DNA of 64,000 nt, taken from positions 1 to 64,000 of the forward strand of contig MWCR01000003.1 of the NCBI GenBank assembly GCA_002070095.1. The letters run 5' to 3'. This document shows, in pieces, positions 1 through 64,000 of this stretch (the first letter of the stretch is position 1; each line of letters starts with the position of its first letter). The stretch comes from Parcubacteria group bacterium ADurb.Bin192. GTDB taxonomy: Bacteria > Patescibacteriota > Patescibacteriia > 2-12-FULL-60-25. A program made the translations under genes and the position numbers. The notes under the pieces are model-generated. The model saw only the letters and a list, made by a program, of their open reading frames with translations, was not told the DNA's origin and did not search any database.

Positions 1-26
1 AGAATGGGATTTTATGATTGACTATT

Positions 27-54
27 AAAAAACTTCGAGAATACGAAGTTTTTT
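27..54 (-). terminator. Rho-independent terminator after tRNA-Glu
   Basis: A seven-base-pair hairpin (AACTTCG / CGAAGTT, loop AGAATA) is flanked by A and T runs. It lies just beyond the 3' end of the minus-strand tRNA-Glu and could end transcription in either direction. Confidence 0.75.
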
Positions 55-129
55 TGGTAGCCCGTAGGGGAATTGAACCCCTGTTTTCACCGTGAGAGGG
101 TGACGTCCTAGCCCCTAGACGAACGGGCC
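55..129 (-). tRNA. tRNA-Glu (anticodon CTC)
   Basis: Read on the minus strand, the sequence folds into a cloverleaf with acceptor arm GGCCCGT paired to ACGGGCT, a T loop with TTCAATT, and an anticodon loop CTCTCAC whose central triplet CTC reads GAG. The CCA end is encoded in the genome. A terminator hairpin follows immediately. Confidence 0.92.
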
Positions 130-171
130 ACGTAACCAAGACCGGCTTTTCTGTGATTTGCCCGCCTTACG

Positions 172-1479
172 TTATCTGTTTTGCCATTCAGGAGATTGCC
201 TGACCAGCAGTTCCGGCGCTTTGAGAGGATCGGCCATTAACTCCTTGGTTATCTTTTCCATGCGCGAACCCTGTGATCCTTTTATCAGCACCACATCTCC
301 TTTTTTAAGCACCTGCTGTTGAATATACAGACCGGCTTCAGAACTGTTTTCAAAATACACGACTTTATCCCTTGGCAAGCCGGAATTAACCGCCGAATCA
401 CCAATGATACGCGCCAGTTTACCACAACAAACCAAAAAGTCAATATTATTGACGGCCGCCCAGCGCCCCACTTCACGATGCTCTTTTTCAGCCAAATCTC
501 CCAATTCCAGCATTTCACCCAAAACAGCGATCCTTTTGGAGCCAGGCTCCACCGGAAACTTGGATAACTCGTGTACCGCCTTTTTCATGGCCTGCGGCTG
601 TGCGTTATAGCTGTCATCGAGCAACATGGTATTTTTTACGCCCGGAACCAGCCGGCTCCTGCCGGGCATGCCTGTATAATGTTGCTGCAGGTAACCAATC
701 ACCGGACCGGACATGTGATCCATGGATACGCAAAAAGCCAGGGCCGAGGCAATGGCATAAGCATGTGTATCTCCGAATACTCCTTTCAAAAAAAGCTTAT
801 ACGAATGATTTTGCAAAACCGCCAGCTCAACTTCAGTCCCGGCCTTGTCCGGCAGTAAAGAATCATAAATCGACTTGCATCCAAGAATCGTGACCGTGGC
901 CTGCGGTTCTCGACCGTAATAGATGACTTCAGCTTGAGTCAAAGAGGCGGAATCACGGCAATCAATGTCATCGCCGTTTAAAATAGCTTCTCCGTCTGGC
1001 GGCAGGGATTGCAACAGTTTTCTTTCTTCAGCCACTGCGTTTTCCGTTGATCCAAAAAATTCGGTATGTTCCGGACCCATGGCCGTCATGATGGCCACCG
1101 AGGGCGGAGCCAGACTTATCAAATAATCCAGATCTCCTGGATGATCAGCCGCCATTTCCAAAACCACATAACGCATATTCAACCTTTTAATGCCCAGGGC
1201 ATAGGCCGCGCCCGTATAAAGCAAGGCCAGCCATTTAAAAACATTTTTACCGGGAGCATCACAGCCAAAAACTGACAACGGCACTCCCAGTTCATTGTTA
1301 AAATTCTTTCTCGAGGCTCGAAAATCATCTTTGCCCAAAGATGCTTCCAGGGCCAAAGTCAAAGCCTGACGAGCAGAGGTTTTACCCACCGACCCGCCGA
1401 TGGCCACAATTACGGGCTTATCCCGCGTGATGGCTTTTTTGGCGCACGCGCCCAAAAACCTTTCTATTTTTTTCATCAT
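172..1479 (-). CDS. murF: UDP-N-acetylmuramoyl-tripeptide--D-alanyl-D-alanine ligase (MurF-like)
   Basis: This is a Mur ligase that would add the terminal D-Ala-D-Ala dipeptide to the peptidoglycan precursor in the cytoplasm. Visible motifs are the ATP-binding GGSVGKTS near residue 30, the Mur ligase central-domain segment around EMAADHPGDLDYL, and the C-terminal DDSYNAQP and LGEMLELGD signatures typical of MurF rather than MurC, D or E. The ORF stays open a further 50 codons upstream, but that part overlaps the end of the penicillin-binding protein gene and has no family similarity, so the paired ATG codons at 1474-1479 are the better start. It follows the penicillin-binding protein gene by 56 bases on the same strand, forming a small cell-wall unit. 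No good Shine-Dalgarno sequence is visible. Confidence 0.9.
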   Translation of the reverse strand: MMKKIERFLGACAKKAITRDKPVIVAIGGSVGKTSARQALTLALEASLGKDDFRASRKNFNNELGVPLSVFGCDAPGKNVFKWLALLYTGAAYALGIKRLNMRYVVLEMAADHPGDLDYLISLAPPSVAIMTAMGPEHTEFFGSTENAVAEERKLLQSLPPDGEAILNGDDIDCRDSASLTQAEVIYYGREPQATVTILGCKSIYDSLLPDKAGTEVELAVLQNHSYKLFLKGVFGDTHAYAIASALAFCVSMDHMSGPVIGYLQQHYTGMPGRSRLVPGVKNTMLLDDSYNAQPQAMKKAVHELSKFPVEPGSKRIAVLGEMLELGDLAEKEHREVGRWAAVNNIDFLVCCGKLARIIGDSAVNSGLPRDKVVYFENSSEAGLYIQQQVLKKGDVVLIKGSQGSRMEKITKELMADPLKAPELLVRQSPEWQNR

Positions 1480-1535
1480 AACTCGCAAAAAATAAAATAT
1501 CCCGCTTACTGATTTTTGTCGAGTCCGGCCGTCAA

Positions 1536-3296
1536 CTAATCGATCTCTCTGTCCGGTTTGACCCCCAAATAAGACAGTACGTAGCCGGCCAAATCTCCGA
1601 ACACGGGCGCCGCACACTCCTCGGCCCAAGCGGCTTTACGCGGATTATCAAATTTAACCAGCATGACAAAAGCCGGATCTTCAGCCGGCGCGTAGCCCAG
1701 CATGGTGGCATTAATTTTACCTGCTTCGTAACCCAGACCCCCGGTTTTGGCTACTTGAGCGGTACCAGTCTTGGCCGCTACCCAATATCCTGGCAAGCGC
1801 GCCGACTGTCCATGGCCGTTCTCAATCACGGAAACCAGCATGCCGGAAATCAAACGCGCGGTTCGCGGACTTATAGGCTGACCCATCTCCTGCGGTTCTA
1901 TGCTTTCCCGGGTGCCGTCCGGATGAACGATTTCGGATACTATATACGGGCGCATCAGCTTTCCCTGATTGGCCATGGCTCCATAAGCCGCTACCAGCTG
2001 AATAGGTGTGGCTGTTATGCCTTGTCCAAAAGAGGCCGTGGCCGCGAAAATATCCCCCTTTTTTTCTAAAGAACTGATATTGCCGGCGGCTTCCGGACTT
2101 AAGCCCAAATTGGTTTTTTGGCCAAAACCGAATTTTTGCACAAATTCATAAAATAATTGCTTGCCAAGCTGCCGCTGAACAAAAATAGGACCCGTATTTA
2201 ATGACTTTTCCAATACCTGCTGCATGGTCTGCACGCCATGAGCCTTGTTATCGGAATTTTTAATTTTGTAATCATCAATCTCTTCCACGCCCTTATCAAC
2301 ATAAGTTGTATTGGGATTAATTTTTTCAGCCTCCATACCGGCCGCTAAAGTGACGGCCTTAAAAACAGATCCAGGCTCATAAGACACAAAAACTGCCGGG
2401 TTATTAAAAACAGCCACATCCTTAACTTCTTTAAGATTTCCGGGGTCAAAATCAGGATAGGAACACATAGCCATGATCGCCCCCGTTTCAGGATCCATGA
2501 TAATGACCGTCCCCGTATCCGCCTCATAATCCAAAACACCCTTTTTGATTCTCTCGCAAGCTTTATACTGAATTGCTCTATCCAGCGTTACCACAATATC
2601 CGATCCATCCACCGCCTCTCTGAATTTAGCATCCGCTGACACGATTCTTTTGCCCGTGGCATCTTTTTCTCCAAAAAAAGAACCTGCCCGGCCGGCCAGG
2701 TACTCTTGATAGTTTGACTCAAGCCCATATTTTCCCACCAAATAGCCCTGCTCATCAGCCGTTACCAAGCCAATAATCTGACCTCCCATGTTTTTTTCAG
2801 GATACATGCGCGCGTCATAGGACACAAAGCCCACGCCTTCCAAACGCATTTCTTTCAATTTTTGGACTGTTTCATAAGGCACGTCTTTAGCAATCACTTC
2901 GTAAGGATCTTCGGGGTTTCTGGTCAACTGTTCTATCAAATCCACGTCCGGCAAACCCAAAACCGCCGACAGTTCATGAGCCACGCGCACATGATCGCTC
3001 ATGTTTTTGGGAACCGCGTAGACCTGCCAAGCCTCACGGTTGGCGGCCAACGGGTATAACTTGCCATCCAACCTGTCTCTGACAAAAATCCGGCCCCTTT
3101 GAGGTAAAAGTTTGGCACGCAAATCATGCTGGTTGGAAGCCAGAACCTTATAGATTTGATGATCTATAATTTGCAATTTTGCCAGCCTTAAAACAAAAAT
3201 CAAACCCGCGATGATAAAAAAAATCAGCAAGGCTAAAAAACGCAAACCAATGCTTTTATCTTCCTGCCTGATTGTCCGGCCAAATGACTGGTTCAC
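1536..3296 (-). CDS. ftsI: Penicillin-binding protein, transpeptidase (FtsI/PBP2 type)
   Basis: A membrane-anchored D,D-transpeptidase that cross-links peptidoglycan, probably at the septum. One membrane segment lies at about residues 19-38. A non-catalytic PBP dimerisation region follows, then the transpeptidase domain with all three signatures: SVFK (Ser310, Lys313), SLN (Ser365) and KTG (residues 509-511). The length of 586 residues is normal for class B PBPs. The start codon is GTG. It lies directly upstream of murF in the same direction, as expected of a division and cell-wall cluster. The exact paralogue (FtsI or another class B PBP) cannot be fixed from this sequence alone. Confidence 0.92.
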   Translation of the reverse strand: MNQSFGRTIRQEDKSIGLRFLALLIFFIIAGLIFVLRLAKLQIIDHQIYKVLASNQHDLRAKLLPQRGRIFVRDRLDGKLYPLAANREAWQVYAVPKNMSDHVRVAHELSAVLGLPDVDLIEQLTRNPEDPYEVIAKDVPYETVQKLKEMRLEGVGFVSYDARMYPEKNMGGQIIGLVTADEQGYLVGKYGLESNYQEYLAGRAGSFFGEKDATGKRIVSADAKFREAVDGSDIVVTLDRAIQYKACERIKKGVLDYEADTGTVIIMDPETGAIMAMCSYPDFDPGNLKEVKDVAVFNNPAVFVSYEPGSVFKAVTLAAGMEAEKINPNTTYVDKGVEEIDDYKIKNSDNKAHGVQTMQQVLEKSLNTGPIFVQRQLGKQLFYEFVQKFGFGQKTNLGLSPEAAGNISSLEKKGDIFAATASFGQGITATPIQLVAAYGAMANQGKLMRPYIVSEIVHPDGTRESIEPQEMGQPISPRTARLISGMLVSVIENGHGQSARLPGYWVAAKTGTAQVAKTGGLGYEAGKINATMLGYAPAEDPAFVMLVKFDNPRKAAWAEECAAPVFGDLAGYVLSYLGVKPDREID

Positions 3297-3319
3297 AACT
3301 CAAACAGTATACCAGAGCA

Positions 3320-4579
3320 TCAAATTTTGTCATTCAAAAATCTCCGCCCCTTCAGCTTGTCCGGCAAATAATCCTGTGAAACCGGCTCTTTAAAATTCGG
3401 ATTATACTGATAACCCCGGCCATAGCCCAATTCCTTCATCAATTGAGTGGGCGCGTTCCGTAAATGTAACGGCACGGGCAGATCCGAAGTTTCTCCGGCC
3501 GCTTCAGACGCTTGATTATAGGCTGTATACAGAGCATTGGATTTACGAGCCTGCGCCAAAAAAACCACGGCCTGCGCCAGATGAACCTTGCATTCGGGCA
3601 AGCCAACCATGTGCACGGCCTGCATGGCGCTCACGGCTTGTATCAGAGCCTGGGGTTCAGCCAAACCGACGTCTTCGGATGCAAAACGCACCAAACGGCG
3701 TGCGATGTACATGGGATCTTGCCCGGCTTCCAGCATCCTGGCCAGCCAATACAAGGCCGCGTCCGCGTCCGAACCGCGCAATGACTTATGCAGGGCGCTG
3801 ATCACGTTATAATATTCTTCGCCCTTTTTATCGAACTTGAATTGAGCTCTTTGAACAATCTTCTTAACCATTTTAGAGTCAATCAAATTGCTCTTGTCCG
3901 TCTCCAGCGACTCGGCGCAAAGTTGTAAAACATTCAAAGCGGCCCGAGCATCACCGTTAGCCAAACCGGCTATAACAGACAAAGCGTCTTCAGAAACTTT
4001 TAAATTCAGATTGCCCAGACCCCTGTTTTTATCCTTGACTGACTTGATCAAAATACCGATCAAATCTTTTTCGGACAAAGGATTCAAAACAAAAACCCTA
4101 ACACGTGACAGCAGAGCCTGATTAACTTCAAAGCTGGGATTTTCAGTGGTCGCTCCGATAAAAATCAATGTTCCCTTTTCGATATGCGGTAATAGTGCGT
4201 CTTGTTGTCCTTTGTTAAATCTATGAATTTCATCAATGAACAGAATAGTGCGTCTTTGCTTTAAGGAACAATTCAAATGTGCTTTTTGGACTATCTGACG
4301 TATTTCCGCCACTCCGGAAGTGACTGCGGAAAGACTCACAAAATCCGCCGAGCTGACCGCGGCCATCACTTCGGCCAAGGTGGTTTTTCCACAGCCGGGC
4401 GGACCCCAAAAAATACAGCTGGGAATATTGCCTTTTTCTATCAAACGTCTAAAAGCCGCCTCTCTGCCAACCAAAGCATCTTGACCCAAGATATCGTCCA
4501 AAGTTAACGGCCTCATTCTATCCGCGAGAGGTGATATTGGATTTTTATCATCCTTGCTCGGAAACAGATCGCTTTGCAT
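3320..4579 (-). CDS. rarA: Replication-associated recombination protein A (RarA/MgsA), AAA+ ATPase
   Basis: A clamp-loader-like AAA+ ATPase that acts at stalled replication forks. Walker A (GPPGCGKTT) lies near residue 40 and Walker B (LFIDEIHRFNKGQQDALLPH) follows, then sensor 1 (GATTENPSFEV) and the C-terminal tetramerisation region with the conserved EDVGLAEPQAL and GYGRGYQYNP motifs. I chose the ATG at 4579; an in-frame TTG lies three codons upstream. About 20 bases separate it from the penicillin-binding protein gene on the same strand. The family assignment is secure from length (419 aa) and motif order. Confidence 0.95.
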   Translation of the reverse strand: MQSDLFPSKDDKNPISPLADRMRPLTLDDILGQDALVGREAAFRRLIEKGNIPSCIFWGPPGCGKTTLAEVMAAVSSADFVSLSAVTSGVAEIRQIVQKAHLNCSLKQRRTILFIDEIHRFNKGQQDALLPHIEKGTLIFIGATTENPSFEVNQALLSRVRVFVLNPLSEKDLIGILIKSVKDKNRGLGNLNLKVSEDALSVIAGLANGDARAALNVLQLCAESLETDKSNLIDSKMVKKIVQRAQFKFDKKGEEYYNVISALHKSLRGSDADAALYWLARMLEAGQDPMYIARRLVRFASEDVGLAEPQALIQAVSAMQAVHMVGLPECKVHLAQAVVFLAQARKSNALYTAYNQASEAAGETSDLPVPLHLRNAPTQLMKELGYGRGYQYNPNFKEPVSQDYLPDKLKGRRFLNDKI

Positions 4580-4637
4580 ATGGAACAAAGATAGAACACG
4601 CGCGCCAACAGGTCAACCCGAACCGTTCAGTCAGCGA

Positions 4638-6092
4638 TTACTTGAGTCTGTTTCTGATCCATTCCAAAGCCAGATTTTTAGACGGTCGGCCTCGGAGATT
4701 ATCAAACGTACCCTTAAACTGCTCCTCCAAAACCAAATTTAACAATTTGCCCAATTCAGGTCCCGTGGCAACTCCCAGCTTGAGCAAATCCCGACCGCTC
4801 AAAACAGCCGCCGGAGGTTTTAATAAAACCCTTAATGACTCGGCCCTGGACTTGATTTCATTGATCGATTGTCTTTGCTTTTTTGAATTATTGCCATCCA
4901 GACAAGTCAAAGCCTCCAAAAGGATAATAAAATCAAACAGATTCAAGGCTGGCTTTTTAGCCGCCAATTCGAAAGCCAGTTTCTTGACCGCGCAATCAAG
5001 GTCTGTCGGCCGTTTTTGTCCAATAAATTGGACTCTCCACTTATCGAACAGCCCGATCAAGCTCAAACAGCCCGCAGTTTCAGCACCCGAAGCATTTATC
5101 TGTTTCAAAAACACAGAAGCATCCCGCCTGCCCAAAACACAGCCCATAACCGCCAACAAAAGAAGCTGTTTTTTGTTTTCGGCCGCCTTAAAAAGAGCCG
5201 CCTTGCCGGCCGTATAATCAACCGCCCGCCCCAAACAAACACGATTTTTTTTATTTGCTTGATACAACTTAGCCAAGCTAGGATTAAGCTTATCAAAAAT
5301 ACCCAGCTTATTGGCGGCCTGAAGGCCAATAGACGGCTTTCGAGACCACAACAGCATTTTGTGCCACTCCTGCCCCACTCTTTCTTTAGCCAAATGCTTT
5401 AAGTCAATAGCTCGGCAAAGAGACAGAGTGCCGGGATGAATTTTAAATTCAAAACGCGCGGCAAATTGCATGACTCTTAATACTCTAAGCGGATCATCAC
5501 CAAAACTCCGATGATCAACGGCTCTCAATATGCCTTTGCGCAAATCCTCCAGACCTCCGTGCGCGTCCAGCACCTGACCACGCTTCAAATCCAAAGCCAG
5601 GGCATTAATAGTCAAATCTCTGCGCCGAGAAGCCTGCTCAAAATCCAATTCGGCTGAACTGATAACTTGAGGCTTGCGGCCCAAACCCGGGCCGGTACGC
5701 GATTCGGTTCTGGGCAGCGCGATATCCAAACCAACCAGGTTAAATACGCCAAATTGCCGGCCGACTTCGTTTAACTGAATTCGCTTTAAGCCCAAACGGC
5801 GCTTAATCATGGGATCAGCCGCCAAGCTCGCCAGCATGTTTCGCAACTCCGCAGACTGCCAGCCGTAAACCTCCATGTCCACATCTTTAACAACCAAATC
5901 CTTGCCCTGCCGACGCAGGAGAGCGTCACGCACGCACCCGCCAACCAATAAAGCACGCCCGCCTTTCGACTCCGCGCGCTTGGCTATTTGAGAAGCTAAA
6001 AAATACTGTATCTTAAGATCCGAACCGGGGTGTGATCCTAAAATAAAACTTCTCACATCCTTGATGGTCAAGGCAACCGGCGCTTTGTACAT
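4638..6092 (-). CDS. cca: CCA tRNA nucleotidyltransferase / poly(A) polymerase family
   Basis: A class II nucleotidyltransferase that adds or repairs the tRNA 3' CCA. The N-terminal head carries LLVGGCVRDALL and an acidic pair in DVDMEVYG, and RRRDLTINALALDL matches the family's second conserved motif. The C-terminal half is a helical body, rich in Leu, Lys and Cys, with low conservation. The ATG at 6090-6092 (MYKAPVALT) is preferred because the 19 upstream codons run towards a terminator hairpin and a tRNA gene. All five tRNA genes in the window already encode CCA, so the enzyme probably has a repair role here. Confidence 0.88.
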   Translation of the reverse strand: MYKAPVALTIKDVRSFILGSHPGSDLKIQYFLASQIAKRAESKGGRALLVGGCVRDALLRRQGKDLVVKDVDMEVYGWQSAELRNMLASLAADPMIKRRLGLKRIQLNEVGRQFGVFNLVGLDIALPRTESRTGPGLGRKPQVISSAELDFEQASRRRDLTINALALDLKRGQVLDAHGGLEDLRKGILRAVDHRSFGDDPLRVLRVMQFAARFEFKIHPGTLSLCRAIDLKHLAKERVGQEWHKMLLWSRKPSIGLQAANKLGIFDKLNPSLAKLYQANKKNRVCLGRAVDYTAGKAALFKAAENKKQLLLLAVMGCVLGRRDASVFLKQINASGAETAGCLSLIGLFDKWRVQFIGQKRPTDLDCAVKKLAFELAAKKPALNLFDFIILLEALTCLDGNNSKKQRQSINEIKSRAESLRVLLKPPAAVLSGRDLLKLGVATGPELGKLLNLVLEEQFKGTFDNLRGRPSKNLALEWIRNRLK

Positions 6093-6140
6093 GTATGCTA
6101 TTTTATAACAGATTGCCTTATATTCACAATACAAAACAAA

Positions 6141-6168
6141 AACCCCCAAGCTTTATGCGAAGGGGGTT
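6141..6168 (-). terminator. Terminator downstream of tRNA-Pro
   Basis: AACCCCC and GGGGGTT form a seven-base-pair stem, followed on the minus strand by a T-rich tail. It separates the tRNA-Pro transcript from the downstream cca gene. Confidence 0.7.
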
Positions 6169-6170
6169 GA

Positions 6171-6246
6171 TGGTCGGGCTAGTGGGACTTGAACCCACGG
6201 CCTCGTCGTCCCGAACGACGCGCGCTACCAACTGCGCTATAGCCCG
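6171..6246 (-). tRNA. tRNA-Pro (anticodon CGG)
   Basis: On the minus strand the acceptor arm CGGGCTA pairs with TAGCCCG. The anticodon stem CGTCG/CGACG encloses loop TTCGGGA, giving anticodon CGG (codon CCG). The T arm has GGTTCAAGTCC, and CCA is encoded. Confidence 0.93.
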
Positions 6247-6329
6247 ACGGAATATGTTTACCTTTCTTGGCTTGCCGACTATATCAAACGGCCTGCCCTC
6301 TGGCAAGATCCGTGACCGCATTATAGCAT

Positions 6330-7619
6330 ATGCACATGCTGGAATCGTTTATCCCTAAATCAATACTGGCCGCCATTACAGTATCGCTGGGCGTCATTTT
6401 TTTCTGCTGTCAGGCTCAAGCTCAAGGCATGGGATCGGTCTACGCTCCCGAAATACTCGGCCCAGGCATTAGCGTGGACGCCTTTTCATCCAGCACCAAT
6501 ATACTGCCGGCAAACCCCGCGGCCCAAAAATCACGTTATGGCGATTATGCCCGGGCGCTCATCTTGGAAGTTGCTCCGCAAATTATTAAAGACGACCAGC
6601 AAACCAAACAAGTCTTGGTCTATAAACTGGAAATCCTCTCCGGAGCTCACAAAAATACCAAACAGACATCGGTTATGGACCCTGGCCAGATGAACTTTGG
6701 CTTCAACCCTCAAATGGGCGACATGGTCATCATCTATATCCAAGCGGGCTCAAACCAAGACGAACCCACCATCTTTCTGGAAAACTATGACCGGCGCAAT
6801 ATTTATTTATGGCTGGCCTTAACCGTCTTTGTTCTGCTCATGTTGCTGGCAGGATCCAAAGGCATAAAATTTTTTATATTATTTTTAGTTCCCCTCGGCT
6901 TGTTGCTTGAGCTGATAATACCCTTGTATACCCATAAATATCCCGCCTTGTTTGTAATCTTTTTGATGGCGCTCATTTATTCCGCCGCCCATTCACTGCT
7001 CTTTCAGGGTTATAACCGAAAAACCGCGGCCGCCGTCATAACCACGGTTTCAAGTTCAGTCTTGAGCTATATCCTGATCCGCCTGCTGTCCGAATGGGCC
7101 GATCTGAACATCTACAATCAAAATACGGCCGTTGATCTGTTCAAAGAAAACCCGTCCCTGGACGCTCAATTCGTGGTTGTTCTGGGGTTGATGATAATTC
7201 TCATCGGCGCCGTGCACGCCATAACATCCCCCATCATGTCCGCTGTTCACGAACTTAAAAAAGCCAATCTTATTTTAAGCTTTAAAAAAATATTTTCAGC
7301 CGCCATGGACATCGGTAAAGAACATCTGTCAGCCGTGGCTCCGATAATCAGCCTAGCCTACCTTGGCCCGGCCTTCATCTTTTTTCTTAATTCTTCCATT
7401 TCCCAAAATCCATTCATCAAAAATATCAATGAAGACGCGGTCAGCCAAGCGCTTATTTTGCCCATAGGCGGTTTGATGGGCCTGATCTTATCCATCTTTA
7501 TCGCCGCAACCGTGGCCGCTCTTTTTTGGACGGAATATGCTCCCCGGCAGTTAGACCCTTTGAAAAGAGCTGTCAGCTGGAGGCAAAACAACGAGCCGCC
7601 AAACGAACCGCAGACATAA
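6330..7619 (+). CDS. YibE/F-like multi-pass membrane protein
   Basis: An exported or membrane-inserted protein of 429 residues. An N-terminal hydrophobic segment ends in CQAQAQG, a plausible signal peptide. It is followed by a globular extracytoplasmic stretch to about residue 150 (with GDMVIIY and LENYDRRN) and then about seven membrane helices. This layout matches the YibE/F family, whose role is unknown. It is the only plus-strand gene in the first 29 kb and its stop lies one base before the convergent nuclease gene stop. The start ATG lies about 80 bases beyond the tRNA-Pro 5' end, so the two are divergently transcribed. Confidence 0.7.
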   Translation: MHMLESFIPKSILAAITVSLGVIFFCCQAQAQGMGSVYAPEILGPGISVDAFSSSTNILPANPAAQKSRYGDYARALILEVAPQIIKDDQQTKQVLVYKLEILSGAHKNTKQTSVMDPGQMNFGFNPQMGDMVIIYIQAGSNQDEPTIFLENYDRRNIYLWLALTVFVLLMLLAGSKGIKFFILFLVPLGLLLELIIPLYTHKYPALFVIFLMALIYSAAHSLLFQGYNRKTAAAVITTVSSSVLSYILIRLLSEWADLNIYNQNTAVDLFKENPSLDAQFVVVLGLMIILIGAVHAITSPIMSAVHELKKANLILSFKKIFSAAMDIGKEHLSAVAPIISLAYLGPAFIFFLNSSISQNPFIKNINEDAVSQALILPIGGLMGLILSIFIAATVAALFWTEYAPRQLDPLKRAVSWRQNNEPPNEPQT

Positions 7620-7620
7620 T

Positions 7621-9105
7621 TCAGTAATCCCGTTCAAAACCGTTAATCCAAGGATAGGGTTTATCGTAAGCCGTTTTATTTTTTGCGAACCGGCGACACC
7701 AATCAGCTAGATAAGCGGTGGCCAAAACATCATCCTCATTATAAATCAAAATCTGATCCAGCAGGGCCTGGTTCTTGGTTCCCAGATATTCTTCGAAGAC
7801 ATCCACCGACTGCCCGCCTCCGGTCACTTCTCCCCTCCAAGCATGACCGATAAATTTAGCCACATATTTCAAACCGTAAAAATACAAAGGGAAGACCAGA
7901 GAAGAGGTGACAGTGTTTTTAAGATCAATCATATTCTCCCTGAAGCGGTCCAGGGCCGGACTGCCGCCATATCTTTTTTCCAACACCGCCAGCCTGATTT
8001 TTTCATAAGCCGCGTAATGAATAACCTGATAATCAGCCGGCAAAGTATTTACCCAATCCAAAAACTCACGCCACATGAGTCCCTCGTCCTCAATCTTCTT
8101 GGCCAAAAACGGTCTGTAGGTGGATATTCCCTTTTCTCTGATTAAACAGCCATACAGATAATCAAAATCATTAGGCGGATCACTCTCGATATCAAAATGA
8201 ATTTCCAGCGGAGGAACCGGCAACAATACCTCTTCGCGGATTATGACTTGCTCCCTTTGCAAAGATTGAGCCTGTAATTTAGCCACTTCCAAACCATGCA
8301 AACGTAAACCCGGCGCCCGGCCGTCCAAATCCACGATATCCATTTCAGCCGCGTCGTCCACGGTTCTGACGCCCAACTCACGCAGTGCATTCAAACGCCT
8401 GATATCAACGTTAAACAAACGCGCGATGTCGTTGGTGGACTCGGCCAGTCTTTCGCACAATGCGCCCCAAGGACTGGTGTCCAAACAGCTTTTACGCAAA
8501 ACCGGCTCCGGCCTTTCGCCGGCCCGTATACTTTCCAATTCCCGAGTAATGGCTTCAAATTCGGTTATATTCTCTCCCAGTTCAACCGCCAATTCAGCCT
8601 TATCTTTATTCATGATATAGCCAAAAGCCGGAAACCTGCCCTGCACGCGTTCCAGCAAAACAGCATAGAACATCAACTGCAGTTTGTGATACTTGGACAA
8701 ATGATGCGCGCTCTTCACGTCTATTGGCTCGTAATACCATCCGCCCAAAGAGCTCTCTCCCTCCACCCGCCTCAATAAATCAGGCCGCCCTGCCCAATCA
8801 CCATCCAATAAAGTGCCTTGATAGATAACGGAATCTCCCCGGCGCATGGATTCCAAAGTAAGCGCGAAATCAGCTTCCAAGTCTTCGGTCGTCGCGATCT
8901 GTACCACGACCTGTTCTTGAAATAATTCATGCACTACTTCCCGCTCGTGCAGAAGACCGTCTTCCAAACGATTTCTTTCTCCGTCCGTAAACTCTCTTTT
9001 CAGCTTCTGCTCTTCGGGGGTGGCAAAACGCTCATAATAAGGCCAATGCGGACACTGTAAAAAACAGTAATAATCCGTGGCTGTTAAGTAGTCTTTTTTC
9101 GGCAT
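7621..9105 (-). CDS. RecB-family nuclease (TM0106-like) with RNase H-fold domain
   Basis: A predicted DNA/RNA nuclease of 494 residues. The N-terminal half looks like a PD-(D/E)XK fold: a Cys motif in the segment CFLQCPHWPYYERF, HEREVVHELF, and a GRPDLLR...YEPIDVKSA core with the D and E..K residues. The C-terminal half looks like a YprB-like RNase H domain: EIHFDIESDP, YAAYEKIRL and YNEDDVLATAYL carry the expected acidic residues. The function is unproven; the two-domain architecture is shared with uncharacterised proteins annotated as TM0106-family RecB-like nucleases. The ATG at 9105 is preferred over the TTG two codons upstream. It starts within the end of the HD-domain gene, suggesting co-translation. 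Confidence 0.8.
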   Translation of the reverse strand: MPKKDYLTATDYYCFLQCPHWPYYERFATPEEQKLKREFTDGERNRLEDGLLHEREVVHELFQEQVVVQIATTEDLEADFALTLESMRRGDSVIYQGTLLDGDWAGRPDLLRRVEGESSLGGWYYEPIDVKSAHHLSKYHKLQLMFYAVLLERVQGRFPAFGYIMNKDKAELAVELGENITEFEAITRELESIRAGERPEPVLRKSCLDTSPWGALCERLAESTNDIARLFNVDIRRLNALRELGVRTVDDAAEMDIVDLDGRAPGLRLHGLEVAKLQAQSLQREQVIIREEVLLPVPPLEIHFDIESDPPNDFDYLYGCLIREKGISTYRPFLAKKIEDEGLMWREFLDWVNTLPADYQVIHYAAYEKIRLAVLEKRYGGSPALDRFRENMIDLKNTVTSSLVFPLYFYGLKYVAKFIGHAWRGEVTGGGQSVDVFEEYLGTKNQALLDQILIYNEDDVLATAYLADWCRRFAKNKTAYDKPYPWINGFERDY

Positions 9106-9107
9106 AA

Positions 9108-9686
9108 TCAAAGCATCTTGGATCTGGCCTGTTTATAAGCTTGCTCCAATTCATTAACCAAAGCTCCGGGCAATCGTCTTTTAAAGATTTCCACCAATTT
9201 GCCCTCGTTGTCCAACTTTTCTTTGAGAGAAGCTCCGAAGATATTGACTGATTCCGGGTTAATATCAAAAGCCGCGTTTAAACTATGCAAATTATGCAAA
9301 TGGTCGGCCGCCGCTATGGCCACAGCTTCCAAATCAGCCGTCCGCATCTTCTTTCTGTAAGCATCTTTTCTGGCATGCCAGGATATATTTTTTTCCGGTT
9401 CGCTGACCTGATCCACCAAATCGGCCACCTTGGAAGAAAATACGCTCTTAATCTCGTCCAAAGCCACTCCGCAGTCTTCCACCACGTCATGCAAAAAACC
9501 GGCGGCCACCACTTCGTCAGAATAACCCAAACGGCTAAGTGTGAGCCCGACCAGGGCCGGGTGCGCGATATACGGTATTTTAACAATGGGATGTTTGCGA
9601 TATTGCCCGTCATGTTTGGCGGAGGCAAACTCCAAGGCCTGATGCAATAAAGGAGAATAAATGTTGCCCGGCATAATATTGCTCAT
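9108..9686 (-). CDS. HD-domain phosphohydrolase (RelA/SpoT hydrolase-like)
   Basis: A 192-residue HD protein. Metal ligands are visible as H30 region (AKHDGQYRKHPIVKIPYIAHP), the HD pair in GFLHDVVED, and a further acidic residue in AAADHLHNL. These match the hydrolase half of (p)ppGpp SpoT/MESH1 enzymes, with no synthetase or TGS region. It may therefore degrade an alarmone or another nucleotide. The end overlaps the start region of the RecB-like nuclease gene by a few bases, so the two form an operon. Confidence 0.78.
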   Translation of the reverse strand: MSNIMPGNIYSPLLHQALEFASAKHDGQYRKHPIVKIPYIAHPALVGLTLSRLGYSDEVVAAGFLHDVVEDCGVALDEIKSVFSSKVADLVDQVSEPEKNISWHARKDAYRKKMRTADLEAVAIAAADHLHNLHSLNAAFDINPESVNIFGASLKEKLDNEGKLVEIFKRRLPGALVNELEQAYKQARSKML

Positions 9687-9725
9687 TATGCTTTATCGGC
9701 CATCATTAATCAAATTATTAAAACA

Positions 9726-9739
9726 AGCCCCGGAGGGCT
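9726..9739 (-). terminator. Hairpin after rpmG
   Basis: AGCCC and GGGCT form a short stem with a TCCG tetraloop, followed on the minus strand by TGTTTTAATA. It lies between rpmG and the HD-domain gene. Confidence 0.5.
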
Positions 9740-9744
9740 CATTT

Positions 9745-9900
9745 TTATTTGGTCTCTTTATGCGGATGGTGCGCCCGGCATTTGCGGCAAAACTTTTTAA
9801 GCTCCAAGCGTTGCTTTAAAATCTTTTTATTCTTTTTGGAATGATAACCCACGGTTTTACAACTCGTGCATTCCATTTTTATCATGTTATCCTGAGACAT
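9745..9900 (-). CDS. rpmG: 50S ribosomal protein L33
   Basis: A 51-residue basic protein reading MSQDNMIKMECTSCKTVGYH and then a lysine-rich middle and FCRKCRAHHPHKE at the C-terminus. The two CxxC pairs, the length and the Lys/Arg-rich body identify bacterial L33 of the zinc-binding type. It lies 48 bases downstream of tRNA-Thr on the same strand, a familiar pairing of a tRNA gene with rpmG, and a small hairpin follows it. Confidence 0.93.
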   Translation of the reverse strand: MSQDNMIKMECTSCKTVGYHSKKNKKILKQRLELKKFCRKCRAHHPHKETK

Positions 9901-9948
9901 ATTTGGCCAATATAATTATTGATAAATATTACCAAGCTCCGCTTTCGC

Positions 9949-10025
9949 TGGAGCCCAAAGTCGGATTTGAACCGACGACCTACGGTTTACAAAACCGTCG
10001 CTCTAACCAACTGAGCTATTTGGGC
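9949..10025 (-). tRNA. tRNA-Thr (anticodon TGT)
   Basis: The acceptor arm GCCCAAA pairs with TTTGGGC; the discriminator is T and CCA is encoded. The anticodon stem ACGGT/ACCGT holds loop TTTGTAA, so the anticodon is TGT (codon ACA). T73 complements the variable base of the thrS T-box at 36914-36927. Confidence 0.94.
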
Positions 10026-10131
10026 TCGGGCGACAGCAGGAAGGCTATAAATCCGCCTAAAAAGCGCGCTTAAGCCCTCAACCGTTATCCTCCAATAGCG
10101 TGCCTTAGTATAGCCAAAGACGTCAGATTAG

Positions 10132-10903
10132 TCAAATATTACCTCTGGCCTTTTCAGCCTCCAAAAGGCGTTGTACAGCCAAAATATAGGCCCCGGTGCG
10201 CAAATCCACCCTCTTGCCTTTGGCTTCATACAGACCATAAATTCGATCCCAAACAGATCGCATGTTCGATTTTAACTTATTCACCAGATATTCGTCATCC
10301 AAAATCTGTCCGGTTCGATTTTGAGCCCACTCAAAATAACTGCCCGTCACTCCGCCGGCATTGGCCGCGATATCCGGCACCACCATAACCTGTTTTTCAA
10401 ACAAAATCTTATCCGCCGAAGCTGAAACCGGCCCGTTAGCCATCTCGATAATAACCTTAGCTTTTACTTTGTCAGCATTCAAGTCCGTAATCTGATCTTC
10501 CAAAGCGGCTAAAATCAATAAATCAACTTCAGATGTCAATAAGGTTTGGTTATCTATTTTTGAGCCCGATTCACCGGCATCCAACGGCAACCTCTGTTTT
10601 TTCAAGTCCATCAAAGCCAGGACATCCAAGCCCTCAGGATTCATGACCGCATCCCGGCTGTCGCTGACCGCTATTATTTTGTGACCCGCGGCCTGCAGCC
10701 TTTGAGCAATGTATGAACCCGCATTACCAAAACCTTGTACCGCCACTTTGAGGCCCGTAGACGACCAGCCTAAACTTTTAACCATGGATTCAATCATATA
10801 AAAACAACCCATGGCCGTGGCATCTTGGCGCAAAGCCAAACCACCCAAAGACAAAGGTTTGCCCGTAATCATACCCGGCTCATGGTGACCTTTTATTTTT
10901 TTC
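10132..10903 (-). CDS. gdhA: Glutamate dehydrogenase, C-terminal part (after frameshift)
   Basis: This frame carries the NAD(P)-binding half of a glutamate dehydrogenase: MITGKPLSLGG, the dinucleotide fold motif VAVQGFGNAGS, a conserved IEMANGPVS segment and PDIAANAGGVTGSYFEW. It continues the N-terminal half encoded at 10880-11365 but is one base out of phase. The shift lies in a run of seven T bases on the plus strand (10896-10902). With six, one continuous enzyme of normal length (about 410 residues) would be read. Sequencing or assembly error, a true recent mutation, or slippage are all possible. The cut-off of this entry at 10903 is the shift site, not a real start. Confidence 0.8.
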
Positions 10904-11365
10904 ATATTCATCCAGCATCCAACCCATAATTTGACCATTAGTATAAACATCGGGCGCGGGGATGTCCTTATCCTGACCCAAAACCTGGTGAAAAGCCGAA
11001 ACATAAGCCCGGCTTATTTTTTCCAATTCAACAGGCGTTTTTTCCTTGGGATTAAAAGCCACTCCCCCTTTTGCTCCCCCGTAAGGCAATCCGGACAAAG
11101 AATTTTTTAAACTCATTAACAACGCCAGTGACTTAACCTCATCCTCGGAAACAGACGGATGAAATCTAATGCCGCCTTTGCCCGGGCCAAGCGCCCGGCT
11201 GTGCTGAATTCTGAAAGCTTCATATTTTTGACCGTCGACCTCCAAAGTCTGCCGATTAACGCTCTGGAACTTCAACAATCTTTCAGCTTCCTTGTCAGTG
11301 ATTGACATGACACTCCCAAGAGCCTCCAGCCTCTGCAAGACTGAACTGTAAAAAGCGCCGGCCAT
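10880..11365 (-). CDS. gdhA: Glutamate dehydrogenase, N-terminal part (before frameshift)
   Basis: The N-terminal half of the oxidative deamination enzyme that interconverts glutamate and 2-oxoglutarate plus ammonia. The substrate-binding region is clear: LGPGKGGIRFHPSV, LPYGGAKGGVAFNPK with the catalytic lysine, and DIPAPDVYTNGQIMGWM. The frame ends soon after DEYEK at a TGA caused by one extra base in the homopolymer at 10896-10902, and the protein resumes in the next frame. It lies four bases after trxA on the same strand. In a small-genome organism a working glutamate dehydrogenase would be a notable piece of amino acid metabolism. Confidence 0.82.
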   Translation of the reverse strand: MAGAFYSSVLQRLEALGSVMSITDKEAERLLKFQSVNRQTLEVDGQKYEAFRIQHSRALGPGKGGIRFHPSVSEDEVKSLALLMSLKNSLSGLPYGGAKGGVAFNPKEKTPVELEKISRAYVSAFHQVLGQDKDIPAPDVYTNGQIMGWMLDEYEKNKRSP

Positions 11366-11369
11366 ATTT

Positions 11370-11699
11370 TTACAATAAAGAACTTAATTCGCCGGCCAAA
11401 GCATCTTTAGGCCTGAAGCCCACAAACTCATGCGCGATCTGACCGTTTTTAAACAATTTCATGCTGGGTATGCTTTGGATTTGATATTGCATGGCCAAAC
11501 CTTGATTGTCAGCATCCTCCACGTCCACTTTAACCACTTTCAGCTTATCGCCCATCTCATCGGACAACTCGTCCAAAACCGGAGCCATCATACGGCAAGG
11601 ACCGCACCAAGGAGCCCAAAAATCCACTAACACCGGCAATTCCGACTTTAATACCTCTTGTTCAAAATTCGAGGCATTGGCATTGATTACTTTTGACAT
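11370..11699 (-). CDS. trxA: Thioredoxin
   Basis: A 109-residue cytoplasmic disulfide reductase. The active site WAPWCGPC lies near residues 28-35, the cis-proline loop is QSIPSMKLF, and the C-terminal GFRPKDALAGEL is typical. The gene ends four bases before the glutamate dehydrogenase start and lies 100 bases downstream of the CsoR/CstR-like regulator; an array of 7-bp repeats occupies that gap. Confidence 0.97.
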   Translation of the reverse strand: MSKVINANASNFEQEVLKSELPVLVDFWAPWCGPCRMMAPVLDELSDEMGDKLKVVKVDVEDADNQGLAMQYQIQSIPSMKLFKNGQIAHEFVGFRPKDALAGELSSLL

Positions 11700-11723
11700 A
11701 TTTAATTTATAACTTAAATTAAT

Positions 11724-11800
11724 ACTTGTTATATGTTACTTGTTACATGTTACATGCTATATGTTACATGCTACATGTTTTATGTTACGTGTTACATGAT
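11724..11800. repeat. Tandem 7-bp repeat array, family A (11 units)
   Basis: Eleven heptamers run in strict register, such as ACTTGTT, ATATGTT, ACATGTT and ACATGCT. The consensus is ACATGYT, the complement of the CATGTAR units seen elsewhere in the window. The array fills the gap between trxA and the regulator gene and touches the latter's stop region. Confidence 0.9.
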
Positions 11801-12048
11801 TAAGAATTATTAATAATTTCGTCAAAAAATTTTTTACACACATCATCGTGCTCGCCTTTACGCTTGCACTGCGTCAAACAAGCCTGAAAGTTTTCACGCA
11901 TATATTTGTTCATTAAAGAACTCAAAGCCGACCTGGCGGCCTTCATCTGCGTTAATGTTTGAAAACAATCTTCTTTGTTTTCTATCATGCGCCCGACGCC
12001 GTTCAATTGACCCATGATATTATTTAACAATTGATCGTATGTCTTCAT
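11800..12048 (-). CDS. CsoR/RcnR/CstR-family transcriptional repressor
   Basis: An 82-residue all-helical DNA-binding repressor. Alignment to CsoR spacing puts Cys28, Asn53 and Cys57 at the three ligand positions of the copper sensor (C-x24-H-x3-C). The His is replaced by Asn, so the copper site is incomplete, while the two cysteines keep the 29-residue spacing used by persulfide sensors of the CstR type. Extra cysteines lie at 61 and 71. The ATG at 12046-12048 is chosen because the ten upstream codons contain the likely promoter and operator. A palindrome typical of the family lies just upstream, so autoregulation is likely. trxA is the next gene, which fits a thiol or sulfide role, but that is inference. 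Confidence 0.82.
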   Translation of the reverse strand: MKTYDQLLNNIMGQLNGVGRMIENKEDCFQTLTQMKAARSALSSLMNKYMRENFQACLTQCKRKGEHDDVCKKFFDEIINNS

Positions 12049-12074
12049 ATTTTTCAACCAATAAAGGTTAACAT

Positions 12075-12094
12075 ACACCCCCCAAGGGTGTCAA
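12075..12094 (-). promoter_or_regulatory. Predicted CsoR/CstR-type operator overlapping a promoter
   Basis: ACACCC and GGGTGT are a perfect six-base inverted repeat around CCCAA, giving the G/C-tract palindrome that CsoR-family repressors bind. On the minus strand TTGACA (12089-12094) forms a -35 box overlapping it, and a weak -10 (TTAACC) follows at 17 bases. Bound repressor would block the promoter of its own gene, whose start lies 27 bases downstream. Confidence 0.6.
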
Positions 12095-12120
12095 CACGAA
12101 TCCCTGTATTTTATCAACAA

Positions 12121-12651
12121 CTAAAGTATATATAGACTGGCATTCCCCTGTTTTTGACAGATCTTTTGATTCTTAAAGACAAAACCGTTGGAAATGACTC
12201 TGGTGCCTGGTTTTAATTCACGCTCCAGCTTGTACCAGACTCGAGACATGTATTCAGGCAGTAAATACAAATACACCACCTCGGTGTCGGCCGGTAATTT
12301 GAACTTCCAAAAATTAACCCACTTAAAACGCGCTCTTCGGCCGGCTCCGTGCATTAAAGACAGCATCTTGCTGTAAACAACCAGCACCGGATTTATTTCG
12401 AGCCCCAAAGCACAGGCGCCTTTTTGGCCGGATAAGACGCATAAAGATCCTTTGCCCGAACCAAGCTCCAAAACCTTCATACCCGGCCTTATTTGGGCCA
12501 AAGCCAGCATATCTTGAATGTCACGTTTCCTGGATCCTACGTAAGGAGCCGAATACACGGCCGCGATCAGAGAAAAAACATAAAAAATACCCAGAAGCAG
12601 AATAAACAACAGAATAAAAATTTCAATCAGTAGATAAAACAAGCTGTTCAT
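12121..12651 (-). CDS. Membrane-anchored SAM-dependent methyltransferase
   Basis: A 176-residue protein with an N-terminal membrane segment (about residues 5-35) followed by a Rossmann-type methyltransferase core. Motif I is VLELGSGKGSLCV, the acidic end of the next strand is LGLEINP, and WVNFWKF and VVYLYLLPEYM fit later motifs. The substrate is unknown. The protein is short, ending soon after strand 5, like other small methyltransferases of this class. The ATG at 12651 is preferred over an upstream TTG. Its last codons lie about 30 bases from the regulator promoter. Confidence 0.72.
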   Translation of the reverse strand: MNSLFYLLIEIFILLFILLLGIFYVFSLIAAVYSAPYVGSRKRDIQDMLALAQIRPGMKVLELGSGKGSLCVLSGQKGACALGLEINPVLVVYSKMLSLMHGAGRRARFKWVNFWKFKLPADTEVVYLYLLPEYMSRVWYKLERELKPGTRVISNGFVFKNQKICQKQGNASLYIL

Positions 12652-12736
12652 CAAGACATTTTATCAAAAACACAGACCATTATCCACCTAGCGCTCTCAT
12701 CCGGACCTGAAGACTGAAGGCTGTTTATTAAAAACT

Positions 12737-12762
12737 AAAAATATCCCCTAAGGGATATTTTT
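12737..12762 (-). terminator. Terminator after tRNA-Tyr
   Basis: A ten-base-pair stem AAAATATCCC/GGGATATTTT with loop CTAA has A and T runs on both sides. It ends the tRNA-Thr/tRNA-Tyr transcript. Confidence 0.85.
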
Positions 12763-12764
12763 AA

Positions 12765-12849
12765 TGGTGGGCAGGCCAGGATTCGAACCTGGGAAGGCGA
12801 TGCCAGCAGATTTACAGTCTGCCCCGTTTGACCGCTTCGGTACCTGCCC
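12765..12849 (-). tRNA. tRNA-Tyr (anticodon GTA)
   Basis: An 85-base class II tRNA with a long variable arm. The acceptor arm GGGCAGG pairs with CCTGCCC, the anticodon loop CTGTAAA gives GTA, and CCA is encoded. It follows tRNA-Thr(GGT) by 28 bases on the same strand. Confidence 0.94.
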
Positions 12850-12877
12850 GGACTCACGCCACTTGTGCGGGACGTGA

Positions 12878-12953
12878 TGGAGCCGTTGACCGGGATTGAA
12901 CCGGTGACCTTCTCCTTACCATGGAGATGCTCTACCAGCTGAGCTACAACGGC
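12878..12953 (-). tRNA. tRNA-Thr (anticodon GGT)
   Basis: The acceptor arm GCCGTTG pairs with CAACGGC; the discriminator is T and CCA is encoded. Anticodon stem TCTCC/GGAGA holds loop ATGGTAA, giving anticodon GGT (codons ACC and ACT). This is the tRNA expected to read the Thr codons in the small hairpin of the thrS leader. Confidence 0.94.
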
Positions 12954-12984
12954 TTGAATACTGAAAAAAAAGTGCGCGAATACT

Positions 12985-13878
12985 CTACCCCATGGGCTGA
13001 ATTTTATCAATACGCTCTCTGAATTGCTGGAGTTTGGGATAGTCTTCAGACAATAAACGGAGCTTGTCATATCTTCGCCTGGCTTCCGGCGCATCACCCA
13101 ATACCAAAGTACACTCCAAGGCCAGCTCCGTGTATTTGGCCGACTTGGGCTCCAAATCGCTGGCTCTCTTGGCCGCCGGCCAAGCTTTGGAAAAATCTTC
13201 ACGATCAACATAATGACGCGCCAATTCGGCATAACGGCAAGCCAAACGAGGTCTAAGCTCAACGGCTTTAAGCCTCATTTCTTCGGCTTTGCCGGTTTCA
13301 CCTTCGGCTTCCGCGATCTCGGCCAAAGCCGCGAACGAAGCGTCGTCCGCCTGTTTGATTTTAACCAGATACTCAAAAGTTTCTTTGGCCTGCGGATACA
13401 TCTTTTGCTTCAAATACAACAAGCCAATACCTTTATAGGCATCCACATTGCGATTATTGAGCAATAATATTTCCAAATACCTTTTTTCGGCTTCGGCCCA
13501 TTTTAAATCTCTGGCCAAACTTCTGGCTTCATCCAACAATCTTTTGACTCTTTCCTGCTCGCTGGGAGCTACTTTGGATAAGGGTTTTTTGGCTTGTTGA
13601 TAGAGTTTATCCAGATTTATCAAACGTAAATAAGCTTGATGATAGGCTTTTTTAGTCTGATAGATGCCTTTTTGATATAAATATTTAAAGGGCGCTATCT
13701 TGCCGCTTTTAACGCGTGAAAATCTTTGCATGACCAAAGCATCTCTTTTTTGTCTTTCCATTTCTTCCCTGATGGAATCAGGATTGATCAATCTGATTTC
13801 CGACCAATGTTTTAAGACAATAAAAACAACCACCGCCAAACAAGCGACCGCCAAAAAAATAAATATCCACAAAATCAT
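12985..13878 (-). CDS. Membrane-anchored TPR-repeat protein
   Basis: A 297-residue protein with one N-terminal membrane helix (residues 2-24) and at least three tetratricopeptide-like repeats from about residue 110 (ARDLKWAEAEKRYLEIL, GIGLLYLKQKMYPQAKETFEYLV, ELARHYVDREDFSKAWPAAKRA). TPR domains bind partner proteins, so a scaffold role at the membrane is likely, but no partner can be named. The gene starts seven bases after the tpiA stop on the same strand. Confidence 0.75.
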   Translation of the reverse strand: MILWIFIFLAVACLAVVVFIVLKHWSEIRLINPDSIREEMERQKRDALVMQRFSRVKSGKIAPFKYLYQKGIYQTKKAYHQAYLRLINLDKLYQQAKKPLSKVAPSEQERVKRLLDEARSLARDLKWAEAEKRYLEILLLNNRNVDAYKGIGLLYLKQKMYPQAKETFEYLVKIKQADDASFAALAEIAEAEGETGKAEEMRLKAVELRPRLACRYAELARHYVDREDFSKAWPAAKRASDLEPKSAKYTELALECTLVLGDAPEARRRYDKLRLLSEDYPKLQQFRERIDKIQPMG

Positions 13879-13885
13879 GATTGTA

Positions 13886-14644
13886 TCAGGCCGGATTGGC
13901 GGTCCGGCACAAAAACGCGAAAGCCCGCGGGTCCAAAGAAGCTCCCCCCACCAAGGCGCCGTTCACGCCCGTGGTGGTAATGTATTCGGAAATATTGTTA
14001 GCATCCACCGAGCCGCCGTAAATAACTCTGACCTTATCAGCCAAGGAGGCACTGAATTTCTTTTGAATGGCCGCCCTGATAACTTCGTGAGCTTCTTTGG
14101 CCTTTTGCGCCGGGCAGGCCTTGCCCGTGCCAATGGACCAGATGGGCTCGTAAGCAAACACGAAAGGAGTTTTGCCTTCGGGCTTAAGACCGGCCAAGGC
14201 CGCGGTTACCTGTTGGCGCAAAATTTTATTGACTTCACCCTTTTTATTTTGAGCTTCATTCTCGCCCACGCAAATCACGGGCACGATGCCGGCAGACTGC
14301 AAGGCGGCCGCTTTTTTACCCACCATCTCGTCGGTTTCGCCCAAGAGAGCACGTCTTTCACTATGACCAACCAAGCAATACTGCACTCCGAACTCTTGCA
14401 GCATATCCGGCGATACTTCGCCCGTATAAGCACCCTCTTTAGCCCAAAAAGAATTTTGCGAGGCCAGAGCGGGTATTGAGGCCCGGCCCAAAGAAGCGCG
14501 AGCCGCGGCCAAAGATACGTGGGGCACAGCCACGGCGATATCAATTTCTTTGGGCAGTCTTTCGCGGCGAAAAGCACGAACCCAGCCCCCGGCTTTCATG
14601 GGGCCATAATGCATTTTCCAATTGGCGATTAAAAGTGTACGCAT
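13886..14644 (-). CDS. tpiA: Triosephosphate isomerase
   Basis: A glycolytic (beta/alpha)8 enzyme that interconverts dihydroxyacetone phosphate and glyceraldehyde 3-phosphate. Diagnostic motifs are ANWKM at the N-terminus (Lys near 11), GHSERR with the active-site His near residue 96, AYEPIWSIGTG with the catalytic Glu near 166, and YGGSVDANN near the C-terminus. The length of 252 residues is normal. It is packed between the TPR gene and the M16 peptidase gene, with only three bases to the latter. Confidence 0.97.
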   Translation of the reverse strand: MRTLLIANWKMHYGPMKAGGWVRAFRRERLPKEIDIAVAVPHVSLAAARASLGRASIPALASQNSFWAKEGAYTGEVSPDMLQEFGVQYCLVGHSERRALLGETDEMVGKKAAALQSAGIVPVICVGENEAQNKKGEVNKILRQQVTAALAGLKPEGKTPFVFAYEPIWSIGTGKACPAQKAKEAHEVIRAAIQKKFSASLADKVRVIYGGSVDANNISEYITTTGVNGALVGGASLDPRAFAFLCRTANPA

Positions 14645-14647
14645 AAC

Positions 14648-15937
14648 CTATTTCCAATTAACTAATTTTTTAAATTTTTCCGGCTTGGCGCCCGGCCCAA
14701 TGGCTGCGATCACCATCCTTTTGGGGTTAAGTATCTCCCGGGCAACCCTTTGAATATCCGAACCCGTTATTTGTTTTATTTTTTTCAACACGGCTTCCGG
14801 CGGTTCCATTTTTTTGACGTACAGCCACTGCCGACCATACCATTCCGCGCGATTGGCCGAGTCTTCAAAAGCTAAAGCCAGACGCCCGCTCATATGATCT
14901 TTGGCGCGGGACAACTCTTGTTTGCCGACTTGTTCCTGTATGATCTTGTTCAACTCCGTGTAGATGGCCTTGAGCGCCTCTTCCACCCGCCCGTGATCCA
15001 AACCCACGCCCACGGTAAAAGCTCCGGTATCTTCCAAAGATTCACTCGAGGTGCCGATGGCATAGCATAAACCCCGTTTTTCTCTTAATTCGGTAAACAA
15101 TCTGGAAGACATGGTTCCGCCCAAAATATTGGACAGCAGGGTGACGGCGTAACGATCCGGGTGACCATAGGGCAAAGAGTAAAAACTCAAAGCCAACTGT
15201 GTTTGTTCGGTTTTCTTTTTCTGCAAGGCCAGAGGTGAACGAACCGCGCCCGGCTGTTTAAAGCACGTAAACGGCTGATCATTGGGCACGCGCGGTTTGG
15301 CAATCCGGCCGAAGGTCTGCCTGACCCAGCCGTCTATGCCCGAGGGTATCATACCGGCCACCACTACTGTCAACCGTCCGGGCACGTAATAAGCCCGGTG
15401 ATAATCCATCAGCGCCCGCCGGTTCAAACCCCTAACCGACTGCCTGGTTCCCGCGATTCCTCTGCCCAAGGGCGATCTGGCGAATAAATTAGCCTCCAAA
15501 AGTTCTGAAATATGATCTCGCGGACTGTCTTCGTACATTTTTATTTCTTCAATGATCACATCCCGCTCTCTTTGTATTTCATGCTCATCAAAACGCGACT
15601 TGAACAGCATGTCGTGCAGTAAATCAACCGCCATTTCGGCTTGAGCCGAGTCTATTTTGATGTAATAACCGGTTATATCCTTGCCCGTATAAGCATTGTA
15701 CTCCGCGCCAAAACGATCCAATTCTTGCGAAATATGCAGAGTGGTGGGACGCTTTTCCGTCCCCTTAAACATCATGTGCTCGATAAAATGAGAAGCTCCG
15801 CTCAATTTTGGAGTTTCGTAACGCGAACCGACTTTAACCAAAACCAGCAAAGTCATGGAACGGGCGCCGTTTCTGGGGGCCTTAATCAAAGACACGCCGT
15901 TCGACAATGTCGTGCGCTGTACGTTCTCCATACTCAT
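14648..15937 (-). CDS. M16-family zinc metallopeptidase (processing-protease-like)
   Basis: A 429-residue peptidase of the pitrilysin/insulinase clan. The inverted zinc motif HFIEH (His50, Glu53, His54) and the downstream Glu in VIIEEIKMYEDSPRDH are present, so the N-terminal domain is catalytic. The C-terminal M16 domain carries LLSNILGGTMSSRLFTELREKRGLCYAIG. One-subunit bacterial homologues act as dimers and degrade peptides. The start ATG overlaps the glyS stop by four bases, so the pair is translationally coupled. Confidence 0.93.
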   Translation of the reverse strand: MSMENVQRTTLSNGVSLIKAPRNGARSMTLLVLVKVGSRYETPKLSGASHFIEHMMFKGTEKRPTTLHISQELDRFGAEYNAYTGKDITGYYIKIDSAQAEMAVDLLHDMLFKSRFDEHEIQRERDVIIEEIKMYEDSPRDHISELLEANLFARSPLGRGIAGTRQSVRGLNRRALMDYHRAYYVPGRLTVVVAGMIPSGIDGWVRQTFGRIAKPRVPNDQPFTCFKQPGAVRSPLALQKKKTEQTQLALSFYSLPYGHPDRYAVTLLSNILGGTMSSRLFTELREKRGLCYAIGTSSESLEDTGAFTVGVGLDHGRVEEALKAIYTELNKIIQEQVGKQELSRAKDHMSGRLALAFEDSANRAEWYGRQWLYVKKMEPPEAVLKKIKQITGSDIQRVAREILNPKRMVIAAIGPGAKPEKFKKLVNWK

Positions 15938-17334
15938 TTGCTATCAGAACTTAAATTAGTCCGCAGCCAGCCGGCCAAATCAGTGATAGCGACTCTGATT
16001 TGCTCCATGGTATCGCGGTCGCGCACGGTCACGGTCCGGCTTTCCAGAGTCTCGAAATCCACGGTGATACAGTAAGGCGTGCCAATCTCATCTTGCCGGC
16101 GATAGCGCTTGCCCACATTGCCGTTATCATCAAATTCGCACATAAAATCCAATTTAAGCGCGTCGTATATTTCTTTGGCCAAACTGACCAATTCAGGTTT
16201 GTTTTTTAGCAAAGGAAAAACCGCGGCTTTAACCGGAGCCAGTTTTTTGGGGAACTTCATGACAATCCTCTGATCTCCATCCAAATCTTCTTCAGTATAA
16301 GCTTCGGTCAAAACCGCCAACACTGTGCGTCCCACGCCAACCGATGATTCAATAATATGCGGCACAAATTTTTCACCGGTCTTGGGATCCGTATAACTCA
16401 AATCCTTGCCCGAATATTTGGCATGCTGGGTTAAATCATAATCACCGCGCGCGTGCACGCCTTCCAGCTCTTTAAAACCAAAAGGGAAAGCGTATTCAAT
16501 GTCATAAGCTTCTTGGGCGTAAAAAACCAAGTTTTTGTGCTTATGCCACTTAAGATTTTTCTCGGCCAAACCAAGATGGCGGGTATAGTATTGCCAACGA
16601 TAATCTCTCAATTTTTCATACTCCTCCATTTCGTTTTCAGGACGCGTAAAATACTGCATCTCCATTTGTTCGAACTCCCTGGTCCTGAAAATGAATTGTC
16701 TGGCTGTTATCTCGTTGCGAAAAGCTTTGCCGATTTGCGCAATGCCGAACGGCACTTGCACGCGCGAAGAATCCAAAACATTTTTATAGTTAACGTAGAT
16801 ACCCTGACACGTCTCGCCCCGCAAATAAGCCGGCTCTTTTGACCAGTCGTCCGCGAAATTGCCCAAATTGGATTTAACCAGCAAATTAAACTTTCTGACG
16901 GGCGTAAAATCTTTTTTGCCGCAAGACGGACATTTGATTTTATCCAAATTGGCAAACAACAGAGCATTGATTTGTTCTTCGGACATTTTTTCATCCGCTT
17001 CAATGCCCGCCTCTTCGAGCAGGTGATCTACCCTTGATCTGACGTGGCAAACCTTGCATTCGGTTAAAGGATCCGCAAAACCGGCCACATGCCCCGAGGC
17101 CTCCCAAATTTTGGGATGCATAAAAATACTCGAGTCCAAACCCACAATATCCTGCCTCAACTGAACCATGCACTTCCACCACTCCCTTTTAACCGCGTTG
17201 GCCAGCTCAACCCCGTAAGGTCCCAGGTCATAAATCGCGCCATAACCGCCGTAAATTTCCGAAGATGGAAAAACAAAACCCCTGCGCTTGCAGAGTGAGA
17301 CAATTTTATCCATCGAGTCGTTTTTATCAGCCAT
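15934..17334 (-). CDS. glyS: Glycine--tRNA ligase (single-chain, class II)
   Basis: A homodimeric-type glycyl-tRNA synthetase, as in Gram-positive bacteria and eukaryotes, rather than the two-subunit GlyQS of proteobacteria. The N-terminal FPSSEIYGG...DLGPYG segment, a CxxC/CxxC zinc element (CKVCHVRS and KCPSCGKKDF), FRNEITARQFIFRTREFEQMEMQ (motif 2), and HIIESSVGVGRTVLAVL (motif 3) are all present, with an anticodon-binding domain at the end. The ATG at 17332-17334 is preferred; the 20 codons upstream overlap the end of frr. The gene follows frr by four bases. Confidence 0.96.
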   Translation of the reverse strand: MADKNDSMDKIVSLCKRRGFVFPSSEIYGGYGAIYDLGPYGVELANAVKREWWKCMVQLRQDIVGLDSSIFMHPKIWEASGHVAGFADPLTECKVCHVRSRVDHLLEEAGIEADEKMSEEQINALLFANLDKIKCPSCGKKDFTPVRKFNLLVKSNLGNFADDWSKEPAYLRGETCQGIYVNYKNVLDSSRVQVPFGIAQIGKAFRNEITARQFIFRTREFEQMEMQYFTRPENEMEEYEKLRDYRWQYYTRHLGLAEKNLKWHKHKNLVFYAQEAYDIEYAFPFGFKELEGVHARGDYDLTQHAKYSGKDLSYTDPKTGEKFVPHIIESSVGVGRTVLAVLTEAYTEEDLDGDQRIVMKFPKKLAPVKAAVFPLLKNKPELVSLAKEIYDALKLDFMCEFDDNGNVGKRYRRQDEIGTPYCITVDFETLESRTVTVRDRDTMEQIRVAITDLAGWLRTNLSSDSK

Positions 17335-17338
17335 AGTT

Positions 17339-17893
17339 TTAGATGGACATGATGTCCTTTTCTTTTTCTTCGGCCAAAGACTCGATCTTGTCATTCATTT
17401 TGGCTACCGATTTATCCAAATCTTCAAGTAAAGAGAATCTTTGATCCTCGGTAATCAATTTGGATTTTTCATCCTGCATTATTTTGGCGCGCGCGTCTTC
17501 TCTGATGTTGCGGATAACGATCCGCGCCTGTTCGGCTTTTTGCCCGACAATTTTAACCAGTTCTTTACGATTTTCTTCGGTCATGGGCGGCAAGTTGAGA
17601 TGAATAACCGTGCCCGCGATTTTGGGGTTAATGCCCAAACCACTGCCCATAATGGCCTTCTCTATCTCTTTAACCAAATTTTTATCCCAGGGTTCTATCT
17701 GAATCGTTCTGGCATCCGGAGTGGTAATGGAAGCTACGCCTTTCATCTCCATATTGGAGCCATAGGCCTGAACCCGGATATCTTCCACCAATTCGGCGCT
17801 GGCCCGATTGGTGCGCAAATTCTTTAATTCTTTAATAAAATGCTCTAAGGACTGCTCAAATTCTTGTTCCGCGGAATTTAAATATTGGGACAT
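17339..17893 (-). CDS. frr: Ribosome recycling factor
   Basis: A 184-residue, two-domain factor that with EF-G splits post-termination ribosomes. The N-terminal helix FEQSLEHFIKELKNLRTNRASAELVEDI and the core LNLPPMTEENRKELVKIVGQKAEQARIVIRNIR are characteristic. The start ATG lies only about 20 bases downstream of a clear promoter, so the 5' leader is very short. It is followed at once by glyS. Confidence 0.97.
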   Translation of the reverse strand: MSQYLNSAEQEFEQSLEHFIKELKNLRTNRASAELVEDIRVQAYGSNMEMKGVASITTPDARTIQIEPWDKNLVKEIEKAIMGSGLGINPKIAGTVIHLNLPPMTEENRKELVKIVGQKAEQARIVIRNIREDARAKIMQDEKSKLITEDQRFSLLEDLDKSVAKMNDKIESLAEEKEKDIMSI

Positions 17894-17908
17894 ATTATAG
17901 TATATTCC

Positions 17909-17937
17909 AGTATGCCCAATTCAGGCTCATCCGTCAA
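17909..17937 (-). promoter_or_regulatory. Predicted promoter of frr-glyS
   Basis: On the minus strand TTGACG (17932-17937) and CATACT (17909-17914) are separated by 17 bases and preceded by a GGG-extended -10. Transcription would begin a few bases before the frr ATG. Confidence 0.55.
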
Positions 17938-18003
17938 CCGCAAACAGGCTGTTTATAAGACAAAAAACAGCTAATCTGACCAAATTTCAAACTCTAAAAG
18001 GAT

Positions 18004-19089
18004 TTATTTTTTCTTAACCGGCACCGTGCCCAAATAAATCACATTGCCGTCTTTGGCATCGATGGCCACGGCCGTTCCCTGGCTGGTAGTGGGTAATTTT
18101 TTAGCCTCCCAAGTCTGTCCTCCGTCCAGACTGAAAACCACGGCCGTTGGTCCGGTATACACCAAGTTTTTGCTATTGTTGGGATCTATGGCCATGGACG
18201 TAATCTTGCCTTCACCCAGGTCGGTCAATAAATTCATAGCCTCCCAAGTCTGCCCCTGATCTTCGCTCTTGGCTATGCCCGACCTGTGCACCAGATACAA
18301 ACGGTTGGCGCTGGTGGGATCCACCACCACTTGGTAGATACGGCGCGCGTCGCCGATGTCGCCGAATTCTTTTCTGATTTGCAGCCAAGTAATGCCCGCA
18401 TCCAAACTTTTCCACAAGCCGTCGCCTTCCGTGCCCGCGTATATCAAACGCGAATCTTGGGGGCTCATGGCCAAAGACGTGACTGACGCGCCGGCCCGCT
18501 TAACCGCTTGCCAGTTCGCTCCCTCATCCGTGGATTTGAAAATATCTCCATCATTGGTGGCCGAATACAAAATCGTGGGATTAAACCAATCAGCCAAAAT
18601 CTGGGTAAAAAACTTGTCGGTCCTGGGGTCGAAAAAAATCATCTCCCAATCGCGGCCGCAAGTCTTGGTTTTAAAAATCTTATTTTGGCTGGCGACATAT
18701 ATCGTACACTTGTTTTTAGGATCCACGGCCACGCTTTTTATGTTTTTAGCTTCCAGATTCTTGAAAATCTGCCACGAGTCTCCCCCGTTCAAGGAATAAG
18801 CCAGGCCCTGACCATTGGTGCCCATGTAAATCGCCAGCCTGTCTTGAGGATCCATGGCCAAGGTTTGAACTGACAATTCAGCCCCGGCCGCTGACAGCTT
18901 GGGGCCGTCCACATAAGCTTTTTTATTAACCCAAGTCTGCCCATGATCCGATGTTTTCCAGACTCCGCTGTCCGGACCGGTGGGCCCTTGAGCGGTTGGC
19001 TGGCCAAAACAGCCGGCGCCGAGTAAAACCAGACCGAACGCCACAGAGGCCAAGCGCGCGGCCGCGGTTAAAGTGCTTTTTGATTTCAT
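18004..19089 (-). CDS. Exported Asp-box (BNR) beta-propeller lipoprotein
   Basis: A 361-residue lipoprotein: the signal peptide ends in the lipobox LGAGC at about residue 27. The mature part has at least six Asp-box motifs of the pattern S-x-D-x-G-x-T/S-W (for example TSDHGQTW, SLNGGDSW, STDEGANW, SLDAGITW, SEDQGQTW, SLDGGQTW), which indicates a sortilin/sialidase/Ycf48-like propeller. No sialidase catalytic residues can be assigned. It probably lies on the outer face of the membrane. It is a single gene between intergenic gaps; nothing notable was seen in the 110 bases before frr apart from the frr promoter. Confidence 0.8.
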   Translation of the reverse strand: MKSKSTLTAAARLASVAFGLVLLGAGCFGQPTAQGPTGPDSGVWKTSDHGQTWVNKKAYVDGPKLSAAGAELSVQTLAMDPQDRLAIYMGTNGQGLAYSLNGGDSWQIFKNLEAKNIKSVAVDPKNKCTIYVASQNKIFKTKTCGRDWEMIFFDPRTDKFFTQILADWFNPTILYSATNDGDIFKSTDEGANWQAVKRAGASVTSLAMSPQDSRLIYAGTEGDGLWKSLDAGITWLQIRKEFGDIGDARRIYQVVVDPTSANRLYLVHRSGIAKSEDQGQTWEAMNLLTDLGEGKITSMAIDPNNSKNLVYTGPTAVVFSLDGGQTWEAKKLPTTSQGTAVAIDAKDGNVIYLGTVPVKKK

Positions 19090-19126
19090 AATAATTTTAT
19101 TATACCAGATCAGCGGACATTCGTGA

Positions 19127-20062
19127 TCAGGCTTCCAAAGATAAAGGGAAATAACGCGGAAACAAACCCGGCAAACTCAATTTGGATTCAGCCGCGCGAA
19201 GAGCGGCCGCGCTTAACATCAAGTGCGGAGAAACGGCTCCTCCTACCGCGGCCAGAGCATCGGCCACGCCTTGTGCTAGAATCAAATTAACAGTCGCTTC
19301 TTTGATCCACGATCGGCCTATTTCCACGGAACAAGCCGTGAGTGCGTTATTCCAAGTCGCCAAAGGATCTTCTTGCGACTCGCAGGCTTCCCTGATCCGG
19401 TCCACGGCTGACAACCGATGCCCAATACTCGGCCCGACCGCGTAAGCACGCGCCATGTCTTCAAAATCAAGTGCTTCATCATCTTTGTCTAAAGCCAACC
19501 CGGGACGTCCTCGGCTTTTTTCAGCCAAGGTTGCGGCCTGTTCTGAACTAAAGCCTCGGGCCGTCAGACCTTGAGCCAAGACAAGGCGAGGCACCAAAGA
19601 CAGAGGCACACAGACGGAACGGCTGATAATGGTAGCCGGAATCTGTGAAACATTGTCCGCCACTCCCACAAAAACCGCGTCAGCCGGCGGTTCTTCCATG
19701 ATTTTTAACAGCGCGTTATAACCCGCCTCATTCAGGCGGTCCAATTGAGGCAAAAAACCCACTACACGTTTTGATAACTGCGGGCGTTCTTGCAAGCGCA
19801 AGCGATTTTTGCGCACCACGTCCACGGATACGTCTCTTTTGCCTTCTTCAGGCAAGAACAACACCACATCCGGATGCAATTGCAGATCCGGCGTTTCAGG
19901 ATAGTCCAATAAAGCCCTGACAAACTTGTCAGCTAACAGATGTTTGCCGATGTGTTGAGGACCATAAAAAATATAAGCAAAAGCCGGCCGCTCCACCCAC
20001 TTCTTAAGCAGATTTATGATTGATCCATGGCCAATGACTCCGGCCCAATGATCTTTTGGCAT
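19127..20062 (-). CDS. holB: DNA polymerase III delta' subunit-like protein (HolB)
   Basis: A clamp-loader subunit of about 311 residues. The N-terminal GHGSIINLLKKW and FYGPQHIGKHLLA (a P-loop-like sequence) are followed by VRKNRLRLQERPQLSKRVVGFLPQLDRLNEAGYNALLKIMEEPP and the sensor-like IPATIISRSV. These match the delta'/gamma family. A longer ORF exists upstream, but its first 26 codons come from a 7-bp repeat array (reading MLHATCYMLH), so the ATG at 20060-20062 (MPKDHW) is chosen. Confidence 0.85.
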   Translation of the reverse strand: MPKDHWAGVIGHGSIINLLKKWVERPAFAYIFYGPQHIGKHLLADKFVRALLDYPETPDLQLHPDVVLFLPEEGKRDVSVDVVRKNRLRLQERPQLSKRVVGFLPQLDRLNEAGYNALLKIMEEPPADAVFVGVADNVSQIPATIISRSVCVPLSLVPRLVLAQGLTARGFSSEQAATLAEKSRGRPGLALDKDDEALDFEDMARAYAVGPSIGHRLSAVDRIREACESQEDPLATWNNALTACSVEIGRSWIKEATVNLILAQGVADALAAVGGAVSPHLMLSAAALRAAESKLSLPGLFPRYFPLSLEA

Positions 20063-20108
20063 GAAAAACAGTATAGCACTCGCGAACGTAGCGTCCATAA
20101 CATCCATT

Positions 20109-20206
20109 TCATGTAGCATGTAACATGTAGCATGTAACAAACGTAATGGCGTACATAGCGTCCTCTCACGTACTTAGCGTCGCTCGTCCTACGTCCAACG
20201 TGACCT
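20109..20206. repeat. Two adjacent 7-bp repeat arrays (family A then family B)
   Basis: From 20109 to 20139 four CATGTAG/CATGTAA units occur in register. From about 20178 to 20206 there are CGTCGCT, CGTCCTA, CGTCCAA and CGTGACC units. Both repeat families thus sit side by side between holB and the GC-rich island. Confidence 0.8.
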
Positions 20207-20212
20207 CCCCCT

Positions 20213-20339
20213 CGTCATCCTGAATTCAGTTCAGGATCTAACCTCCCATCATACTGAATAACAGCAGTTATTGAGTTTAGAGATCCTGAACCCCCACTAT
20301 GTCTACGACTGCGAGGGGCACGGCAAGTTCAGGATGACG
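20213..20339. repeat. Inverted-repeat element with TCATCCTGAA ends
   Basis: The element begins with CGTCATCCTGAA and ends with its exact complement TTCAGGATGACG. Its right half (20282-20339) is nearly the reverse complement of 42994-43052. It has no coding capacity and looks like a non-autonomous mobile or REP-like repeat at the border of the island. Confidence 0.8.
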
Positions 20340-20381
20340 GAGGTGGTTATTAATAGATTGCCACGCGTCCACCACACCAGG

Positions 20382-20440
20382 TTCTTCACTGTGTTGGGGT
20401 AGATTCTTCACTGTGTTGGGGTAGATTCTTCACTGCGTTC
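20382..20440. repeat. Tandem 22-bp repeat
   Basis: Two exact copies of a 22-base unit (TTCTTCACTGTGTTGGGGTAGA is split over two copies at 20382-20403 and 20404-20425) are followed by a partial, diverged third copy. The remainder of 20340-20498 holds only this repeat and a terminator. Confidence 0.85.
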
Positions 20441-20446
20441 AGAATT

Positions 20447-20470
20447 AAAAAAGCAGCTGGTCAGGCTGCA
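20447..20470 (-). terminator. Terminator of the 458-residue barrel gene
   Basis: GCAGC and GCTGC form a short stem followed on the minus strand by six T bases. It lies about 30 bases after the gene's stop. Confidence 0.7.
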
Positions 20471-20498
20471 GGTGGAGGAGGTGCCATGAGGAGAGAAA

Positions 20499-21875
20499 TC
20501 ATGGACCCTGCACTCCGTAGTCGATCTCACCCTCCAGGGGAGGGAGCTGTGTGTTGACAGACGGCTGTGGCTTGCGCGAGGCCGGATGGACCGGATCCAG
20601 CTCAACCCCGAGCATGGCCCAGAATGTGGCGTCGAACTCAGTCCCCTGACGGCCCACGACGGTGGGGTGCGCGTAGTGAGTGAAGCCCAGCGTACCGCGG
20701 GCGCTCACGAACGGGCGCCAGACACTATCGTCGGTGAGCGGGAGACGCGCTTCCGGGAACCAACCGTAGTGCGTCTGCGAGCCGGATTCCCAGGCCGACG
20801 TGTTGAGACGCTTGGCCATGAGACCGGTCAGGAACTCCCACTTCTCGAAGCGCCAGTGCAGGCCGACGCCCACATGAAGCTCGTAGAGCTTGTAATTCAT
20901 GAGTTCGTCGCCATAGCCGCCGCCCAACGCCAGGAAGAAACTGCGAGAACCGTCTTCCGAAGTCACGGGCTCGATAGCTACTTCGGCCCCCACTCCGAAC
21001 ATGGTGTGGTCCCACATCTGCTTGGTGTGCATCAGGCCGTAACCCGAGAACCAGAACGGAATGCGGGAGGCGGCAACCGAGCTGCCGGGAACGGACGCGC
21101 CCACGTTGGGTGGTTGAAGCTCGAGGCGCTGTACGCGCCCGTCAATTTCCGTGACGCGAGAGCCCAAACCCGAGATATTGCGCTCGTTGGCGCTCACCCT
21201 CTCGGAGAGTTGCTTGATCCGCTCGTCGAACTGCGCGAGGCGCTGTTGCAAGGGCTGATCCGTGGCATTGACGCTCTCGCGAATCTGCTTGATTTCCTCG
21301 CGGATCTGCGTCAGCGCTTCGGGTGACTGGATGTTCTTGACCGCCTCTTCGAGGGCCGCGATGCGCGCGAACGCATCGCCGATCTTGAGACATTCTTCCT
21401 TGGTTACCCGAGCACCCGTATCGTCTTCGCTTTCGGTGCGGACGTAGTACCCGCGCTCCCGCTCACATCGCTGCTGATAGTTCAGCGCGCGAGGCGGTTG
21501 GCGACGAACCGGCGGAGTCGTGGTACCCGTCCCCGTTCCTCCGGGCGGAGCCGGGGTGACCACGGGCGGTACACACGAGACGGGCGGGCAGTTCTTGGTC
21601 TGGCTGTCCAGGCAAGCCTGGAACCAGCTGTTGTAATGCCCGAAGTCGGTTGTGGTAACGCTGGCACATTCAGGCAGATGTCCGCAGACAGCCTTCAAAT
21701 CGGGTGCAGTCCCAGAGAGACACTGGTTGAACTGGTTGGAACAGGCCGCAGCACAGCTATCCAAGCCCGAAGCCGGAGGCGCGGCCGAAGCCGAAGCGCC
21801 CGGCGTCTGCGCGCTCGCCAGACCGGAAACGGTCAGCATCGTGGCTACACAGAGCCAAAAATTGAAAGACCTCAT
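20499..21875 (-). CDS. Exported coiled-coil protein with C-terminal beta-barrel-like domain (island gene 3)
   Basis: A 458-residue protein not assigned to a family. A signal peptide ends near LASAQ (residue 22). A Cys-rich segment follows (CAAACSNQFNQCL, CGHLPEC, CPPVSC), then a Thr/Pro/Gly linker, then a long coiled coil at about residues 165-260 (repeated REEIKQIRESV/QLSERVSANE heptads). The last 190 residues alternate polar and aromatic strands (FWFSGYGLMH, FFLALGGGYGDE, LHVGVGLHWRF, FVSARGTLGFTHY) as in outer-membrane barrels. The start ATG at 21873-21875 has a perfect AGGAGG five bases upstream. GC content is clearly higher than in the flanking genes. The same signal-Cys-coil-barrel order occurs in the 411-residue neighbour at 24115-25350. 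Confidence 0.7.
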   Translation of the reverse strand: MRSFNFWLCVATMLTVSGLASAQTPGASASAAPPASGLDSCAAACSNQFNQCLSGTAPDLKAVCGHLPECASVTTTDFGHYNSWFQACLDSQTKNCPPVSCVPPVVTPAPPGGTGTGTTTPPVRRQPPRALNYQQRCERERGYYVRTESEDDTGARVTKEECLKIGDAFARIAALEEAVKNIQSPEALTQIREEIKQIRESVNATDQPLQQRLAQFDERIKQLSERVSANERNISGLGSRVTEIDGRVQRLELQPPNVGASVPGSSVAASRIPFWFSGYGLMHTKQMWDHTMFGVGAEVAIEPVTSEDGSRSFFLALGGGYGDELMNYKLYELHVGVGLHWRFEKWEFLTGLMAKRLNTSAWESGSQTHYGWFPEARLPLTDDSVWRPFVSARGTLGFTHYAHPTVVGRQGTEFDATFWAMLGVELDPVHPASRKPQPSVNTQLPPLEGEIDYGVQGP

Positions 21876-21931
21876 GGTTCCTCCTCTGCTGTAATGGCGC
21901 TTTTGGCGCCGTTGACCCATTTGTCTAGCCA

Positions 21932-21959
21932 TTTAGGCAAAAAAATGGGGTTCTGTCAA
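21932..21959 (-). promoter_or_regulatory. Predicted promoter of island gene 3
   Basis: On the minus strand TTGACA (complement of 21954-21959) is followed 17-18 bases later by an AT-rich -10 candidate (CTAAAT/TAAATG). A small GGCGC/GCGCC hairpin lies between it and the Shine-Dalgarno sequence. Confidence 0.45.
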
Positions 21960-22068
21960 GGGTTTGGACCCTCACCCCCTACCCAATCATGTCATTGCGA
22001 ACGAGTCCGACGAGTGTGGCAATCTAGCTTATTGCTCACGCTTCGCTCCGTCACGCTGAACCACAACC

Positions 22069-22282
22069 CGTCATGCTGAATTCATTTCAGCATCTCGCTT
22101 CCTAAATCATTATCTTTACTGTCATCTCGACCACTTCGGCAAGCTCAGTGCAGGCTCTGTGGAGAGATCCCTTGAGCTTATTAGGCTTAAGCGATTTCTC
22201 GACTATCGCTCGAAATGACATGATTGAGGGCGGAGATCCTGAAACGAGTTCAGGATGACAGAGGATGGAGTTCAGGATGACG
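22069..22282. repeat. Cluster of inverted-repeat elements between island genes
   Basis: Three elements are packed together. One is a TCATGCTGAA/TTTCAGCATC palindrome at 22069-22095. The second is a 101-bp element at 22120-22220 with TGTCAT...ATGACA ends, almost identical to the inverted copy at 36710-36811. The third is a GATCCTGAA/TTCAGGATGACG element at 22232-22282. No gene is present in 21960-22334. Confidence 0.85.
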
Positions 22283-22334
22283 AAAAGGCGATTTATGATA
22301 AAACTTGTGATTAAGACAACAGTCACCTAAACGC

Positions 22335-22373
22335 AAAAGCACCAGTCTAGGTTGAGCAGCCTAGCTGGTGCTT
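22335..22373 (-). terminator. Strong terminator of the MopE-like lipoprotein gene
   Basis: AAGCACCAG and CTGGTGCTT with an inner CTAGG/CCTAG pair form a long stem, followed by TTTT on the minus strand. It lies about 100 bases after the gene stop at 22473. Confidence 0.8.
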
Positions 22374-22472
22374 CCCGGTTGGGAGTTACCCTTCCGGTAG
22401 AAAGTTCTGGCCGTCATCCCGTGAGCTCAAGTATGAGGGATGTTGGCTGTTGGGGCCTCGTCGCGTCTCGGA

Positions 22473-23618
22473 CTAGTAGTCCGTTCCCGAGCGCGAGAAG
22501 CAGTTGTTGCCGTTGTTGGTACCGTTCTCGTATTGCTCGAGCACAGTATCCTCCTTGTGGCCGGCGATGGTGGCGTACTCGTCGCTGTCGAACCACTGAT
22601 CGCCCGAGTTGTTGTGGTTGGTGCACGCGTACTTGTTGGTGTTCGAGGTCGTGGTCTCCCACACGTTCCAGAAGAACGCGAAGTCTCCCACCGGCATCAC
22701 CAACTGCACGGTCTTGGTTCCGGCCCCCTGGATGTTGCCATTGGGCAGGAACGTCGAGTAGCTGCACCACTCGTTCTCGGTAACTTTGTTGTCGTCCCCG
22801 GCGTTGCCGCGCACGATACCGCCGAAGAGCGTGGCATGCGAGTTCTCGGAGTTGACCTTGAACTGCACCTCCACGACCTTCTTGGGTGCCTTCCACAGAA
22901 GGCATGCGCAGTGCTGCGGCCCCCACTCGGTGCACGGATCGTTGCCGCAGTCGAAGCTGCCGCAGTCCGTTCCGCCACCGCTGGAGCCACCCGTACCCGC
23001 CGTACCGCCGGTGCCACTGGACCCTCCGGTTCCGCCGGTGTTGTCGGGCACGCACTGTCCATTCTCACAGTGCGTGCCCGCGCCGCAGGCGTTGTTGCAA
23101 GCATCCGTCGTGCTGCCGCCGGTACCTCCGGTGCCCGTGCAAGCGATGTCGCCGCCCACACAGTCCTCGTCGAGCCCGTTGCCGCAGACCTCCGTGCCAC
23201 CGGGGTGACACGTGGGGCAGGCGTCGTTGCAATCGGACGCGTTCGAGCTGTAGCCCGCCGGCTGGGAACCGGCCTGCACGCACTGGTTGGGGTTGCCGTA
23301 GCCGTCCCCATCCGAATCCGCGCAGTAGGTGCCCGAAGGCGCGTTGCAGACGCAAGCGTCCCAAACCCCATCCGAACCACAGGTCTTGCTGCCCGGAAGG
23401 TTTCCACAGCTGCACGATTCCTGGTTACCCGGGGTACAACTCATGTTGTTGCCGCCCGAACCACCCATGCCTGCCGTGCCGCCAGTGCCCGCGCAACCTT
23501 CGCAGTCCACGGGATGCTGGTCGTTCCAGTCCTCCGCGTCCATCGTACAGCCGACCGCGAACATGCCGAACACCGTTGCAACCAGAACCACCCAAGCACT
23601 CTTCATCGTCGTCTTCAT
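22473..23618 (-). CDS. Cys-rich exported lipoprotein with MopE-like metal-binding repeats (island gene 2)
   Basis: A 381-residue lipoprotein: the signal peptide ends in the lipobox FAVGC (Cys24). The mature part is a chain of Cys-rich modules joined by Gly/Thr linkers (GTGGT, GGSSG). CADSDGDGYGN...CNDACPTCHPGGTEVCGNGLDEDC closely matches the putative metal-binding motif of MopE-like proteins, which is common in Myxococcota. GSKTCGSDGVWDAC and GTHCENGQCVPD are further EGF-like or toxin-like knots. The last 150 residues lack this pattern and may be a beta-sandwich. The ATG at 23616-23618 follows a GAGGAG Shine-Dalgarno and a leader hairpin. High GC, many cysteines and glycine linkers all contrast with the surrounding genome. 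Confidence 0.75.
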   Translation of the reverse strand: MKTTMKSAWVVLVATVFGMFAVGCTMDAEDWNDQHPVDCEGCAGTGGTAGMGGSGGNNMSCTPGNQESCSCGNLPGSKTCGSDGVWDACVCNAPSGTYCADSDGDGYGNPNQCVQAGSQPAGYSSNASDCNDACPTCHPGGTEVCGNGLDEDCVGGDIACTGTGGTGGSTTDACNNACGAGTHCENGQCVPDNTGGTGGSSGTGGTAGTGGSSGGGTDCGSFDCGNDPCTEWGPQHCACLLWKAPKKVVEVQFKVNSENSHATLFGGIVRGNAGDDNKVTENEWCSYSTFLPNGNIQGAGTKTVQLVMPVGDFAFFWNVWETTTSNTNKYACTNHNNSGDQWFDSDEYATIAGHKEDTVLEQYENGTNNGNNCFSRSGTDY

Positions 23619-23624
23619 GAGAAT

Positions 23625-23685
23625 CTCCTCTGCCCCGTGAGGGCGAAACGTGTTCCGCCGCCGAACGCTATGAGCGCACGGGGCA
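23625..23685 (-). promoter_or_regulatory. Leader hairpin abutting the Shine-Dalgarno of island gene 2
   Basis: TGCCCCGTG (23631-23639) and CACGGGGCA (23677-23685) pair perfectly over nine bases and enclose a GC-rich loop. On the mRNA the 3' arm ends immediately before GAGGAG. The same arrangement is found before island gene 1. Confidence 0.6.
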
Positions 23686-23719
23686 TTTTCCCTACGTTGA
23701 CGCAATGGGGATCGTTGCC

Positions 23720-23828
23720 TTTCCCCTCCTAGTCCCAGATGTCATGAACTTATAATATCGGACCTGTTCAAAATAATGTTGCTAGAAGCCTCTTTATCCG
23801 CCATAACACCTTAAATTAGGAGGGGAAA
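23720..23828. repeat. 12-bp inverted repeats flanking 85 bases
   Basis: TTTCCCCTCCTA (23720-23731) and its exact complement TAGGAGGGGAAA (23817-23828) flank a short AT-rich segment upstream of island gene 2. It could be a small mobile-element footprint or an operator pair. Confidence 0.45.
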
Positions 23829-23854
23829 ATCTTTATCATGTCACCAAATCATAT

Positions 23855-23937
23855 TGTCATCCTCGCGTAGGCGGGGATCCAGTAAAATTGCTCCGTTCAA
23901 ATAGCTTCGTGGTTTCCCATTTTCATGGGAATGACGG
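23855..23937. repeat. Inverted-repeat element with TGTCATCC/GGAATGACGG ends
   Basis: The element starts TGTCATCCTCGCGTAGGCGG and ends CATGGGAATGACGG, so its ends are imperfect inverted repeats. It is non-coding and resembles widespread short palindromic elements. The rest of 23940-24114 holds only the hairpin described next. Confidence 0.6.
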
Positions 23938-24046
23938 GGGGCTTTTGGTGAAATGAATTTAATTGTCTATTGAGCATCTGCACAACCTACAACGTAAGTT
24001 ATGCAGCGACATGAATCTTCAAATAAATTGGAGACTCGTGTCGGGT

Positions 24047-24072
24047 GAGGCAGTACAAGTGTGTACTGCCTC
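24047..24072 (-). terminator. Perfect 11-bp hairpin after island gene 1
   Basis: GAGGCAGTACA and TGTACTGCCTC pair perfectly around a four-base loop. There is no T run, so it may act as an mRNA 3' end stabiliser rather than an intrinsic terminator. Confidence 0.55.
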
Positions 24073-24114
24073 GAGAACCGAGGGAAGACCAGCGCGTTGC
24101 GCGCGGCCGTTTGA

Positions 24115-25350
24115 CTAGAAGAGATTGGTGGAGATGCCGAGGACCGCGTTGCCCTCCACCTGCACCGGGCTGTCACCGTGAGCGCGGGAGATGGGCGACT
24201 CACCGCCGAAGTACGAGACCTTGCCGCCGCCGACTCCGACCTCACCGGCAATGAACACCGGCGAACGCGGAATGTCGTAGCGGAGCTGGCCGACTCCAAG
24301 GATACCGTAACCGCGGAAGTGCTCGCCGTCGCCTTCGGTGACGAAGACTTGCTCTCCGCGAAGCCCGAGACGCCCTTGCACGTGGCCCGCGTCGTCGAGA
24401 TACGTACCGATGCCGCCCGCACCGCCAGCGGTCCAGAGCGCTCCTTTGCTGCCGTCGAGGTTGACACCGTCCGCGCTGCCGTAGCCGAAGGTGGCGTCGG
24501 CCCAGAGAATGACCCTGGTGTCCGGGATGGTGGCCTGGAAGCCGACCTGTGCCAAACCGCGGTAGAGCGATCCGGCATCGCCACGAGAGTGCATTCCGAA
24601 GCCCAACCCGAGCGAGAGCTTGGTTGAGGCTTGAGCCACTCGCTGGACCTCGGTCTGCATATCAGCGAAGGCCCTGGCTACCGCCAGGATGTCCTGCTCC
24701 AGCCGAGCGGCCGTGGTGTTGGCATTGAGCGCCAACTGCCACGTGGCGCGGAGGTTCTTCTCGAGCTCCTCCACGCGCCGCCGGAGATCCGGAATGGACG
24801 CGATCTCCACCTCGTTGGCCTTCTTCCAGGTTTCGAAGGCGGACATGCGATCGGTCAACTGCTTGATCGCATCCTCGTTCCTGTCGACCGGGAAGCAGAA
24901 CCAGACCTCGGTCAACCTCCGGAGCTTGCCACCGGTCGGGGTGCTGCCCACGATCGTGGACGAACGCCGAACGGGCACGGGCTTGTAGTGCTTGTTGCTG
25001 CACATGCATGCCCCGTCCGACTCGCCAGGCTCGCTCACGGGCTCGCCCTTGCATTCACGCCTGGCGGTTGCCCAGCCGTCGACCGGGGTCGAGGTGGGCG
25101 CCGGGGGCGTGACAGCTGAAGGGCCACCGCATCCATTGCCCAAGCACGGTCGCATTTGCGCGCACCGCGGGCATCCGGCGTAGGCCGGCATGGCACACAA
25201 CGACGCCAGAGTCGCGACGGCCGTATCGACCGCCACGCACTGCCCTCCTTGGGGCTGGTTGGGGACCTGCGCTTGCGCGAGGCCGGGGTTGACGATCATG
25301 ATGGCCGCCGAAGCAACCACCGCCCAAAACACGCTCGAAACCTTCTTCAT
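24115..25350 (-). CDS. Exported coiled-coil protein with outer-membrane-type beta-barrel (island gene 1)
   Basis: A 411-residue protein not assigned to a family. A signal peptide ends at GLAQAQ (about residue 28). A Cys-rich head follows (CVAVD...CAMPAYAGCPRCAQMRPCLGNGCGG, then CMCSN and VWFCF), then a coiled coil at about residues 165-235 (TDRMSAFETWKKANEVE, LRRRVEELEKNL). The last 175 residues are Gly/aromatic alternating strands (LSLGLGFGMHS, LWADATFGYGS, GRLGLRGEQVFV, GYGILGVGQLRY, IAGEVGVGGGKVSYF) and the protein ends in Phe (VLGISTNLF), the signal that BAM reads on outer-membrane barrels in diderm bacteria. The ATG at 25348-25350 has AGGAGG ten bases upstream. GC is near 63 percent in a sampled line against near 43 percent in backbone genes. 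Confidence 0.72.
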   Translation of the reverse strand: MKKVSSVFWAVVASAAIMIVNPGLAQAQVPNQPQGGQCVAVDTAVATLASLCAMPAYAGCPRCAQMRPCLGNGCGGPSAVTPPAPTSTPVDGWATARRECKGEPVSEPGESDGACMCSNKHYKPVPVRRSSTIVGSTPTGGKLRRLTEVWFCFPVDRNEDAIKQLTDRMSAFETWKKANEVEIASIPDLRRRVEELEKNLRATWQLALNANTTAARLEQDILAVARAFADMQTEVQRVAQASTKLSLGLGFGMHSRGDAGSLYRGLAQVGFQATIPDTRVILWADATFGYGSADGVNLDGSKGALWTAGGAGGIGTYLDDAGHVQGRLGLRGEQVFVTEGDGEHFRGYGILGVGQLRYDIPRSPVFIAGEVGVGGGKVSYFGGESPISRAHGDSPVQVEGNAVLGISTNLF

Positions 25351-25360
25351 GATCCGAAAT

Positions 25361-25417
25361 CCTCCTCGCCCCACACGGGGGCAGAACTACTGTCCCGCCG
25401 ACCACATGCGTGGGGCG
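25361..25417 (-). promoter_or_regulatory. Leader hairpin abutting the Shine-Dalgarno of island gene 1
   Basis: CGCCCCAC (25367-25374) and GTGGGGCG (25410-25417) form an eight-base-pair stem whose 3' arm touches AGGAGG (25361-25366) on the mRNA. The layout copies that of island gene 2. Confidence 0.6.
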
Positions 25418-25457
25418 TAAAATCCCTCGATTGATTATCCAAAGTTCTCAGACACAC

Positions 25458-25491
25458 ACCAGTGTGGTCCAAGTAGAATGGCCACACCGGT
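25458..25491. promoter_or_regulatory. Operator-like palindrome upstream of island gene 1
   Basis: ACCAGTGTGG and CCACACCGGT are ten-base half-sites with one mismatch, separated by 14 bases. They lie in the leader between the promoter and the start codon. No regulator is identifiable. Confidence 0.45.
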
Positions 25492-25597
25492 GCGGCCCTA
25501 AAGTCGCTCCATGCCTTATGAGAAGAGGAGGAAAGCTTCCCACTCAGCACGGAACGGCTTTAAAGCCGCACGCACACCTGTTAGTAAAGAACACGAT

Positions 25598-25626
25598 AAA
25601 ATAACACAAAACCAGACTTTTGTCAA
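25598..25626 (-). promoter_or_regulatory. Predicted promoter of island gene 1
   Basis: On the minus strand TTGACA (25621-25626) and TATTTT (25598-25603) are exactly 17 bases apart. Transcription from here would give a leader of about 240 bases that includes the palindrome and hairpin. Confidence 0.6.
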
Positions 25627-25686
25627 TAGTCTTTACCTTATTCAGGCCTAATTTGTCAATCCTCTGACTAGCCGGATTATTTAAAA

Positions 25687-25713
25687 TAAAAAATGGCTAA
25701 TATTAGCCTTTTT
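25687..25713. terminator. Bidirectional terminator between island and Wzz-like gene
   Basis: GGCTAATATTAGCC is a perfect palindrome with A and T runs on either side. It would end the minus-strand transcript of the Wzz-like operon and isolate the island. Confidence 0.75.
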
Positions 25714-25714
25714 G

Positions 25715-25797
25715 CGTCCTACGTCGCTAGTCCCAATCGTCCCGCGTCAAGATCCTTTCTTATACGTGGGACGTAGGACGTGCGACGAGCGACGATT
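25715..25797. repeat. Family B 7-bp repeats in inverted arrays
   Basis: CGTCCTA and CGTCGCT units on the left face ACGTGGG, ACGTAGG, ACGTGCG and ACGAGCG on the right, so the two arrays are complementary and can form a large hairpin. It lies directly after the Wzz-like gene stop. Confidence 0.8.
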
Positions 25798-25799
25798 TT

Positions 25800-26408
25800 C
25801 TATCTGAGCTCCTTAACCTTAGCCAAAACCCACAGTGACCCAACCAGCAGGCCAAAAATGGCACCTAAAAGCCCGTTTCTGACAAAATCAGGTTTGGCGA
25901 AAAATCTGGACGGCAACGGGTCATCGATTATCTGCAGGCGGACCGAATAGCCGAAATAGTTGGGCGCTTGAGTGGCCAGCTCTTTGGCCACGGCAATGGA
26001 CAATAAAGTGGCCTGCGCTCTGTCTTTATGAAAAACTGTGACCTGCAAAACGCCCGTACCCGGCACCACGCCGATCTCCACGGTTTCTTTCCACTCTTGG
26101 CGTTTATCAATTTCGTCAGCCGAAAAATACGATGAGTCTACACCTTCCTGTTGCATGACCGCGTTAAAAAAACTGCTGGTATAAACAATCTCGGATAAAT
26201 TTTGTCCGATACGTTCCGTAGATTTGATGGCCGTGTAAGGATCTACCCCCGTGGCATTGGTTTGGGTAATGAGCAGGCGCACCATGGAGGAAAATTTTAA
26301 AGGTTGAATAGCCGAAAAAATCAAAGCCAAGGCCAAACCCAAAAAAGTGGCGGCCGTTAAAATTTTCCAGCCGCGTCCGTAAATATGCAAAATATTAATG
26401 GAAGGCAT
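25800..26408 (-). CDS. Wzz/chain-length-determinant-like membrane protein
   Basis: A 202-residue protein with membrane segments near residues 14-33 and 177-196 that frame a periplasm-like domain. This topology, with the proline-containing PLKFSSMVRLLIT after the first helix and a short cytoplasmic tail, fits polysaccharide co-polymerases of the Wzz type, which set polymer chain length. It lacks a tyrosine-kinase domain. It starts five bases after the HtrA-like gene, so both are likely co-transcribed and may act at the cell surface. Confidence 0.65.
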   Translation of the reverse strand: MPSINILHIYGRGWKILTAATFLGLALALIFSAIQPLKFSSMVRLLITQTNATGVDPYTAIKSTERIGQNLSEIVYTSSFFNAVMQQEGVDSSYFSADEIDKRQEWKETVEIGVVPGTGVLQVTVFHKDRAQATLLSIAVAKELATQAPNYFGYSVRLQIIDDPLPSRFFAKPDFVRNGLLGAIFGLLVGSLWVLAKVKELR

Positions 26409-26413
26409 TTGAA

Positions 26414-27622
26414 TTACAGCAAAGGTTCACTGGTGGTTTGCGCGCCCAAAGTTACCGGCACTTCCAATTCTTCGCCCGCGCGCCACACACGCAGATTAAC
26501 GGTCGAGCCCGGGCGATATTGCATAATAATATCGCTCAAGTCCAAACTCCCATCCAGTATATCACGATCTACTTGAAGAATCACGTCGCCTGTTTTTAAT
26601 CCGGCTTTGTCGGCCGCGCCGTCCTTGATAACCGCGCGTCCCAGTTTTTTATCTTCACGCAGCCAGGCGCCCCGGCTTGGAAAATCTTCCGGCTGTTCTC
26701 CGATCAGACGAGCCACGGCCAAATCTATGGAATAAACTCCCAGATTAGCGCGCTCCACTTCCCCTCCGGCCATCACGCTTTGCAGAGATGACGACAGTGA
26801 ACTGCCCGGCACAATCAACAAACGCCCGTCAACCGATGATTCAACCAAACCGATCAAAGCGCCTTTGGCGTCCCACAAAGGACTGCCCAGTTCCAACGGC
26901 TTCAAATCCCCCATGGCCACGATCCGGCGCTCCGGCTTATCGCTTAACACGGGATCGGAATGCGACACGTGTCTAATGGCGATAATGGATGAGGGAGCGA
27001 ACTGCTCGGCTGACGGTTCAAGCCAAGCGGCCAAACCCGTACGCCCGGACCAGTAATCCGCAAAGGCTGTAACCGATAAATCGCGGGCATTGGTTTTTAA
27101 AAAAACCGTGTTAGTGGATCTGTCCAGAACACCTCTTTCAACTTGGTAAGCCCGGCCCGCGTGCCAAATCAACAAATCAGCCGCCTTGGCGTTTTCCAAA
27201 ATCTGGCGCGTGGTCACAAACCAGCCGTCAGAGGTTAAAGCTACGGCCCGGCCCAATTGTTCATCTTCGGATAAAAAATTCTGGCTGACCGCGGTCTTTT
27301 TGTGCGCGTACACCACACCCACCGGACTGCGGCGGTTAAAAATGGATTCCGGAATGGCGCGCAAAGTAAAATCTTCCATTTGCAGAGGCACCAAGCGTAT
27401 CTGCGTAGTGGTGGGCATGCTCACCGGTTCATCCACGGCCACCGTGCCGCTGGCATTGGGAATCTTAAAATAAGCTTGATGCGAAACCAAATCCGGCACC
27501 ATCCTTTGAGCCACCACCATGCCCGATATGGCACCCGAAACCGCGCTTACGGCCAGCCATAAAAAAAACCCGGCCACGGACAGAGCCCACACATTTTTTT
27601 TCGCGAATTCTTTGATTGACAT
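26414..27622 (-). CDS. HtrA-like membrane protein with PDZ domain; catalytic triad lost
   Basis: A 402-residue protein with one N-terminal membrane helix (about residues 11-36), a trypsin-like domain and a C-terminal PDZ domain (GVYSIDLAVA...AGLKTGDVILQVDRDIL...RPGSTVNLRVWR). Aligning the HtrA signatures by eye puts Gln140 (GWFVTTRQIL) where His is expected, Asn171 (TNTVFLK) where Asp is expected, and Leu245 (PLELGSPLWD) where the nucleophile Ser of GNSGGPL should be. It is therefore probably an inactive pseudoprotease that binds peptides or C-termini. It lies in a run of four membrane-protein genes on the minus strand. Confidence 0.75.
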   Translation of the reverse strand: MSIKEFAKKNVWALSVAGFFLWLAVSAVSGAISGMVVAQRMVPDLVSHQAYFKIPNASGTVAVDEPVSMPTTTQIRLVPLQMEDFTLRAIPESIFNRRSPVGVVYAHKKTAVSQNFLSEDEQLGRAVALTSDGWFVTTRQILENAKAADLLIWHAGRAYQVERGVLDRSTNTVFLKTNARDLSVTAFADYWSGRTGLAAWLEPSAEQFAPSSIIAIRHVSHSDPVLSDKPERRIVAMGDLKPLELGSPLWDAKGALIGLVESSVDGRLLIVPGSSLSSSLQSVMAGGEVERANLGVYSIDLAVARLIGEQPEDFPSRGAWLREDKKLGRAVIKDGAADKAGLKTGDVILQVDRDILDGSLDLSDIIMQYRPGSTVNLRVWRAGEELEVPVTLGAQTTSEPLL

Positions 27623-27625
27623 AAT

Positions 27626-28387
27626 TTATAACCACCTGGAAGTTGTAATTAAAGTTATTATAAGCACCAAGGCTGCCAAGCCCTCCATCCAAGCTTGTTG
27701 TTTACTGGGTATGGGATGATATAAATAACGCCTCATGCGTAACACGACGCAAAAAATCAAGCAAGCCATGGCACCTTGCACGGCCATGGACAGAGGCAAC
27801 ATGACGCTCAATAAGCCAACATGCAAACCAACCGCTCCTCCGATAAACATCCAGACCACATTCTGCTCTTTAGTGGCCCCGGGATGACCCGTGGTCCTGA
27901 ATAAAATCACAGACACGATGGTTACCAAGGCCACGTAAATCCACTTGGAGCTATGCAAAAAAGCAATCAGACCCACGGAAGTTGAGACCGTGTACCACAA
28001 AATAAACGGCACCAAAGCGATATTGACATGGGACAAGCCGTTAACCGGATAGCGCGAAGGCGTGAAGGATAATAAAAACAACAGCTCCAAAGACAAAAAA
28101 GATGACAATACGGCCAGCACGATAATCGCCCACCTGGCCAACTCACCCTCGCTCAACAGCATGCCAAAAACCAAAACACCCAACAACAAAAAAGTGGGCA
28201 GCATTTTTTCCACCATATCCACCAAGCTGACCCTGGTGCGCGACATGAGCCAAGCGGCGATCATCACCGCCAAGGTTCCGAGCACGGCGATCCAAGGATA
28301 AGACAAAGAGTTTTCAAACTGCGCGTAATATAAAATTCCTACCGCGAGAGCGGTGGCGGCCGGCAACAAACGATAAACGAAGATCAT
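27626..28387 (-). CDS. Multi-pass membrane protein of unknown function
   Basis: A 253-residue, very hydrophobic protein with about seven to eight membrane helices and short charged loops. No recognised motif was found. It is tightly packed (three bases from the HtrA-like gene, nine from the next gene), so it belongs to the same transcription unit. Conserved charged residues occur only in loops (SRTRVSLVDMVEKM, HPGATKEQN), giving no hint of a substrate. Confidence 0.6.
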   Translation of the reverse strand: MIFVYRLLPAATALAVGILYYAQFENSLSYPWIAVLGTLAVMIAAWLMSRTRVSLVDMVEKMLPTFLLLGVLVFGMLLSEGELARWAIIVLAVLSSFLSLELLFLLSFTPSRYPVNGLSHVNIALVPFILWYTVSTSVGLIAFLHSSKWIYVALVTIVSVILFRTTGHPGATKEQNVVWMFIGGAVGLHVGLLSVMLPLSMAVQGAMACLIFCVVLRMRRYLYHPIPSKQQAWMEGLAALVLIITLITTSRWL

Positions 28388-28396
28388 GCGCGTGTT

Positions 28397-29131
28397 TTAT
28401 TTATCAATAATCAAATTAATACCTTTTTCCAATAAAGAAATGGCTTTAATGGCCTTTTCGCCCGCGATCTTCAATTCCCAAGTACCCAAATCTCTGGACA
28501 AGACAAACCCGGCGATGGTTCTGCCCCAAGACGCGGGCAAAGGATAATCTCCAAAACGGGTTTTCTTAATCTCAAAATAGATATCTCCCTGCTCATCAAC
28601 CTTGGGCTCAAAAACAAACAGCAGATCAAAATTCAGATAACCGCGCCATTTGAATTTCAAAAAAGTTTCCATGCCGGAGGGGCTGACGGCTATCTGGGTA
28701 ACCAGGGGCTGCCAATCCGTATTCCTTAAAGCCCCTTCCACCGAAGAAGTCAGCAGACCCGTAATCTCCGCTTCACTGATCTGAATGGTATAAACATCGG
28801 TTTGACGATTACGTTGTTCGTAAATACGACCGGCCAAACGTATCCTGAACTCATCCCAGGTTACAGCCTCGCCTTTAACCAATCTGATGGGTTGCGGACC
28901 ATGGTACAAGTAAGAAAACAAAGGTACTTCAACTAAACCGGTTTTGGCCAAAGCCGCGCCCAAAAAAACCACCAAGATGGCTAAAAAGGCAATCAAAAAA
29001 ACTCCACAGCTGACCAAATTCTTGCCCCACTTGGGTTTTATTTTTTTGGCTTTAAGCTTAGTATTTCCAGCCTCCGTCGGAAGCGTCTGCCCGGCGCCCG
29101 AAGACGTCCCTTTTAAGAGGGTAATGCTCAT
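28397..29131 (-). CDS. Single-pass membrane protein, unknown family
   Basis: A 244-residue protein with a Lys-rich cytoplasmic N-terminus, one membrane helix (about residues 41-63, VSCGVFLIAFLAILVVFLGAAL) and an extracytoplasmic alpha/beta domain. The start at 29131 (MSITLLKG) is chosen because the longer ORF would extend 52 codons into the region between this gene and smpB, which must hold two divergent promoters. Pfam-like identity is not apparent. It begins a run of minus-strand envelope genes ending with the Wzz-like protein. Confidence 0.6.
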   Translation of the reverse strand: MSITLLKGTSSGAGQTLPTEAGNTKLKAKKIKPKWGKNLVSCGVFLIAFLAILVVFLGAALAKTGLVEVPLFSYLYHGPQPIRLVKGEAVTWDEFRIRLAGRIYEQRNRQTDVYTIQISEAEITGLLTSSVEGALRNTDWQPLVTQIAVSPSGMETFLKFKWRGYLNFDLLFVFEPKVDEQGDIYFEIKKTRFGDYPLPASWGRTIAGFVLSRDLGTWELKIAGEKAIKAISLLEKGINLIIDK

Positions 29132-29249
29132 AATTCTTATGACTGACCAACCACCATGTTTTGCATCAAATAATAATGAATGGATTATAACATAATCGAC
29201 AACATCCCACAGCTTCCCTATTATCCCAAAAACCTCTAAGATATCCCCT

Positions 29250-29702
29250 ATGCCCACTTTGGCCACCAACCGCAAGGCGCATTTCAATTATGAACCATTG
29301 GAAGAATTCGATGGCGGGCTTGTTTTGCTTGGCCAAGAGGTCAAATCCATCCGCCAAGGAGGCGCCAAAATAGACCAGGCGCATATCGTGATCAGAAACA
29401 ACCAGCCATGGCTGATCGGGGCCAACATAGCCAAATATTCCAAAGCCTCAAGTTCGGTCTCTTATGACCCGGAACGCACCCGCGGACTGCTCTTAAACGC
29501 CAAAGAAATACGTTATCTTGCGGGAAAATTGGGCGAAAAAGGCTTGACACTGGTGCCCATATCCCTATATACTCGGGGTCAACTGATTAAAATCCATTTT
29601 TGGCTGGCTCGAGGCAAAAAAGGCTTTGAGAAGCGCCAAAAAATAAAAAACCGCGACCTGGAGCGCGAAACCAAACGCTTTTTGCGCGGTGAGGATATCT
29701 AA
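29250..29702 (+). CDS. smpB: SsrA-binding protein SmpB
   Basis: A 150-residue RNA-binding protein that delivers tmRNA to stalled ribosomes. Diagnostic segments are NRKAHFNYE near the N-terminus, GLVLLGQEVKSIRQG, the IRNNQPWLIGANIAKY strand, and the basic C-terminal tail (RGKKGFEKRQKIKNRDLERETKR) that mimics mRNA in the decoding centre. Its partner ssrA is the next gene on the same strand, 146 bases on, so the whole trans-translation system is encoded here. Confidence 0.97.
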   Translation: MPTLATNRKAHFNYEPLEEFDGGLVLLGQEVKSIRQGGAKIDQAHIVIRNNQPWLIGANIAKYSKASSSVSYDPERTRGLLLNAKEIRYLAGKLGEKGLTLVPISLYTRGQLIKIHFWLARGKKGFEKRQKIKNRDLERETKRFLRGEDI

Positions 29703-29715
29703 ATCAGCGGATTTT

Positions 29716-29841
29716 CACACAGCATATAGCACACAGCATGTAGCACAAAGCATATAGCACACAGCATATAGCATATAGCACACAGCATATAGCACATAAC
29801 AACAATTGCTACATGCTACATGCTACATGTTACATGCTACA
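29716..29841. repeat. 18 tandem 7-bp repeats, family A, with inverted halves
   Basis: Twelve CATATAG/CACACAG-type units, a CAACAAT unit, and five TGCTACA/TGTTACA units run in one unbroken heptamer register. The right part is complementary in sequence to the left, so a long hairpin can form. The array fills the whole gap between smpB and the tmRNA gene. Confidence 0.92.
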
Positions 29842-29848
29842 TGAGCAT

Positions 29849-30242
29849 GGGGATGCCGAGCTTTGACGGCGCGCTGCCCCGTATTCTGCAGGCCGAGCCG
29901 ACGCAACTCGTTAAACTACGTCAAACAAGACAATTGCCAACGTCTTATCACGTGCCAAGGCGGCTATCGCTAACGCGTTCAGCATGCCCGTAGCACAACC
30001 GGTGCTCGCTTAATCGACCACCGCGATCACTTGTTTCACGCCCGTTGAAATAAACTGATCGTCATTCTTTCGGGCTTGGAATCGAATCGTGGCATGTGAT
30101 TCGAAACGACAAGGCTCATGCCGCCGGGAATCGGTCCTCGCCGGTTCGTCGCGATTCCCGTGTACCAGAGCCGGCTAAACCTGTGAACGAAGGATGCGCG
30201 GTTCGTTGTCGGACGGGGGTGCGACTCCCCCCATCTCCACCA
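29849..30242 (+). ncRNA. ssrA: Transfer-messenger RNA (tmRNA)
   Basis: The 5' end GGGGATG pairs with CATCTCC near the 3' end, followed by A and an encoded CCA. The T arm is GGGGG-TGCGACT-CCCCC. Between them a resume codon GCC (29936-29938) opens a reading frame of 25 codons ending in TAA (30011-30013). It encodes a tag that begins ANVLSRAKAA and ends PVAQPVLA, an alanine-rich, hydrophobic-ended degron. The total of 394 bases and one-piece structure are standard. The tag is longer than the usual 8-15 residues. smpB lies just upstream. Confidence 0.95.
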
Positions 30243-30354
30243 CTAACCGACCAAAATAAAAAATAAAAAAAATTCAAATATCAAATTGGGTATCAGCCGC
30301 GTCGCGGCACCTGAATTGTTTATTTGAATATTTGATAATTGATATTTAAATTAG

Positions 30355-30912
30355 ATGCGCATACATTTTCGTAGAAGACGCCTGCCGCCCAAACCGGAAG
30401 GCGCCCAATACAAGTACAACCAGCAAATACGCGTTCCCGAAGTCAGAGTGATTGATGAACAGGGCGAGTTTTTAGGGGTCATGCCCACCGGCCAAGCTCT
30501 TGGCATTGCCGAAGAACGAGGCTTTGACTTGGTTGAAGTTTCTCCCAAGGAACAACCTCCTGTCTGCAAGCTGTTGGACTTTGGAGCTTTCAAGTATCAA
30601 AAGGAGAAAGAGCTGAAACAGCAAAAAGCGCATGCTAAAAAAGTGGAAGTAAAAGGCATCAGACTGTCGGTCAAAATCGGGCAACATGATTTGGACAACA
30701 GAATCAAACAAGCCATAGACTTTTTGGAAGACGGCCAAAAGCTGAAAATCGAGATTATTCTCCGCGGCCGAGAAAAAGCGCATGGAGATCTGGCACTGGC
30801 CAAAATACAGGACTTTATCAATCAGCTGACCCAAACTTATGAACTGTTTACGGAACAGCCTCCCAAAAGACAAGGCGGAAATGTGTCGGCCATAGTCGGG
30901 CGCAAAGGCTGA
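30355..30912 (+). CDS. infC: Translation initiation factor IF-3
   Basis: A 185-residue factor that keeps ribosomal subunits apart and checks the start codon. It has NQQIRVPEVRVIDEQGEFLGV and DLVEVSPKEQPPVCKLLDFGAFKYQ (N domain) and VKGIRLSVKIGQHDL...FLEDGQKLKIEIILRGREKAHGDLA (C domain). The gene begins the usual infC-rpmI-rplT cluster. The 112 bases upstream contain an AT-rich inverted repeat (TTCAAATATCAAAT/ATTTGAATATTTGA) and no clear Shine-Dalgarno. Confidence 0.97.
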   Translation: MRIHFRRRRLPPKPEGAQYKYNQQIRVPEVRVIDEQGEFLGVMPTGQALGIAEERGFDLVEVSPKEQPPVCKLLDFGAFKYQKEKELKQQKAHAKKVEVKGIRLSVKIGQHDLDNRIKQAIDFLEDGQKLKIEIILRGREKAHGDLALAKIQDFINQLTQTYELFTEQPPKRQGGNVSAIVGRKG

Positions 30913-30968
30913 ACCAATCAATTTAAAATTATAAATTATAACATTAAAAATTAGGAATTATCCATATT

Positions 30969-31169
30969 ATGAAAAGCAAGATGAAGACCTGTAAGGCCGT
31001 AGCCAAGAGGGTCAGAATAACCAAAAACGGCAAAGTGCTGAAGCGCAAGGCCGGTCAGGATCATTTCAACAGCCGTGAATCCGGCAACACCAAACGCAAT
31101 AAAAGACGTGATCTCGAGGTCAGCGCCAGCTACACCCGCAACATCAAAGATCTTTTGCCGCATAACTAA
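30969..31169 (+). CDS. rpmI: 50S ribosomal protein L35
   Basis: A 66-residue, very basic protein with MKSKMKTCKAVAKRVRITKNGKV and a central HFNSRESGNTKRNKRRD. Order between infC and rplT on the same strand confirms the assignment. Confidence 0.96.
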   Translation: MKSKMKTCKAVAKRVRITKNGKVLKRKAGQDHFNSRESGNTKRNKRRDLEVSASYTRNIKDLLPHN

Positions 31170-31214
31170 TTATCAAAGATTTTTGATTTAAATTTAGATT
31201 TACACTGAAATAAT

Positions 31215-31553
31215 ATGCCGAGAGTTAAAAGAGGTACTCACCGTATCAAAAGACGAAAAAACATATTGGCCCGCACCAAGGGCATGATGTGGGGACGCAA
31301 GTCCAAAATCACTTTGGCCAAGACAGCGGCCAATAAAGCCGGCGTCAATGCTTATGTCGGCCGTAAACTCAAGAAACGCGTCAACCGCGGTCTGCAACAG
31401 GTCAGAATCAATGCCGCGGCCCGCGCCTTGGGCACTTCTTTCAGTAAACTGATGGACGGCTTAAAGAAAAGAAACATCACTCTTGATAAAAAAATACTGG
31501 CTCAATTGGCGGCCAAGCACCCGGAAGTGTTTAAAAAAGTCGTTCAAGCCTAA
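31215..31553 (+). CDS. rplT: 50S ribosomal protein L20
   Basis: A 112-residue 23S rRNA-binding assembly protein with MPRVKRGTHRIKRRKNILARTKGM at the N-terminus, VNRGLQQVRINAAARALGTSFSKLM in the middle, and DKKILAQLAAKHPEVFKKVV at the end. It is the last gene of the infC-rpmI-rplT operon and is followed by a terminator. Confidence 0.97.
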   Translation: MPRVKRGTHRIKRRKNILARTKGMMWGRKSKITLAKTAANKAGVNAYVGRKLKKRVNRGLQQVRINAAARALGTSFSKLMDGLKKRNITLDKKILAQLAAKHPEVFKKVVQA

Positions 31554-31570
31554 AAACAATCCACAGAAAA

Positions 31571-31601
31571 AAACGCCCGTCATATCACGAGGCGTTTTTT
31601 T
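31571..31601 (+). terminator. Terminator of infC-rpmI-rplT
   Basis: AAACGCC and GGCGTTT pair around a 13-base loop and are followed by seven T bases. Confidence 0.85.
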
Positions 31602-31624
31602 AGTGTATAATTAGATATAATTAT

Positions 31625-34600
31625 ATGCCATCATTAGACATAATGAAGGAAAAGCCTTCACCTCGAGAGACTGAAAAAAAACCATCCGCTTCTCCGGAAA
31701 AACCGCGCACCCTGCGCACGGCCCGGACAGCCCGCCCCAAAAGACCAACTCTGCGTCCCCAACCCGGACAAGATGCTTCGGAAGCTGAAAAGCAATTGAG
31801 TCAAATCAGGGCCAAGCTAAAGGGTAAACAAGATATTTTACAGCACCCGGATGTTTTGGTTGATGTCTGGGACGCTCTAAAAGAATTTCACCACCCCAAG
31901 CGCCAGCCCAACGAACAAGACCTCAATCAATTGCGCCATACCCTGCAAAAAGCACTCTACGAATATCAAGCCAGAACAGAAAAGATCCAGACCTTGCGCG
32001 TTCCCAAAACGTTGCGGACCGAACGCGGCCGGGAATTCGCAGATCAAAGAGAGCAGCTGGAAAAAATCTTGTCTGAACTTATGAGTTCAGACAACCCATC
32101 ACAAGCCAAACAAGATTCGGCCGGAGCTTTTAATGATTTCGTCAAATGGAGAGAACGACAACAAAAACAATCCATGGAAAAACAGGTTACGGATTATGAA
32201 TCTCAAGCCACACGCTTACTGGAAAAAGAACAAGAACTGCAAGAACAAATTCAGGCGGCCACCGGACAAACAGCCATGGGCAATTCAGCCGAAGAAATAA
32301 AAAATCATCTGAAGCTGAGTGCTTGGCAGAAAATCAAAGACTGGGCGGGTACGCTGGCCGGCAACAAACCGGTTGTTCAGCTGATTGCCGAATTGGCCAA
32401 AGTTCAAAGAGAGCGCGTGGTGCTGGACAGAAAAATTACGGATTCCAAGGTCAATCTGGGCCAGGATACTTTCAGAGTACCGGACGTGCCCATAAAAACC
32501 GAAGCTCAAGCCATGGTTGATTTGGCCGAACCGGCTGAAACCCAAAAAGTTGAAATAACCAAAAGCGGACCCCGATACCCCAAAGAAAAAGCCGACCAAT
32601 TGCTGGCTGATATCGATCGAATGGTCGAAACCAATATAAAAACGGATGAAATTTTAACAGATATCGATCGAATGGTCGAGGATAACCAATCAAATGTAAA
32701 AAAACATAAAGAGGCTAAATACCCCAAAGAAAAAGCTGATGCTATTTTATCTGACATTGACCAGATGGTTGAAGCAGATCTGTCTGACAAAGAAGAGTTA
32801 AAAGCCGGCCGTTACCCGGCCGGAAAAGCTGATGAACTACTAGCTTCCATTAATCAAGATTTGGATGCAAGATCAGCCGTTCAAAAAGAAACAAAAACAA
32901 CGCCTGAAGCACCTGTTTTAAGGGAGCGCCGGCAAATGAAAAAACTACGCCAAGAGTTAAGACTGATAAAACAGGCTCGGCAAGATGTCATTAAGGACTT
33001 GGCCCAGCCGACCGAAACAAAACAAGACGCCAAATCAAACGAGCAATATCAAAAAATGCTGGCAGATCATGATCTAAGAATCGCCGAACTGGAAAACAAG
33101 ATAGCTAATCTGTCACGCGCGCCGGAAAAATTGGAAGAACTGGAGCCCATAGAGGAAGCATCAATTTCTTCCCAGGCACCTCCCCCGCCTTCCGCGGAAA
33201 AAAGAGAAGAATACCTTGATTTGCAAGCAGCTATTTCGGGCAGACCCAGACCAAAAAAGACTAAAAGATCAGCTCTGACCAGACCCCGCACAGTGGAGGA
33301 TGACGAAGAACTTTACGCACAGACCAAAACCATTATCGAAAGCGCGGGTCAACTGGCCGCTGATACCGCCCCGGCCGAGCAGTTTGAACCGCCAAAAAAA
33401 CGCAGTTTAAGACAGCCCAAAGCCAGTATGGTCGTGGCGCTCGAGGATACTGCGGTCTCGGAAAAACTCCCTACAGCCAAAGCAGTCAAAGAATTACCCT
33501 TGGCTTACAACGAACTACAACAACTGATAAACGAGAGGCTTGGACTTTTGTCAAAAGAAGATCGTCTGGCTTTGAATTTTGACAGCAAGACGTATGCCGA
33601 AAAAGCCATGAACCGTGACCGGGCTTATGCCGAGGGCAATGACAAAGAAGGTGAGGCTTATCAGATATCAATCGACGAACTTAACAAAGTCTTGAATCAG
33701 GCCGGCGTTATTGGAGACAAAGAAGACCCATCCATGCATACGGGCGGCAAATCCAAAGGCTTGAAAGCATTAGGCGGAAATTTTCTAACCAAAAATTCCG
33801 ATCAATACGCCAAGATAATTCCCACAGCCCGCAAATCCAAGGAACTTAAGCATATTAAGCATCCGGAGACAGCTGAAGCACCCACTTTATCAGTACCCTG
33901 GGCTCAAGCTAACTTGGGCGAATCAGCTTCAAATACCTGGCAAAGAGTAGCCCCTATCATAGCCGAGAGGAATTTGGGACCGACAATCAGCAAAAGACTG
34001 GAAAGCCTGATGCAGGAGGCCGGTGCGACGGATTTAAAAGGAGCTTCCATTGACTACCAAGCTTTGCCTGAATTGATGAATAAAGTCAGAGCCAATTCGG
34101 CCTACGCCTCGTCACCCGAAGCTTCGGCTTATGTACTGCTCAAAGCTTTTAAGCCCCAAAACGCTCAAGACCAAAAAATACAATCCCTGATAGACAAAGC
34201 CATTAAGGCCATTGATGCTCAAATGCTGGAAATACAGCCCGTGGTCAAAAATTTTATAAGCAAATCAGAGGACAACAAAAAAGCCAGAGAGCAACGGCAA
34301 AGCCTGAGACAGTTTGACTTAATGCCATCCCAACCCCGCAAAACAATCGTCCAGCCAGAAGAAGCGCTAAGCCGATTCAAGCAAAAAACCAAAGGCAGGG
34401 TCATAGAAAGATCCATGGCCGAATTGTTGGCAGGGGATAAGCGCCGGCAAAACGAAGCTTTGTCCCAATCCGAACGTGAAAAACTAATCAGCCGAGCCGG
34501 CGCCAAAAACGCCAAACGTTTTGGCATGTTATTGGAGGATTACCTCCAAGCACTGCCGCTTAAAGACAAAACTACGGCTTTGGCTCAAGACCGATTAGCG

Positions 34601-34729
34601 CAAGAGGCGAGTAAGCTCGGCCTGAAAAAAGACCCGGTTATAGCCAGACTGATATCACTTTATACCAAAGAGACACCGAAAGCACCCAAAAAACCTCGCA
34701 CCGCCAGAACAAAGAGAACCGCCAGATAA
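31625..34729 (+). CDS. Large charged coiled-coil protein with internal repeats
   Basis: A 1034-residue cytoplasmic-looking protein of no recognised family, with no signal peptide or membrane helix. Arg/Thr-rich tails occur at both ends (RTARTARPKRP and PRTARTKRTAR). A three-fold repeat at about residues 315-415 reads YPKEKADQLLADIDRMVE, YPKEKADAILSDIDQMVE and YPAGKADELLASINQDLD, with a shorter ILTDIDRMVE in between. Long Gln/Lys/Glu-rich heptad stretches (about 150-230, 430-520) predict coiled coils. It lies alone between two terminators, so it is its own transcription unit. Its style resembles the 1137-residue protein at 56245. Confidence 0.65.
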   Translation: MPSLDIMKEKPSPRETEKKPSASPEKPRTLRTARTARPKRPTLRPQPGQDASEAEKQLSQIRAKLKGKQDILQHPDVLVDVWDALKEFHHPKRQPNEQDLNQLRHTLQKALYEYQARTEKIQTLRVPKTLRTERGREFADQREQLEKILSELMSSDNPSQAKQDSAGAFNDFVKWRERQQKQSMEKQVTDYESQATRLLEKEQELQEQIQAATGQTAMGNSAEEIKNHLKLSAWQKIKDWAGTLAGNKPVVQLIAELAKVQRERVVLDRKITDSKVNLGQDTFRVPDVPIKTEAQAMVDLAEPAETQKVEITKSGPRYPKEKADQLLADIDRMVETNIKTDEILTDIDRMVEDNQSNVKKHKEAKYPKEKADAILSDIDQMVEADLSDKEELKAGRYPAGKADELLASINQDLDARSAVQKETKTTPEAPVLRERRQMKKLRQELRLIKQARQDVIKDLAQPTETKQDAKSNEQYQKMLADHDLRIAELENKIANLSRAPEKLEELEPIEEASISSQAPPPPSAEKREEYLDLQAAISGRPRPKKTKRSALTRPRTVEDDEELYAQTKTIIESAGQLAADTAPAEQFEPPKKRSLRQPKASMVVALEDTAVSEKLPTAKAVKELPLAYNELQQLINERLGLLSKEDRLALNFDSKTYAEKAMNRDRAYAEGNDKEGEAYQISIDELNKVLNQAGVIGDKEDPSMHTGGKSKGLKALGGNFLTKNSDQYAKIIPTARKSKELKHIKHPETAEAPTLSVPWAQANLGESASNTWQRVAPIIAERNLGPTISKRLESLMQEAGATDLKGASIDYQALPELMNKVRANSAYASSPEASAYVLLKAFKPQNAQDQKIQSLIDKAIKAIDAQMLEIQPVVKNFISKSEDNKKAREQRQSLRQFDLMPSQPRKTIVQPEEALSRFKQKTKGRVIERSMAELLAGDKRRQNEALSQSEREKLISRAGAKNAKRFGMLLEDYLQALPLKDKTTALAQDRLAQEASKLGLKKDPVIARLISLYTKETPKAPKKPRTARTKRTAR

Positions 34730-34760
34730 GAAAAATCCCCGTTTAGCGGGGATTTTTCTT
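34728..34760. terminator. Shared terminator between convergent genes
   Basis: AAAAATCCCCG and CGGGGATTTTT pair around a short loop, giving A and T runs on each side. It serves both the coiled-coil gene and thrS. Confidence 0.88.
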
Positions 34761-34769
34761 ATCTATCCT

Positions 34770-36554
34770 CTATTCCCTGCTTTTTATCTTTTTAACCAAC
34801 TCTTGCGTAAAGTTATCCACAGTCAAAGTTTGCTGATCCGCCTGCCCGCGCCAGCGAACAGTCAGTTCTCCCCCGGCCTCTTTGTCTCCAAAAACTATCA
34901 TGCAAGGCATTTTTTGCTTTTCAGCGTTGCGGATCTTTTTGCCCACGCTCTCCGCCGCCTCATCCACCTCACACCTGATATTCAAAGCCGACAGTTGATC
35001 CGCCAGTTGACGGGCTGAATCCAAATGCCTGTCCGCCACCGGCAAAATTGCTATCTGTACGGGAGCCAGCCATAACGGGAAAGCACCGGCATAATGCTCA
35101 ATCAAGACGGACAAGAAACGCTCTATGGAACCCATGATGGCGCAATGCACCATAACCACCCGCTCCTTCTCGCCTTTTTCGTTGACACAGGTCAAGTCAA
35201 AATTTTCCGGCATGTTAAAATCCAGCTGAACCGTGGCCACTTGATGCTTGCGCCCGATGGCATCCAAGCCCATAAAATCAATCTTGGGGCCATACATGGC
35301 AGCTTCGCCCTCACCTTCTTCGTATGCGACTCCCCTTTTTTCTATCATCTGTCTCAACTGCGACTCGGCTTCGCTCCAAACCTCTTTGGTGCCCAAATAC
35401 TTCTCAAACTTATCCGGATCATGAGTTGACAGCCTGACTGACAAATCAAAGCCAAAAGTGGAATAAAAAACATCAATTATATCCCAAATGGCAAAACATT
35501 CTTGTTCAATCTGACTCTTGCGGCAAAAAACGTGCGCGTCATCCTGGGTAATACAGCGGACACGCGATAAGCCAGCCAGTTCACCTGATTGCTCGTCCCG
35601 ATAAACCATGGTGGTTTCGGCGTAGCGCTGGGGCATATCGCGATAACTGCGCATCTGCGAGTCGAAAATTTGAGTGTGATGCGGGCAATTCATGGGTTTT
35701 AAAGCGAATTCATGCCCCTCGCGTGTGACAATCTTAAATAATTCGTCTTTAAACTTGGCCCAATGACCGCTTTTTTCATATAAATCCTTTTTGGTTATGT
35801 GCGGGATGGCAACCTTGGCGTACCCCTTTTCCCTGCGCAACTGCCACACAAAGTCATCTAAGACGGTCCGCAAAACCGTGCCCTTGGGACTCCACAAGGG
35901 GAGCCCGCTGCCCACTAAATCGGAAAAAGAGAATAAACCCAATTCCCGGCCTAATTTTTTATGATCTCGTTTTTCCGCTTCCTCCAACATGAGCTGATAA
36001 GCTTTTAACTCATCTTGCGTCGTAAAACATAGTCCGTAGATTCTTTGTAACTGCGGATTGCCTTCCTTGCCCCGCCAAAAAGCCCCGGCCGTTTTCCAAA
36101 TCTTACAAGCACCGACATCGGCCGTGCTGGCCACATGCGGGCCGCGGCACAAATCAACAAAATCTCCGGTCTTGTAAACACTCACCTTCTCCGGCGCATT
36201 AGGATCTATGTCCCCGGCTTCGTCCTCTGATAACTTGGTAGTGCCCTTGGTTCTAATGTCGTTTAAGAGTTCAACTTTATAGTCTTGATTTAGGGACTTA
36301 AATAAGTCCACAGCCTGATCCAAGGTCATTTCAGATCTTTCAAAAGACAATTTTTCTTTAACCAAAGCGTCCATGGTCTGCTGAATTTTTTGCAAATCTT
36401 CAGGTGTGACCGCCCGGCCAATGTCAATATCATAATAAAAACCAAAATCCAAAGCCGGCCCCACCCCGAACTTAGCCTCGGGAAAAAGCCGTTTGACGGC
36501 CGCGGCCATCACATGCGCGGCACTATGGCGCATTATTTCGACATTGTCTGACAT
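34770..36554 (-). CDS. thrS: Threonine--tRNA ligase (no TGS domain)
   Basis: A 594-residue class II synthetase. It begins directly in the second additional (SAD) domain (MRHSAAHVMAAAVKRLFP with HxxxH and later C.GPHV), so the N-terminal TGS domain of about 60 residues found in E. coli ThrRS is absent. The catalytic core has KPMNCPHHTQIF (zinc Cys), motif 2 RYAETTMVYRDEQSGELAGLSRVR and motif 3 AIMGSIERFLSVLIEH; an anticodon-binding domain ends the protein. The upstream leader carries a T-box riboswitch and two dispersed repeats, one ending nine bases from the ATG. No Shine-Dalgarno is visible. Confidence 0.96.
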   Translation of the reverse strand: MSDNVEIMRHSAAHVMAAAVKRLFPEAKFGVGPALDFGFYYDIDIGRAVTPEDLQKIQQTMDALVKEKLSFERSEMTLDQAVDLFKSLNQDYKVELLNDIRTKGTTKLSEDEAGDIDPNAPEKVSVYKTGDFVDLCRGPHVASTADVGACKIWKTAGAFWRGKEGNPQLQRIYGLCFTTQDELKAYQLMLEEAEKRDHKKLGRELGLFSFSDLVGSGLPLWSPKGTVLRTVLDDFVWQLRREKGYAKVAIPHITKKDLYEKSGHWAKFKDELFKIVTREGHEFALKPMNCPHHTQIFDSQMRSYRDMPQRYAETTMVYRDEQSGELAGLSRVRCITQDDAHVFCRKSQIEQECFAIWDIIDVFYSTFGFDLSVRLSTHDPDKFEKYLGTKEVWSEAESQLRQMIEKRGVAYEEGEGEAAMYGPKIDFMGLDAIGRKHQVATVQLDFNMPENFDLTCVNEKGEKERVVMVHCAIMGSIERFLSVLIEHYAGAFPLWLAPVQIAILPVADRHLDSARQLADQLSALNIRCEVDEAAESVGKKIRNAEKQKMPCMIVFGDKEAGGELTVRWRGQADQQTLTVDNFTQELVKKIKSRE

Positions 36555-36563
36555 ACTGATATC

Positions 36564-36650
36564 AATTACGAATTATCCCGACACAACGATAAAGAATATA
36601 TTGATCGGGATCCCGACCGAAGTGTCGGGGCGAATTAAAAATTACGAATT
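36564..36650. repeat. Dispersed inverted-repeat element, family C (copy 1)
   Basis: About 87 bases with AATT-rich ends, outer arms CCCGACAC/GTGTCGGG and an inner TCGGGATCCCGA palindrome. It is nearly the reverse complement of 43949-44036. Read in the thrS direction it ends nine bases before the start codon. Confidence 0.85.
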
Positions 36651-36709
36651 ATAGAACCAATATTTACGTCATTCCCATGCTGAGCGTAGTCGAAGGGGGC
36701 GCCCCCTCA

Positions 36710-36811
36710 TGTCATTTCGAGCGATAGTCGAGAAATCGCTTTGGTTTAATAAGCTCAAGGGATCTCTCCACAGAGCCTGCACTGAGCCTTGCCGAAGTGG
36801 TCGAGATGACA
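36710..36811. repeat. Dispersed TGTCAT...ATGACA element (copy 2)
   Basis: A 102-base element with TGTCATTTCGA and TCGAGATGACA ends. By eye it is over 90 percent identical to the inverted copy at 22120-22220 inside the GC-rich island. It lies in the transcribed leader between the T-box terminator and thrS. Confidence 0.88.
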
Positions 36812-36852
36812 CAGGCATAACCCTGATGGCCGGAGGCGGATTATGTAAAATT

Positions 36853-36999
36853 AAAAAAATCCGACCAGCCTCTTTGCGACTCGTCGGGACGATCTTTCGA
36901 AACAAACGATTGACCGCGGTTCCACCCGTGTTCCCCGAATGACTTCGGGGCTCTTTTTTATTAAATTTTCAGCCTTTATCCGGTTGGTGAGTCCGGAAC
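36853..36999 (-). promoter_or_regulatory. T-box riboswitch controlling thrS
   Basis: In minus-strand order: a small hairpin TCCGG-ACTCACCAA-CCGGA (36997-36979), a CCCCGAA/TTCGGGG stem (36950-36933), the T-box GGGTGGAACCGCGG (36927-36914), the antiterminator partner CGTCCCG, and a terminator hairpin CCGAC-G-AGTC/GGCT-G-GTCGG with seven T bases (36859-36853). The CCCG of the antiterminator is also part of the terminator, so the two folds exclude each other. The T-box bulge is TGGA; its A pairs with discriminator T73 of both tRNA-Thr genes in this window. The Thr codons ACT and ACC lie in the hairpin loop. Full Stem I is absent. Confidence 0.85.
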
Positions 37000-37005
37000 T
37001 TAATC

Positions 37006-37034
37006 AGCATAAACCAAACGCTTTAAAGCGTCAA
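37006..37034 (-). promoter_or_regulatory. Promoter of the thrS T-box leader
   Basis: TTGACG (37029-37034) and TATGCT (37006-37011) are separated by 17 bases on the minus strand. Transcription would start close to 36999, only a few bases before the small hairpin, which sets the upper limit on leader length. Confidence 0.65.
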
Positions 37035-37037
37035 TTA

Positions 37038-38228
37038 TCAATAAATCTCTAAATTTATTTTATCCTTCATGGTAGGCAAACGATGGACCCAGCTTGGCTC
37101 CAGAATCACGTCCACTTCTTCAACCCCGTCCAAAGCCGACCATTTGCGGATCACTTCATCGCCGGGCAGACCAACGATCAAGTCTTTCCGTAAAGCCGGG
37201 CTGGCATCGGTCAGCTTGCTCTCGGCCTGGGCAGAAACAGCCAGCAAGGCACTACCCTTGTCCGCATCTGCGCTTTCCAAGCGAAAACTAACGCGGGAAA
37301 AATCAAAATTATCCAAAGCATAACCCTCGGGTATCTTTTCGCTTAACCTGCTCCTGATTAAAGCCGCCACATCCTCTCTGGGGAAGAAAACCGCCGTTAC
37401 CCCCACTCTGACTTGAGCTAAAAAAGAATCAATCTCCTGTCCGGTGGCCGCATTGCTTTGTTTTTGATAATTGTTGATCAAAAAAATAGATTCCCAGGCC
37501 GGATCCGCCCCGGCTTCCACAATCAAAGTCTGCTTGGCTTTTTCCAAGGCCGCGGCATACAGCTCTTCATGCGCCTTGGCCAAAGAATCGGCCGTCACCA
37601 TTTTACGAGGTCCGCTAGATCCGCCCGGAGGATTAAAATCGGTCACGCTTTCGGCATAAATCAAAGTCTGAAGATCTTTCCATAAGCCCGGGATAGCGAA
37701 GCTGGTTCCGGCTTTTAATTTGTATTTATCTCCCACCTCATCGGATTCAGCCTTTACCTCCACCGAACTCCCGGCCGGCACGTTAACCGAATCCGTAATC
37801 CTGTAAAGCCGGTTGTCAGCCGTCAACAAACGTGTTTTGGCCACCAAGGGCTGAGGCTTGGAGTATTTATTGATTATTTTAACCGTACCCGAAGTCTTGG
37901 ACGGTTCGGGATTAACCGCCACCGTAGTGCTGACCACGGATACCACAAACTCCTTAGCTTCGGTAAAAGTACCGCTGACCACCCGGCCTTTTATCTGTCC
38001 GGAAATGGGCGAGGAAGAGATATCCATGACCGTATCAATGGCCACAGGCTCTCTTTTAACCTTAACCATAACCTTGGCCTTAACCGAAGATGTCCACAGA
38101 GCCACCCCGATGACACCCAAAGTCACCAACACAAAAGTAACCGCGATATTCCTGAAGAGTTTAGGCGTTGGAGGCTGAGGAAATCCCCCCGTGTGGCCGC
38201 GAGTAATTTTTATACCCATACTCCGCAT
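37038..38228 (-). CDS. Membrane-anchored extracytoplasmic protein (baseplate J-like region)
   Basis: A 396-residue protein with a short cytoplasmic start, one membrane helix (about residues 28-49) and a beta-rich exterior. The segment VKIINKYSKPQPLVAKTRLLTADNRLYRITDSVNVPAGSSVEVKAESDEVGDKYKLKAGT resembles baseplate-J/gp47-like beta domains, here cited by key pieces only (TLLTADNRLYRIT is the most telling). No enzyme motif was found. In small-genome bacteria such proteins are often annotated as baseplate J family without evidence for a phage tail. It starts about 30 bases after dnaE on the same strand. Confidence 0.55.
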   Translation of the reverse strand: MRSMGIKITRGHTGGFPQPPTPKLFRNIAVTFVLVTLGVIGVALWTSSVKAKVMVKVKREPVAIDTVMDISSSPISGQIKGRVVSGTFTEAKEFVVSVVSTTVAVNPEPSKTSGTVKIINKYSKPQPLVAKTRLLTADNRLYRITDSVNVPAGSSVEVKAESDEVGDKYKLKAGTSFAIPGLWKDLQTLIYAESVTDFNPPGGSSGPRKMVTADSLAKAHEELYAAALEKAKQTLIVEAGADPAWESIFLINNYQKQSNAATGQEIDSFLAQVRVGVTAVFFPREDVAALIRSRLSEKIPEGYALDNFDFSRVSFRLESADADKGSALLAVSAQAESKLTDASPALRKDLIVGLPGDEVIRKWSALDGVEEVDVILEPSWVHRLPTMKDKINLEIY

Positions 38229-38259
38229 AGTATAGCACTTTTTTTAAAATACTAACACC

Positions 38260-41200
38260 CTAAAAAACCACGCTTCTCGGACCCAGGATGGTTTCCATTT
38301 CCTGAATCAACTGATGAGTCAAATTAATGGACGAATTTGTCTTAACCCGCCTCTTGCCGCCCACATCATCAATAATAAACTCAACTTTTTGATGCCCCGG
38401 ATTGGCATCAAATATTTCCCGCAAACGCCTGATGGCTGATTCGGGCAAAGTAGCGCCCACATATAGAGCCACCACTGATTCGGGTTCGCTCAAAGCCGCT
38501 TCCGTGGAAGCCAGCACCGCTTGTTCATCAACACCGGAAGATCTGGTCATGATGATCTCTCTAATGTTGTCCGCGTTAATTTCAAAGGCCGTTTCAGCCA
38601 GAATCTTCATTTTGCCCGCGTCTTCCGACGGGCGCCCGCTGATAATCAAAGCTCTGTCAGAGACCCAAAGAGCCGCGTTGTCGTTCAAAACCCTGGGAAA
38701 AACCACGACCTCACAGTCGGACACTCCGTCTTCCAAGCGGCAAAATAACATGGGCTCATTTTTCTTGGTCAATATCTTTTTAATGGTGGTAACCACGCCC
38801 CCCACCCTGACCTTCTTGTCTTTTTTGTACTCCGACAGCTTGTTTAAAGGCAAGATAAAATCTCCCAATTGAGCGGCAAAATTTTTAAACGGATGTTCGG
38901 AGACATACAAGCCTAACAATTCTTTTTCCCAGCGCAAAATCTCTTCAGACCTGACGACAGGCGCTTGTTTAAGCACCAAATTCCCGGCTTCCACTTCCGG
39001 CGCCAAAACAAACAGGTTAACCTGGCCCGAACTTTGCTCGCGTTCTTTTTGCCGGTGATAATCCAGAATATTTTCCACATTGTAAAACAGCTGTCCCCGG
39101 TCGCCAAAGCAATCCAAGGCTCCGGATCTGATCAAGGATTCCATGGATTTTTTATTGATGTATTTGCCTTGAATACGCGTGACAAAATCCGCCAGATCTT
39201 TGTATTGGCCGTTTTGCTTGCGTTCTTTGATAATCACTTCCACCACATCGTGACCCAGCCCTTTAATAGCCAACAAACCGAAACGAATAGTGCCTCTGGC
39301 ACCCGCTTCTCTTTCTTTGGATGGTTGAACAGTATTTTTGTTCACTGAAAAACCCGAAAATGATTCATTGATGCTCGGAGGCAGGACGGTCATGCCCATG
39401 CGCCGGCACTCTTCCACCTCGATGGTGATGCGGTCCATGTTAAGACAATCCGAGTTAAGCAGACCGGCCATGAAACATTCGGGATAATAAGCTTTGAGAT
39501 AAGCCGTCTGATAAGCGATCATGGCATAGCAAGCCGCGTGTGATTTGTTAAAACCATAAGCCGCGAATTTTTCGAACTCATCAAAAACAGATTCAGCCGT
39601 GGCTTTGTCCACGCCGTTTTTCATGGAACCGACAATAAATTTTTCACGCATCTCGGCCATGAGTTTGGCAATCTTCTTACCCATGGCCTTGCGTAAAGTA
39701 TCAGCCTGGCCGCCCGTAAAGCCGGCCATGTCTTTGGACACTTGCATGACTTGCTCTTGATAAACAGGAATACCGTAAGTGCTTTTCAGGGCATTTTCCG
39801 TTAAAGGATGCGCGTAGACTATTTTTTCTTTGCCATGTTTACGGTTAATGAAAGATTCGATGAATTGCATGGGGCCCGGGCGGTACAAAGCCACCATAGC
39901 GATAATATCATCAATGCAAGACGGTCTAAGCTCGCGGATATAACGCTTCATGCCGTCGGATTCAAGTTGAAAGACACCCGTGGTCTCGCCTTTACCCAAT
40001 AACTCAAATGTCCTCTCATCATCCAGCGGTATATCATCCAATTTTACTTTAACGCCATGCACAGCCTCCACAATCTCCAAGCAATCACGGATGATGGTCA
40101 GGTTGGATAAGCCCAAGAAATCCATCTTAAGCAAACCTACGGCTTCGCAAGGATGCAAAGAATATTGAATGACTTGCTCCACGTCCCCGCCCTGCGCTTT
40201 TTGCAAAGATGTATATTCATCCAAAGGACTGGGAGCGATCACGATGCCGCAGGCGTGCTGGCTGGCATGCCGGGCCGTACCCTCCAGCCTGGAAGCCAGA
40301 TCCAAAAGCTGTCTGACTCTGGGGTCAGACTGGTCCAGCGCCTTCAGCTCCGGATTCTCAACCCGCGACTTGGCGATAGGGATATTCTTGCCTTGCACCG
40401 GAGGAGGAATGACCTTGGCCACCACATCAACCTCTTGAAACGACCAGCCTAAAACCCGGCCTACGTCGCGCACCGCGGCCCGGGCGGCCATGGTTCCAAA
40501 AGTTATAATACCGGCCACCTTGTCTTGTCCATATTTCTCGGTCACATATTGAATCACGTCTTTGCGGCGCACGTCATCAAAATCCATGTCCACATCAGGC
40601 ATGCTGATACGGTCAGGATTCAAAAAACGCTCAAACAGCAAACCGTATTTCAAGGGATCTAAGTTGGTAATTTTAAGCGCGTAGGCGATGATGGAACCGG
40701 CTGCGGAACCGCGTCCGGGACCCACGATCACACCGTTATCTTTGGCCCACTTAACATAATCATGCACGATCAAAAAGTAACCCGGAAAGCCCATGCCTTC
40801 CACTACGCCCAGCTCATAGTCAAGTCTCTCCAGCGCTTCGGCCGGCGGGTTTTCACCATATCTTTCAGCCAAACCCCGTTCAGACAAGCGCCGCAGATAA
40901 GTCATTTCGGTTTCGCCCTCCGGTACTTCGAACTTAGGCAGCAAATTGACCCCCAGATTCAAAGTGACTTGGCATCTATCCGCTATTACTCTGGTGTTGG
41001 CGATGGCTTCGGGCACGTCTTTAAAAGCTTCAACCATTTCCTGTGGGGATCGCAAAGAATGATCCATGGTACGAATGGTAAAACGATTGTTGTCGGACAG
41101 CAGTTTACCGGCATGGATGCACTGCAGAGCATCTTGAGCCTCAATGTCGTCTTCGCTTAAATAATGAACATCTTTGGTGGCCACCAAAGGCGCGCCGGTT

Positions 41201-41868
41201 TTTTGAGCGAGTTTAATCAATTGTTGGTTGATATCAATCTGCGTGGGCGACTCCGGATGATGAACCAATTCCAAAAAAAAGTTCTGCTCGCCGAAAATGG
41301 ACTGATATTTACGCAAGGCTTTTTCAGCTTTTTCCAAATCATGTTCTTGACAGGCTTTGGGAATTTCCCCTTTCATGCAGCCCGACAAAGCGATTAGACC
41401 CTGATGATATTGCTTCAAGACCTCTTTATCCATGCGCGGTTTATAATAAAAACCTTCCAGGTTGGAGATGGAAACTAACTTTAAAAGATTGTGATAGCCT
41501 TCATTGGTTTCGGCTAAAATAGTCAGATGATAAGTCCAATCGTCAATGCGCGGACGTTTGTCGGACAATAAATTGGGAGCAATATTGGCTTCCACCCCCA
41601 TTATAGCCTTAATACCCGCTTTTTGAGCGGCTTCATAAAATTCCACCCAGCCGTACAGCCCGCCATGGTCCGTAAGCGCGATAGCATCAAAGCCCTTTTC
41701 CTTGGCCGCGGCCACAATCTGATCCACATCACCCAGAGCGTCGGACAAGGAGTACATGGAATGGACGTGCAGGTGGACAAAAGGTGCTCGTCGCTCGTCC
41801 CGCGTCCCAAGTCCCGCGTCATTCGGAGGACTTTCGTCTTTAGTTTTTTGGCTTTGATCTGTGTTCAT
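38260..41868 (-). CDS. dnaE: DNA polymerase III subunit alpha
   Basis: The replicative polymerase, 1202 residues. The PHP domain starts FVHLHVHSMYS and continues AIALTDHGGLYGWVEF. The polymerase core has GPGRGSAAGSIIAYAL and the catalytic acidic motif PDVDMDFDD, followed by VYQEQVMQ and KSHAACYAMIAYQTAYLKAY; an OB-fold (VRVGGVVTTIKKILTKK) lies near the end. The first 36 residues are not conserved: residues 17-28 (DAGLGTRDERR) come from five 7-bp repeats at 41789-41823 read through in frame. The true functional start could be close to the PHP domain, but no other ATG lies there. Confidence 0.96.
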   Translation of the reverse strand: MNTDQSQKTKDESPPNDAGLGTRDERRAPFVHLHVHSMYSLSDALGDVDQIVAAAKEKGFDAIALTDHGGLYGWVEFYEAAQKAGIKAIMGVEANIAPNLLSDKRPRIDDWTYHLTILAETNEGYHNLLKLVSISNLEGFYYKPRMDKEVLKQYHQGLIALSGCMKGEIPKACQEHDLEKAEKALRKYQSIFGEQNFFLELVHHPESPTQIDINQQLIKLAQKTGAPLVATKDVHYLSEDDIEAQDALQCIHAGKLLSDNNRFTIRTMDHSLRSPQEMVEAFKDVPEAIANTRVIADRCQVTLNLGVNLLPKFEVPEGETEMTYLRRLSERGLAERYGENPPAEALERLDYELGVVEGMGFPGYFLIVHDYVKWAKDNGVIVGPGRGSAAGSIIAYALKITNLDPLKYGLLFERFLNPDRISMPDVDMDFDDVRRKDVIQYVTEKYGQDKVAGIITFGTMAARAAVRDVGRVLGWSFQEVDVVAKVIPPPVQGKNIPIAKSRVENPELKALDQSDPRVRQLLDLASRLEGTARHASQHACGIVIAPSPLDEYTSLQKAQGGDVEQVIQYSLHPCEAVGLLKMDFLGLSNLTIIRDCLEIVEAVHGVKVKLDDIPLDDERTFELLGKGETTGVFQLESDGMKRYIRELRPSCIDDIIAMVALYRPGPMQFIESFINRKHGKEKIVYAHPLTENALKSTYGIPVYQEQVMQVSKDMAGFTGGQADTLRKAMGKKIAKLMAEMREKFIVGSMKNGVDKATAESVFDEFEKFAAYGFNKSHAACYAMIAYQTAYLKAYYPECFMAGLLNSDCLNMDRITIEVEECRRMGMTVLPPSINESFSGFSVNKNTVQPSKEREAGARGTIRFGLLAIKGLGHDVVEVIIKERKQNGQYKDLADFVTRIQGKYINKKSMESLIRSGALDCFGDRGQLFYNVENILDYHRQKEREQSSGQVNLFVLAPEVEAGNLVLKQAPVVRSEEILRWEKELLGLYVSEHPFKNFAAQLGDFILPLNKLSEYKKDKKVRVGGVVTTIKKILTKKNEPMLFCRLEDGVSDCEVVVFPRVLNDNAALWVSDRALIISGRPSEDAGKMKILAETAFEINADNIREIIMTRSSGVDEQAVLASTEAALSEPESVVALYVGATLPESAIRRLREIFDANPGHQKVEFIIDDVGGKRRVKTNSSINLTHQLIQEMETILGPRSVVF
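41789..41823. repeat. Family B 7-bp repeats inside dnaE
   Basis: Five units in register (CGTCGCT, CGTCCCG, CGTCCCA, AGTCCCG, CGTCATT) lie within the dnaE coding sequence, just before the PHP domain. Confidence 0.88.
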
Positions 41869-41920
41869 AGGCTTACTTGCTGACGGCGCAAGGCCTGCAA
41901 GTTAGTGTTAATTATCTTAA

Positions 41921-42005
41921 TTGACAATGTTGATTTTTATGCTATAATCATATCATCACTACGAGAAAGACCCCTCTAAGGTTCCGTCCTTACCGGGGGC
42001 TTTTT
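41921..42005 (+). ncRNA. Candidate small RNA: promoter plus terminator, antisense to NYN gene end
   Basis: A strong plus-strand promoter, TTGACA (41921-41926), 16 bases, TATAAT (41943-41948), is followed within 60 bases by a hairpin (ACCCC-TC-TAAGG loop CCTTA-C-CGGGG, 41970-41999) and five T bases. A transcript of about 50 bases is predicted. It would overlap the last 40 or so bases of the minus-strand NYN gene. No protein is encoded. Confidence 0.55.
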
Positions 42006-42501
42006 CATTATACTGACTTAATACTAATTTCATTTGATCCAAAAAAGTAATTTTAGCGTTTGTTCGTTTCAATAATATGGAACATTTTTTAGCGTTAGAA
42101 GGTGATAGAATAATGCCCATCTTACCCTTTTTCTGTAAAAATCTAACCAACGGGGCATAATCACCATCACTGCTAACCAAAATAACCGTGTCGTAGTTGC
42201 TTTCAAAAACATCAATCGTGGCGCTTAAAACGAGATCCGCATCACAATTCCCTTTGGGCTTGCCGTCTCCGTCGTAGATAGTTTCTTTAAAGATCAAAAC
42301 GAAACCGCATTCTTGCAGGTAAGTATATAAAGAAGAATTTTTTGCAAGCAAGCCGATAAAAATATAAGCTTTTTTTACCCCATGTTTTTCAGACAACCAA
42401 ACGCGAAATTTTCCGTAATCCAAACTCCAGCCCAATTGCTCAATTCCTTTGTGCAAATTAGCTCCATCGATATATGCAACATTATTAGAGGATTTGATCA
42501 T
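41959..42501 (-). CDS. NYN-domain (PIN-like, LabA/DUF88 type) ribonuclease
   Basis: A 180-residue predicted RNase. Acidic residues at the expected places are in YIDGAN (Asp12), GNCDADLVLSATIDVF (two Asp near residue 88) and LVSSDGDYAPLV (Asp near 111 and 113). This is the whole NYN fold with no extra domain. The C-terminal residues (GKDGTLEGSFS) are encoded by the hairpin that also serves as a plus-strand terminator, so the tail may not be functional. It lies between dnaE and a small membrane protein, all on the minus strand. Confidence 0.85.
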   Translation of the reverse strand: MIKSSNNVAYIDGANLHKGIEQLGWSLDYGKFRVWLSEKHGVKKAYIFIGLLAKNSSLYTYLQECGFVLIFKETIYDGDGKPKGNCDADLVLSATIDVFESNYDTVILVSSDGDYAPLVRFLQKKGKMGIILSPSNAKKCSILLKRTNAKITFLDQMKLVLSQYNEKAPGKDGTLEGSFS

Positions 42502-42551
42502 ATAAAATACGCCCGTATCTTAACGGGCCGTCGACAAACTGCCAAGCGGCT

Positions 42552-42890
42552 TTATTCAACCTCCTCTTCTTCGTCCAGAAGACGATTATAACGTTTCTTG
42601 ACGGACCTGGTTTTGGTCTTTTGGTCTGATGCTCCGGCTAAAGAAGCCAGGCCTTTGGTGGCGGCGGCCACTCCGGCCAAAGAACCCAAGACTCCGCCCA
42701 GTTTTTCTTTGGCTTGAGCCACATCTTCTTCAATACCGCTCACAATCTCGCGAGTGTGTTCCACCACTTCGTTCCCCTGTCTGATCATGCGAGCAATTTC
42801 ATACAGCACCCAGCACAAGAAAGCCGACACGGCAAAAACCGCGACCCCGAAACATAGCCAGAAAAATGTTTGTGATGATGCTAAGTCCAT
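42552..42890 (-). CDS. Small membrane protein with amphipathic tail
   Basis: A 112-residue protein with one N-terminal membrane helix (about residues 8-31), a coiled-coil-like segment (RQGNEVVEHTREIVSGIEEDVAQAKEKL), a glycine/alanine-rich stretch and an acidic end (LLDEEEEVE). It resembles DUF948-type proteins in layout only. The ATG at 42888-42890 is chosen; the longer frame starts in a 7-bp repeat array. Confidence 0.55.
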   Translation of the reverse strand: MDLASSQTFFWLCFGVAVFAVSAFLCWVLYEIARMIRQGNEVVEHTREIVSGIEEDVAQAKEKLGGVLGSLAGVAAATKGLASLAGASDQKTKTRSVKKRYNRLLDEEEEVE

Positions 42891-42941
42891 ATTGGTTTCA
42901 TTATAGCACATCAGGAACTTGACGTCCCTAGCATCCACATT

Positions 42942-42976
42942 CACAAAGCATGTAGCACGTAACATATAACAACATC
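42942..42976. repeat. Family A 7-bp repeats (5 units)
   Basis: CACAAAG, CATGTAG, CACGTAA, CATATAA and CAACATC run in register upstream of the small membrane protein gene. Confidence 0.8.
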
Positions 42977-42993
42977 CATGATGACGCTTTCTT

Positions 42994-43052
42994 CGTCATC
43001 CTGAACTTGCCGTGCCCCTCGCAGTCGTAAGACATAGTGGGGTTTCAGGATC
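42994..43052. repeat. TCATCCTGAA inverted-repeat element (copy 2)
   Basis: CGTCATCCTGAA...TTCAGGATCTCG, nearly the reverse complement of the right half of the element at 20213-20339. The remaining bases to 43177 hold no recognised feature. Confidence 0.8.
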
Positions 43053-43177
43053 TCGTCACTAAACCATTTTGAAAAGTTGCATAGAGATTTTCCAGCCTAC
43101 CTCCCAATGACTTGAGATTAATCCCGCAGTCTCGAAAAATGACAATTTTGCGTTATTAAACTAATATACAGAACATT

Positions 43178-43828
43178 ATGGCTTTTGAAGCAACTCACAT
43201 TCGTTTTGCGCTGGACCTGGCCGAGCGCTTAAAAATTATAGACATCCCGGCCTATCTATCGGGCTCCATTTATCCCGACTCCAGATACGCGACCGGCATC
43301 TCACGCGGCACTACGCACGGAGATGGGGCTCCGCAAGACCCTTTTGTTAAGGGCTTGGATGATTTTCATAAGGGCTGGGCCACGCATTTGCTTTACGATG
43401 AACTGGGTATCGAAAAATACAAAAATCTCTCCCCTACACCGAATATCAAAATTGAAGGCTTTGGTGATTTATGGGTTTTTACCACGGCTGAAAAACTGAT
43501 TGAGGACATGGAGTGCTTTAAAGCTCTGGGAAAACAAAGGGGTCTAATCCAGGACATCCAGCCTCCAGAGGTTCTGAATAACGAAAATAAGGAGCATCTA
43601 AACAAATACTACGCGGATATTAAACAGCTTTATACCAAATCACCGACCTTGTCCGGTTATTATAATCTGATGACCAAATGGCATATCCCAGATCAGGTGG
43701 CCAACGCAGTATATGATCTGACTGAATCTTTTCAAAAAAACCCAAGCATGATAGAACAGATAAACGATATCTATCAGGAAATCGTAAGCGCTGAGCTTCG
43801 TGGATCCCCGCCTCCCCCACTTCACTGA
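43178..43828 (+). CDS. Hypothetical protein, possible zinc-dependent phospholipase C-like fold
   Basis: A 216-residue soluble protein. The start THIRFALDLAERL...IPAYLSGSIYPDSRYATGISRGTTHGDG and later DDFHKGWATHLLYDE have the spaced His and Asp residues seen in zinc-dependent phospholipase C-like helical proteins, but the match is weak. No signal peptide is visible. The last residues (RGSPPPPLH) are encoded by a non-conserved repeat-like tract, so the tail may be an accidental extension. It is a lone plus-strand gene between repeats. Confidence 0.45.
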   Translation: MAFEATHIRFALDLAERLKIIDIPAYLSGSIYPDSRYATGISRGTTHGDGAPQDPFVKGLDDFHKGWATHLLYDELGIEKYKNLSPTPNIKIEGFGDLWVFTTAEKLIEDMECFKALGKQRGLIQDIQPPEVLNNENKEHLNKYYADIKQLYTKSPTLSGYYNLMTKWHIPDQVANAVYDLTESFQKNPSMIEQINDIYQEIVSAELRGSPPPPLH

Positions 43829-43897
43829 CCCAACTTCGCATTAAGCTTCGATGGGTTCAGCTTCGTGGGACAAGACGTGAATAAGTAAATTGGTGCA

Positions 43898-43925
43898 GAG
43901 ATCCTGAAATTAATTCAGGATGACG
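43898..43925. repeat. Short GATCCTGAA/TTCAGGATGACG palindrome
   Basis: A minimal copy of the TCATCCTGAA family. Together with family C copy 2 it occupies most of 43829-44041, which has no gene. Confidence 0.7.
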
Positions 43926-43948
43926 AAAGGTTGACCATTGCATCGGAT

Positions 43949-44036
43949 AATTCGTAATTTTTAATTCGCCCCGACGCTTTGGTCGGGATCCCGATCAACA
44001 TATTATTTATCGTTGTGTCGGGATAATTCTTAATTG
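43949..44036. repeat. Dispersed inverted-repeat element, family C (copy 2)
   Basis: An 88-base element with the same arms as the copy at 36564-36650 and the same orientation with respect to the gene that follows. It ends five bases before the start codon of the ferritin-like gene. Confidence 0.85.
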
Positions 44037-44041
44037 ATTAT

Positions 44042-44317
44042 ATGTTAAGCGACATCCCCAAAAAACTCGCAGGACTTTCTGCGGATCAAATCGACCAAGA
44101 AATCTGCCGGGCCGGCTTGATTGCGGAGCTGGACGCCATTAATCTTTATGAGCAAATGTCAGCCTTGGCTCAAGATCCCAAGCTTAAAGAAATGCTGGCT
44201 GATATCGCCAAAGAAGAAAAAACTCATGTTGGCGAATTCCAAGCTCTTTTGCTTCAAAAAGACTCGGAACAGGTTGGTGAGTTGGAGCATGGCAAAAAAG
44301 AGGTTGAGGAAATGTAA
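44042..44317 (+). CDS. Small ferritin-like (rubrerythrin/EncFtn-type) protein
   Basis: A 91-residue, all-helical protein. Two helices carry iron-binding residues: AELDAINLYEQM with Glu29 and Tyr36, and AKEEKTHVGEFQALL with EExxH (Glu57, Glu58, His61 region). One chain has only half of a four-helix ferritin core, so like encapsulated ferritins it would need to dimerise to form a di-iron site. No encapsulin gene is in the window. It is preceded by family C repeat copy 2 and followed by family A repeats and a terminator. Confidence 0.68.
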   Translation: MLSDIPKKLAGLSADQIDQEICRAGLIAELDAINLYEQMSALAQDPKLKEMLADIAKEEKTHVGEFQALLLQKDSEQVGELEHGKKEVEEM

Positions 44318-44319
44318 AG

Positions 44320-44427
44320 CATGTAACATGTAACTTGTAGCATGTAACAATCGGAGTGTAACAAAAATCGAAGCTCATCAGCTTCGATTTTTTTCATTTG
44401 TTACATGTTACATGCTACAAGTTACAT
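44320..44427. repeat. Family A 7-bp repeats facing each other around a terminator
   Basis: CATGTAA, CATGTAA, CTTGTAG, CATGTAA on the left and TGTTACA, TGTTACA, TGCTACA, AGTTACA on the right are complementary arrays at 44320-44347 and 44399-44427. They surround a terminator hairpin, giving a nested stem of about 100 bases. Confidence 0.85.
44363..44394. terminator. Terminator between ferritin-like gene and pheT
   Basis: AAAAATCGAAGC and GCTTCGATTTTT pair around TCATCA, followed by more T bases. It can work for both convergent genes. Confidence 0.88.
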
Positions 44428-44432
44428 GACCC

Positions 44433-46904
44433 TCATCTCAACTCCGCCCCAAACTTCTCCTTGCAGGCCATGAGCGCGTTATTAACGACTCCATCTATCT
44501 CCTCGCTGGTCAGCGTCTTTTCAGCCGAGCCTATGGTTAAATGCATGGCCAAGGATTTTTTGCCTTCAGTTACTCCTTTGCCCGCATACGTATCAAACCA
44601 TTGGACAAGCAGTATTTTTTCATCGGCACGCAACACGGCCAACTCAATATCACGGTACTCTGTATCTTGATCGACCACGATGGCCAAATCACGTTTTGAT
44701 TCCGGATACGGGAAAGGCGGGCTGTATGATTTGTGTGTCTTGGCAAACTTAATCATGTTCCTCATTTCCAATTGCGCGGCACCGACTCGTGATTCTATTT
44801 TGAACGCTTCCGTGTATTTGGGTGAGATTTCACCCACGGTTGCGAGCAAGAAATCATCCTTGTAAGCCTGCACCCCACGCCCCGGATGCCACAAATCATC
44901 TTGCGAAACTTTTTTCCATTTAACTTCTTTAATATCGAATGAATCAAATATATACTCAACCATGCCCTTGGCCTCACGCCATGGAGAATCATTTTGGTGT
45001 TCAATATAGCCAATCACACATTGCGGTGATTCGTCCGGTAATTCAGACCAATTCCCCTTCTTGCCCCCCTGCCTTAAATACACATTAGAGCATTCAAACA
45101 ACCGCAAGGTATCAGAACGTTCTTGATTGCCGGCCACAGCCTCCAATAATTGCGGAATCAACGACGGACGCATCACTTCAAGCTCGACCGTCAAAGGATT
45201 TTGCACATGCAATAAATCCTGGGCATCAAACCCGGCTTTGGACAATAAGTCTTTGGACACGAACGAGTAACCATAAAGCTCGGTGTAACCCGCGCCGGCC
45301 AACAGATCCTTGATTCTATCCTCCCAAATAATAATCGCATCCGATTTACGAGGAGCAATATCCATGGGAACTTTGGCCGGAATTTTTCCATAACCGTAAA
45401 CACGCGCAATTTCCTCAACCAAATCCCTGCCCGCTTCTATATCATGATCTCTCCACCAAGGAACTTCGGCCGAAAGTTTATCGCCAACTGTTTTGACCTT
45501 AAAACCCAGCGATTTAAGCACCTCAACCATGTGCGTTTTTTTGAGCTCTACGCCAATCAAGGCATTAACTTCATCAACTGCAATTGAAAAGGATTGAGGT
45601 TTGTATTTTTTGGTTTGCACATCCACGGGCGCTCCGGCCGATTCTCCGCCGGCCAATTCTTTAACCAGCTCAATAGCTCGCGCCATGGCTGATTCAGGAC
45701 CCATTTGCGACAAGCCTTTTTCAAAACGCAATTGAGAATCTGACTGTAATAGAATCTTACGCGACCCTCGGCGGACCACCACCGGATCAAAAGTCGCGGC
45801 TTCCAAAACAATGTTGACCGTACCTTCACCGGAACCCGTGTCCTCTCCCCCCATAACACCGGCGATAGCCACCGGTTTTTCCTCATCAGCAATCACCAGC
45901 ACCGAATCAGGCAAAACATAAGTTTTACCATCAAGTGCCATCATCTTTTCACCTTGTTTGGCATAGCGAACATGAATCGTGTTACCCGCCAATTTATCCG
46001 CGTCAAACACATGCATGGGCTGGCCGGTTTCATACATCACATAATTGGTGATATCCACCAGATTGTTAATCGGACGAATACCTGCGGACAACAAACGGCG
46101 CTTCAGCCACCACGGCGAAGGTCCGACTTTTACACCTTCCATCCGAGTACCAATGTAGCGCGAGCAGGCATCTTTGGCGTCAATAACAACATTCAACGTC
46201 GCTCGTCGCTCGTCGCTCGTCCCACGTTTTTGTTTTTTTAGTGACGCAGGACGCGGGACGTGCGACGCGGGACGATATTTGAAAGGTACCTTTAAAATAG
46301 CCGAAGCCTCCCGCGCAATTCCCACCATACCCATGCAATCCGGCCGATTGGACGTGACTTCAATGTCCATCAGCACGTCATCCGCCAAACCCAGAGCTTG
46401 AGCCAAGGGCGTGCCCGGATTGACCCTCATGCCGGGAATCTCTTTACCTAAATCCAAAATCTCATGATCGTCCTTAACCGGAAAAGCTTCCCCCAAACCA
46501 ATCTCACCGGCCGCGCAGATCATGCCATCGCTTTTTTCACCGCGAATTTCAGTCGGCTGGAGCTCTATCAAATCACCCTCGCCATGCCAACGGACTTTGG
46601 CTCCGGGGACAGCGACAGCGACTATTTGGCCTTCATAGAGATTGGAACCGCCGCAGACCACCCGTCGTCGCTCGTCACCCGTCGCACGTCCCAGGTCAAC
46701 ATCAACCAGTTTAAGATTGTCAGCCTTGGGATGGTTGGCGATCGTAATGATTTTTCCAACGTAAATACCGTCCAAATCAATCGCGGCCGGCAATATTTTT
46801 TCTACCGATGGACCGCATAAAGAAATCTTAGCCGCGAACTCCTCGGGCTTTTGTTTTAGACCGACATATTCTTTGAGCCAGTCATAGGATACTAGTAGAT
46901 TCAT
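44433..46904 (-). CDS. pheT: Phenylalanine--tRNA ligase beta subunit
   Basis: An 823-residue subunit. It has the EMAP-type tRNA-binding domain (NHPKADNLKLVDVDLG...VVCGGSNLYEGQIVAVAVPGA), the B3/B4 editing domain (SNRPDCMGMVGIAREASAI... and INNLVDITNYVMYETGQPMHVFDADKL), the B5 domain, the inactive catalytic-like core and a C-terminal anticodon-binding domain (YPESKRDLAIVVDQDTEYRDIE). Two short stretches are not family sequence: RATGDERR near residue 75 and, near residue 235, a 24-residue segment ending KRGTSDERRAT. Both are encoded by 7-bp repeats in frame. It is the partner of pheS at 48229, but two other genes lie between them. Confidence 0.95.
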   Translation of the reverse strand: MNLLVSYDWLKEYVGLKQKPEEFAAKISLCGPSVEKILPAAIDLDGIYVGKIITIANHPKADNLKLVDVDLGRATGDERRRVVCGGSNLYEGQIVAVAVPGAKVRWHGEGDLIELQPTEIRGEKSDGMICAAGEIGLGEAFPVKDDHEILDLGKEIPGMRVNPGTPLAQALGLADDVLMDIEVTSNRPDCMGMVGIAREASAILKVPFKYRPASHVPRPASLKKQKRGTSDERRATLNVVIDAKDACSRYIGTRMEGVKVGPSPWWLKRRLLSAGIRPINNLVDITNYVMYETGQPMHVFDADKLAGNTIHVRYAKQGEKMMALDGKTYVLPDSVLVIADEEKPVAIAGVMGGEDTGSGEGTVNIVLEAATFDPVVVRRGSRKILLQSDSQLRFEKGLSQMGPESAMARAIELVKELAGGESAGAPVDVQTKKYKPQSFSIAVDEVNALIGVELKKTHMVEVLKSLGFKVKTVGDKLSAEVPWWRDHDIEAGRDLVEEIARVYGYGKIPAKVPMDIAPRKSDAIIIWEDRIKDLLAGAGYTELYGYSFVSKDLLSKAGFDAQDLLHVQNPLTVELEVMRPSLIPQLLEAVAGNQERSDTLRLFECSNVYLRQGGKKGNWSELPDESPQCVIGYIEHQNDSPWREAKGMVEYIFDSFDIKEVKWKKVSQDDLWHPGRGVQAYKDDFLLATVGEISPKYTEAFKIESRVGAAQLEMRNMIKFAKTHKSYSPPFPYPESKRDLAIVVDQDTEYRDIELAVLRADEKILLVQWFDTYAGKGVTEGKKSLAMHLTIGSAEKTLTSEEIDGVVNNALMACKEKFGAELR
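46197..46275. repeat. Family B 7-bp repeats, paired arrays inside pheT
   Basis: CGTCGCT (three times) and CGTCCCA face ACGCAGG, ACGCGGG, ACGTGCG and ACGCGGG across a 19-base T/G-rich spacer. The whole 79 bases lie in the editing-domain region of pheT and keep its reading frame open. Confidence 0.9.
46666..46693. repeat. Family B 7-bp repeats, second site inside pheT
   Basis: Four units (CGTCGCT, CGTCACC, CGTCGCA, CGTCCCA) lie in the coding sequence of the tRNA-binding domain. Confidence 0.85.
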
Positions 46905-46916
46905 ATTGCTTACAGA

Positions 46917-47570
46917 TTAGTCAAAATTGAGGTAATTAACAATACTTAAGATCAAAAATACTAAAACCACCATCACACCAAAAGCATAATGCGTTACCTT
47001 TTTAGCTTGGTGTTTGAGTTTCTTGGGCCAGGGAATGTAACCCTGCTGATCATCCGGCGTAGCCATACTCAAGGCCCAGGGAGCCAGGGCTACAAAAGCA
47101 CTGATAAATAATCCATAGAGCAGAGGCTTGTAAAATACTCCGGCTGCCCTTTCTAACGTATGATTGCCCACGGTTAACTGCAGCAAAGGCCTGAGAGCCA
47201 TAAACATGAAGAACAGATAAGCGACCAAGCGGGCCAAAAACATTAAAAACACTTCCGCCTTTTTATTGTGCGCATCCATATTTCTTCCAACATCCAAACG
47301 ACGGGCCACCAGATAAAAAATGGCCGGCAAACTCAACCCTCCAATCAGTATTAATGAAAAAGTCGTTAATTCGCTGTAAGACCCGGGAGTTATCAAGCCG
47401 TTCATGGCTAAGTAGACCAAAAAATAGGTAAACGATCCCGAATACAACATGTATGAAACAATATTAGCCAGTATCTTTGGCCAGTCATGCATGTTCCAGG
47501 GCTTGAGTAAAAAATAAGCCACCACCAAAACCGCGATGCATATAACAAACTGTAGAATGGCCGTATTCAT
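46917..47570 (-). CDS. Six-helix membrane protein of unknown function (pair member A)
   Basis: A 217-residue hydrophobic protein with about six membrane helices. Short motifs include KPWNMHDWPKILANIVSYM after the first helix. The preceding gene has the same length, topology and a matching KPWRMDYTASAVVNTPLI at the same place, so they are diverged tandem paralogues. It lies 12 bases before pheT on the same strand. The function is unknown. Confidence 0.65.
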   Translation of the reverse strand: MNTAILQFVICIAVLVVAYFLLKPWNMHDWPKILANIVSYMLYSGSFTYFLVYLAMNGLITPGSYSELTTFSLILIGGLSLPAIFYLVARRLDVGRNMDAHNKKAEVFLMFLARLVAYLFFMFMALRPLLQLTVGNHTLERAAGVFYKPLLYGLFISAFVALAPWALSMATPDDQQGYIPWPKKLKHQAKKVTHYAFGVMVVLVFLILSIVNYLNFD

Positions 47571-47572
47571 AT

Positions 47573-48226
47573 CTAAATTAGCACATCCAACAAATAAAAA
47601 CCCAGGCCAAGCACAGCGGCAGCACCCATGACCCTATAAAGCCATTTCGCGTAAGGTAGTACCAATTTCATATAAGGGTCGTTTTTAGTTTTTATTAGAA
47701 TCAAACCGGCTAACACCAGGCTCAACAACGTACAAAGGCTGATTATAAATAACATGAACAACCAAACGGTCTTAAGACTAAAACCCTGCGCTATAAAACT
47801 AGGATCGAAAAACGATCCAAACCCGGCCACCGCTATAAAACCCATAAAAAACACCGCCCCCATAACATTCAAAATACTATGCAGCCTTGGATGGGGGGAC
47901 GCGTATTTTCTTCCCCTATCCAGATACGATAAAATAATATACCCCAAAACAGGCACCACAATAATCGATGCCACCATAGCCAGACTGATATATGGATTGG
48001 AAAGAGTCTGGGTGCTACGCACCCAAGGAACCACTAAAAATAAGTGGGCCAAGGCGTAAAGTGTGATCAAGGGCGTATTAACCACAGCTGAGGCTGTGTA
48101 ATCCATGCGCCAAGGTTTAAGCCATCGCAAAACCACCACGTTAAAAATTACCACTACCAGATAAATCCAAAATCCATTTTGCAAAGCAAAATTAAAACCC
48201 TCCATTAATAAATCCAGATAATTCAT
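47573..48226 (-). CDS. Six-helix membrane protein of unknown function (pair member B)
   Basis: A 217-residue protein with about six membrane helices, two bases upstream of pair member A and two bases downstream of pheS. Shared features with A are equal length, LKPW-R/N-MD after helix 1, and an Asp-Arg-Gly/Leu-Asp-Val-Gly motif in the loop after helix 4 (YLDRGRK here, RRLDVGR in A). A heterodimer is plausible, as such tandem pairs often act together. Confidence 0.65.
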   Translation of the reverse strand: MNYLDLLMEGFNFALQNGFWIYLVVVIFNVVVLRWLKPWRMDYTASAVVNTPLITLYALAHLFLVVPWVRSTQTLSNPYISLAMVASIIVVPVLGYIILSYLDRGRKYASPHPRLHSILNVMGAVFFMGFIAVAGFGSFFDPSFIAQGFSLKTVWLFMLFIISLCTLLSLVLAGLILIKTKNDPYMKLVLPYAKWLYRVMGAAAVLGLGFYLLDVLI

Positions 48227-48228
48227 GC

Positions 48229-49293
48229 TTAAAACTGTTTTAGGAACCTCACATCATTCTGATAAAGAATGCGGATATCATCCAACTGCGTGCCTTCTTT
48301 CATCATAGCCACTCTTTCTATGCCCCAGCCAAAAGCCAAGCCTGAATATTTTTTAGGATCTACACCGGACGCTTTCAGCACATTGGGATGAACCATGCCT
48401 GCGCCCCCGATTTCCAACCAGCCGCGTTTGCAAACTTTGCATTTTTTGCCGTCCACGACTCCGGTGGCACCACAAACTCCGCAAGAGATATCGACCTCAA
48501 ACGACGGCTCCGTAAATCTGAAATGATGCGGGCGGATACGTGAGACTCTGCCCGGACCAAAAAATTGTTCCGCGAAATAGTCTAAGATGCCCCGCAGATG
48601 AGAAAGATTGACGCCTTGGTCCACATACAAACCCTCAAACTGATGAAACATGGGCGCGTGCGTAGCATCTGATTGCCGGCGGTAGCATTTGCCGATACCC
48701 AGCATGCGTACCGGGAACTCATGGCGTTCCAACTCGTGCGCCTGTCCGTTTGAGGTATGCGGAGTCAGAACCATTCTCCCCTGTTTTTGCTTGGCGGACG
48801 AAACCGCATCCATAAAAAAAGTCTCCCAATCATCGCGCGCCGGGTGCTCGGGCGGCATGTTGAGCGATTCAAAGGCATACCAGTCCCAATCAACTTCAGG
48901 ATAGCGGGTGCGGTAAAAACCGATTCTTTCAAAAATGGTGGTGATCTCACGGATGGCCTGTGTTACCAGATGCAGGTGACCTTCGGCTGGACGATTCCCG
49001 GGTTCGGTCATGTCCGCGCGTTCGCTGTCAACCAGGCTCGCAAAACGGCTGTCAGCCAATTCCGTCCGTCTCTTGGATAACAAATCCAAACCCGCTTGCT
49101 TGATCTCATTGGCTAAAGACCCCAAAACAGGTCTGTCCTCGGCAGACACGGTGGCCAAGCCCTTGAGCATAGCCGTTAGTTGACCCTTGCGTCCAAGATA
49201 CTTAATCTCAAGTTCATCCAAGTCTTCCAAGGTCCCGGCTTGTTTGATATCGCGCTCTATTTCCAAACGCAATGCTTCTAACTGATCTTTCAT
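48229..49293 (-). CDS. pheS: Phenylalanine--tRNA ligase alpha subunit
   Basis: A 354-residue catalytic subunit. An N-terminal coiled coil (residues 1-90) is followed by the class II core with LTPHTSNGQ (motif 2 region), GKCYRRQSDATHAPMFHQFEGLYVD, RPHHFRFTEPSFEVD and motif 3 GLAFGWGIERVAMMKEG. A CxxC/CxxC zinc ribbon (CGVCGATGVVDGKKCKVC) interrupts the core at about residue 275, as in many Firmicutes. It opens the unit pheS - two membrane proteins - pheT. Confidence 0.97.
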   Translation of the reverse strand: MKDQLEALRLEIERDIKQAGTLEDLDELEIKYLGRKGQLTAMLKGLATVSAEDRPVLGSLANEIKQAGLDLLSKRRTELADSRFASLVDSERADMTEPGNRPAEGHLHLVTQAIREITTIFERIGFYRTRYPEVDWDWYAFESLNMPPEHPARDDWETFFMDAVSSAKQKQGRMVLTPHTSNGQAHELERHEFPVRMLGIGKCYRRQSDATHAPMFHQFEGLYVDQGVNLSHLRGILDYFAEQFFGPGRVSRIRPHHFRFTEPSFEVDISCGVCGATGVVDGKKCKVCKRGWLEIGGAGMVHPNVLKASGVDPKKYSGLAFGWGIERVAMMKEGTQLDDIRILYQNDVRFLKQF

Positions 49294-49322
49294 AATTTAT
49301 ACAATAAATATTTTATTCATCT

Positions 49323-49436
49323 TGTCATTTCGACTGAAGCGAATGCGGAACGGAGAAATCCCTCTATATCATAAGTATTTTTTAAGGGATCTCTCCGCTA
49401 CGGTCGAGATGACAGTGGGGGTTGGTCGAGATGACA
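49323..49436. repeat. Dispersed TGTCAT...ATGACA element (copy 3)
   Basis: TGTCATTTCGACTGAAGCG at the left and CGGTCGAGATGACA at 49401-49414 are inverted ends; a second GGTCGAGATGACA follows at once. It is the only content of the gap 49294-49445 upstream of pheS. Confidence 0.75.
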
Positions 49437-49445
49437 ATCGGAACC

Positions 49446-50609
49446 TTACATTCCTACCAAACCTTTAACTCCTCCCCAAATCGCTCCGCCATACTTTCCA
49501 ATATCTCTAAGAGTTACTAACAAAATCAAAACAATCAACGAGATAAAAGCGATCTGATGGATTCTGGCTTCCAAGTTGCGGGCTACGGGTTTACGTCTTA
49601 TTTTTTCAATGACTAAAAACAAGAAACGCCCGCCGTCCAAAGCCGGGATGGGCAAGAAATTAATGACCGCTAAATGAATGGAAAGAATGGCGGAAAATTG
49701 CAGCAAAGGCACAATGCCTTGCTTGGCCACTTGCCCGGTCATAACCGCGATGCCGATGGGGCCGGCCACTTCTTGTTCAACTCGTCTTAAGAAAATAATA
49801 TCTCTAAACAAAATCCCAAAGCCTTTCACCACTTCTATGGTGTAGTTCCAAGTGGCTTGAGCGCCATAATACACGGATTGAGCCGGCGTAAACTTAACCT
49901 TGCCCACATCCGCCAAACCCACGCCGATGCCGTATTTATCTATTTGCGCAATAAACTCGGGCTGAACGCTCAAGATTTTTTGCTCTCCGGCTCTTTCGAT
50001 GTAGATATCAAAAGCCTGATCCTGCTGTTCAGCGATCACCTGGCGAGCTTGTTCATAATTCTCGGCCGCTACACCCGCCACGGTTAAAACCCGATCTCCT
50101 ATCTCCAATCCGGCTTTGGAAGCCGGCGCCTCGGGCAACAAATTAGTGACTCTGATCTCCCGATTCTCAATGACAGCACCCTCGGGCACACCGTCCAAAA
50201 TAGCCGTGGCACCCATAGAAAAAATAAAAGCGAACAGCACAAAAGCCAACAGCCAGTTCATGGTTACTCCGGCCGCTAAAATAATCAGGCGTTGCCAAAT
50301 GGGTTTGGCCGTAAAAGTATCGGGTTCATTTTTATCGGCATTCTCGCCATTTTCACCCTTAATCCTGACAAAACCGCCCAAAGGCAGCCAATTGATGGAC
50401 CAAATAGTGTTTGCATACTGGGTCTCGTCTTTACCGGAGACAATTTTCCATTTGCCGTTGTGTTTAACCAGACCGATCAACCTAGGCGGAAAGCCGTAAC
50501 CGAATTCATCAGCTTTAACACCGAAAATTCTGGCTGCCGTATAATGGCCCAACTCATGAATCAGGACCAGAACAGACAAAACCAATAAGAAAATTAGCAC
50601 GATTAACAT
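49446..50609 (-). CDS. rseP: Site-2 metalloprotease (RseP/RasP family, M50)
   Basis: A 387-residue intramembrane protease. HELGH sits in the first membrane helix (His18, Glu19, His22 counted from the chosen start), one PDZ domain lies in the middle (VTNLLPEAPASKAGLEIGDRVLTVAG), and NFLPIPALDGGRFLFLVIE near the C-terminus gives the third zinc ligand Asp. Helices flank both motifs. Such enzymes cut membrane-bound anti-sigma factors or signal peptides. The ATG at 50609 is preferred over a TTG two codons upstream. The 130 bases before the next gene have no visible feature. Confidence 0.93.
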   Translation of the reverse strand: MLIVLIFLLVLSVLVLIHELGHYTAARIFGVKADEFGYGFPPRLIGLVKHNGKWKIVSGKDETQYANTIWSINWLPLGGFVRIKGENGENADKNEPDTFTAKPIWQRLIILAAGVTMNWLLAFVLFAFIFSMGATAILDGVPEGAVIENREIRVTNLLPEAPASKAGLEIGDRVLTVAGVAAENYEQARQVIAEQQDQAFDIYIERAGEQKILSVQPEFIAQIDKYGIGVGLADVGKVKFTPAQSVYYGAQATWNYTIEVVKGFGILFRDIIFLRRVEQEVAGPIGIAVMTGQVAKQGIVPLLQFSAILSIHLAVINFLPIPALDGGRFLFLVIEKIRRKPVARNLEARIHQIAFISLIVLILLVTLRDIGKYGGAIWGGVKGLVGM

Positions 50610-50745
50610 AGCCAATATATTACTGAATAAAATAATGTTTGTATAGCCTTAAGCGGCCGTGATTAAGCTTGTTTGAAAGCGGACAGACAGCCAAACATCA
50701 ACCGCGAGTATTTGCAGACGGCGCACAGCCCGGCTGACCATGTGA

Positions 50746-52140
50746 TTAATTATTTTTTATCAAAGCCGTCACTTCGGCCAATTTTTCAGCCATCAATTCA
50801 TCGGTCGCGGCTTCCAGGTTCAATCTGATCAGCGGCTCGGTGTTGGAGGCCCGCAAATTAAACCACCAGGCCGGTAAACCGGTTTCCGGATCTTTGAACT
50901 CATATCTCAAACCATCCAGGTCATAACTTTTATCAGCTTTATCCGCGTAAGCTTCTTGTACGCGTTTAAAAACCGCTGACGCGTCCGCTGCCGGCATGTT
51001 GATTTCACCCGAATGACTGTAACGCGCAAATTTCTGCCACAAAGAACTCAAGGACCGGCCCTGTCCGGCCAAAGACTTTAATAGCAACAGCATGGCGTAA
51101 TCTCCACTCTCAACATTCCAAAGCTCCTGAAAATAATAATGCATGGACATTTCTCCGGCGAACAAAGCCTTTTTGTTTCTCATGTCTTGCTTGATATTGG
51201 CATGCCCTACCTTGCAAAATTCACTTTGACCGCCGGCTTGTTCCACAGCTTGATTAACGGACCAAGAAGACCTGATGTCCGCTAAAATCAAACCCGGGCC
51301 ATTTTTCTTCAAAATCATGTCGGCCAGCAGGGCGGTCATTACATCGCCCCTGATCTGTTCTCCGTTTTCATCCAAAAAACCGACTCTGTCCGCGTCTCCG
51401 TCAAAAGCCACGCCGCACACGGCTCCAATCTCCAAAACTTTGGCGCGCAAAGCTTCCAAAGTTTCGGTTTTGATGGGATTGGCCTCATGATTGGGAAAAT
51501 GCCCGTCCAATTCAAAATATAAATTTTCAGATTTAATCCAAGGACATTTGGCCAGCAATTTGGGCAAAACGTGCCCGGCCATGCCATTGCCCGCGTCTAT
51601 AACCACCCTCATTTCCGGCATGTCAGACGGCAAATCAGCCAACTTGATAACATAATCAACATATTTGTCCAAAGCCTCGGGGTCGTCCGTCACCTGGCCG
51701 CTGACCGCGGATTTTTCCAAGGCAAAATCAGGTTCCGGCCAAGCGTCGCGGATGGCTTCCAAGCCCGAACCCAAACCCAAGGGCAAACAATCGCCGCGCG
51801 TAATCTTAAAGCCATTGTATTCAGCCGGATTATGAGAAGCCGTAATCATGACGCCCAAATCATATTTTGATTCAGCCAGTCCCAAAGAAACATTGAACAT
51901 GGGAGTCGAACAAAGCCCGATGCGTGTTACATTCACGCCTTGAGCGGTCAAAGATTCGATTAATGACGACTCGAGTTCGGGCGAGGTTTCCCTCATATCC
52001 AGGCCCACCATAACGCTTTTCGGATCCAATGCCCGCTTAATAGCGACTCCCAATTTAGAGGCAAAATCCGCATTCAGTACTTGCGGAGCCAAAGCCCTGA
52101 TATCATAAGCTTTAAAAGACGAAAAATGTTCTTGTTGCAT
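50746..52140 (-). CDS. manB: Phosphomannomutase / phosphoglucomutase
   Basis: A 464-residue alpha-D-phosphohexomutase. The catalytic phosphoserine loop is ITASHNPAEYNG, the metal-binding loop is FDGDADRVGFLDE, the sugar-specificity loop is GEMSMHYYF, and the phosphate-binding loop RASNTEPLIRLNLEA lies near the C-terminus. It supplies sugar nucleotide precursors for surface polysaccharides or glycolipids. The GEMSMH loop suggests activity on both glucose and mannose phosphates. The start ATG at 52138-52140 (MQQEHF) is chosen over an upstream one that adds 17 non-conserved residues. Confidence 0.9.
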   Translation of the reverse strand: MQQEHFSSFKAYDIRALAPQVLNADFASKLGVAIKRALDPKSVMVGLDMRETSPELESSLIESLTAQGVNVTRIGLCSTPMFNVSLGLAESKYDLGVMITASHNPAEYNGFKITRGDCLPLGLGSGLEAIRDAWPEPDFALEKSAVSGQVTDDPEALDKYVDYVIKLADLPSDMPEMRVVIDAGNGMAGHVLPKLLAKCPWIKSENLYFELDGHFPNHEANPIKTETLEALRAKVLEIGAVCGVAFDGDADRVGFLDENGEQIRGDVMTALLADMILKKNGPGLILADIRSSWSVNQAVEQAGGQSEFCKVGHANIKQDMRNKKALFAGEMSMHYYFQELWNVESGDYAMLLLLKSLAGQGRSLSSLWQKFARYSHSGEINMPAADASAVFKRVQEAYADKADKSYDLDGLRYEFKDPETGLPAWWFNLRASNTEPLIRLNLEAATDELMAEKLAEVTALIKNN

Positions 52141-52212
52141 ATGCCAATCATTATTGACCACGCGCGGCATTTCGTCTATAATTAAAGCCAATAATTCATC
52201 TATAAAAACCCT

Positions 52213-52782
52213 ATGATAATGTGGATTTTACTTATAGTTGCGGCCGCTGTCGCGCTGTGGCTGTTCATGACTTATAACAGCCTTATCAAGTCGCGCAACC
52301 GCACGGACGAAGCCTGGTCTGATATCGACGTTCAGCTTAAACGCCGCCATGACCTCATACCCAATTTGGTGGCCACGGTTCAAGGCTATGCCTCTCACGA
52401 GAGCTCTGTCTTTACCAAGGTGACCGAAGCCCGTTCCCAAGCCATGCAAGCCAAGGGCATTGATGACAAAATCGAAGCCGAAAATCAATTGATGGGCACC
52501 CTGAAAAGCTTGTTCGCGGTGGCTGAAAATTATCCTGAACTGAAAGCCAATCAAAACTTTTTGCATTTGCAGCAAGAATTGGCGGATACGGAAAATAAAG
52601 TCCAGGCTTCCCGCCGCTTTTACAACGGCAATGTCCGCGACTTCAACACCAAGATTCAAGTTTTCCCGACCAACTTGATTGCCGGAGCTTTGAGCTTCAA
52701 GGCTTATAAATTCTTCGAAGCCACGGAAGATGAAAAAGCTTTGCCCAAAGTTGACTTCAACAACAGTCAAAACAATCAATAA
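52213..52782 (+). CDS. lemA: LemA-family protein
   Basis: A 189-residue protein with one N-terminal membrane helix and a long helical bundle. Family signatures are NRTDEAWSDIDVQLKRRHDLIPNLVATVQGYASHE and RRFYNGNVRDFNTKIQVFPTNLIA. The function of LemA is not known, but it is often next to htpX, as here (52 bases apart). It starts 72 bases from the divergent phosphomannomutase gene. Confidence 0.95.
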   Translation: MIMWILLIVAAAVALWLFMTYNSLIKSRNRTDEAWSDIDVQLKRRHDLIPNLVATVQGYASHESSVFTKVTEARSQAMQAKGIDDKIEAENQLMGTLKSLFAVAENYPELKANQNFLHLQQELADTENKVQASRRFYNGNVRDFNTKIQVFPTNLIAGALSFKAYKFFEATEDEKALPKVDFNNSQNNQ

Positions 52783-52833
52783 TCGGTCAAACCACACGTC
52801 CCCAACCGGGACGTGTGCCCATATCAATCCAAA

Positions 52834-53721
52834 ATGTATTCCCAGATAGATTCCAACAAACGCAAGTCCTGGTTGCTGATAGCCCTATTCGTAGGGCTTT
52901 TGGCGGTCGCGGGTTATGTTTACGGCTACATCACGGAAACCGGCTATTTTGGCTTGATATTGGCTCTGCTCATTTCCACGGTCTGGACCCTTGTTTCCTG
53001 GTACGGCGGCTCGGCCATCACTTTAAGCACCTTGGGGGCGCGCGAACTGACCGACAGGTCGCAGTTTATGACGCTGTGGAACTTGGTTGAAAATCTATCC
53101 ATCACAGCCGGCATTCCCATGCCCAAGGTTTATATCATAGACGACCCGTCGCCCAATGCTTTTGCCACGGGCCGGGATCCGGCACACTCGAGCGTGGCCG
53201 TGACCACCGGCTTATTGCAATTGCTGGACAAGACAGAACTGGAAGGTGTTTTGGCTCACGAAATTTCGCATATCAAAAATTACGATACTCGGCTCATGAT
53301 TTTGGCCGCGGTTTTGGTGGGCGCCTTAATCATGCTGGGAGACTGGATGTTCCGCGGAAGCCTTTTGCGCCGAGACCGCAAAGAGGGCGGGGGTATTATA
53401 ATTATTATCGGCCTGCTATTTATTTTGCTGGCCCCCTTGGTCGGCGAGCTGATCAAGCTGGCGATTTCCCGCAAAAGAGAGTATTTGGCTGACGCGTCCG
53501 GCGCTTTGCTGACCAGATATCCCGAAGGCTTGGCCGGGGCTCTGCAAAAAATCCGCGACGCGGCCGTGCCCATGCGCCAGACATCCAATGCCACCAACCA
53601 TCTTTGGATTTCCGACCCCAAAGCCAAATCTCTGGGTGAAAAAGTTTCCGGTTTCTTAGCCACCCATCCCCCGATCAACGAGCGCATCCGCCTGCTGAAT
53701 AACATGCTGGACAAAGTTTGA
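52834..53721 (+). CDS. htpX: HtpX-like M48 membrane metalloprotease
   Basis: A 295-residue membrane zinc protease for quality control of membrane proteins. Two N-terminal helices are followed by the zinc site HEISH (His142, Glu143, His146), two more helices, and the third ligand in SRKREYLADASGALLTRYPEGLA. The C-terminal FLATHPPINERIRLLNNM is typical. The ATG at 52834 is preferred over one seven codons upstream. The stop overlaps the start region of the Clp ATPase. Confidence 0.95.
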   Translation: MYSQIDSNKRKSWLLIALFVGLLAVAGYVYGYITETGYFGLILALLISTVWTLVSWYGGSAITLSTLGARELTDRSQFMTLWNLVENLSITAGIPMPKVYIIDDPSPNAFATGRDPAHSSVAVTTGLLQLLDKTELEGVLAHEISHIKNYDTRLMILAAVLVGALIMLGDWMFRGSLLRRDRKEGGGIIIIIGLLFILLAPLVGELIKLAISRKREYLADASGALLTRYPEGLAGALQKIRDAAVPMRQTSNATNHLWISDPKAKSLGEKVSGFLATHPPINERIRLLNNMLDKV

Positions 53722-53723
53722 TT

Positions 53724-56222
53724 ATGCTGCCCAACGACCTGATACACCGTTTTACCAGCCACCTCAAAGAAACTTTGCAAAAAGCCTTGAGTTTTGCGGT
53801 GTCCAACGGCCGGGATCTGGTTGAACCGGGCGATTTAATCGTGGGTCTTTTAAACGAAAAAGGTTCTTTGGGCGGAGAAATACTGCAAAAAGCCGGCTGT
53901 ACACCCAAAGACGCCGGCGACTTTTTCAGGGGCTCACCCAACAAAAAACAATCATTATTAGCCCTGGATCTCTCCAACTCAGTTAAAAAACTTTTGGAAA
54001 GATGCATTGTTATCGCTCATCTGCGTGAACATAAATTCGTAGGCACTGAACATTTGTTGTCAGCCATATTGGAGAGTGATGATCTGACTCTTTTGGACTA
54101 CTTTAAATCACACGCTATTGATATCAACGTTTTGAAAGAGCAGACCGAATCCATTTTAAAATCAACCTCCAATTTTCCCAACATGGATCAGATGCTGCAA
54201 AGAATGCAAAACGAAGATGATTATCTGGGATCGGATCTGACAGACGAAGACCGGCCGCTCATGCCGCCCGCAAACTCCAGAATCAGCCGGCCGGCTGCCG
54301 CCTCGGCCCTGGAAAGTTTTGCCCGCAACCTGACGCACGCACAGATAGTTGAAAAACTGGATCCGGTAGTGGGGCGAGACCGAGAGCTGGAACGCATCAT
54401 CGAAATCTTGATTAGAAGAACCAAAAGCAATCCCGTGCTGTTGGGCGACCCGGGCGTGGGTAAAACCGCTATTGTGGAAGGCTTGGCTCAACGCCTGGCC
54501 CTGGGTGAAGTGCCCGACGCTTTGCACGGACACCGTTTATTGTCGCTCGACCTGGCCTCGACCGTGGCCGGTACCATGTATCGCGGAGAATTCGAAGCCC
54601 GGCTCAAACAAGTGGTGGAAGAGGCCAAACAAGACCCTAAAACAATTTTATTTATTGATGAGATTCACAACATTGTGGGCGCCGGTTCCACTTCCGGCTC
54701 TTTGGACGCGGCCAATATCTTAAAACCGGCTTTGGCGCGCGGAGAAATCCGCTGTATCGGAGCCACGACTTGGGCCGAATACAAAAAACACATCGAAGCG
54801 GACGCGGCCCTGGAAAGGCGCTTTCAGCCTATTTTGATTGACGAACCCACGCCCGAAGCTACCCTGGACATGCTTAAATGCTTGGAAAAGAAATACGCGG
54901 AACATCACCGGGTAAAGTTCCATCCCCAAACCTTAAAAACAGCCGTGAGTCTGGCGGAATTGTATCTGACGGACAGATTGTTTCCGGACAAGGCGGTGGA
55001 TTTGATGGACGAAGCCGCGGCCTCGGTGGTAGCTAAAAAACAATCGCAAGATCACCTGGAACGCATCTCGGTTTTGGACGCGGCCATCAAAGCCAAGATC
55101 CAAGAATCTGAAGATCTGATCAGGCGCCACGAAATGGAGCAAGCTGAAAAAAGCCAAGCTCAAGCTGATAAATTACAAAAAAGCAAAGATGAAATAATTC
55201 AAGAGCTGGAGCGCGAGCGCAAACAAAACAGACCGGTTATTAAACCTGAAGATGTGGCCAAGGTGGTGGCCAGAATCACCAATGTCCCGGTTTCAACCAT
55301 TTTGGCCACGGAAAGAGAGCGCTTGGCTGATTTGGAACAAAAATTATCCGAACATATTTTCGGACAGACCAAAGCCATTGATCAAGCTTCGGATGTAATC
55401 CGCCGAGCCCGTTTGGGCTTGCACGACCCGCGCCGCCCCAAGGCCTCCATGTTACTGGTCGGCCCTTCAGGCACCGGTAAAACAGAACTCTGCCGTGCTT
55501 TGGCTGTCAACCTCTTTGGACGACCGGATGCTCTGATTAAACTGGATATGTCAGAATTCGCGGAACCGCATTCCATCTCCAAACTGGTCGGCTCACCGGC
55601 CGGTTATGTGGGCTATCGCGAAAGCACCAAGCTGACAGACGCTATCCGCAAAAAACCCCACTGCGTGGTCTGTTTTGATGAAATTGAAAAAGCGCATCAC
55701 GATGTTCAGCATACCCTGCTGCAGGTACTGGAAGATGGCCACCTGACCGATGCCACCGGCCGGACCATTTCACTGCGCCATGCTTACATCATCTTAACTT
55801 CCAATGTGGGCTCGGACCAGCTGGGTAAAAAAGCTCTGGGTTTTGGCGGACAAACGGATGAATCAAGCTCCATCATTCAAGAAGAAGTCAAACGTATATT
55901 CAAGCCCGAACTGCTTAACCGGCTGGATAGAATCATCATTTTCAATCCCCTGTCCGCTGAACACATGCGCCAAATACTGGACCGGGAATTGGGCGAGGTT
56001 TGCCAGCGCTTACAACAAGTGCAAAAAGTAGCTTGTGAGATTACGGATTCTGTTTGCGACTGGCTGATGCAGCAAAATTTGCCGGCCGAAGAAGGAGCAC
56101 GCGCCATCAGACGATTGGTGGAACGCGAAATCAGCGCCCCGCTCGGCAAATACTTAATCCAAAAAAGAAAAAGGTCCAAAATCAAGATAACCAGCTCGCC
56201 GGAGGGATTGCACTTTAAGTAA
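53724..56222 (+). CDS. clpC: AAA+ ATPase of the ClpC/ClpB type
   Basis: An 832-residue double-ATPase unfoldase. An N-terminal Clp_N repeat region (residues 1-150) is followed by the first AAA+ domain (Walker [16 protein letters not shown], Walker [16 protein letters not shown]), a short middle coiled coil ([43 protein letters not shown]), the second AAA+ domain ([29 protein letters not shown]) and a D2-small domain. The short middle region points to ClpC rather than ClpB. A ClpP-binding loop is not obvious. It overlaps the htpX end region and precedes the VirB2-like genes in one run. Confidence 0.9.
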
Positions 56223-56244
56223 AACTGGGCCATAGGAGGAAACT

Positions 56245-59200
56245 ATGCCGGAGGAAAACAAACCAAAAACAAATTCCAGCGCTTCGGGCGCCGGGATGAT
56301 ACAACAAGGCTATGAAACGGCTTTACAAAAAACCGCCGGCATAATTAATGACTTTAATTTCAGCAACGATAAAAACCGTCCGCAGATAGTTAACAACTTC
56401 AAAGACAACCTGATGTCTTTGGACCGTGAGGTGGTCAAAGCCGTGTTTGACGGCGCCGGAGCCATCCGCAACAAACCGGATGAAACTTTTACCATCCCGG
56501 ACTTGCCCGGCGTGGCCATCCCCAAAAAAATAGTTCAAGAATTGAAAGTCCTGCCTAAAAAATTCTTTGAGGAATACGACGCGGCCAACCGGACCAAAAA
56601 TGAAATCATGAGCCAGGCCAAGGCCGGCAGTATTGCCGAAGGCGCGGAAACCAAATTAAGCGCGGCCAAATCAGCTGTTTTTGGTAAGGGCTTCGGGCAA
56701 ATAGGTACGGCCTTGGGAGGTATGGTTGGATTGAAACCGGCCGGCCGCCCTTCTCCTCAAAAACAAACGACGCCGGCGGAGACCAAACCGGCAAGAGAGA
56801 CTGCCAAAGAACAGCGCATCGAAAAAATCACCGGGCGGGCGGATAAAAAAACCAAAAAACCGGCGCCCAAATCCACGGAAGAGCAGGATTTGGCTATACT
56901 GGAAGAAGAACGCCAAGAAATCAAACAAAAACAAGCTCAAAAAGTAGCGGTTAAAGCCCGCCCGGCAGTTGACGTGGCTTTGTTCCAAAAAAATTTTAAC
57001 GAGGTCTTGGATAATCTGGAAAAAGATCCTGACCCCTTTGCCAACAACGGAGCGGCTTTTTTTGGTATTCGCAAACTCAAACAAGAAGTGAGGCAGGCGT
57101 CCAAAAAAGATACTCAACCTGAACTGAAAAATATCTACGATCGGCTGGACGAACTGGGATCAGAATACAGAACCGCACAGGCTGAACAAAAAGCCGGCAA
57201 AAACGGCAAAGCCAGATTATTGGCCGCAGTTCAAGATGTTCGGGCCATGTCCGGTCAACCGGCAGCAGCCGCACCGGCTTCAAAGCCAGCTGACACGACT
57301 GGCATAGATCAAGAATGGACACGCCTGGCTGAACAAACCGTGCCCGTAGGCCAAACAGCGGACACCGTTTTTAAAGCGGCGCCTCTTAGCCCTCCCCCGG
57401 CTCCTTTGACAGCTGACCGGCGAGCCGTACCCACAGCCAAAACCTCCAAAGGCTTCGCTCCAACCTCCACGGATATCAAAGAACGTTTGGGGCAAATTTC
57501 AAACAGAGAAGCGCAAATCAACCAGCGGCTGACCGAACTTAAACAGCCGGCTCAAACGGCGGCCGGCACATCGGAAACAGCTCAAGAAATCAATCTCCTG
57601 GAGCAAGAATTGGAGCAATTGACTCCGCAAAAACAGGCTTTAAATGATTTACAGCAAACTTTAAGTTCTCAAGCCGGAATCACGGCTCCGGATCCTGAAT
57701 CGATTCAAAAGGAGCTGACAAAAATATCGAGTCAAGAAACTCAAATCAATAACCGCCTGGCAAAAATAGACCTGGAACAGAAAGCTCTAAAAAGTGTCGG
57801 ACGGCAGCAACCCGGCTACCAGGCGGCGGCCCAACAAAGTCAAGCTCTGGAGCAAGAAAGAGCGGGGTTAATAAGACAAACAAAAAATCTCAATCCGCAA
57901 AAGCAAGCTCTGGAAAATCTTTTGCGTGACATAGAAAAACTAGGCACGGCCACGATGGGCGCAGGTTTGGCCGGTGTGGCCGGAGCCGCGCTCATGGGCA
58001 CGCAGGCTCCGGCTGTCGGAGCCGCGCCGGCCGGCCGAGAAACGGCCATTGATATCAAAACCGGTTTAAAAACACAGACAACAGTCCAAGCACCGGTTGC
58101 CGGTTCAGCGTCTGCGCCGGCCGGACAAGCTCCCAAGACCCCGGTGCAAATCCAAGCGCAGGCTGAAACGCAAACCCAAATCTCGCCGCCGGTCGCGCCC
58201 GCCGTTCCAATAAGCGGAAGACGCAGTCAGCAGGCGCAGACACAAACGCCGGCCGGCCGTCAGACCACGGGCCAAGCCCCGGCCGCCGGCTCATACGAGC
58301 GCCGGTCCAAACTGGAGTCTTACGGCACAAGTGCAAGCACCGGAGCGACCGTGATACCGAGCGTTGCCCGGACGAACATTTTGACGCCAGCGCCGGGACA
58401 GGCCGAGGGTACGCAAATCTCAATTTCAGAACCCGGACAAAAAAGACAAGTAAAAACCGATCAAGTTCAAGGTGGTCAAGTTTTATCAGAGACGCCTTTT
58501 GAGCAGATGACCGGCGAACAAACCGCCGTCACTTCAAGCCCGGTCAAAGGCCCCGCCGCTCAAACAACGTCCAAGCCCGGCGGCACAGCTTCAATCTCGC
58601 GCCAGATTAAACGCCGGCCGGGAAAGGCCGGAGCCGGCAAAAAAACAACCGCCAGACGCGCCGGCGGCTATCAAGCGGTTGGCCCGCAAGAAATCAAACC
58701 TCCCATCGGGCGCGGATTGGATTTGGGCAGGGCTATGAATTTGGCCGCCGGACAAGCCATGGCCGGCCGGCAGGCAACTGCGGCGCGTGCTCCGGAAGGC
58801 TTGAGTTTGAGTACGGGCGGATTGGAAACCGGTCTGGCTGAAGGCGGTTTTATGACCAGCGCCATCCCAACTCAAGATGAATTTCTTTACGATCCATTAA
58901 GAGCTTACAATCAACCATCGGTTTATACCCAGCGCGCCCCGGGAGCGGCCTATGAAACCGCCGAAACCGAAGATGAGTACATGGGCGCCGGAGGAGAAGT
59001 CGCCAGTGACCTCGAAAGACTAAGTTCTCTGGAAGCCCGCAAACAGAAATCACGAGCATTAACCAGCCAACTTTTGGGCTCGGAGGCGGGCATCGGCATG
59101 GAGCCCAAAGCTGTAAAACAAGACGCCTCGTCGCTTCAAGCGCAAAAATTCGCGCCCGGAGAAAGAGAGGCGGCTTGGCCCAAAGAAATCCCCCGTCTGA

Positions 59201-59658
59201 TGCGCCTCGAAGCGGCCAGGGGCTCAAAAGTACAAAAATTAGCTCAAGCCAGACAAAAAATCACCGAACTGAAAGATCAATTTGAATCAGCCAAAAAAGC
59301 GGTTCAACAATTCAGGGATTTGAAAAACGTAGGAGAATTGCTGGCCGGAGTCAGCGGCTGGACTTTGCTGGCGCTCTGGCTGGAATGGAACCTTGATCTT
59401 ATTAATAAAAGAATCGCCAATAATGCCATCCCCCTGCTCGAAAAATCACCCTCGCCCGATGCCCCGCCCTGGGAAAAGGGCAAACATACGGTTAAAGACG
59501 GCGTAACTGTTTTTGCCAATATTTTTATACCCATTTCGGCTTTAACCTCTTTTCTCATGCCGCTCATCATTACGGCCATCATTACACTGTCGGCTTTGGG
59601 CGCGGTGGGAGCGGCCTTTTTAACCGTGGCCAACTTTTTCGGTATTTCAATTTTGTAA
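56245..59658 (+). CDS. Very large low-complexity protein with C-terminal membrane helices
   Basis: An 1137-residue protein of no recognised family, with an AGGAGG Shine-Dalgarno six bases from the ATG. Residues 1-130 look globular (NDKNRPQIVNNFKDNLM...TIPDLPGVAIPKKIVQELKVLPKKFFEEYD). Residues 150-560 are Lys/Glu/Gln-rich coiled coil with two-fold repeated QISNREAQINQRL / KISSQETQINNRL modules. Residues 570-870 are Ala/Pro/Gln/Thr-rich. Near residues 1040-1137 one to three helices (GWTLLALWLEW, ISALTSFLMPLIITAIITLSALGAVGAAFLTV) anchor it. The protein would span from the cytoplasm into the membrane. It lies in the secretion-like run. Confidence 0.65.
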   Translation: MPEENKPKTNSSASGAGMIQQGYETALQKTAGIINDFNFSNDKNRPQIVNNFKDNLMSLDREVVKAVFDGAGAIRNKPDETFTIPDLPGVAIPKKIVQELKVLPKKFFEEYDAANRTKNEIMSQAKAGSIAEGAETKLSAAKSAVFGKGFGQIGTALGGMVGLKPAGRPSPQKQTTPAETKPARETAKEQRIEKITGRADKKTKKPAPKSTEEQDLAILEEERQEIKQKQAQKVAVKARPAVDVALFQKNFNEVLDNLEKDPDPFANNGAAFFGIRKLKQEVRQASKKDTQPELKNIYDRLDELGSEYRTAQAEQKAGKNGKARLLAAVQDVRAMSGQPAAAAPASKPADTTGIDQEWTRLAEQTVPVGQTADTVFKAAPLSPPPAPLTADRRAVPTAKTSKGFAPTSTDIKERLGQISNREAQINQRLTELKQPAQTAAGTSETAQEINLLEQELEQLTPQKQALNDLQQTLSSQAGITAPDPESIQKELTKISSQETQINNRLAKIDLEQKALKSVGRQQPGYQAAAQQSQALEQERAGLIRQTKNLNPQKQALENLLRDIEKLGTATMGAGLAGVAGAALMGTQAPAVGAAPAGRETAIDIKTGLKTQTTVQAPVAGSASAPAGQAPKTPVQIQAQAETQTQISPPVAPAVPISGRRSQQAQTQTPAGRQTTGQAPAAGSYERRSKLESYGTSASTGATVIPSVARTNILTPAPGQAEGTQISISEPGQKRQVKTDQVQGGQVLSETPFEQMTGEQTAVTSSPVKGPAAQTTSKPGGTASISRQIKRRPGKAGAGKKTTARRAGGYQAVGPQEIKPPIGRGLDLGRAMNLAAGQAMAGRQATAARAPEGLSLSTGGLETGLAEGGFMTSAIPTQDEFLYDPLRAYNQPSVYTQRAPGAAYETAETEDEYMGAGGEVASDLERLSSLEARKQKSRALTSQLLGSEAGIGMEPKAVKQDASSLQAQKFAPGEREAAWPKEIPRLMRLEAARGSKVQKLAQARQKITELKDQFESAKKAVQQFRDLKNVGELLAGVSGWTLLALWLEWNLDLINKRIANNAIPLLEKSPSPDAPPWEKGKHTVKDGVTVFANIFIPISALTSFLMPLIITAIITLSALGAVGAAFLTVANFFGISIL

Positions 59659-59693
59659 TTTTATAAAAGGCTCAAATAAGCTATAATAAAGAT

Positions 59694-60935
59694 ATGTTAA
59701 ACCTCACCGAAAATACCAAACGCATCTTGTTCGTGGTTTTTTTCGTTCTCTTCTCAATTGCCACGGGTTATGCCCTGTATTATTTTTTCTTCAGGCCCCT
59801 GGCCGGGCCGGCTCCGGGCCAAGAACCGCCGGGCTATACCGGAGAACTGGGCACTTCGGGCCCGCGCGGTGACATAACCCCGGTTCAAGACGACTATGGC
59901 ATGCTGACTCCGGCTGACACGGTAACCGGAACCGGAGAGCAACCGGGCGCAGGACAAATCTCGTCAGACATATTTCTCTTAAGAGACGCGGTCACCCAAG
60001 CGGCCAGCCCATCAGCCGACGGCAACACACGTTATTACAACCCGGAAGACGGACGGTTTTACAAAATCAACGCTGACGGCAGCATAACCGTTCTTTCGAG
60101 CCGGCAATTTTTCAATGTCGACCATGTCAACTGGGGCAACACGGCGGACGAAGCCATTTTGGAATTTCCGGACGGCAGTAACATTTATTACAGTTTTGAT
60201 GACCAAAGACAGGTTACCCTGCCCCAGCATTGGGAAGATTTTAATTTTTCGCCCAAAGACAGCCAAGTGGTAGCCAAAAGCATCGGCTTGGATGAAAACA
60301 ACCGTTTCTTAATCACTACCAGCCCGGATGGCAATGAAGCCACCGCGCTCTACAATCTGGGTAAAAACGCGCAGGACGTCATACCCAGCTGGTCTCCCAA
60401 CAATCAGGTGATCGCTTTTTCCAAAACCGGCTCGCCTCAACCGGACAACGGCGAACAGATCTATTTACTCGGTAAAAACAACGAAAATCCAGCCGCTCTC
60501 AACGTACCGGGCCGGGGCTTTATTCCCAACTGGTCGCCGACCGGCAAAAAAATACTTTACAGTGTGCACCATCAGAGAGACGGCGAGCGCCCCATGCTGT
60601 GGATTTCCGATGCCTCGGGCCAAGACGTGGGCAGAAATCGGCAAAAAATGAATTTAATCACCTGGGCCGACAAATGCGTTTGGGCCAATGACAAAGAAAT
60701 ATTTTGCGCCGTACCCATTGAATTGCCTATTGGCGCGGGTTATGAACGCAATCCTTTTTTAGGCATACCGGATGATATTTACTACATCAATCTGGATACC
60801 GGAGTTTCTCAAAAAATCAACACCCCGGAACAAAACCGGCCCATCAGCCAACCCATTATCAGCCAAGATTTGTCGACTTTGATTTTTACGGACTCCGTGA
60901 CCGGCAAATTGTACAGCTATAAACTAAATTATTGA
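59694..60935 (+). CDS. Membrane-anchored TolB/WD40-like beta-propeller protein
   Basis: A 413-residue protein with one helix at residues 10-31 and a Pro/Gly-rich linker, then a beta-propeller on the outer side. Repeats show DGSNIYYSFDDQRQVTLP, PSWSPNNQVIAFSKTGSPQ, PNWSPTGKKILYSVHHQRD and SQDLSTLIFTDSVTGKLYSYKL, with the SPxG/N-x-x-I/L-x-F/Y pattern of WD40/TolB blades. It overlaps the next gene's upstream region (stop at 60935, next start 60938). A role as an exterior scaffold is inferred. Confidence 0.72.
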   Translation: MLNLTENTKRILFVVFFVLFSIATGYALYYFFFRPLAGPAPGQEPPGYTGELGTSGPRGDITPVQDDYGMLTPADTVTGTGEQPGAGQISSDIFLLRDAVTQAASPSADGNTRYYNPEDGRFYKINADGSITVLSSRQFFNVDHVNWGNTADEAILEFPDGSNIYYSFDDQRQVTLPQHWEDFNFSPKDSQVVAKSIGLDENNRFLITTSPDGNEATALYNLGKNAQDVIPSWSPNNQVIAFSKTGSPQPDNGEQIYLLGKNNENPAALNVPGRGFIPNWSPTGKKILYSVHHQRDGERPMLWISDASGQDVGRNRQKMNLITWADKCVWANDKEIFCAVPIELPIGAGYERNPFLGIPDDIYYINLDTGVSQKINTPEQNRPISQPIISQDLSTLIFTDSVTGKLYSYKLNY

Positions 60936-60937
60936 TT

Positions 60938-61642
60938 ATGAACATCCGGCTAAACCCCGAAAAAACCGCCCTGTTGTTAATTATCATAGCCGGCTTAAGC
61001 CTGCTGGGCGCCGTTATTTGGAAAAACTATGAAACACGTACTCAATATTTTTTAAGCGGTTCTCCGCCGGCTGAAATTTTTACCAAAATCGAACCCAAAT
61101 CAGTCCCCTACAATCAGATCAAGCCCCCCGCTTTTATGCAAAGCGATCCCTTGGTTATGGGCTCCATCACTTCCACGGTGGGCGTGATTATTTACGGTGA
61201 TTACGCAGACCCCAAGTCTCTGACTTTTTACAAAGAGATCACGGATATGGCCGCCCGTCAAAAAGGCCGGGTCAGGGTCATTTGGCATTATCTGCCGGCT
61301 AATGATAAGGACGGGGAAGTGGGTTATGAAGCCTCGGTTTTGTCCGAATGCAACCGCTTGATAGATCCGGCTTGGTCAGCTCACGGCCTGCTGATTGATA
61401 AATCAAATCTAAAAAGAAGCGATTTGGAAATCATATCCAACCAGATCATGGATGCTGAAAACATGTTATGGGCTTGCCGTAGAGATAAAGACATCCAAGA
61501 TTATGTCCGGCACGGCATCAACCTGGCGCGCGGCGACGGTATTGATAAAGCGCCCTTTGTTTTTGTAGGCACCCAAGCCTTTCCCTCACAAACCAGCTCC
61601 ACGGTTGAAATTTTACAAAGCATTCAAAGCTACTTACGTTAA
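60938..61642 (+). CDS. DsbA-like thioredoxin-fold protein lacking the active-site cysteines
   Basis: A 234-residue protein with one N-terminal membrane helix (about residues 10-27). The thioredoxin-like core starts VGVIIYGDYADPKSLTFYKEI, where DsbA-type proteins have the CxxC motif. Here the residues at that place are A-D-P-K, so it cannot exchange disulfides. The cis-proline region is KAPFVFVGTQAF, and EASVLSECNRLIDPAW fits the helical insertion. It may be a chaperone or binding protein. It lies three bases after the propeller gene and four before the VirB2-like gene. Confidence 0.75.
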   Translation: MNIRLNPEKTALLLIIIAGLSLLGAVIWKNYETRTQYFLSGSPPAEIFTKIEPKSVPYNQIKPPAFMQSDPLVMGSITSTVGVIIYGDYADPKSLTFYKEITDMAARQKGRVRVIWHYLPANDKDGEVGYEASVLSECNRLIDPAWSAHGLLIDKSNLKRSDLEIISNQIMDAENMLWACRRDKDIQDYVRHGINLARGDGIDKAPFVFVGTQAFPSQTSSTVEILQSIQSYLR

Positions 61643-61645
61643 TTC

Positions 61646-63163
61646 ATGGCAAACCGTTCTTCTTGGCTGAAATACTTGATCCCAATATTTTTAGTGGTGA
61701 CGGTTTTTGCAATACAGGCCGGTACCTCTCTTGCCGCCACCAAATGCTGCGCCTGCACCCACCCCAATGTGACAGGCGGCCGATTTTGCATCAAAGATTA
61801 TGCCGCGGATTGCGCGGATCTGTCTAAATCAACCAATACTGAACTGAAAGATGCCAACTGTTTGCAAGATCCCAGTGTTAACCCGTGTAAAAAAATTACA
61901 GCCGGGGTCTGTTTAAATGATCCGGCTGATGAAATGTCGTTTAAACTAAGCTCGGTGCCGGGTTATAAAGCACCGGAAGCTAAAAAAGAAGAAATAAAAA
62001 CTTTACCCGTACAATTGAATATTCAAGTCCCGGGGCTGACCATGTATGATGCTTATGAAGACGATAAGGAAGTTATTGTCCCGGCTCTGGCTCAATATAT
62101 TCAAGCTTTACAAACAATCTTAATCGGCATAGGCGTTATAGCTGCGGCCCTGATGGTAATGTATGGAGGTTTTTTATATATTATTTCGGGTACAGGCGCC
62201 AAAGTTAGAGAGGGCCAGCAAATCATTAAAGATGCTTTAATCGGTTTGGTAATCATCCTGGGTTCAGCTGTTATCTTGAATAATATCAATCCCAATACAG
62301 CCAATCTCTCAGCCTTGCATCTTTATAGAGTGACCGGAGACTATTACACAAACCCGGTTGCTTCCAGAGAAGGAGTAGCCGGGCCGGCCACCAAAGCTGA
62401 TGAGCTGGAAATTATTGAAGGAGTCAAAATGGCCGGAGGCGACCCTTGTCACATCTTGGCATTTTGCCAACACGAAACCGGTTTACGCATGATTTGGAAT
62501 GGCTGGCCCAAAAACCCTAAAACCGACGCCTTCTCTTTTGGAGCTTGCAGCGGAGATCTGAAATTCATCCAGGATAACTCACCCAATGATAAAAAACTAA
62601 GAAAGGCCTTCCCCGGTATATGGCCGCCTTTAGGTAAAGACAACCCCTCTTTGCCGCCCTTCGCACAGAAAGTGAGATATAACGACATGCCGGAAAAGGC
62701 CGAAGTCCTTCTTAATAATCCACGAGTTAATGGTTATTACGCGGCTATATCTATCGGCAGATCCAGTGTTTTGAGTGAAGCCGGAGCCGGCATCGGTTCT
62801 GCAAATATTATACGGTGGAGAAAGGAGAATTGCCCGCCAGGTCCTTATCAAGATCCCACCATAGCCCAGGCCGTGGCCATGGGATTTGTTGCGGCCTTCA
62901 GCGCCGTTTGCCTACCTGACGCTGCCGCCGGTGGCGCCGGCTGTCCCAAAGACAAGCACAATTGCAGTCCTCTCTATCCGGATAAAATAAATACTCCAAC
63001 CAAAGGCTATGAAATCTCACCCAGCGGAACAATTTACGGGCAATGCGCATCAACGGGAGCGAGGTGCTGGACCATTTGGACGCGTGACCAGGTTTATGCC
63101 ACTGTCAAAAACTACAAAGTATTCGATGCCAAATACCATTGTTCTTCAGGAGGCCGCAAATAA
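61646..63163 (+). CDS. VirB2-like pilin domain fused to lytic transglycosylase-like domain
   Basis: A 505-residue protein. A signal peptide ends near TSLAA (residue 31). A Cys-rich domain follows (KCCACTHPNVTGGRFCIK, further Cys at 56, 72, 81, 89). Two membrane helices at about 152-180 and 190-211 with MYGGFLYIISGTGAKVREGQQIIKDALIGLVI between them match VirB2/TrbC-like major pilins. After residue 245 a lysozyme-like segment begins with Glu277 in AFCQHETGLR, the ExTGL core of soluble lytic transglycosylases. Cys pairs continue to the end. Joining a pilin-like unit to a wall hydrolase is unusual. The next gene is a paralogue. Confidence 0.75.
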   Translation: MANRSSWLKYLIPIFLVVTVFAIQAGTSLAATKCCACTHPNVTGGRFCIKDYAADCADLSKSTNTELKDANCLQDPSVNPCKKITAGVCLNDPADEMSFKLSSVPGYKAPEAKKEEIKTLPVQLNIQVPGLTMYDAYEDDKEVIVPALAQYIQALQTILIGIGVIAAALMVMYGGFLYIISGTGAKVREGQQIIKDALIGLVIILGSAVILNNINPNTANLSALHLYRVTGDYYTNPVASREGVAGPATKADELEIIEGVKMAGGDPCHILAFCQHETGLRMIWNGWPKNPKTDAFSFGACSGDLKFIQDNSPNDKKLRKAFPGIWPPLGKDNPSLPPFAQKVRYNDMPEKAEVLLNNPRVNGYYAAISIGRSSVLSEAGAGIGSANIIRWRKENCPPGPYQDPTIAQAVAMGFVAAFSAVCLPDAAAGGAGCPKDKHNCSPLYPDKINTPTKGYEISPSGTIYGQCASTGARCWTIWTRDQVYATVKNYKVFDAKYHCSSGGRK

Positions 63164-63181
63164 AATCGGCTATCGCCCACT

Positions 63182-64000
63182 ATGACAAAATCCGTCGTGC
63201 AAAAAAAAATATTAATCCTTGCCTCTTTCAGTCTGCTGACTTTAGGTCTATTTGGCTCGCCGGACACAGCCTTGGCCGACTGCTGTGTTTGCACACACCC
63301 GGAAGTCAACGGACATTTTTGCATTACTTTTCCGGGCGACTATGACTGCAATCTTTTAAAAAACGTCAGCGACCCAAAGATTAAGGAGGCAACCTGCAGT
63401 AAACAAGTTACTTGTTCCGCGGCTTCGGGCGGAGGAAGCGGTACCTGCGTAAACACACCCGCGACCCTAAACGCTTTTGATTTCGCGTCTTTACCCAAAA
63501 AAGCCGGCACAGCTCCCCCGGCCGCTACCCCGCCGGCACCCGGGGCCGGCACTGACATTACACTCAACATCCCCTTGCCCGGGGTAACCTTGGATAAAAG
63601 TTATGAAGATGCCGGCGTGGTTTACACGCCCTTTATGGCGCAATACATTGTCGGCTTTCAAAAACTGCTTATCGGCATCGCCATAGTCGTGGCTGCCATC
63701 ATGATTATTTACGGAGGCTTGCTGTATATTATTTCGAGCACGGGCGCCAAGGTGCGCGACGCCAAAACCCTGATTCAAGACGCGTTGATCGGGCTGGGCA
63801 TTGTGCTGGGCGCTTATTTGATTTTAGCCAACATCAATCCCAATACCTCGGTGCTGGCACCTTTAGCCATCCCGACTATCAGGCCGGATCCTTTCGAACT
63901 GATTCAGGGCTATGAACCGGGAGAAGGCGGCAGTGACAAAGATATTACGTGCAATGAGTGCCCGGAAGTCTCACCCGCTTCAGCCAAGGGTTCGGCCTCC
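63182..64000 (+). CDS. Second VirB2-like Cys-rich membrane protein (partial, runs off the window)
   Basis: At least 273 residues, open at the window end. The signal peptide ends near TALAD. The Cys-rich head DCCVCTHPEVNGHFCI aligns with KCCACTHPNVTGGRFCI of the previous gene. A Pro/Ala linker follows, then INLPLPG-like PLPGVTLDKSYEDAG, and two membrane helices with IYGGLLYIISSTGAKVRDAKTLIQDALIGLGIVLGA, again very close to its neighbour. Both proteins are tandem paralogues. A final Cys pair (CNECPE) suggests the C-terminal part differs. What follows lies beyond the window. Confidence 0.75.
   Translation, partial: MTKSVVQKKILILASFSLLTLGLFGSPDTALADCCVCTHPEVNGHFCITFPGDYDCNLLKNVSDPKIKEATCSKQVTCSAASGGGSGTCVNTPATLNAFDFASLPKKAGTAPPAATPPAPGAGTDITLNIPLPGVTLDKSYEDAGVVYTPFMAQYIVGFQKLLIGIAIVVAAIMIIYGGLLYIISSTGAKVRDAKTLIQDALIGLGIVLGAYLILANINPNTSVLAPLAIPTIRPDPFELIQGYEPGEGGSDKDITCNECPEVSPASAKGSAS

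Follow-up and report, generated by a model that had tools for sequence, protein, structure and literature searches.

A predicted threonine T-box riboswitch with an ultrashort specifier hairpin in the thrS leader of an uncultured member of the Patescibacteria

A complete transcriptional T-box lies 5' of thrS on the minus strand (36999-36853) of the window, by which we mean the whole 64-kb stretch of DNA analysed here, and this leader is very probably a transcription-attenuating threonine T-box riboswitch. It may be among the smallest tRNA-sensing RNA switches yet seen, a tiny hairpin with one Thr codon replacing the large tRNA-gripping domain that has been thought necessary. The long Stem I, the K-turn and Stem II appear to have been removed all at once, with the codon kept under selection. 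A 2020 review asks whether any T-box works without a K-turn, and transcriptional T-boxes are described there as generally needing long Stem I's (PMC7583486). The source organism is an uncultured MAG of the Patescibacteria, whose cells are ultrasmall.

The regulated gene (34770-36554, minus strand) was identified as thrS, encoding threonyl-tRNA synthetase, by TIGR00418 (652 bits), and two profile libraries agree on its identity; in the closest named relative found, thrS is 77% identical (L098). From promoter to hairpin the minus strand reads TTGACG-17 nt-TATGCT-GATTAAGT-TCCGG ACTCACCAA CCGGA-TAAAGG, and 3' of TAAAGG it continues as ...AAAAAAGAG-CCCCGAAGTCATTCGGGG-AACA-CGGGTGGAACCGCGGTC...GATCGTCCCG ACGAGTCGCAAAGAGGCTGGTCGG ATTTTTTT. 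All the parts that the initial annotation had placed upstream of thrS, namely a T-box sequence, an antiterminator partner and a seven-T terminator, were thus located. The search with the Rfam T-box model that had been proposed as a check gave a divided answer: RF00230 does match the thrS leader at 37.3 bits (E = 1.2e-6 in a 701-base search), but this is below its gathering score of 93, at which no T-box match is found anywhere in the window. The score falls short because nothing in the leader corresponds to Stem I of the model; this leader is the sole T-box match in the window's genome. The U7 terminator lies about 300 nt before the thrS start; dispersed repeats, with 35 more partial copies elsewhere in the genome, occupy the interval between the two (36560-36850), and the thrS leader has therefore been lengthened by repeat insertion.

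The promoter scan returned one site on the minus strand (0.3 expected in shuffles), a sigma-70-like promoter TTGACG-17-TATGCT at 37006-37034. The start predicted from it at about 37000-36999, 6-7 nt past the -10 box, would leave 2-3 nt of RNA ahead of the hairpin and place Stem III 49 nt downstream, in good agreement with the earlier estimate of about 48 bases ahead of Stem III. In the window 9 nt separate the -10 box from the four inner pairs of the hairpin stem, and in the window's family this distance is usually 7-11 nt. In most family members TTGAC(G/C/T) with 16-18 nt spacing is again found 7-11 nt ahead of the hairpin; the longer 5' ends of L020, L023, L036 and L040 are exceptions to this close arrangement, and L038 gave no good promoter in the scan. 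It had been a concern from the outset that the functional RNA might start upstream, by read-through from the gene at 37038-38228, and carry a normal Stem I there. The neighbouring upstream genes are on the same strand, read-through being possible, and the 5' end of RF00230 aligned at 37079. However, the greater part of the Stem I model is left unaligned there and the aligned stretch lies within protein-conserved coding sequence (MKDKI...), and the promoter keeps its place next to the hairpin in most members even where the upstream sequence differs (L026, L028, L030), which makes an upstream start very improbable.

The putative ultrashort Stem I is the specifier hairpin UCCGG-ACUCACCAA-CCGGA (36979-36997, minus strand), which has 5 bp, the 9-nt loop ACUCACCAA and a folding energy of -6.4 kcal/mol. 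Its stability is not better than composition predicts (z -0.9 against shuffles), and since the folding of the hairpin alone is not significant, comparative evidence was used. The specifier codon is assigned to ACC (36986-36988, minus strand), followed by a conserved purine, A (36985), the aligned loop position being ACN in 24 of 24 members. A second triplet, ACT (36992-36990), was considered as specifier and rejected, as it is not conserved in relatives; of the hairpin originally described, with five base pairs and a nine-base loop holding both ACT and ACC, the hairpin and ACC are therefore retained while ACT as a specifier is not.

For the comparison a covariance model, R1, was built from Stem III and the antiterminator alone, so that Stem I had no influence on the search. 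R1 matches 24 of the 41 family genomes, and the gene 3' of the match is thrS in 23 of these, the locus in L040 running off its contig. A hairpin of at least 4 bp with ACN-A just ahead of the 3' strand is present in all 24 R1 leaders, against 1.3 expected from first-order Markov shuffles. The stems have 4-5 bp and the loops 7-9 nt, and the codon is ACC in most leaders, ACA in L021 and ACG in L022, L036 and L039, all of them threonine codons; L014 (RF00230, 16 bits) and L041 (R1, E 0.009, no thrS) were left out of the counts. Because loop length varies, a whole-leader MAFFT alignment misplaced the 5' stem strands, and the loops were therefore aligned by length class (7, 8 or 9 nt). Among 16 family sequences, four of the five pairs show two-sided changes, and the covariation score is 0.437 versus 0.238, a score that no shuffle reaches. 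With Saccharibacteria and other relatives included (23 sequences), 100% of cells are paired, two-sided cells number 22 against 4.7 expected, and the covariation score is reached in 0 of 500 shuffles. Covariation in the 7-nt-loop class agrees, and the signal is destroyed when the partner is slid by one to three columns. These alignments were built from hairpins chosen for pairing and are thus biased towards high pairing counts, so that the 24/24 test, in which R1 was blind to the hairpin, is the safer one. It is this comparative evidence that makes the 5-bp hairpin the predicted specifier stem, and the 24 family members bear out the initial proposal of a threonine T-box with a specifier hairpin below the size of every canonical Stem I.

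An unstructured linker (36951-36978, minus strand; MFE 0.0 kcal/mol) replaces Stem II and IIA/B and ends in the RRRNG purine motif AAGAG. The distance to Stem III is 29 nt in the window, and in most family members it lies between 23 and 29 nt (15 members scored), with an extra linker hairpin in L019, L027, L031 and L032. RRRNG is found in 15 of the 15 members scored, and the RRRNG-Stem III-AA motif of T-boxes (PMC7778990) appears in the window as AAGAG, a 7-bp Stem III (36933-36950, minus strand) and a conserved AA that is invariant in A2. Shortly before RRRNG, a motif near ACAAT occurs in 11 of the 24 family linkers where 1.2 are expected (e.g. L020, L021, L029). On the plus strand, Stem III and the purine tract (36933-36956) score as an intrinsic terminator (7 bp, then CTCTTTTTT), which is probably a by-product of the RRRNG motif.

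The T-box GGGUGGAACCGCGG (36927-36914, minus strand) falls in an antiterminator at 36885-36928 (minus strand; RNAalifold consensus of 10 homologues) with the helices A1 CGGG/CCCG and A2 GCGGUC/GAUCGU and the T-box bulge UGGAACC; the UGGN bulge is formed in the consensus fold by GGGUGGAACCGCGG...CGUCCCG. R1 matches 36885-36958 at 70.6 bits, the window sequence being among the inputs of the model. Downstream is an intrinsic terminator (36853-36887, minus strand; -15.6 kcal/mol, z -2.4) consisting of a hairpin at 36887-36861 and U7. The antiterminator CCCG (36888-36885) overlaps the terminator arm (36887-36883), and the two structures are mutually exclusive. A terminator-like hairpin with a T-run was found by script in 23 of the 24 members, and as most of these overlap the 3' arm of the antiterminator, the output is assigned to transcription. 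These terminators also bear on the idea that the T-box is decayed, with the discriminator kept, Stem I eroded and the leader unresponsive to tRNA. Such decay would suit a genome-reduced lineage, the lack of a K-turn, Stem II or elbow-binding motif, and the repeats inserted between terminator and thrS, but it is at odds with the compensatory changes in the hairpin, the invariant Thr codon in the family and the intact terminators. Together these three features indicate continued selection, and we regard decay as highly unlikely.

The predicted ligand is tRNA-Thr(GGU), encoded at 12878-12953 (minus strand), with the anticodon loop AUGGUAA and U73. UGGA in the T-box (36921-36924, minus strand) is complementary to the tRNA-Thr 3' end UCCA. 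Both tRNA-Thr(UGU) at 9949 and tRNA-Thr(GGU) at 12878 end in T73-CCA, as had been pointed out earlier for the match to the variable base A, and the same is true of the remaining one, tRNA-Thr(CGU), which is encoded elsewhere in the genome, so that A can pair with U73 in all three. Among the tRNAs recovered, the only others with U73 are three for Gly and one for Cys, one ARAGORN call, a reverse-strand artefact labelled Arg, being left out of this count. Since tRNAs for Thr, Gly and Cys all match UGGA, it is the loop codon that must supply identity. The hairpin could instead be a mere 5' stabiliser, the tRNA being recognised by its 3' end without codon reading, and the completeness of the discriminator domain and the very small size of the hairpin are compatible with this. 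Yet pairing with UGGA would by itself fail to separate tRNA-Thr from the Gly and Cys tRNAs of this genome. Although thrS and glyS leaders both use UGGA, the triplet in the loop invariably encodes Thr where thrS follows, and it encodes Gly in front of many glyS genes. A stabiliser of this kind is the least probable of the alternatives and has hardly any likelihood in our view.

For the threonine T-box, the following mechanism is proposed. When threonine is short, the anticodon of uncharged tRNA-Thr(GGU) would pair with ACC in the loop of the 5'-terminal hairpin and its 3' end UCCA with UGGA of the T-box bulge, which would stabilise the antiterminator and let RNA polymerase continue into thrS. 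Charged tRNA would be rejected, CCCG would join the terminator stem and transcription would stop at U7. tRNA binding, switching and the transcription start are all features that we infer. Without Stem II, according to calorimetry quoted in PMC7583486, the truncated Stem I's of Actinobacteria show scarcely any tRNA binding, and the affinity of the window hairpin is therefore unexplained. One candidate aid to binding is a loop-loop contact as between complementary anticodons. Carried on 5-6 bp, the heptaloop CUACCAA of most relatives looks like an anticodon arm (C32 U33 NNN A37 A38), and its UACCA is perfectly complementary to U33-GGU-A37, so binding may be like the pairing of two complementary anticodons. 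The conserved linker motif ACAAT and a protein are further candidates; B. subtilis thrS gained function in vitro once a protein fraction was added (PMC7583486).

Beyond the family, R1 matches 103 of 381 genomes of the class and 40 of 380 across the phylum. The initial annotation had overlooked this Patescibacteria-wide set of ultrashort Stem I T-boxes as well as the absence of K-turn and Stem II in the window. In Saccharibacteria (L100, L101, L104, L106) the window-type loop sits on a K-turn, AAGC-NNN-GA...GA-GCUU, and the loop ACUCACCAA is found exactly in L100, L101 and L104; the loop of L116 shows ACU. In other families of the class the hairpin comes after GAUUG and its loop is usually CUACCAA (34 of 46 leaders by a strict pattern). 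There an outer helix, with its 3' strand following CUAA, encloses the hairpin and further hairpins; it is flush, with 4-9 bp, in 20 leaders, a count made without shuffle control. This GAUUG/CUAA outer-helix architecture (thrS leaders L048-L113), usually with one or two extra hairpins, has apparently not been described before. L103 was left out of the T-box core count as its antiterminator looks degenerate, and a loose ACN-purine loop test outside the family (52 of 53 against 26.5 expected) has a high null and was not used as evidence, the strict pattern serving in its place. ACC-loop leaders with UGGA also stand before GNAT-like acetyltransferase genes, not directly before thrS, in L061, L069, L092, L096 and L097 (genes profile-tested for L069 and L097).

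Other amino acids are represented as well. UGGA together with a GGC or GGA loop precedes glyS in L044, L078, L109, L110, L121, L122, L124 and L130, glyS being called by profile in each case except L110, where the downstream gene was not identified, and several of these Gly-codon leaders have an evident K-turn. The loose Gly-codon loop test is weak (15 of 16 against 8.2 expected), and the Gly reading comes from individual inspection of the K-turn-based hairpins. Two leaders from the window's own family, L005 and L006, have a K-turn, the 7-nt loop UUCCCAG (CCC) and UGGU, precede a proS-like gene and read like an ultrashort proline T-box. A leader of an aspartyl-tRNA synthetase gene (L045) has UGGC and the hairpin CUCAG-UAGACA-CUGAG, whose loop possibly shows GAC.

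On balance we favour the view that the thrS leader is a T-box of about 105-116 nt (hairpin to antiterminator) which reads tRNA by two contacts, hairpin-anticodon loop-loop and acceptor end, with neither K-turn nor Stem II nor elbow contact, and that it is the reduced end of a Patescibacteria-wide ultrashort class (Thr, Gly, Pro, perhaps Asp) mostly missed by current models. RF00230 scores above its cut-off in only one of the 41 family genomes, and not at thrS. The finding points to tRNA-controlled regulation across Patescibacteria that the Rfam T-box model largely misses, and the thrS leader offers a compact model for defining the smallest RNA able to read tRNA identity and charge. Our search of openly accessible published papers found none on T-boxes in Patescibacteria.

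In relation to known T-boxes, the K-turn motif was sought in the window and in the thrS-leader family sequences and is absent, and there is no GA/GA motif or closing helix at the base of the window hairpin. With the -10 box 7-11 nt before the inner four pairs, as in the window and most family members, there is no room for a K-turn and closing helix. In canonical class I (RF00230), Stem I is by definition long and carries the K-turn, a specifier bulge and a double T-loop, where the window has only a 19-nt hairpin between promoter and linker. With class II (actinobacterial ileS) it shares the specifier in the terminal loop of a short Stem I, and it has none of the other class II features, that is, the K-turn, Stem II with S-turn and Stem IIA/B, and translational output through a sequestrator. 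The element is a T-box through its core and the identity of its codon, yet as they are defined neither of the Stem I classes described so far accommodates it, and it is best regarded as a minimal variant.

In the known ultrashort Stem I's, those of actinobacterial ileS, the K-turn is retained and Stem II is required (PMC7583486; PMC10651847). The translational ileS T-boxes of N. farcinica and M. tuberculosis resemble the window element in the codon in the terminal loop, the lack of an elbow-binding apex and the T-box core (PMC7583486), whereas they act on translation, respond to isoleucine and depend on a K-turn, on a Stem II that has an S-turn, and on IIA/B, in place of which the window has a terminator, threonine and neither K-turn motif nor Stem II. 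The B. subtilis glyQS type is likewise transcriptional and without Stem II, its linker leads straight to Stem III and its codon pairing is G-C-rich, but its Stem I is long and includes a K-turn, a specifier bulge and a double T-loop that contacts the elbow, of which the window has none. The thrS T-boxes of B. subtilis and other Firmicutes serve the same gene and amino acid and are of the canonical long Stem I kind. The other thrS, glyS and proS T-boxes of Patescibacteria (L100, L101, L104, L106, L116; L109, L122; L005, L006; L048-L113) have the same ultrashort specifier hairpin, but unlike the window they keep a K-turn or the GAUUG...CUAA outer helix, often with extra hairpins before Stem III. 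The window's family has lost both arrangements, the order of these losses being inferred; compared with its relatives, the version in the window looks like a further reduction.
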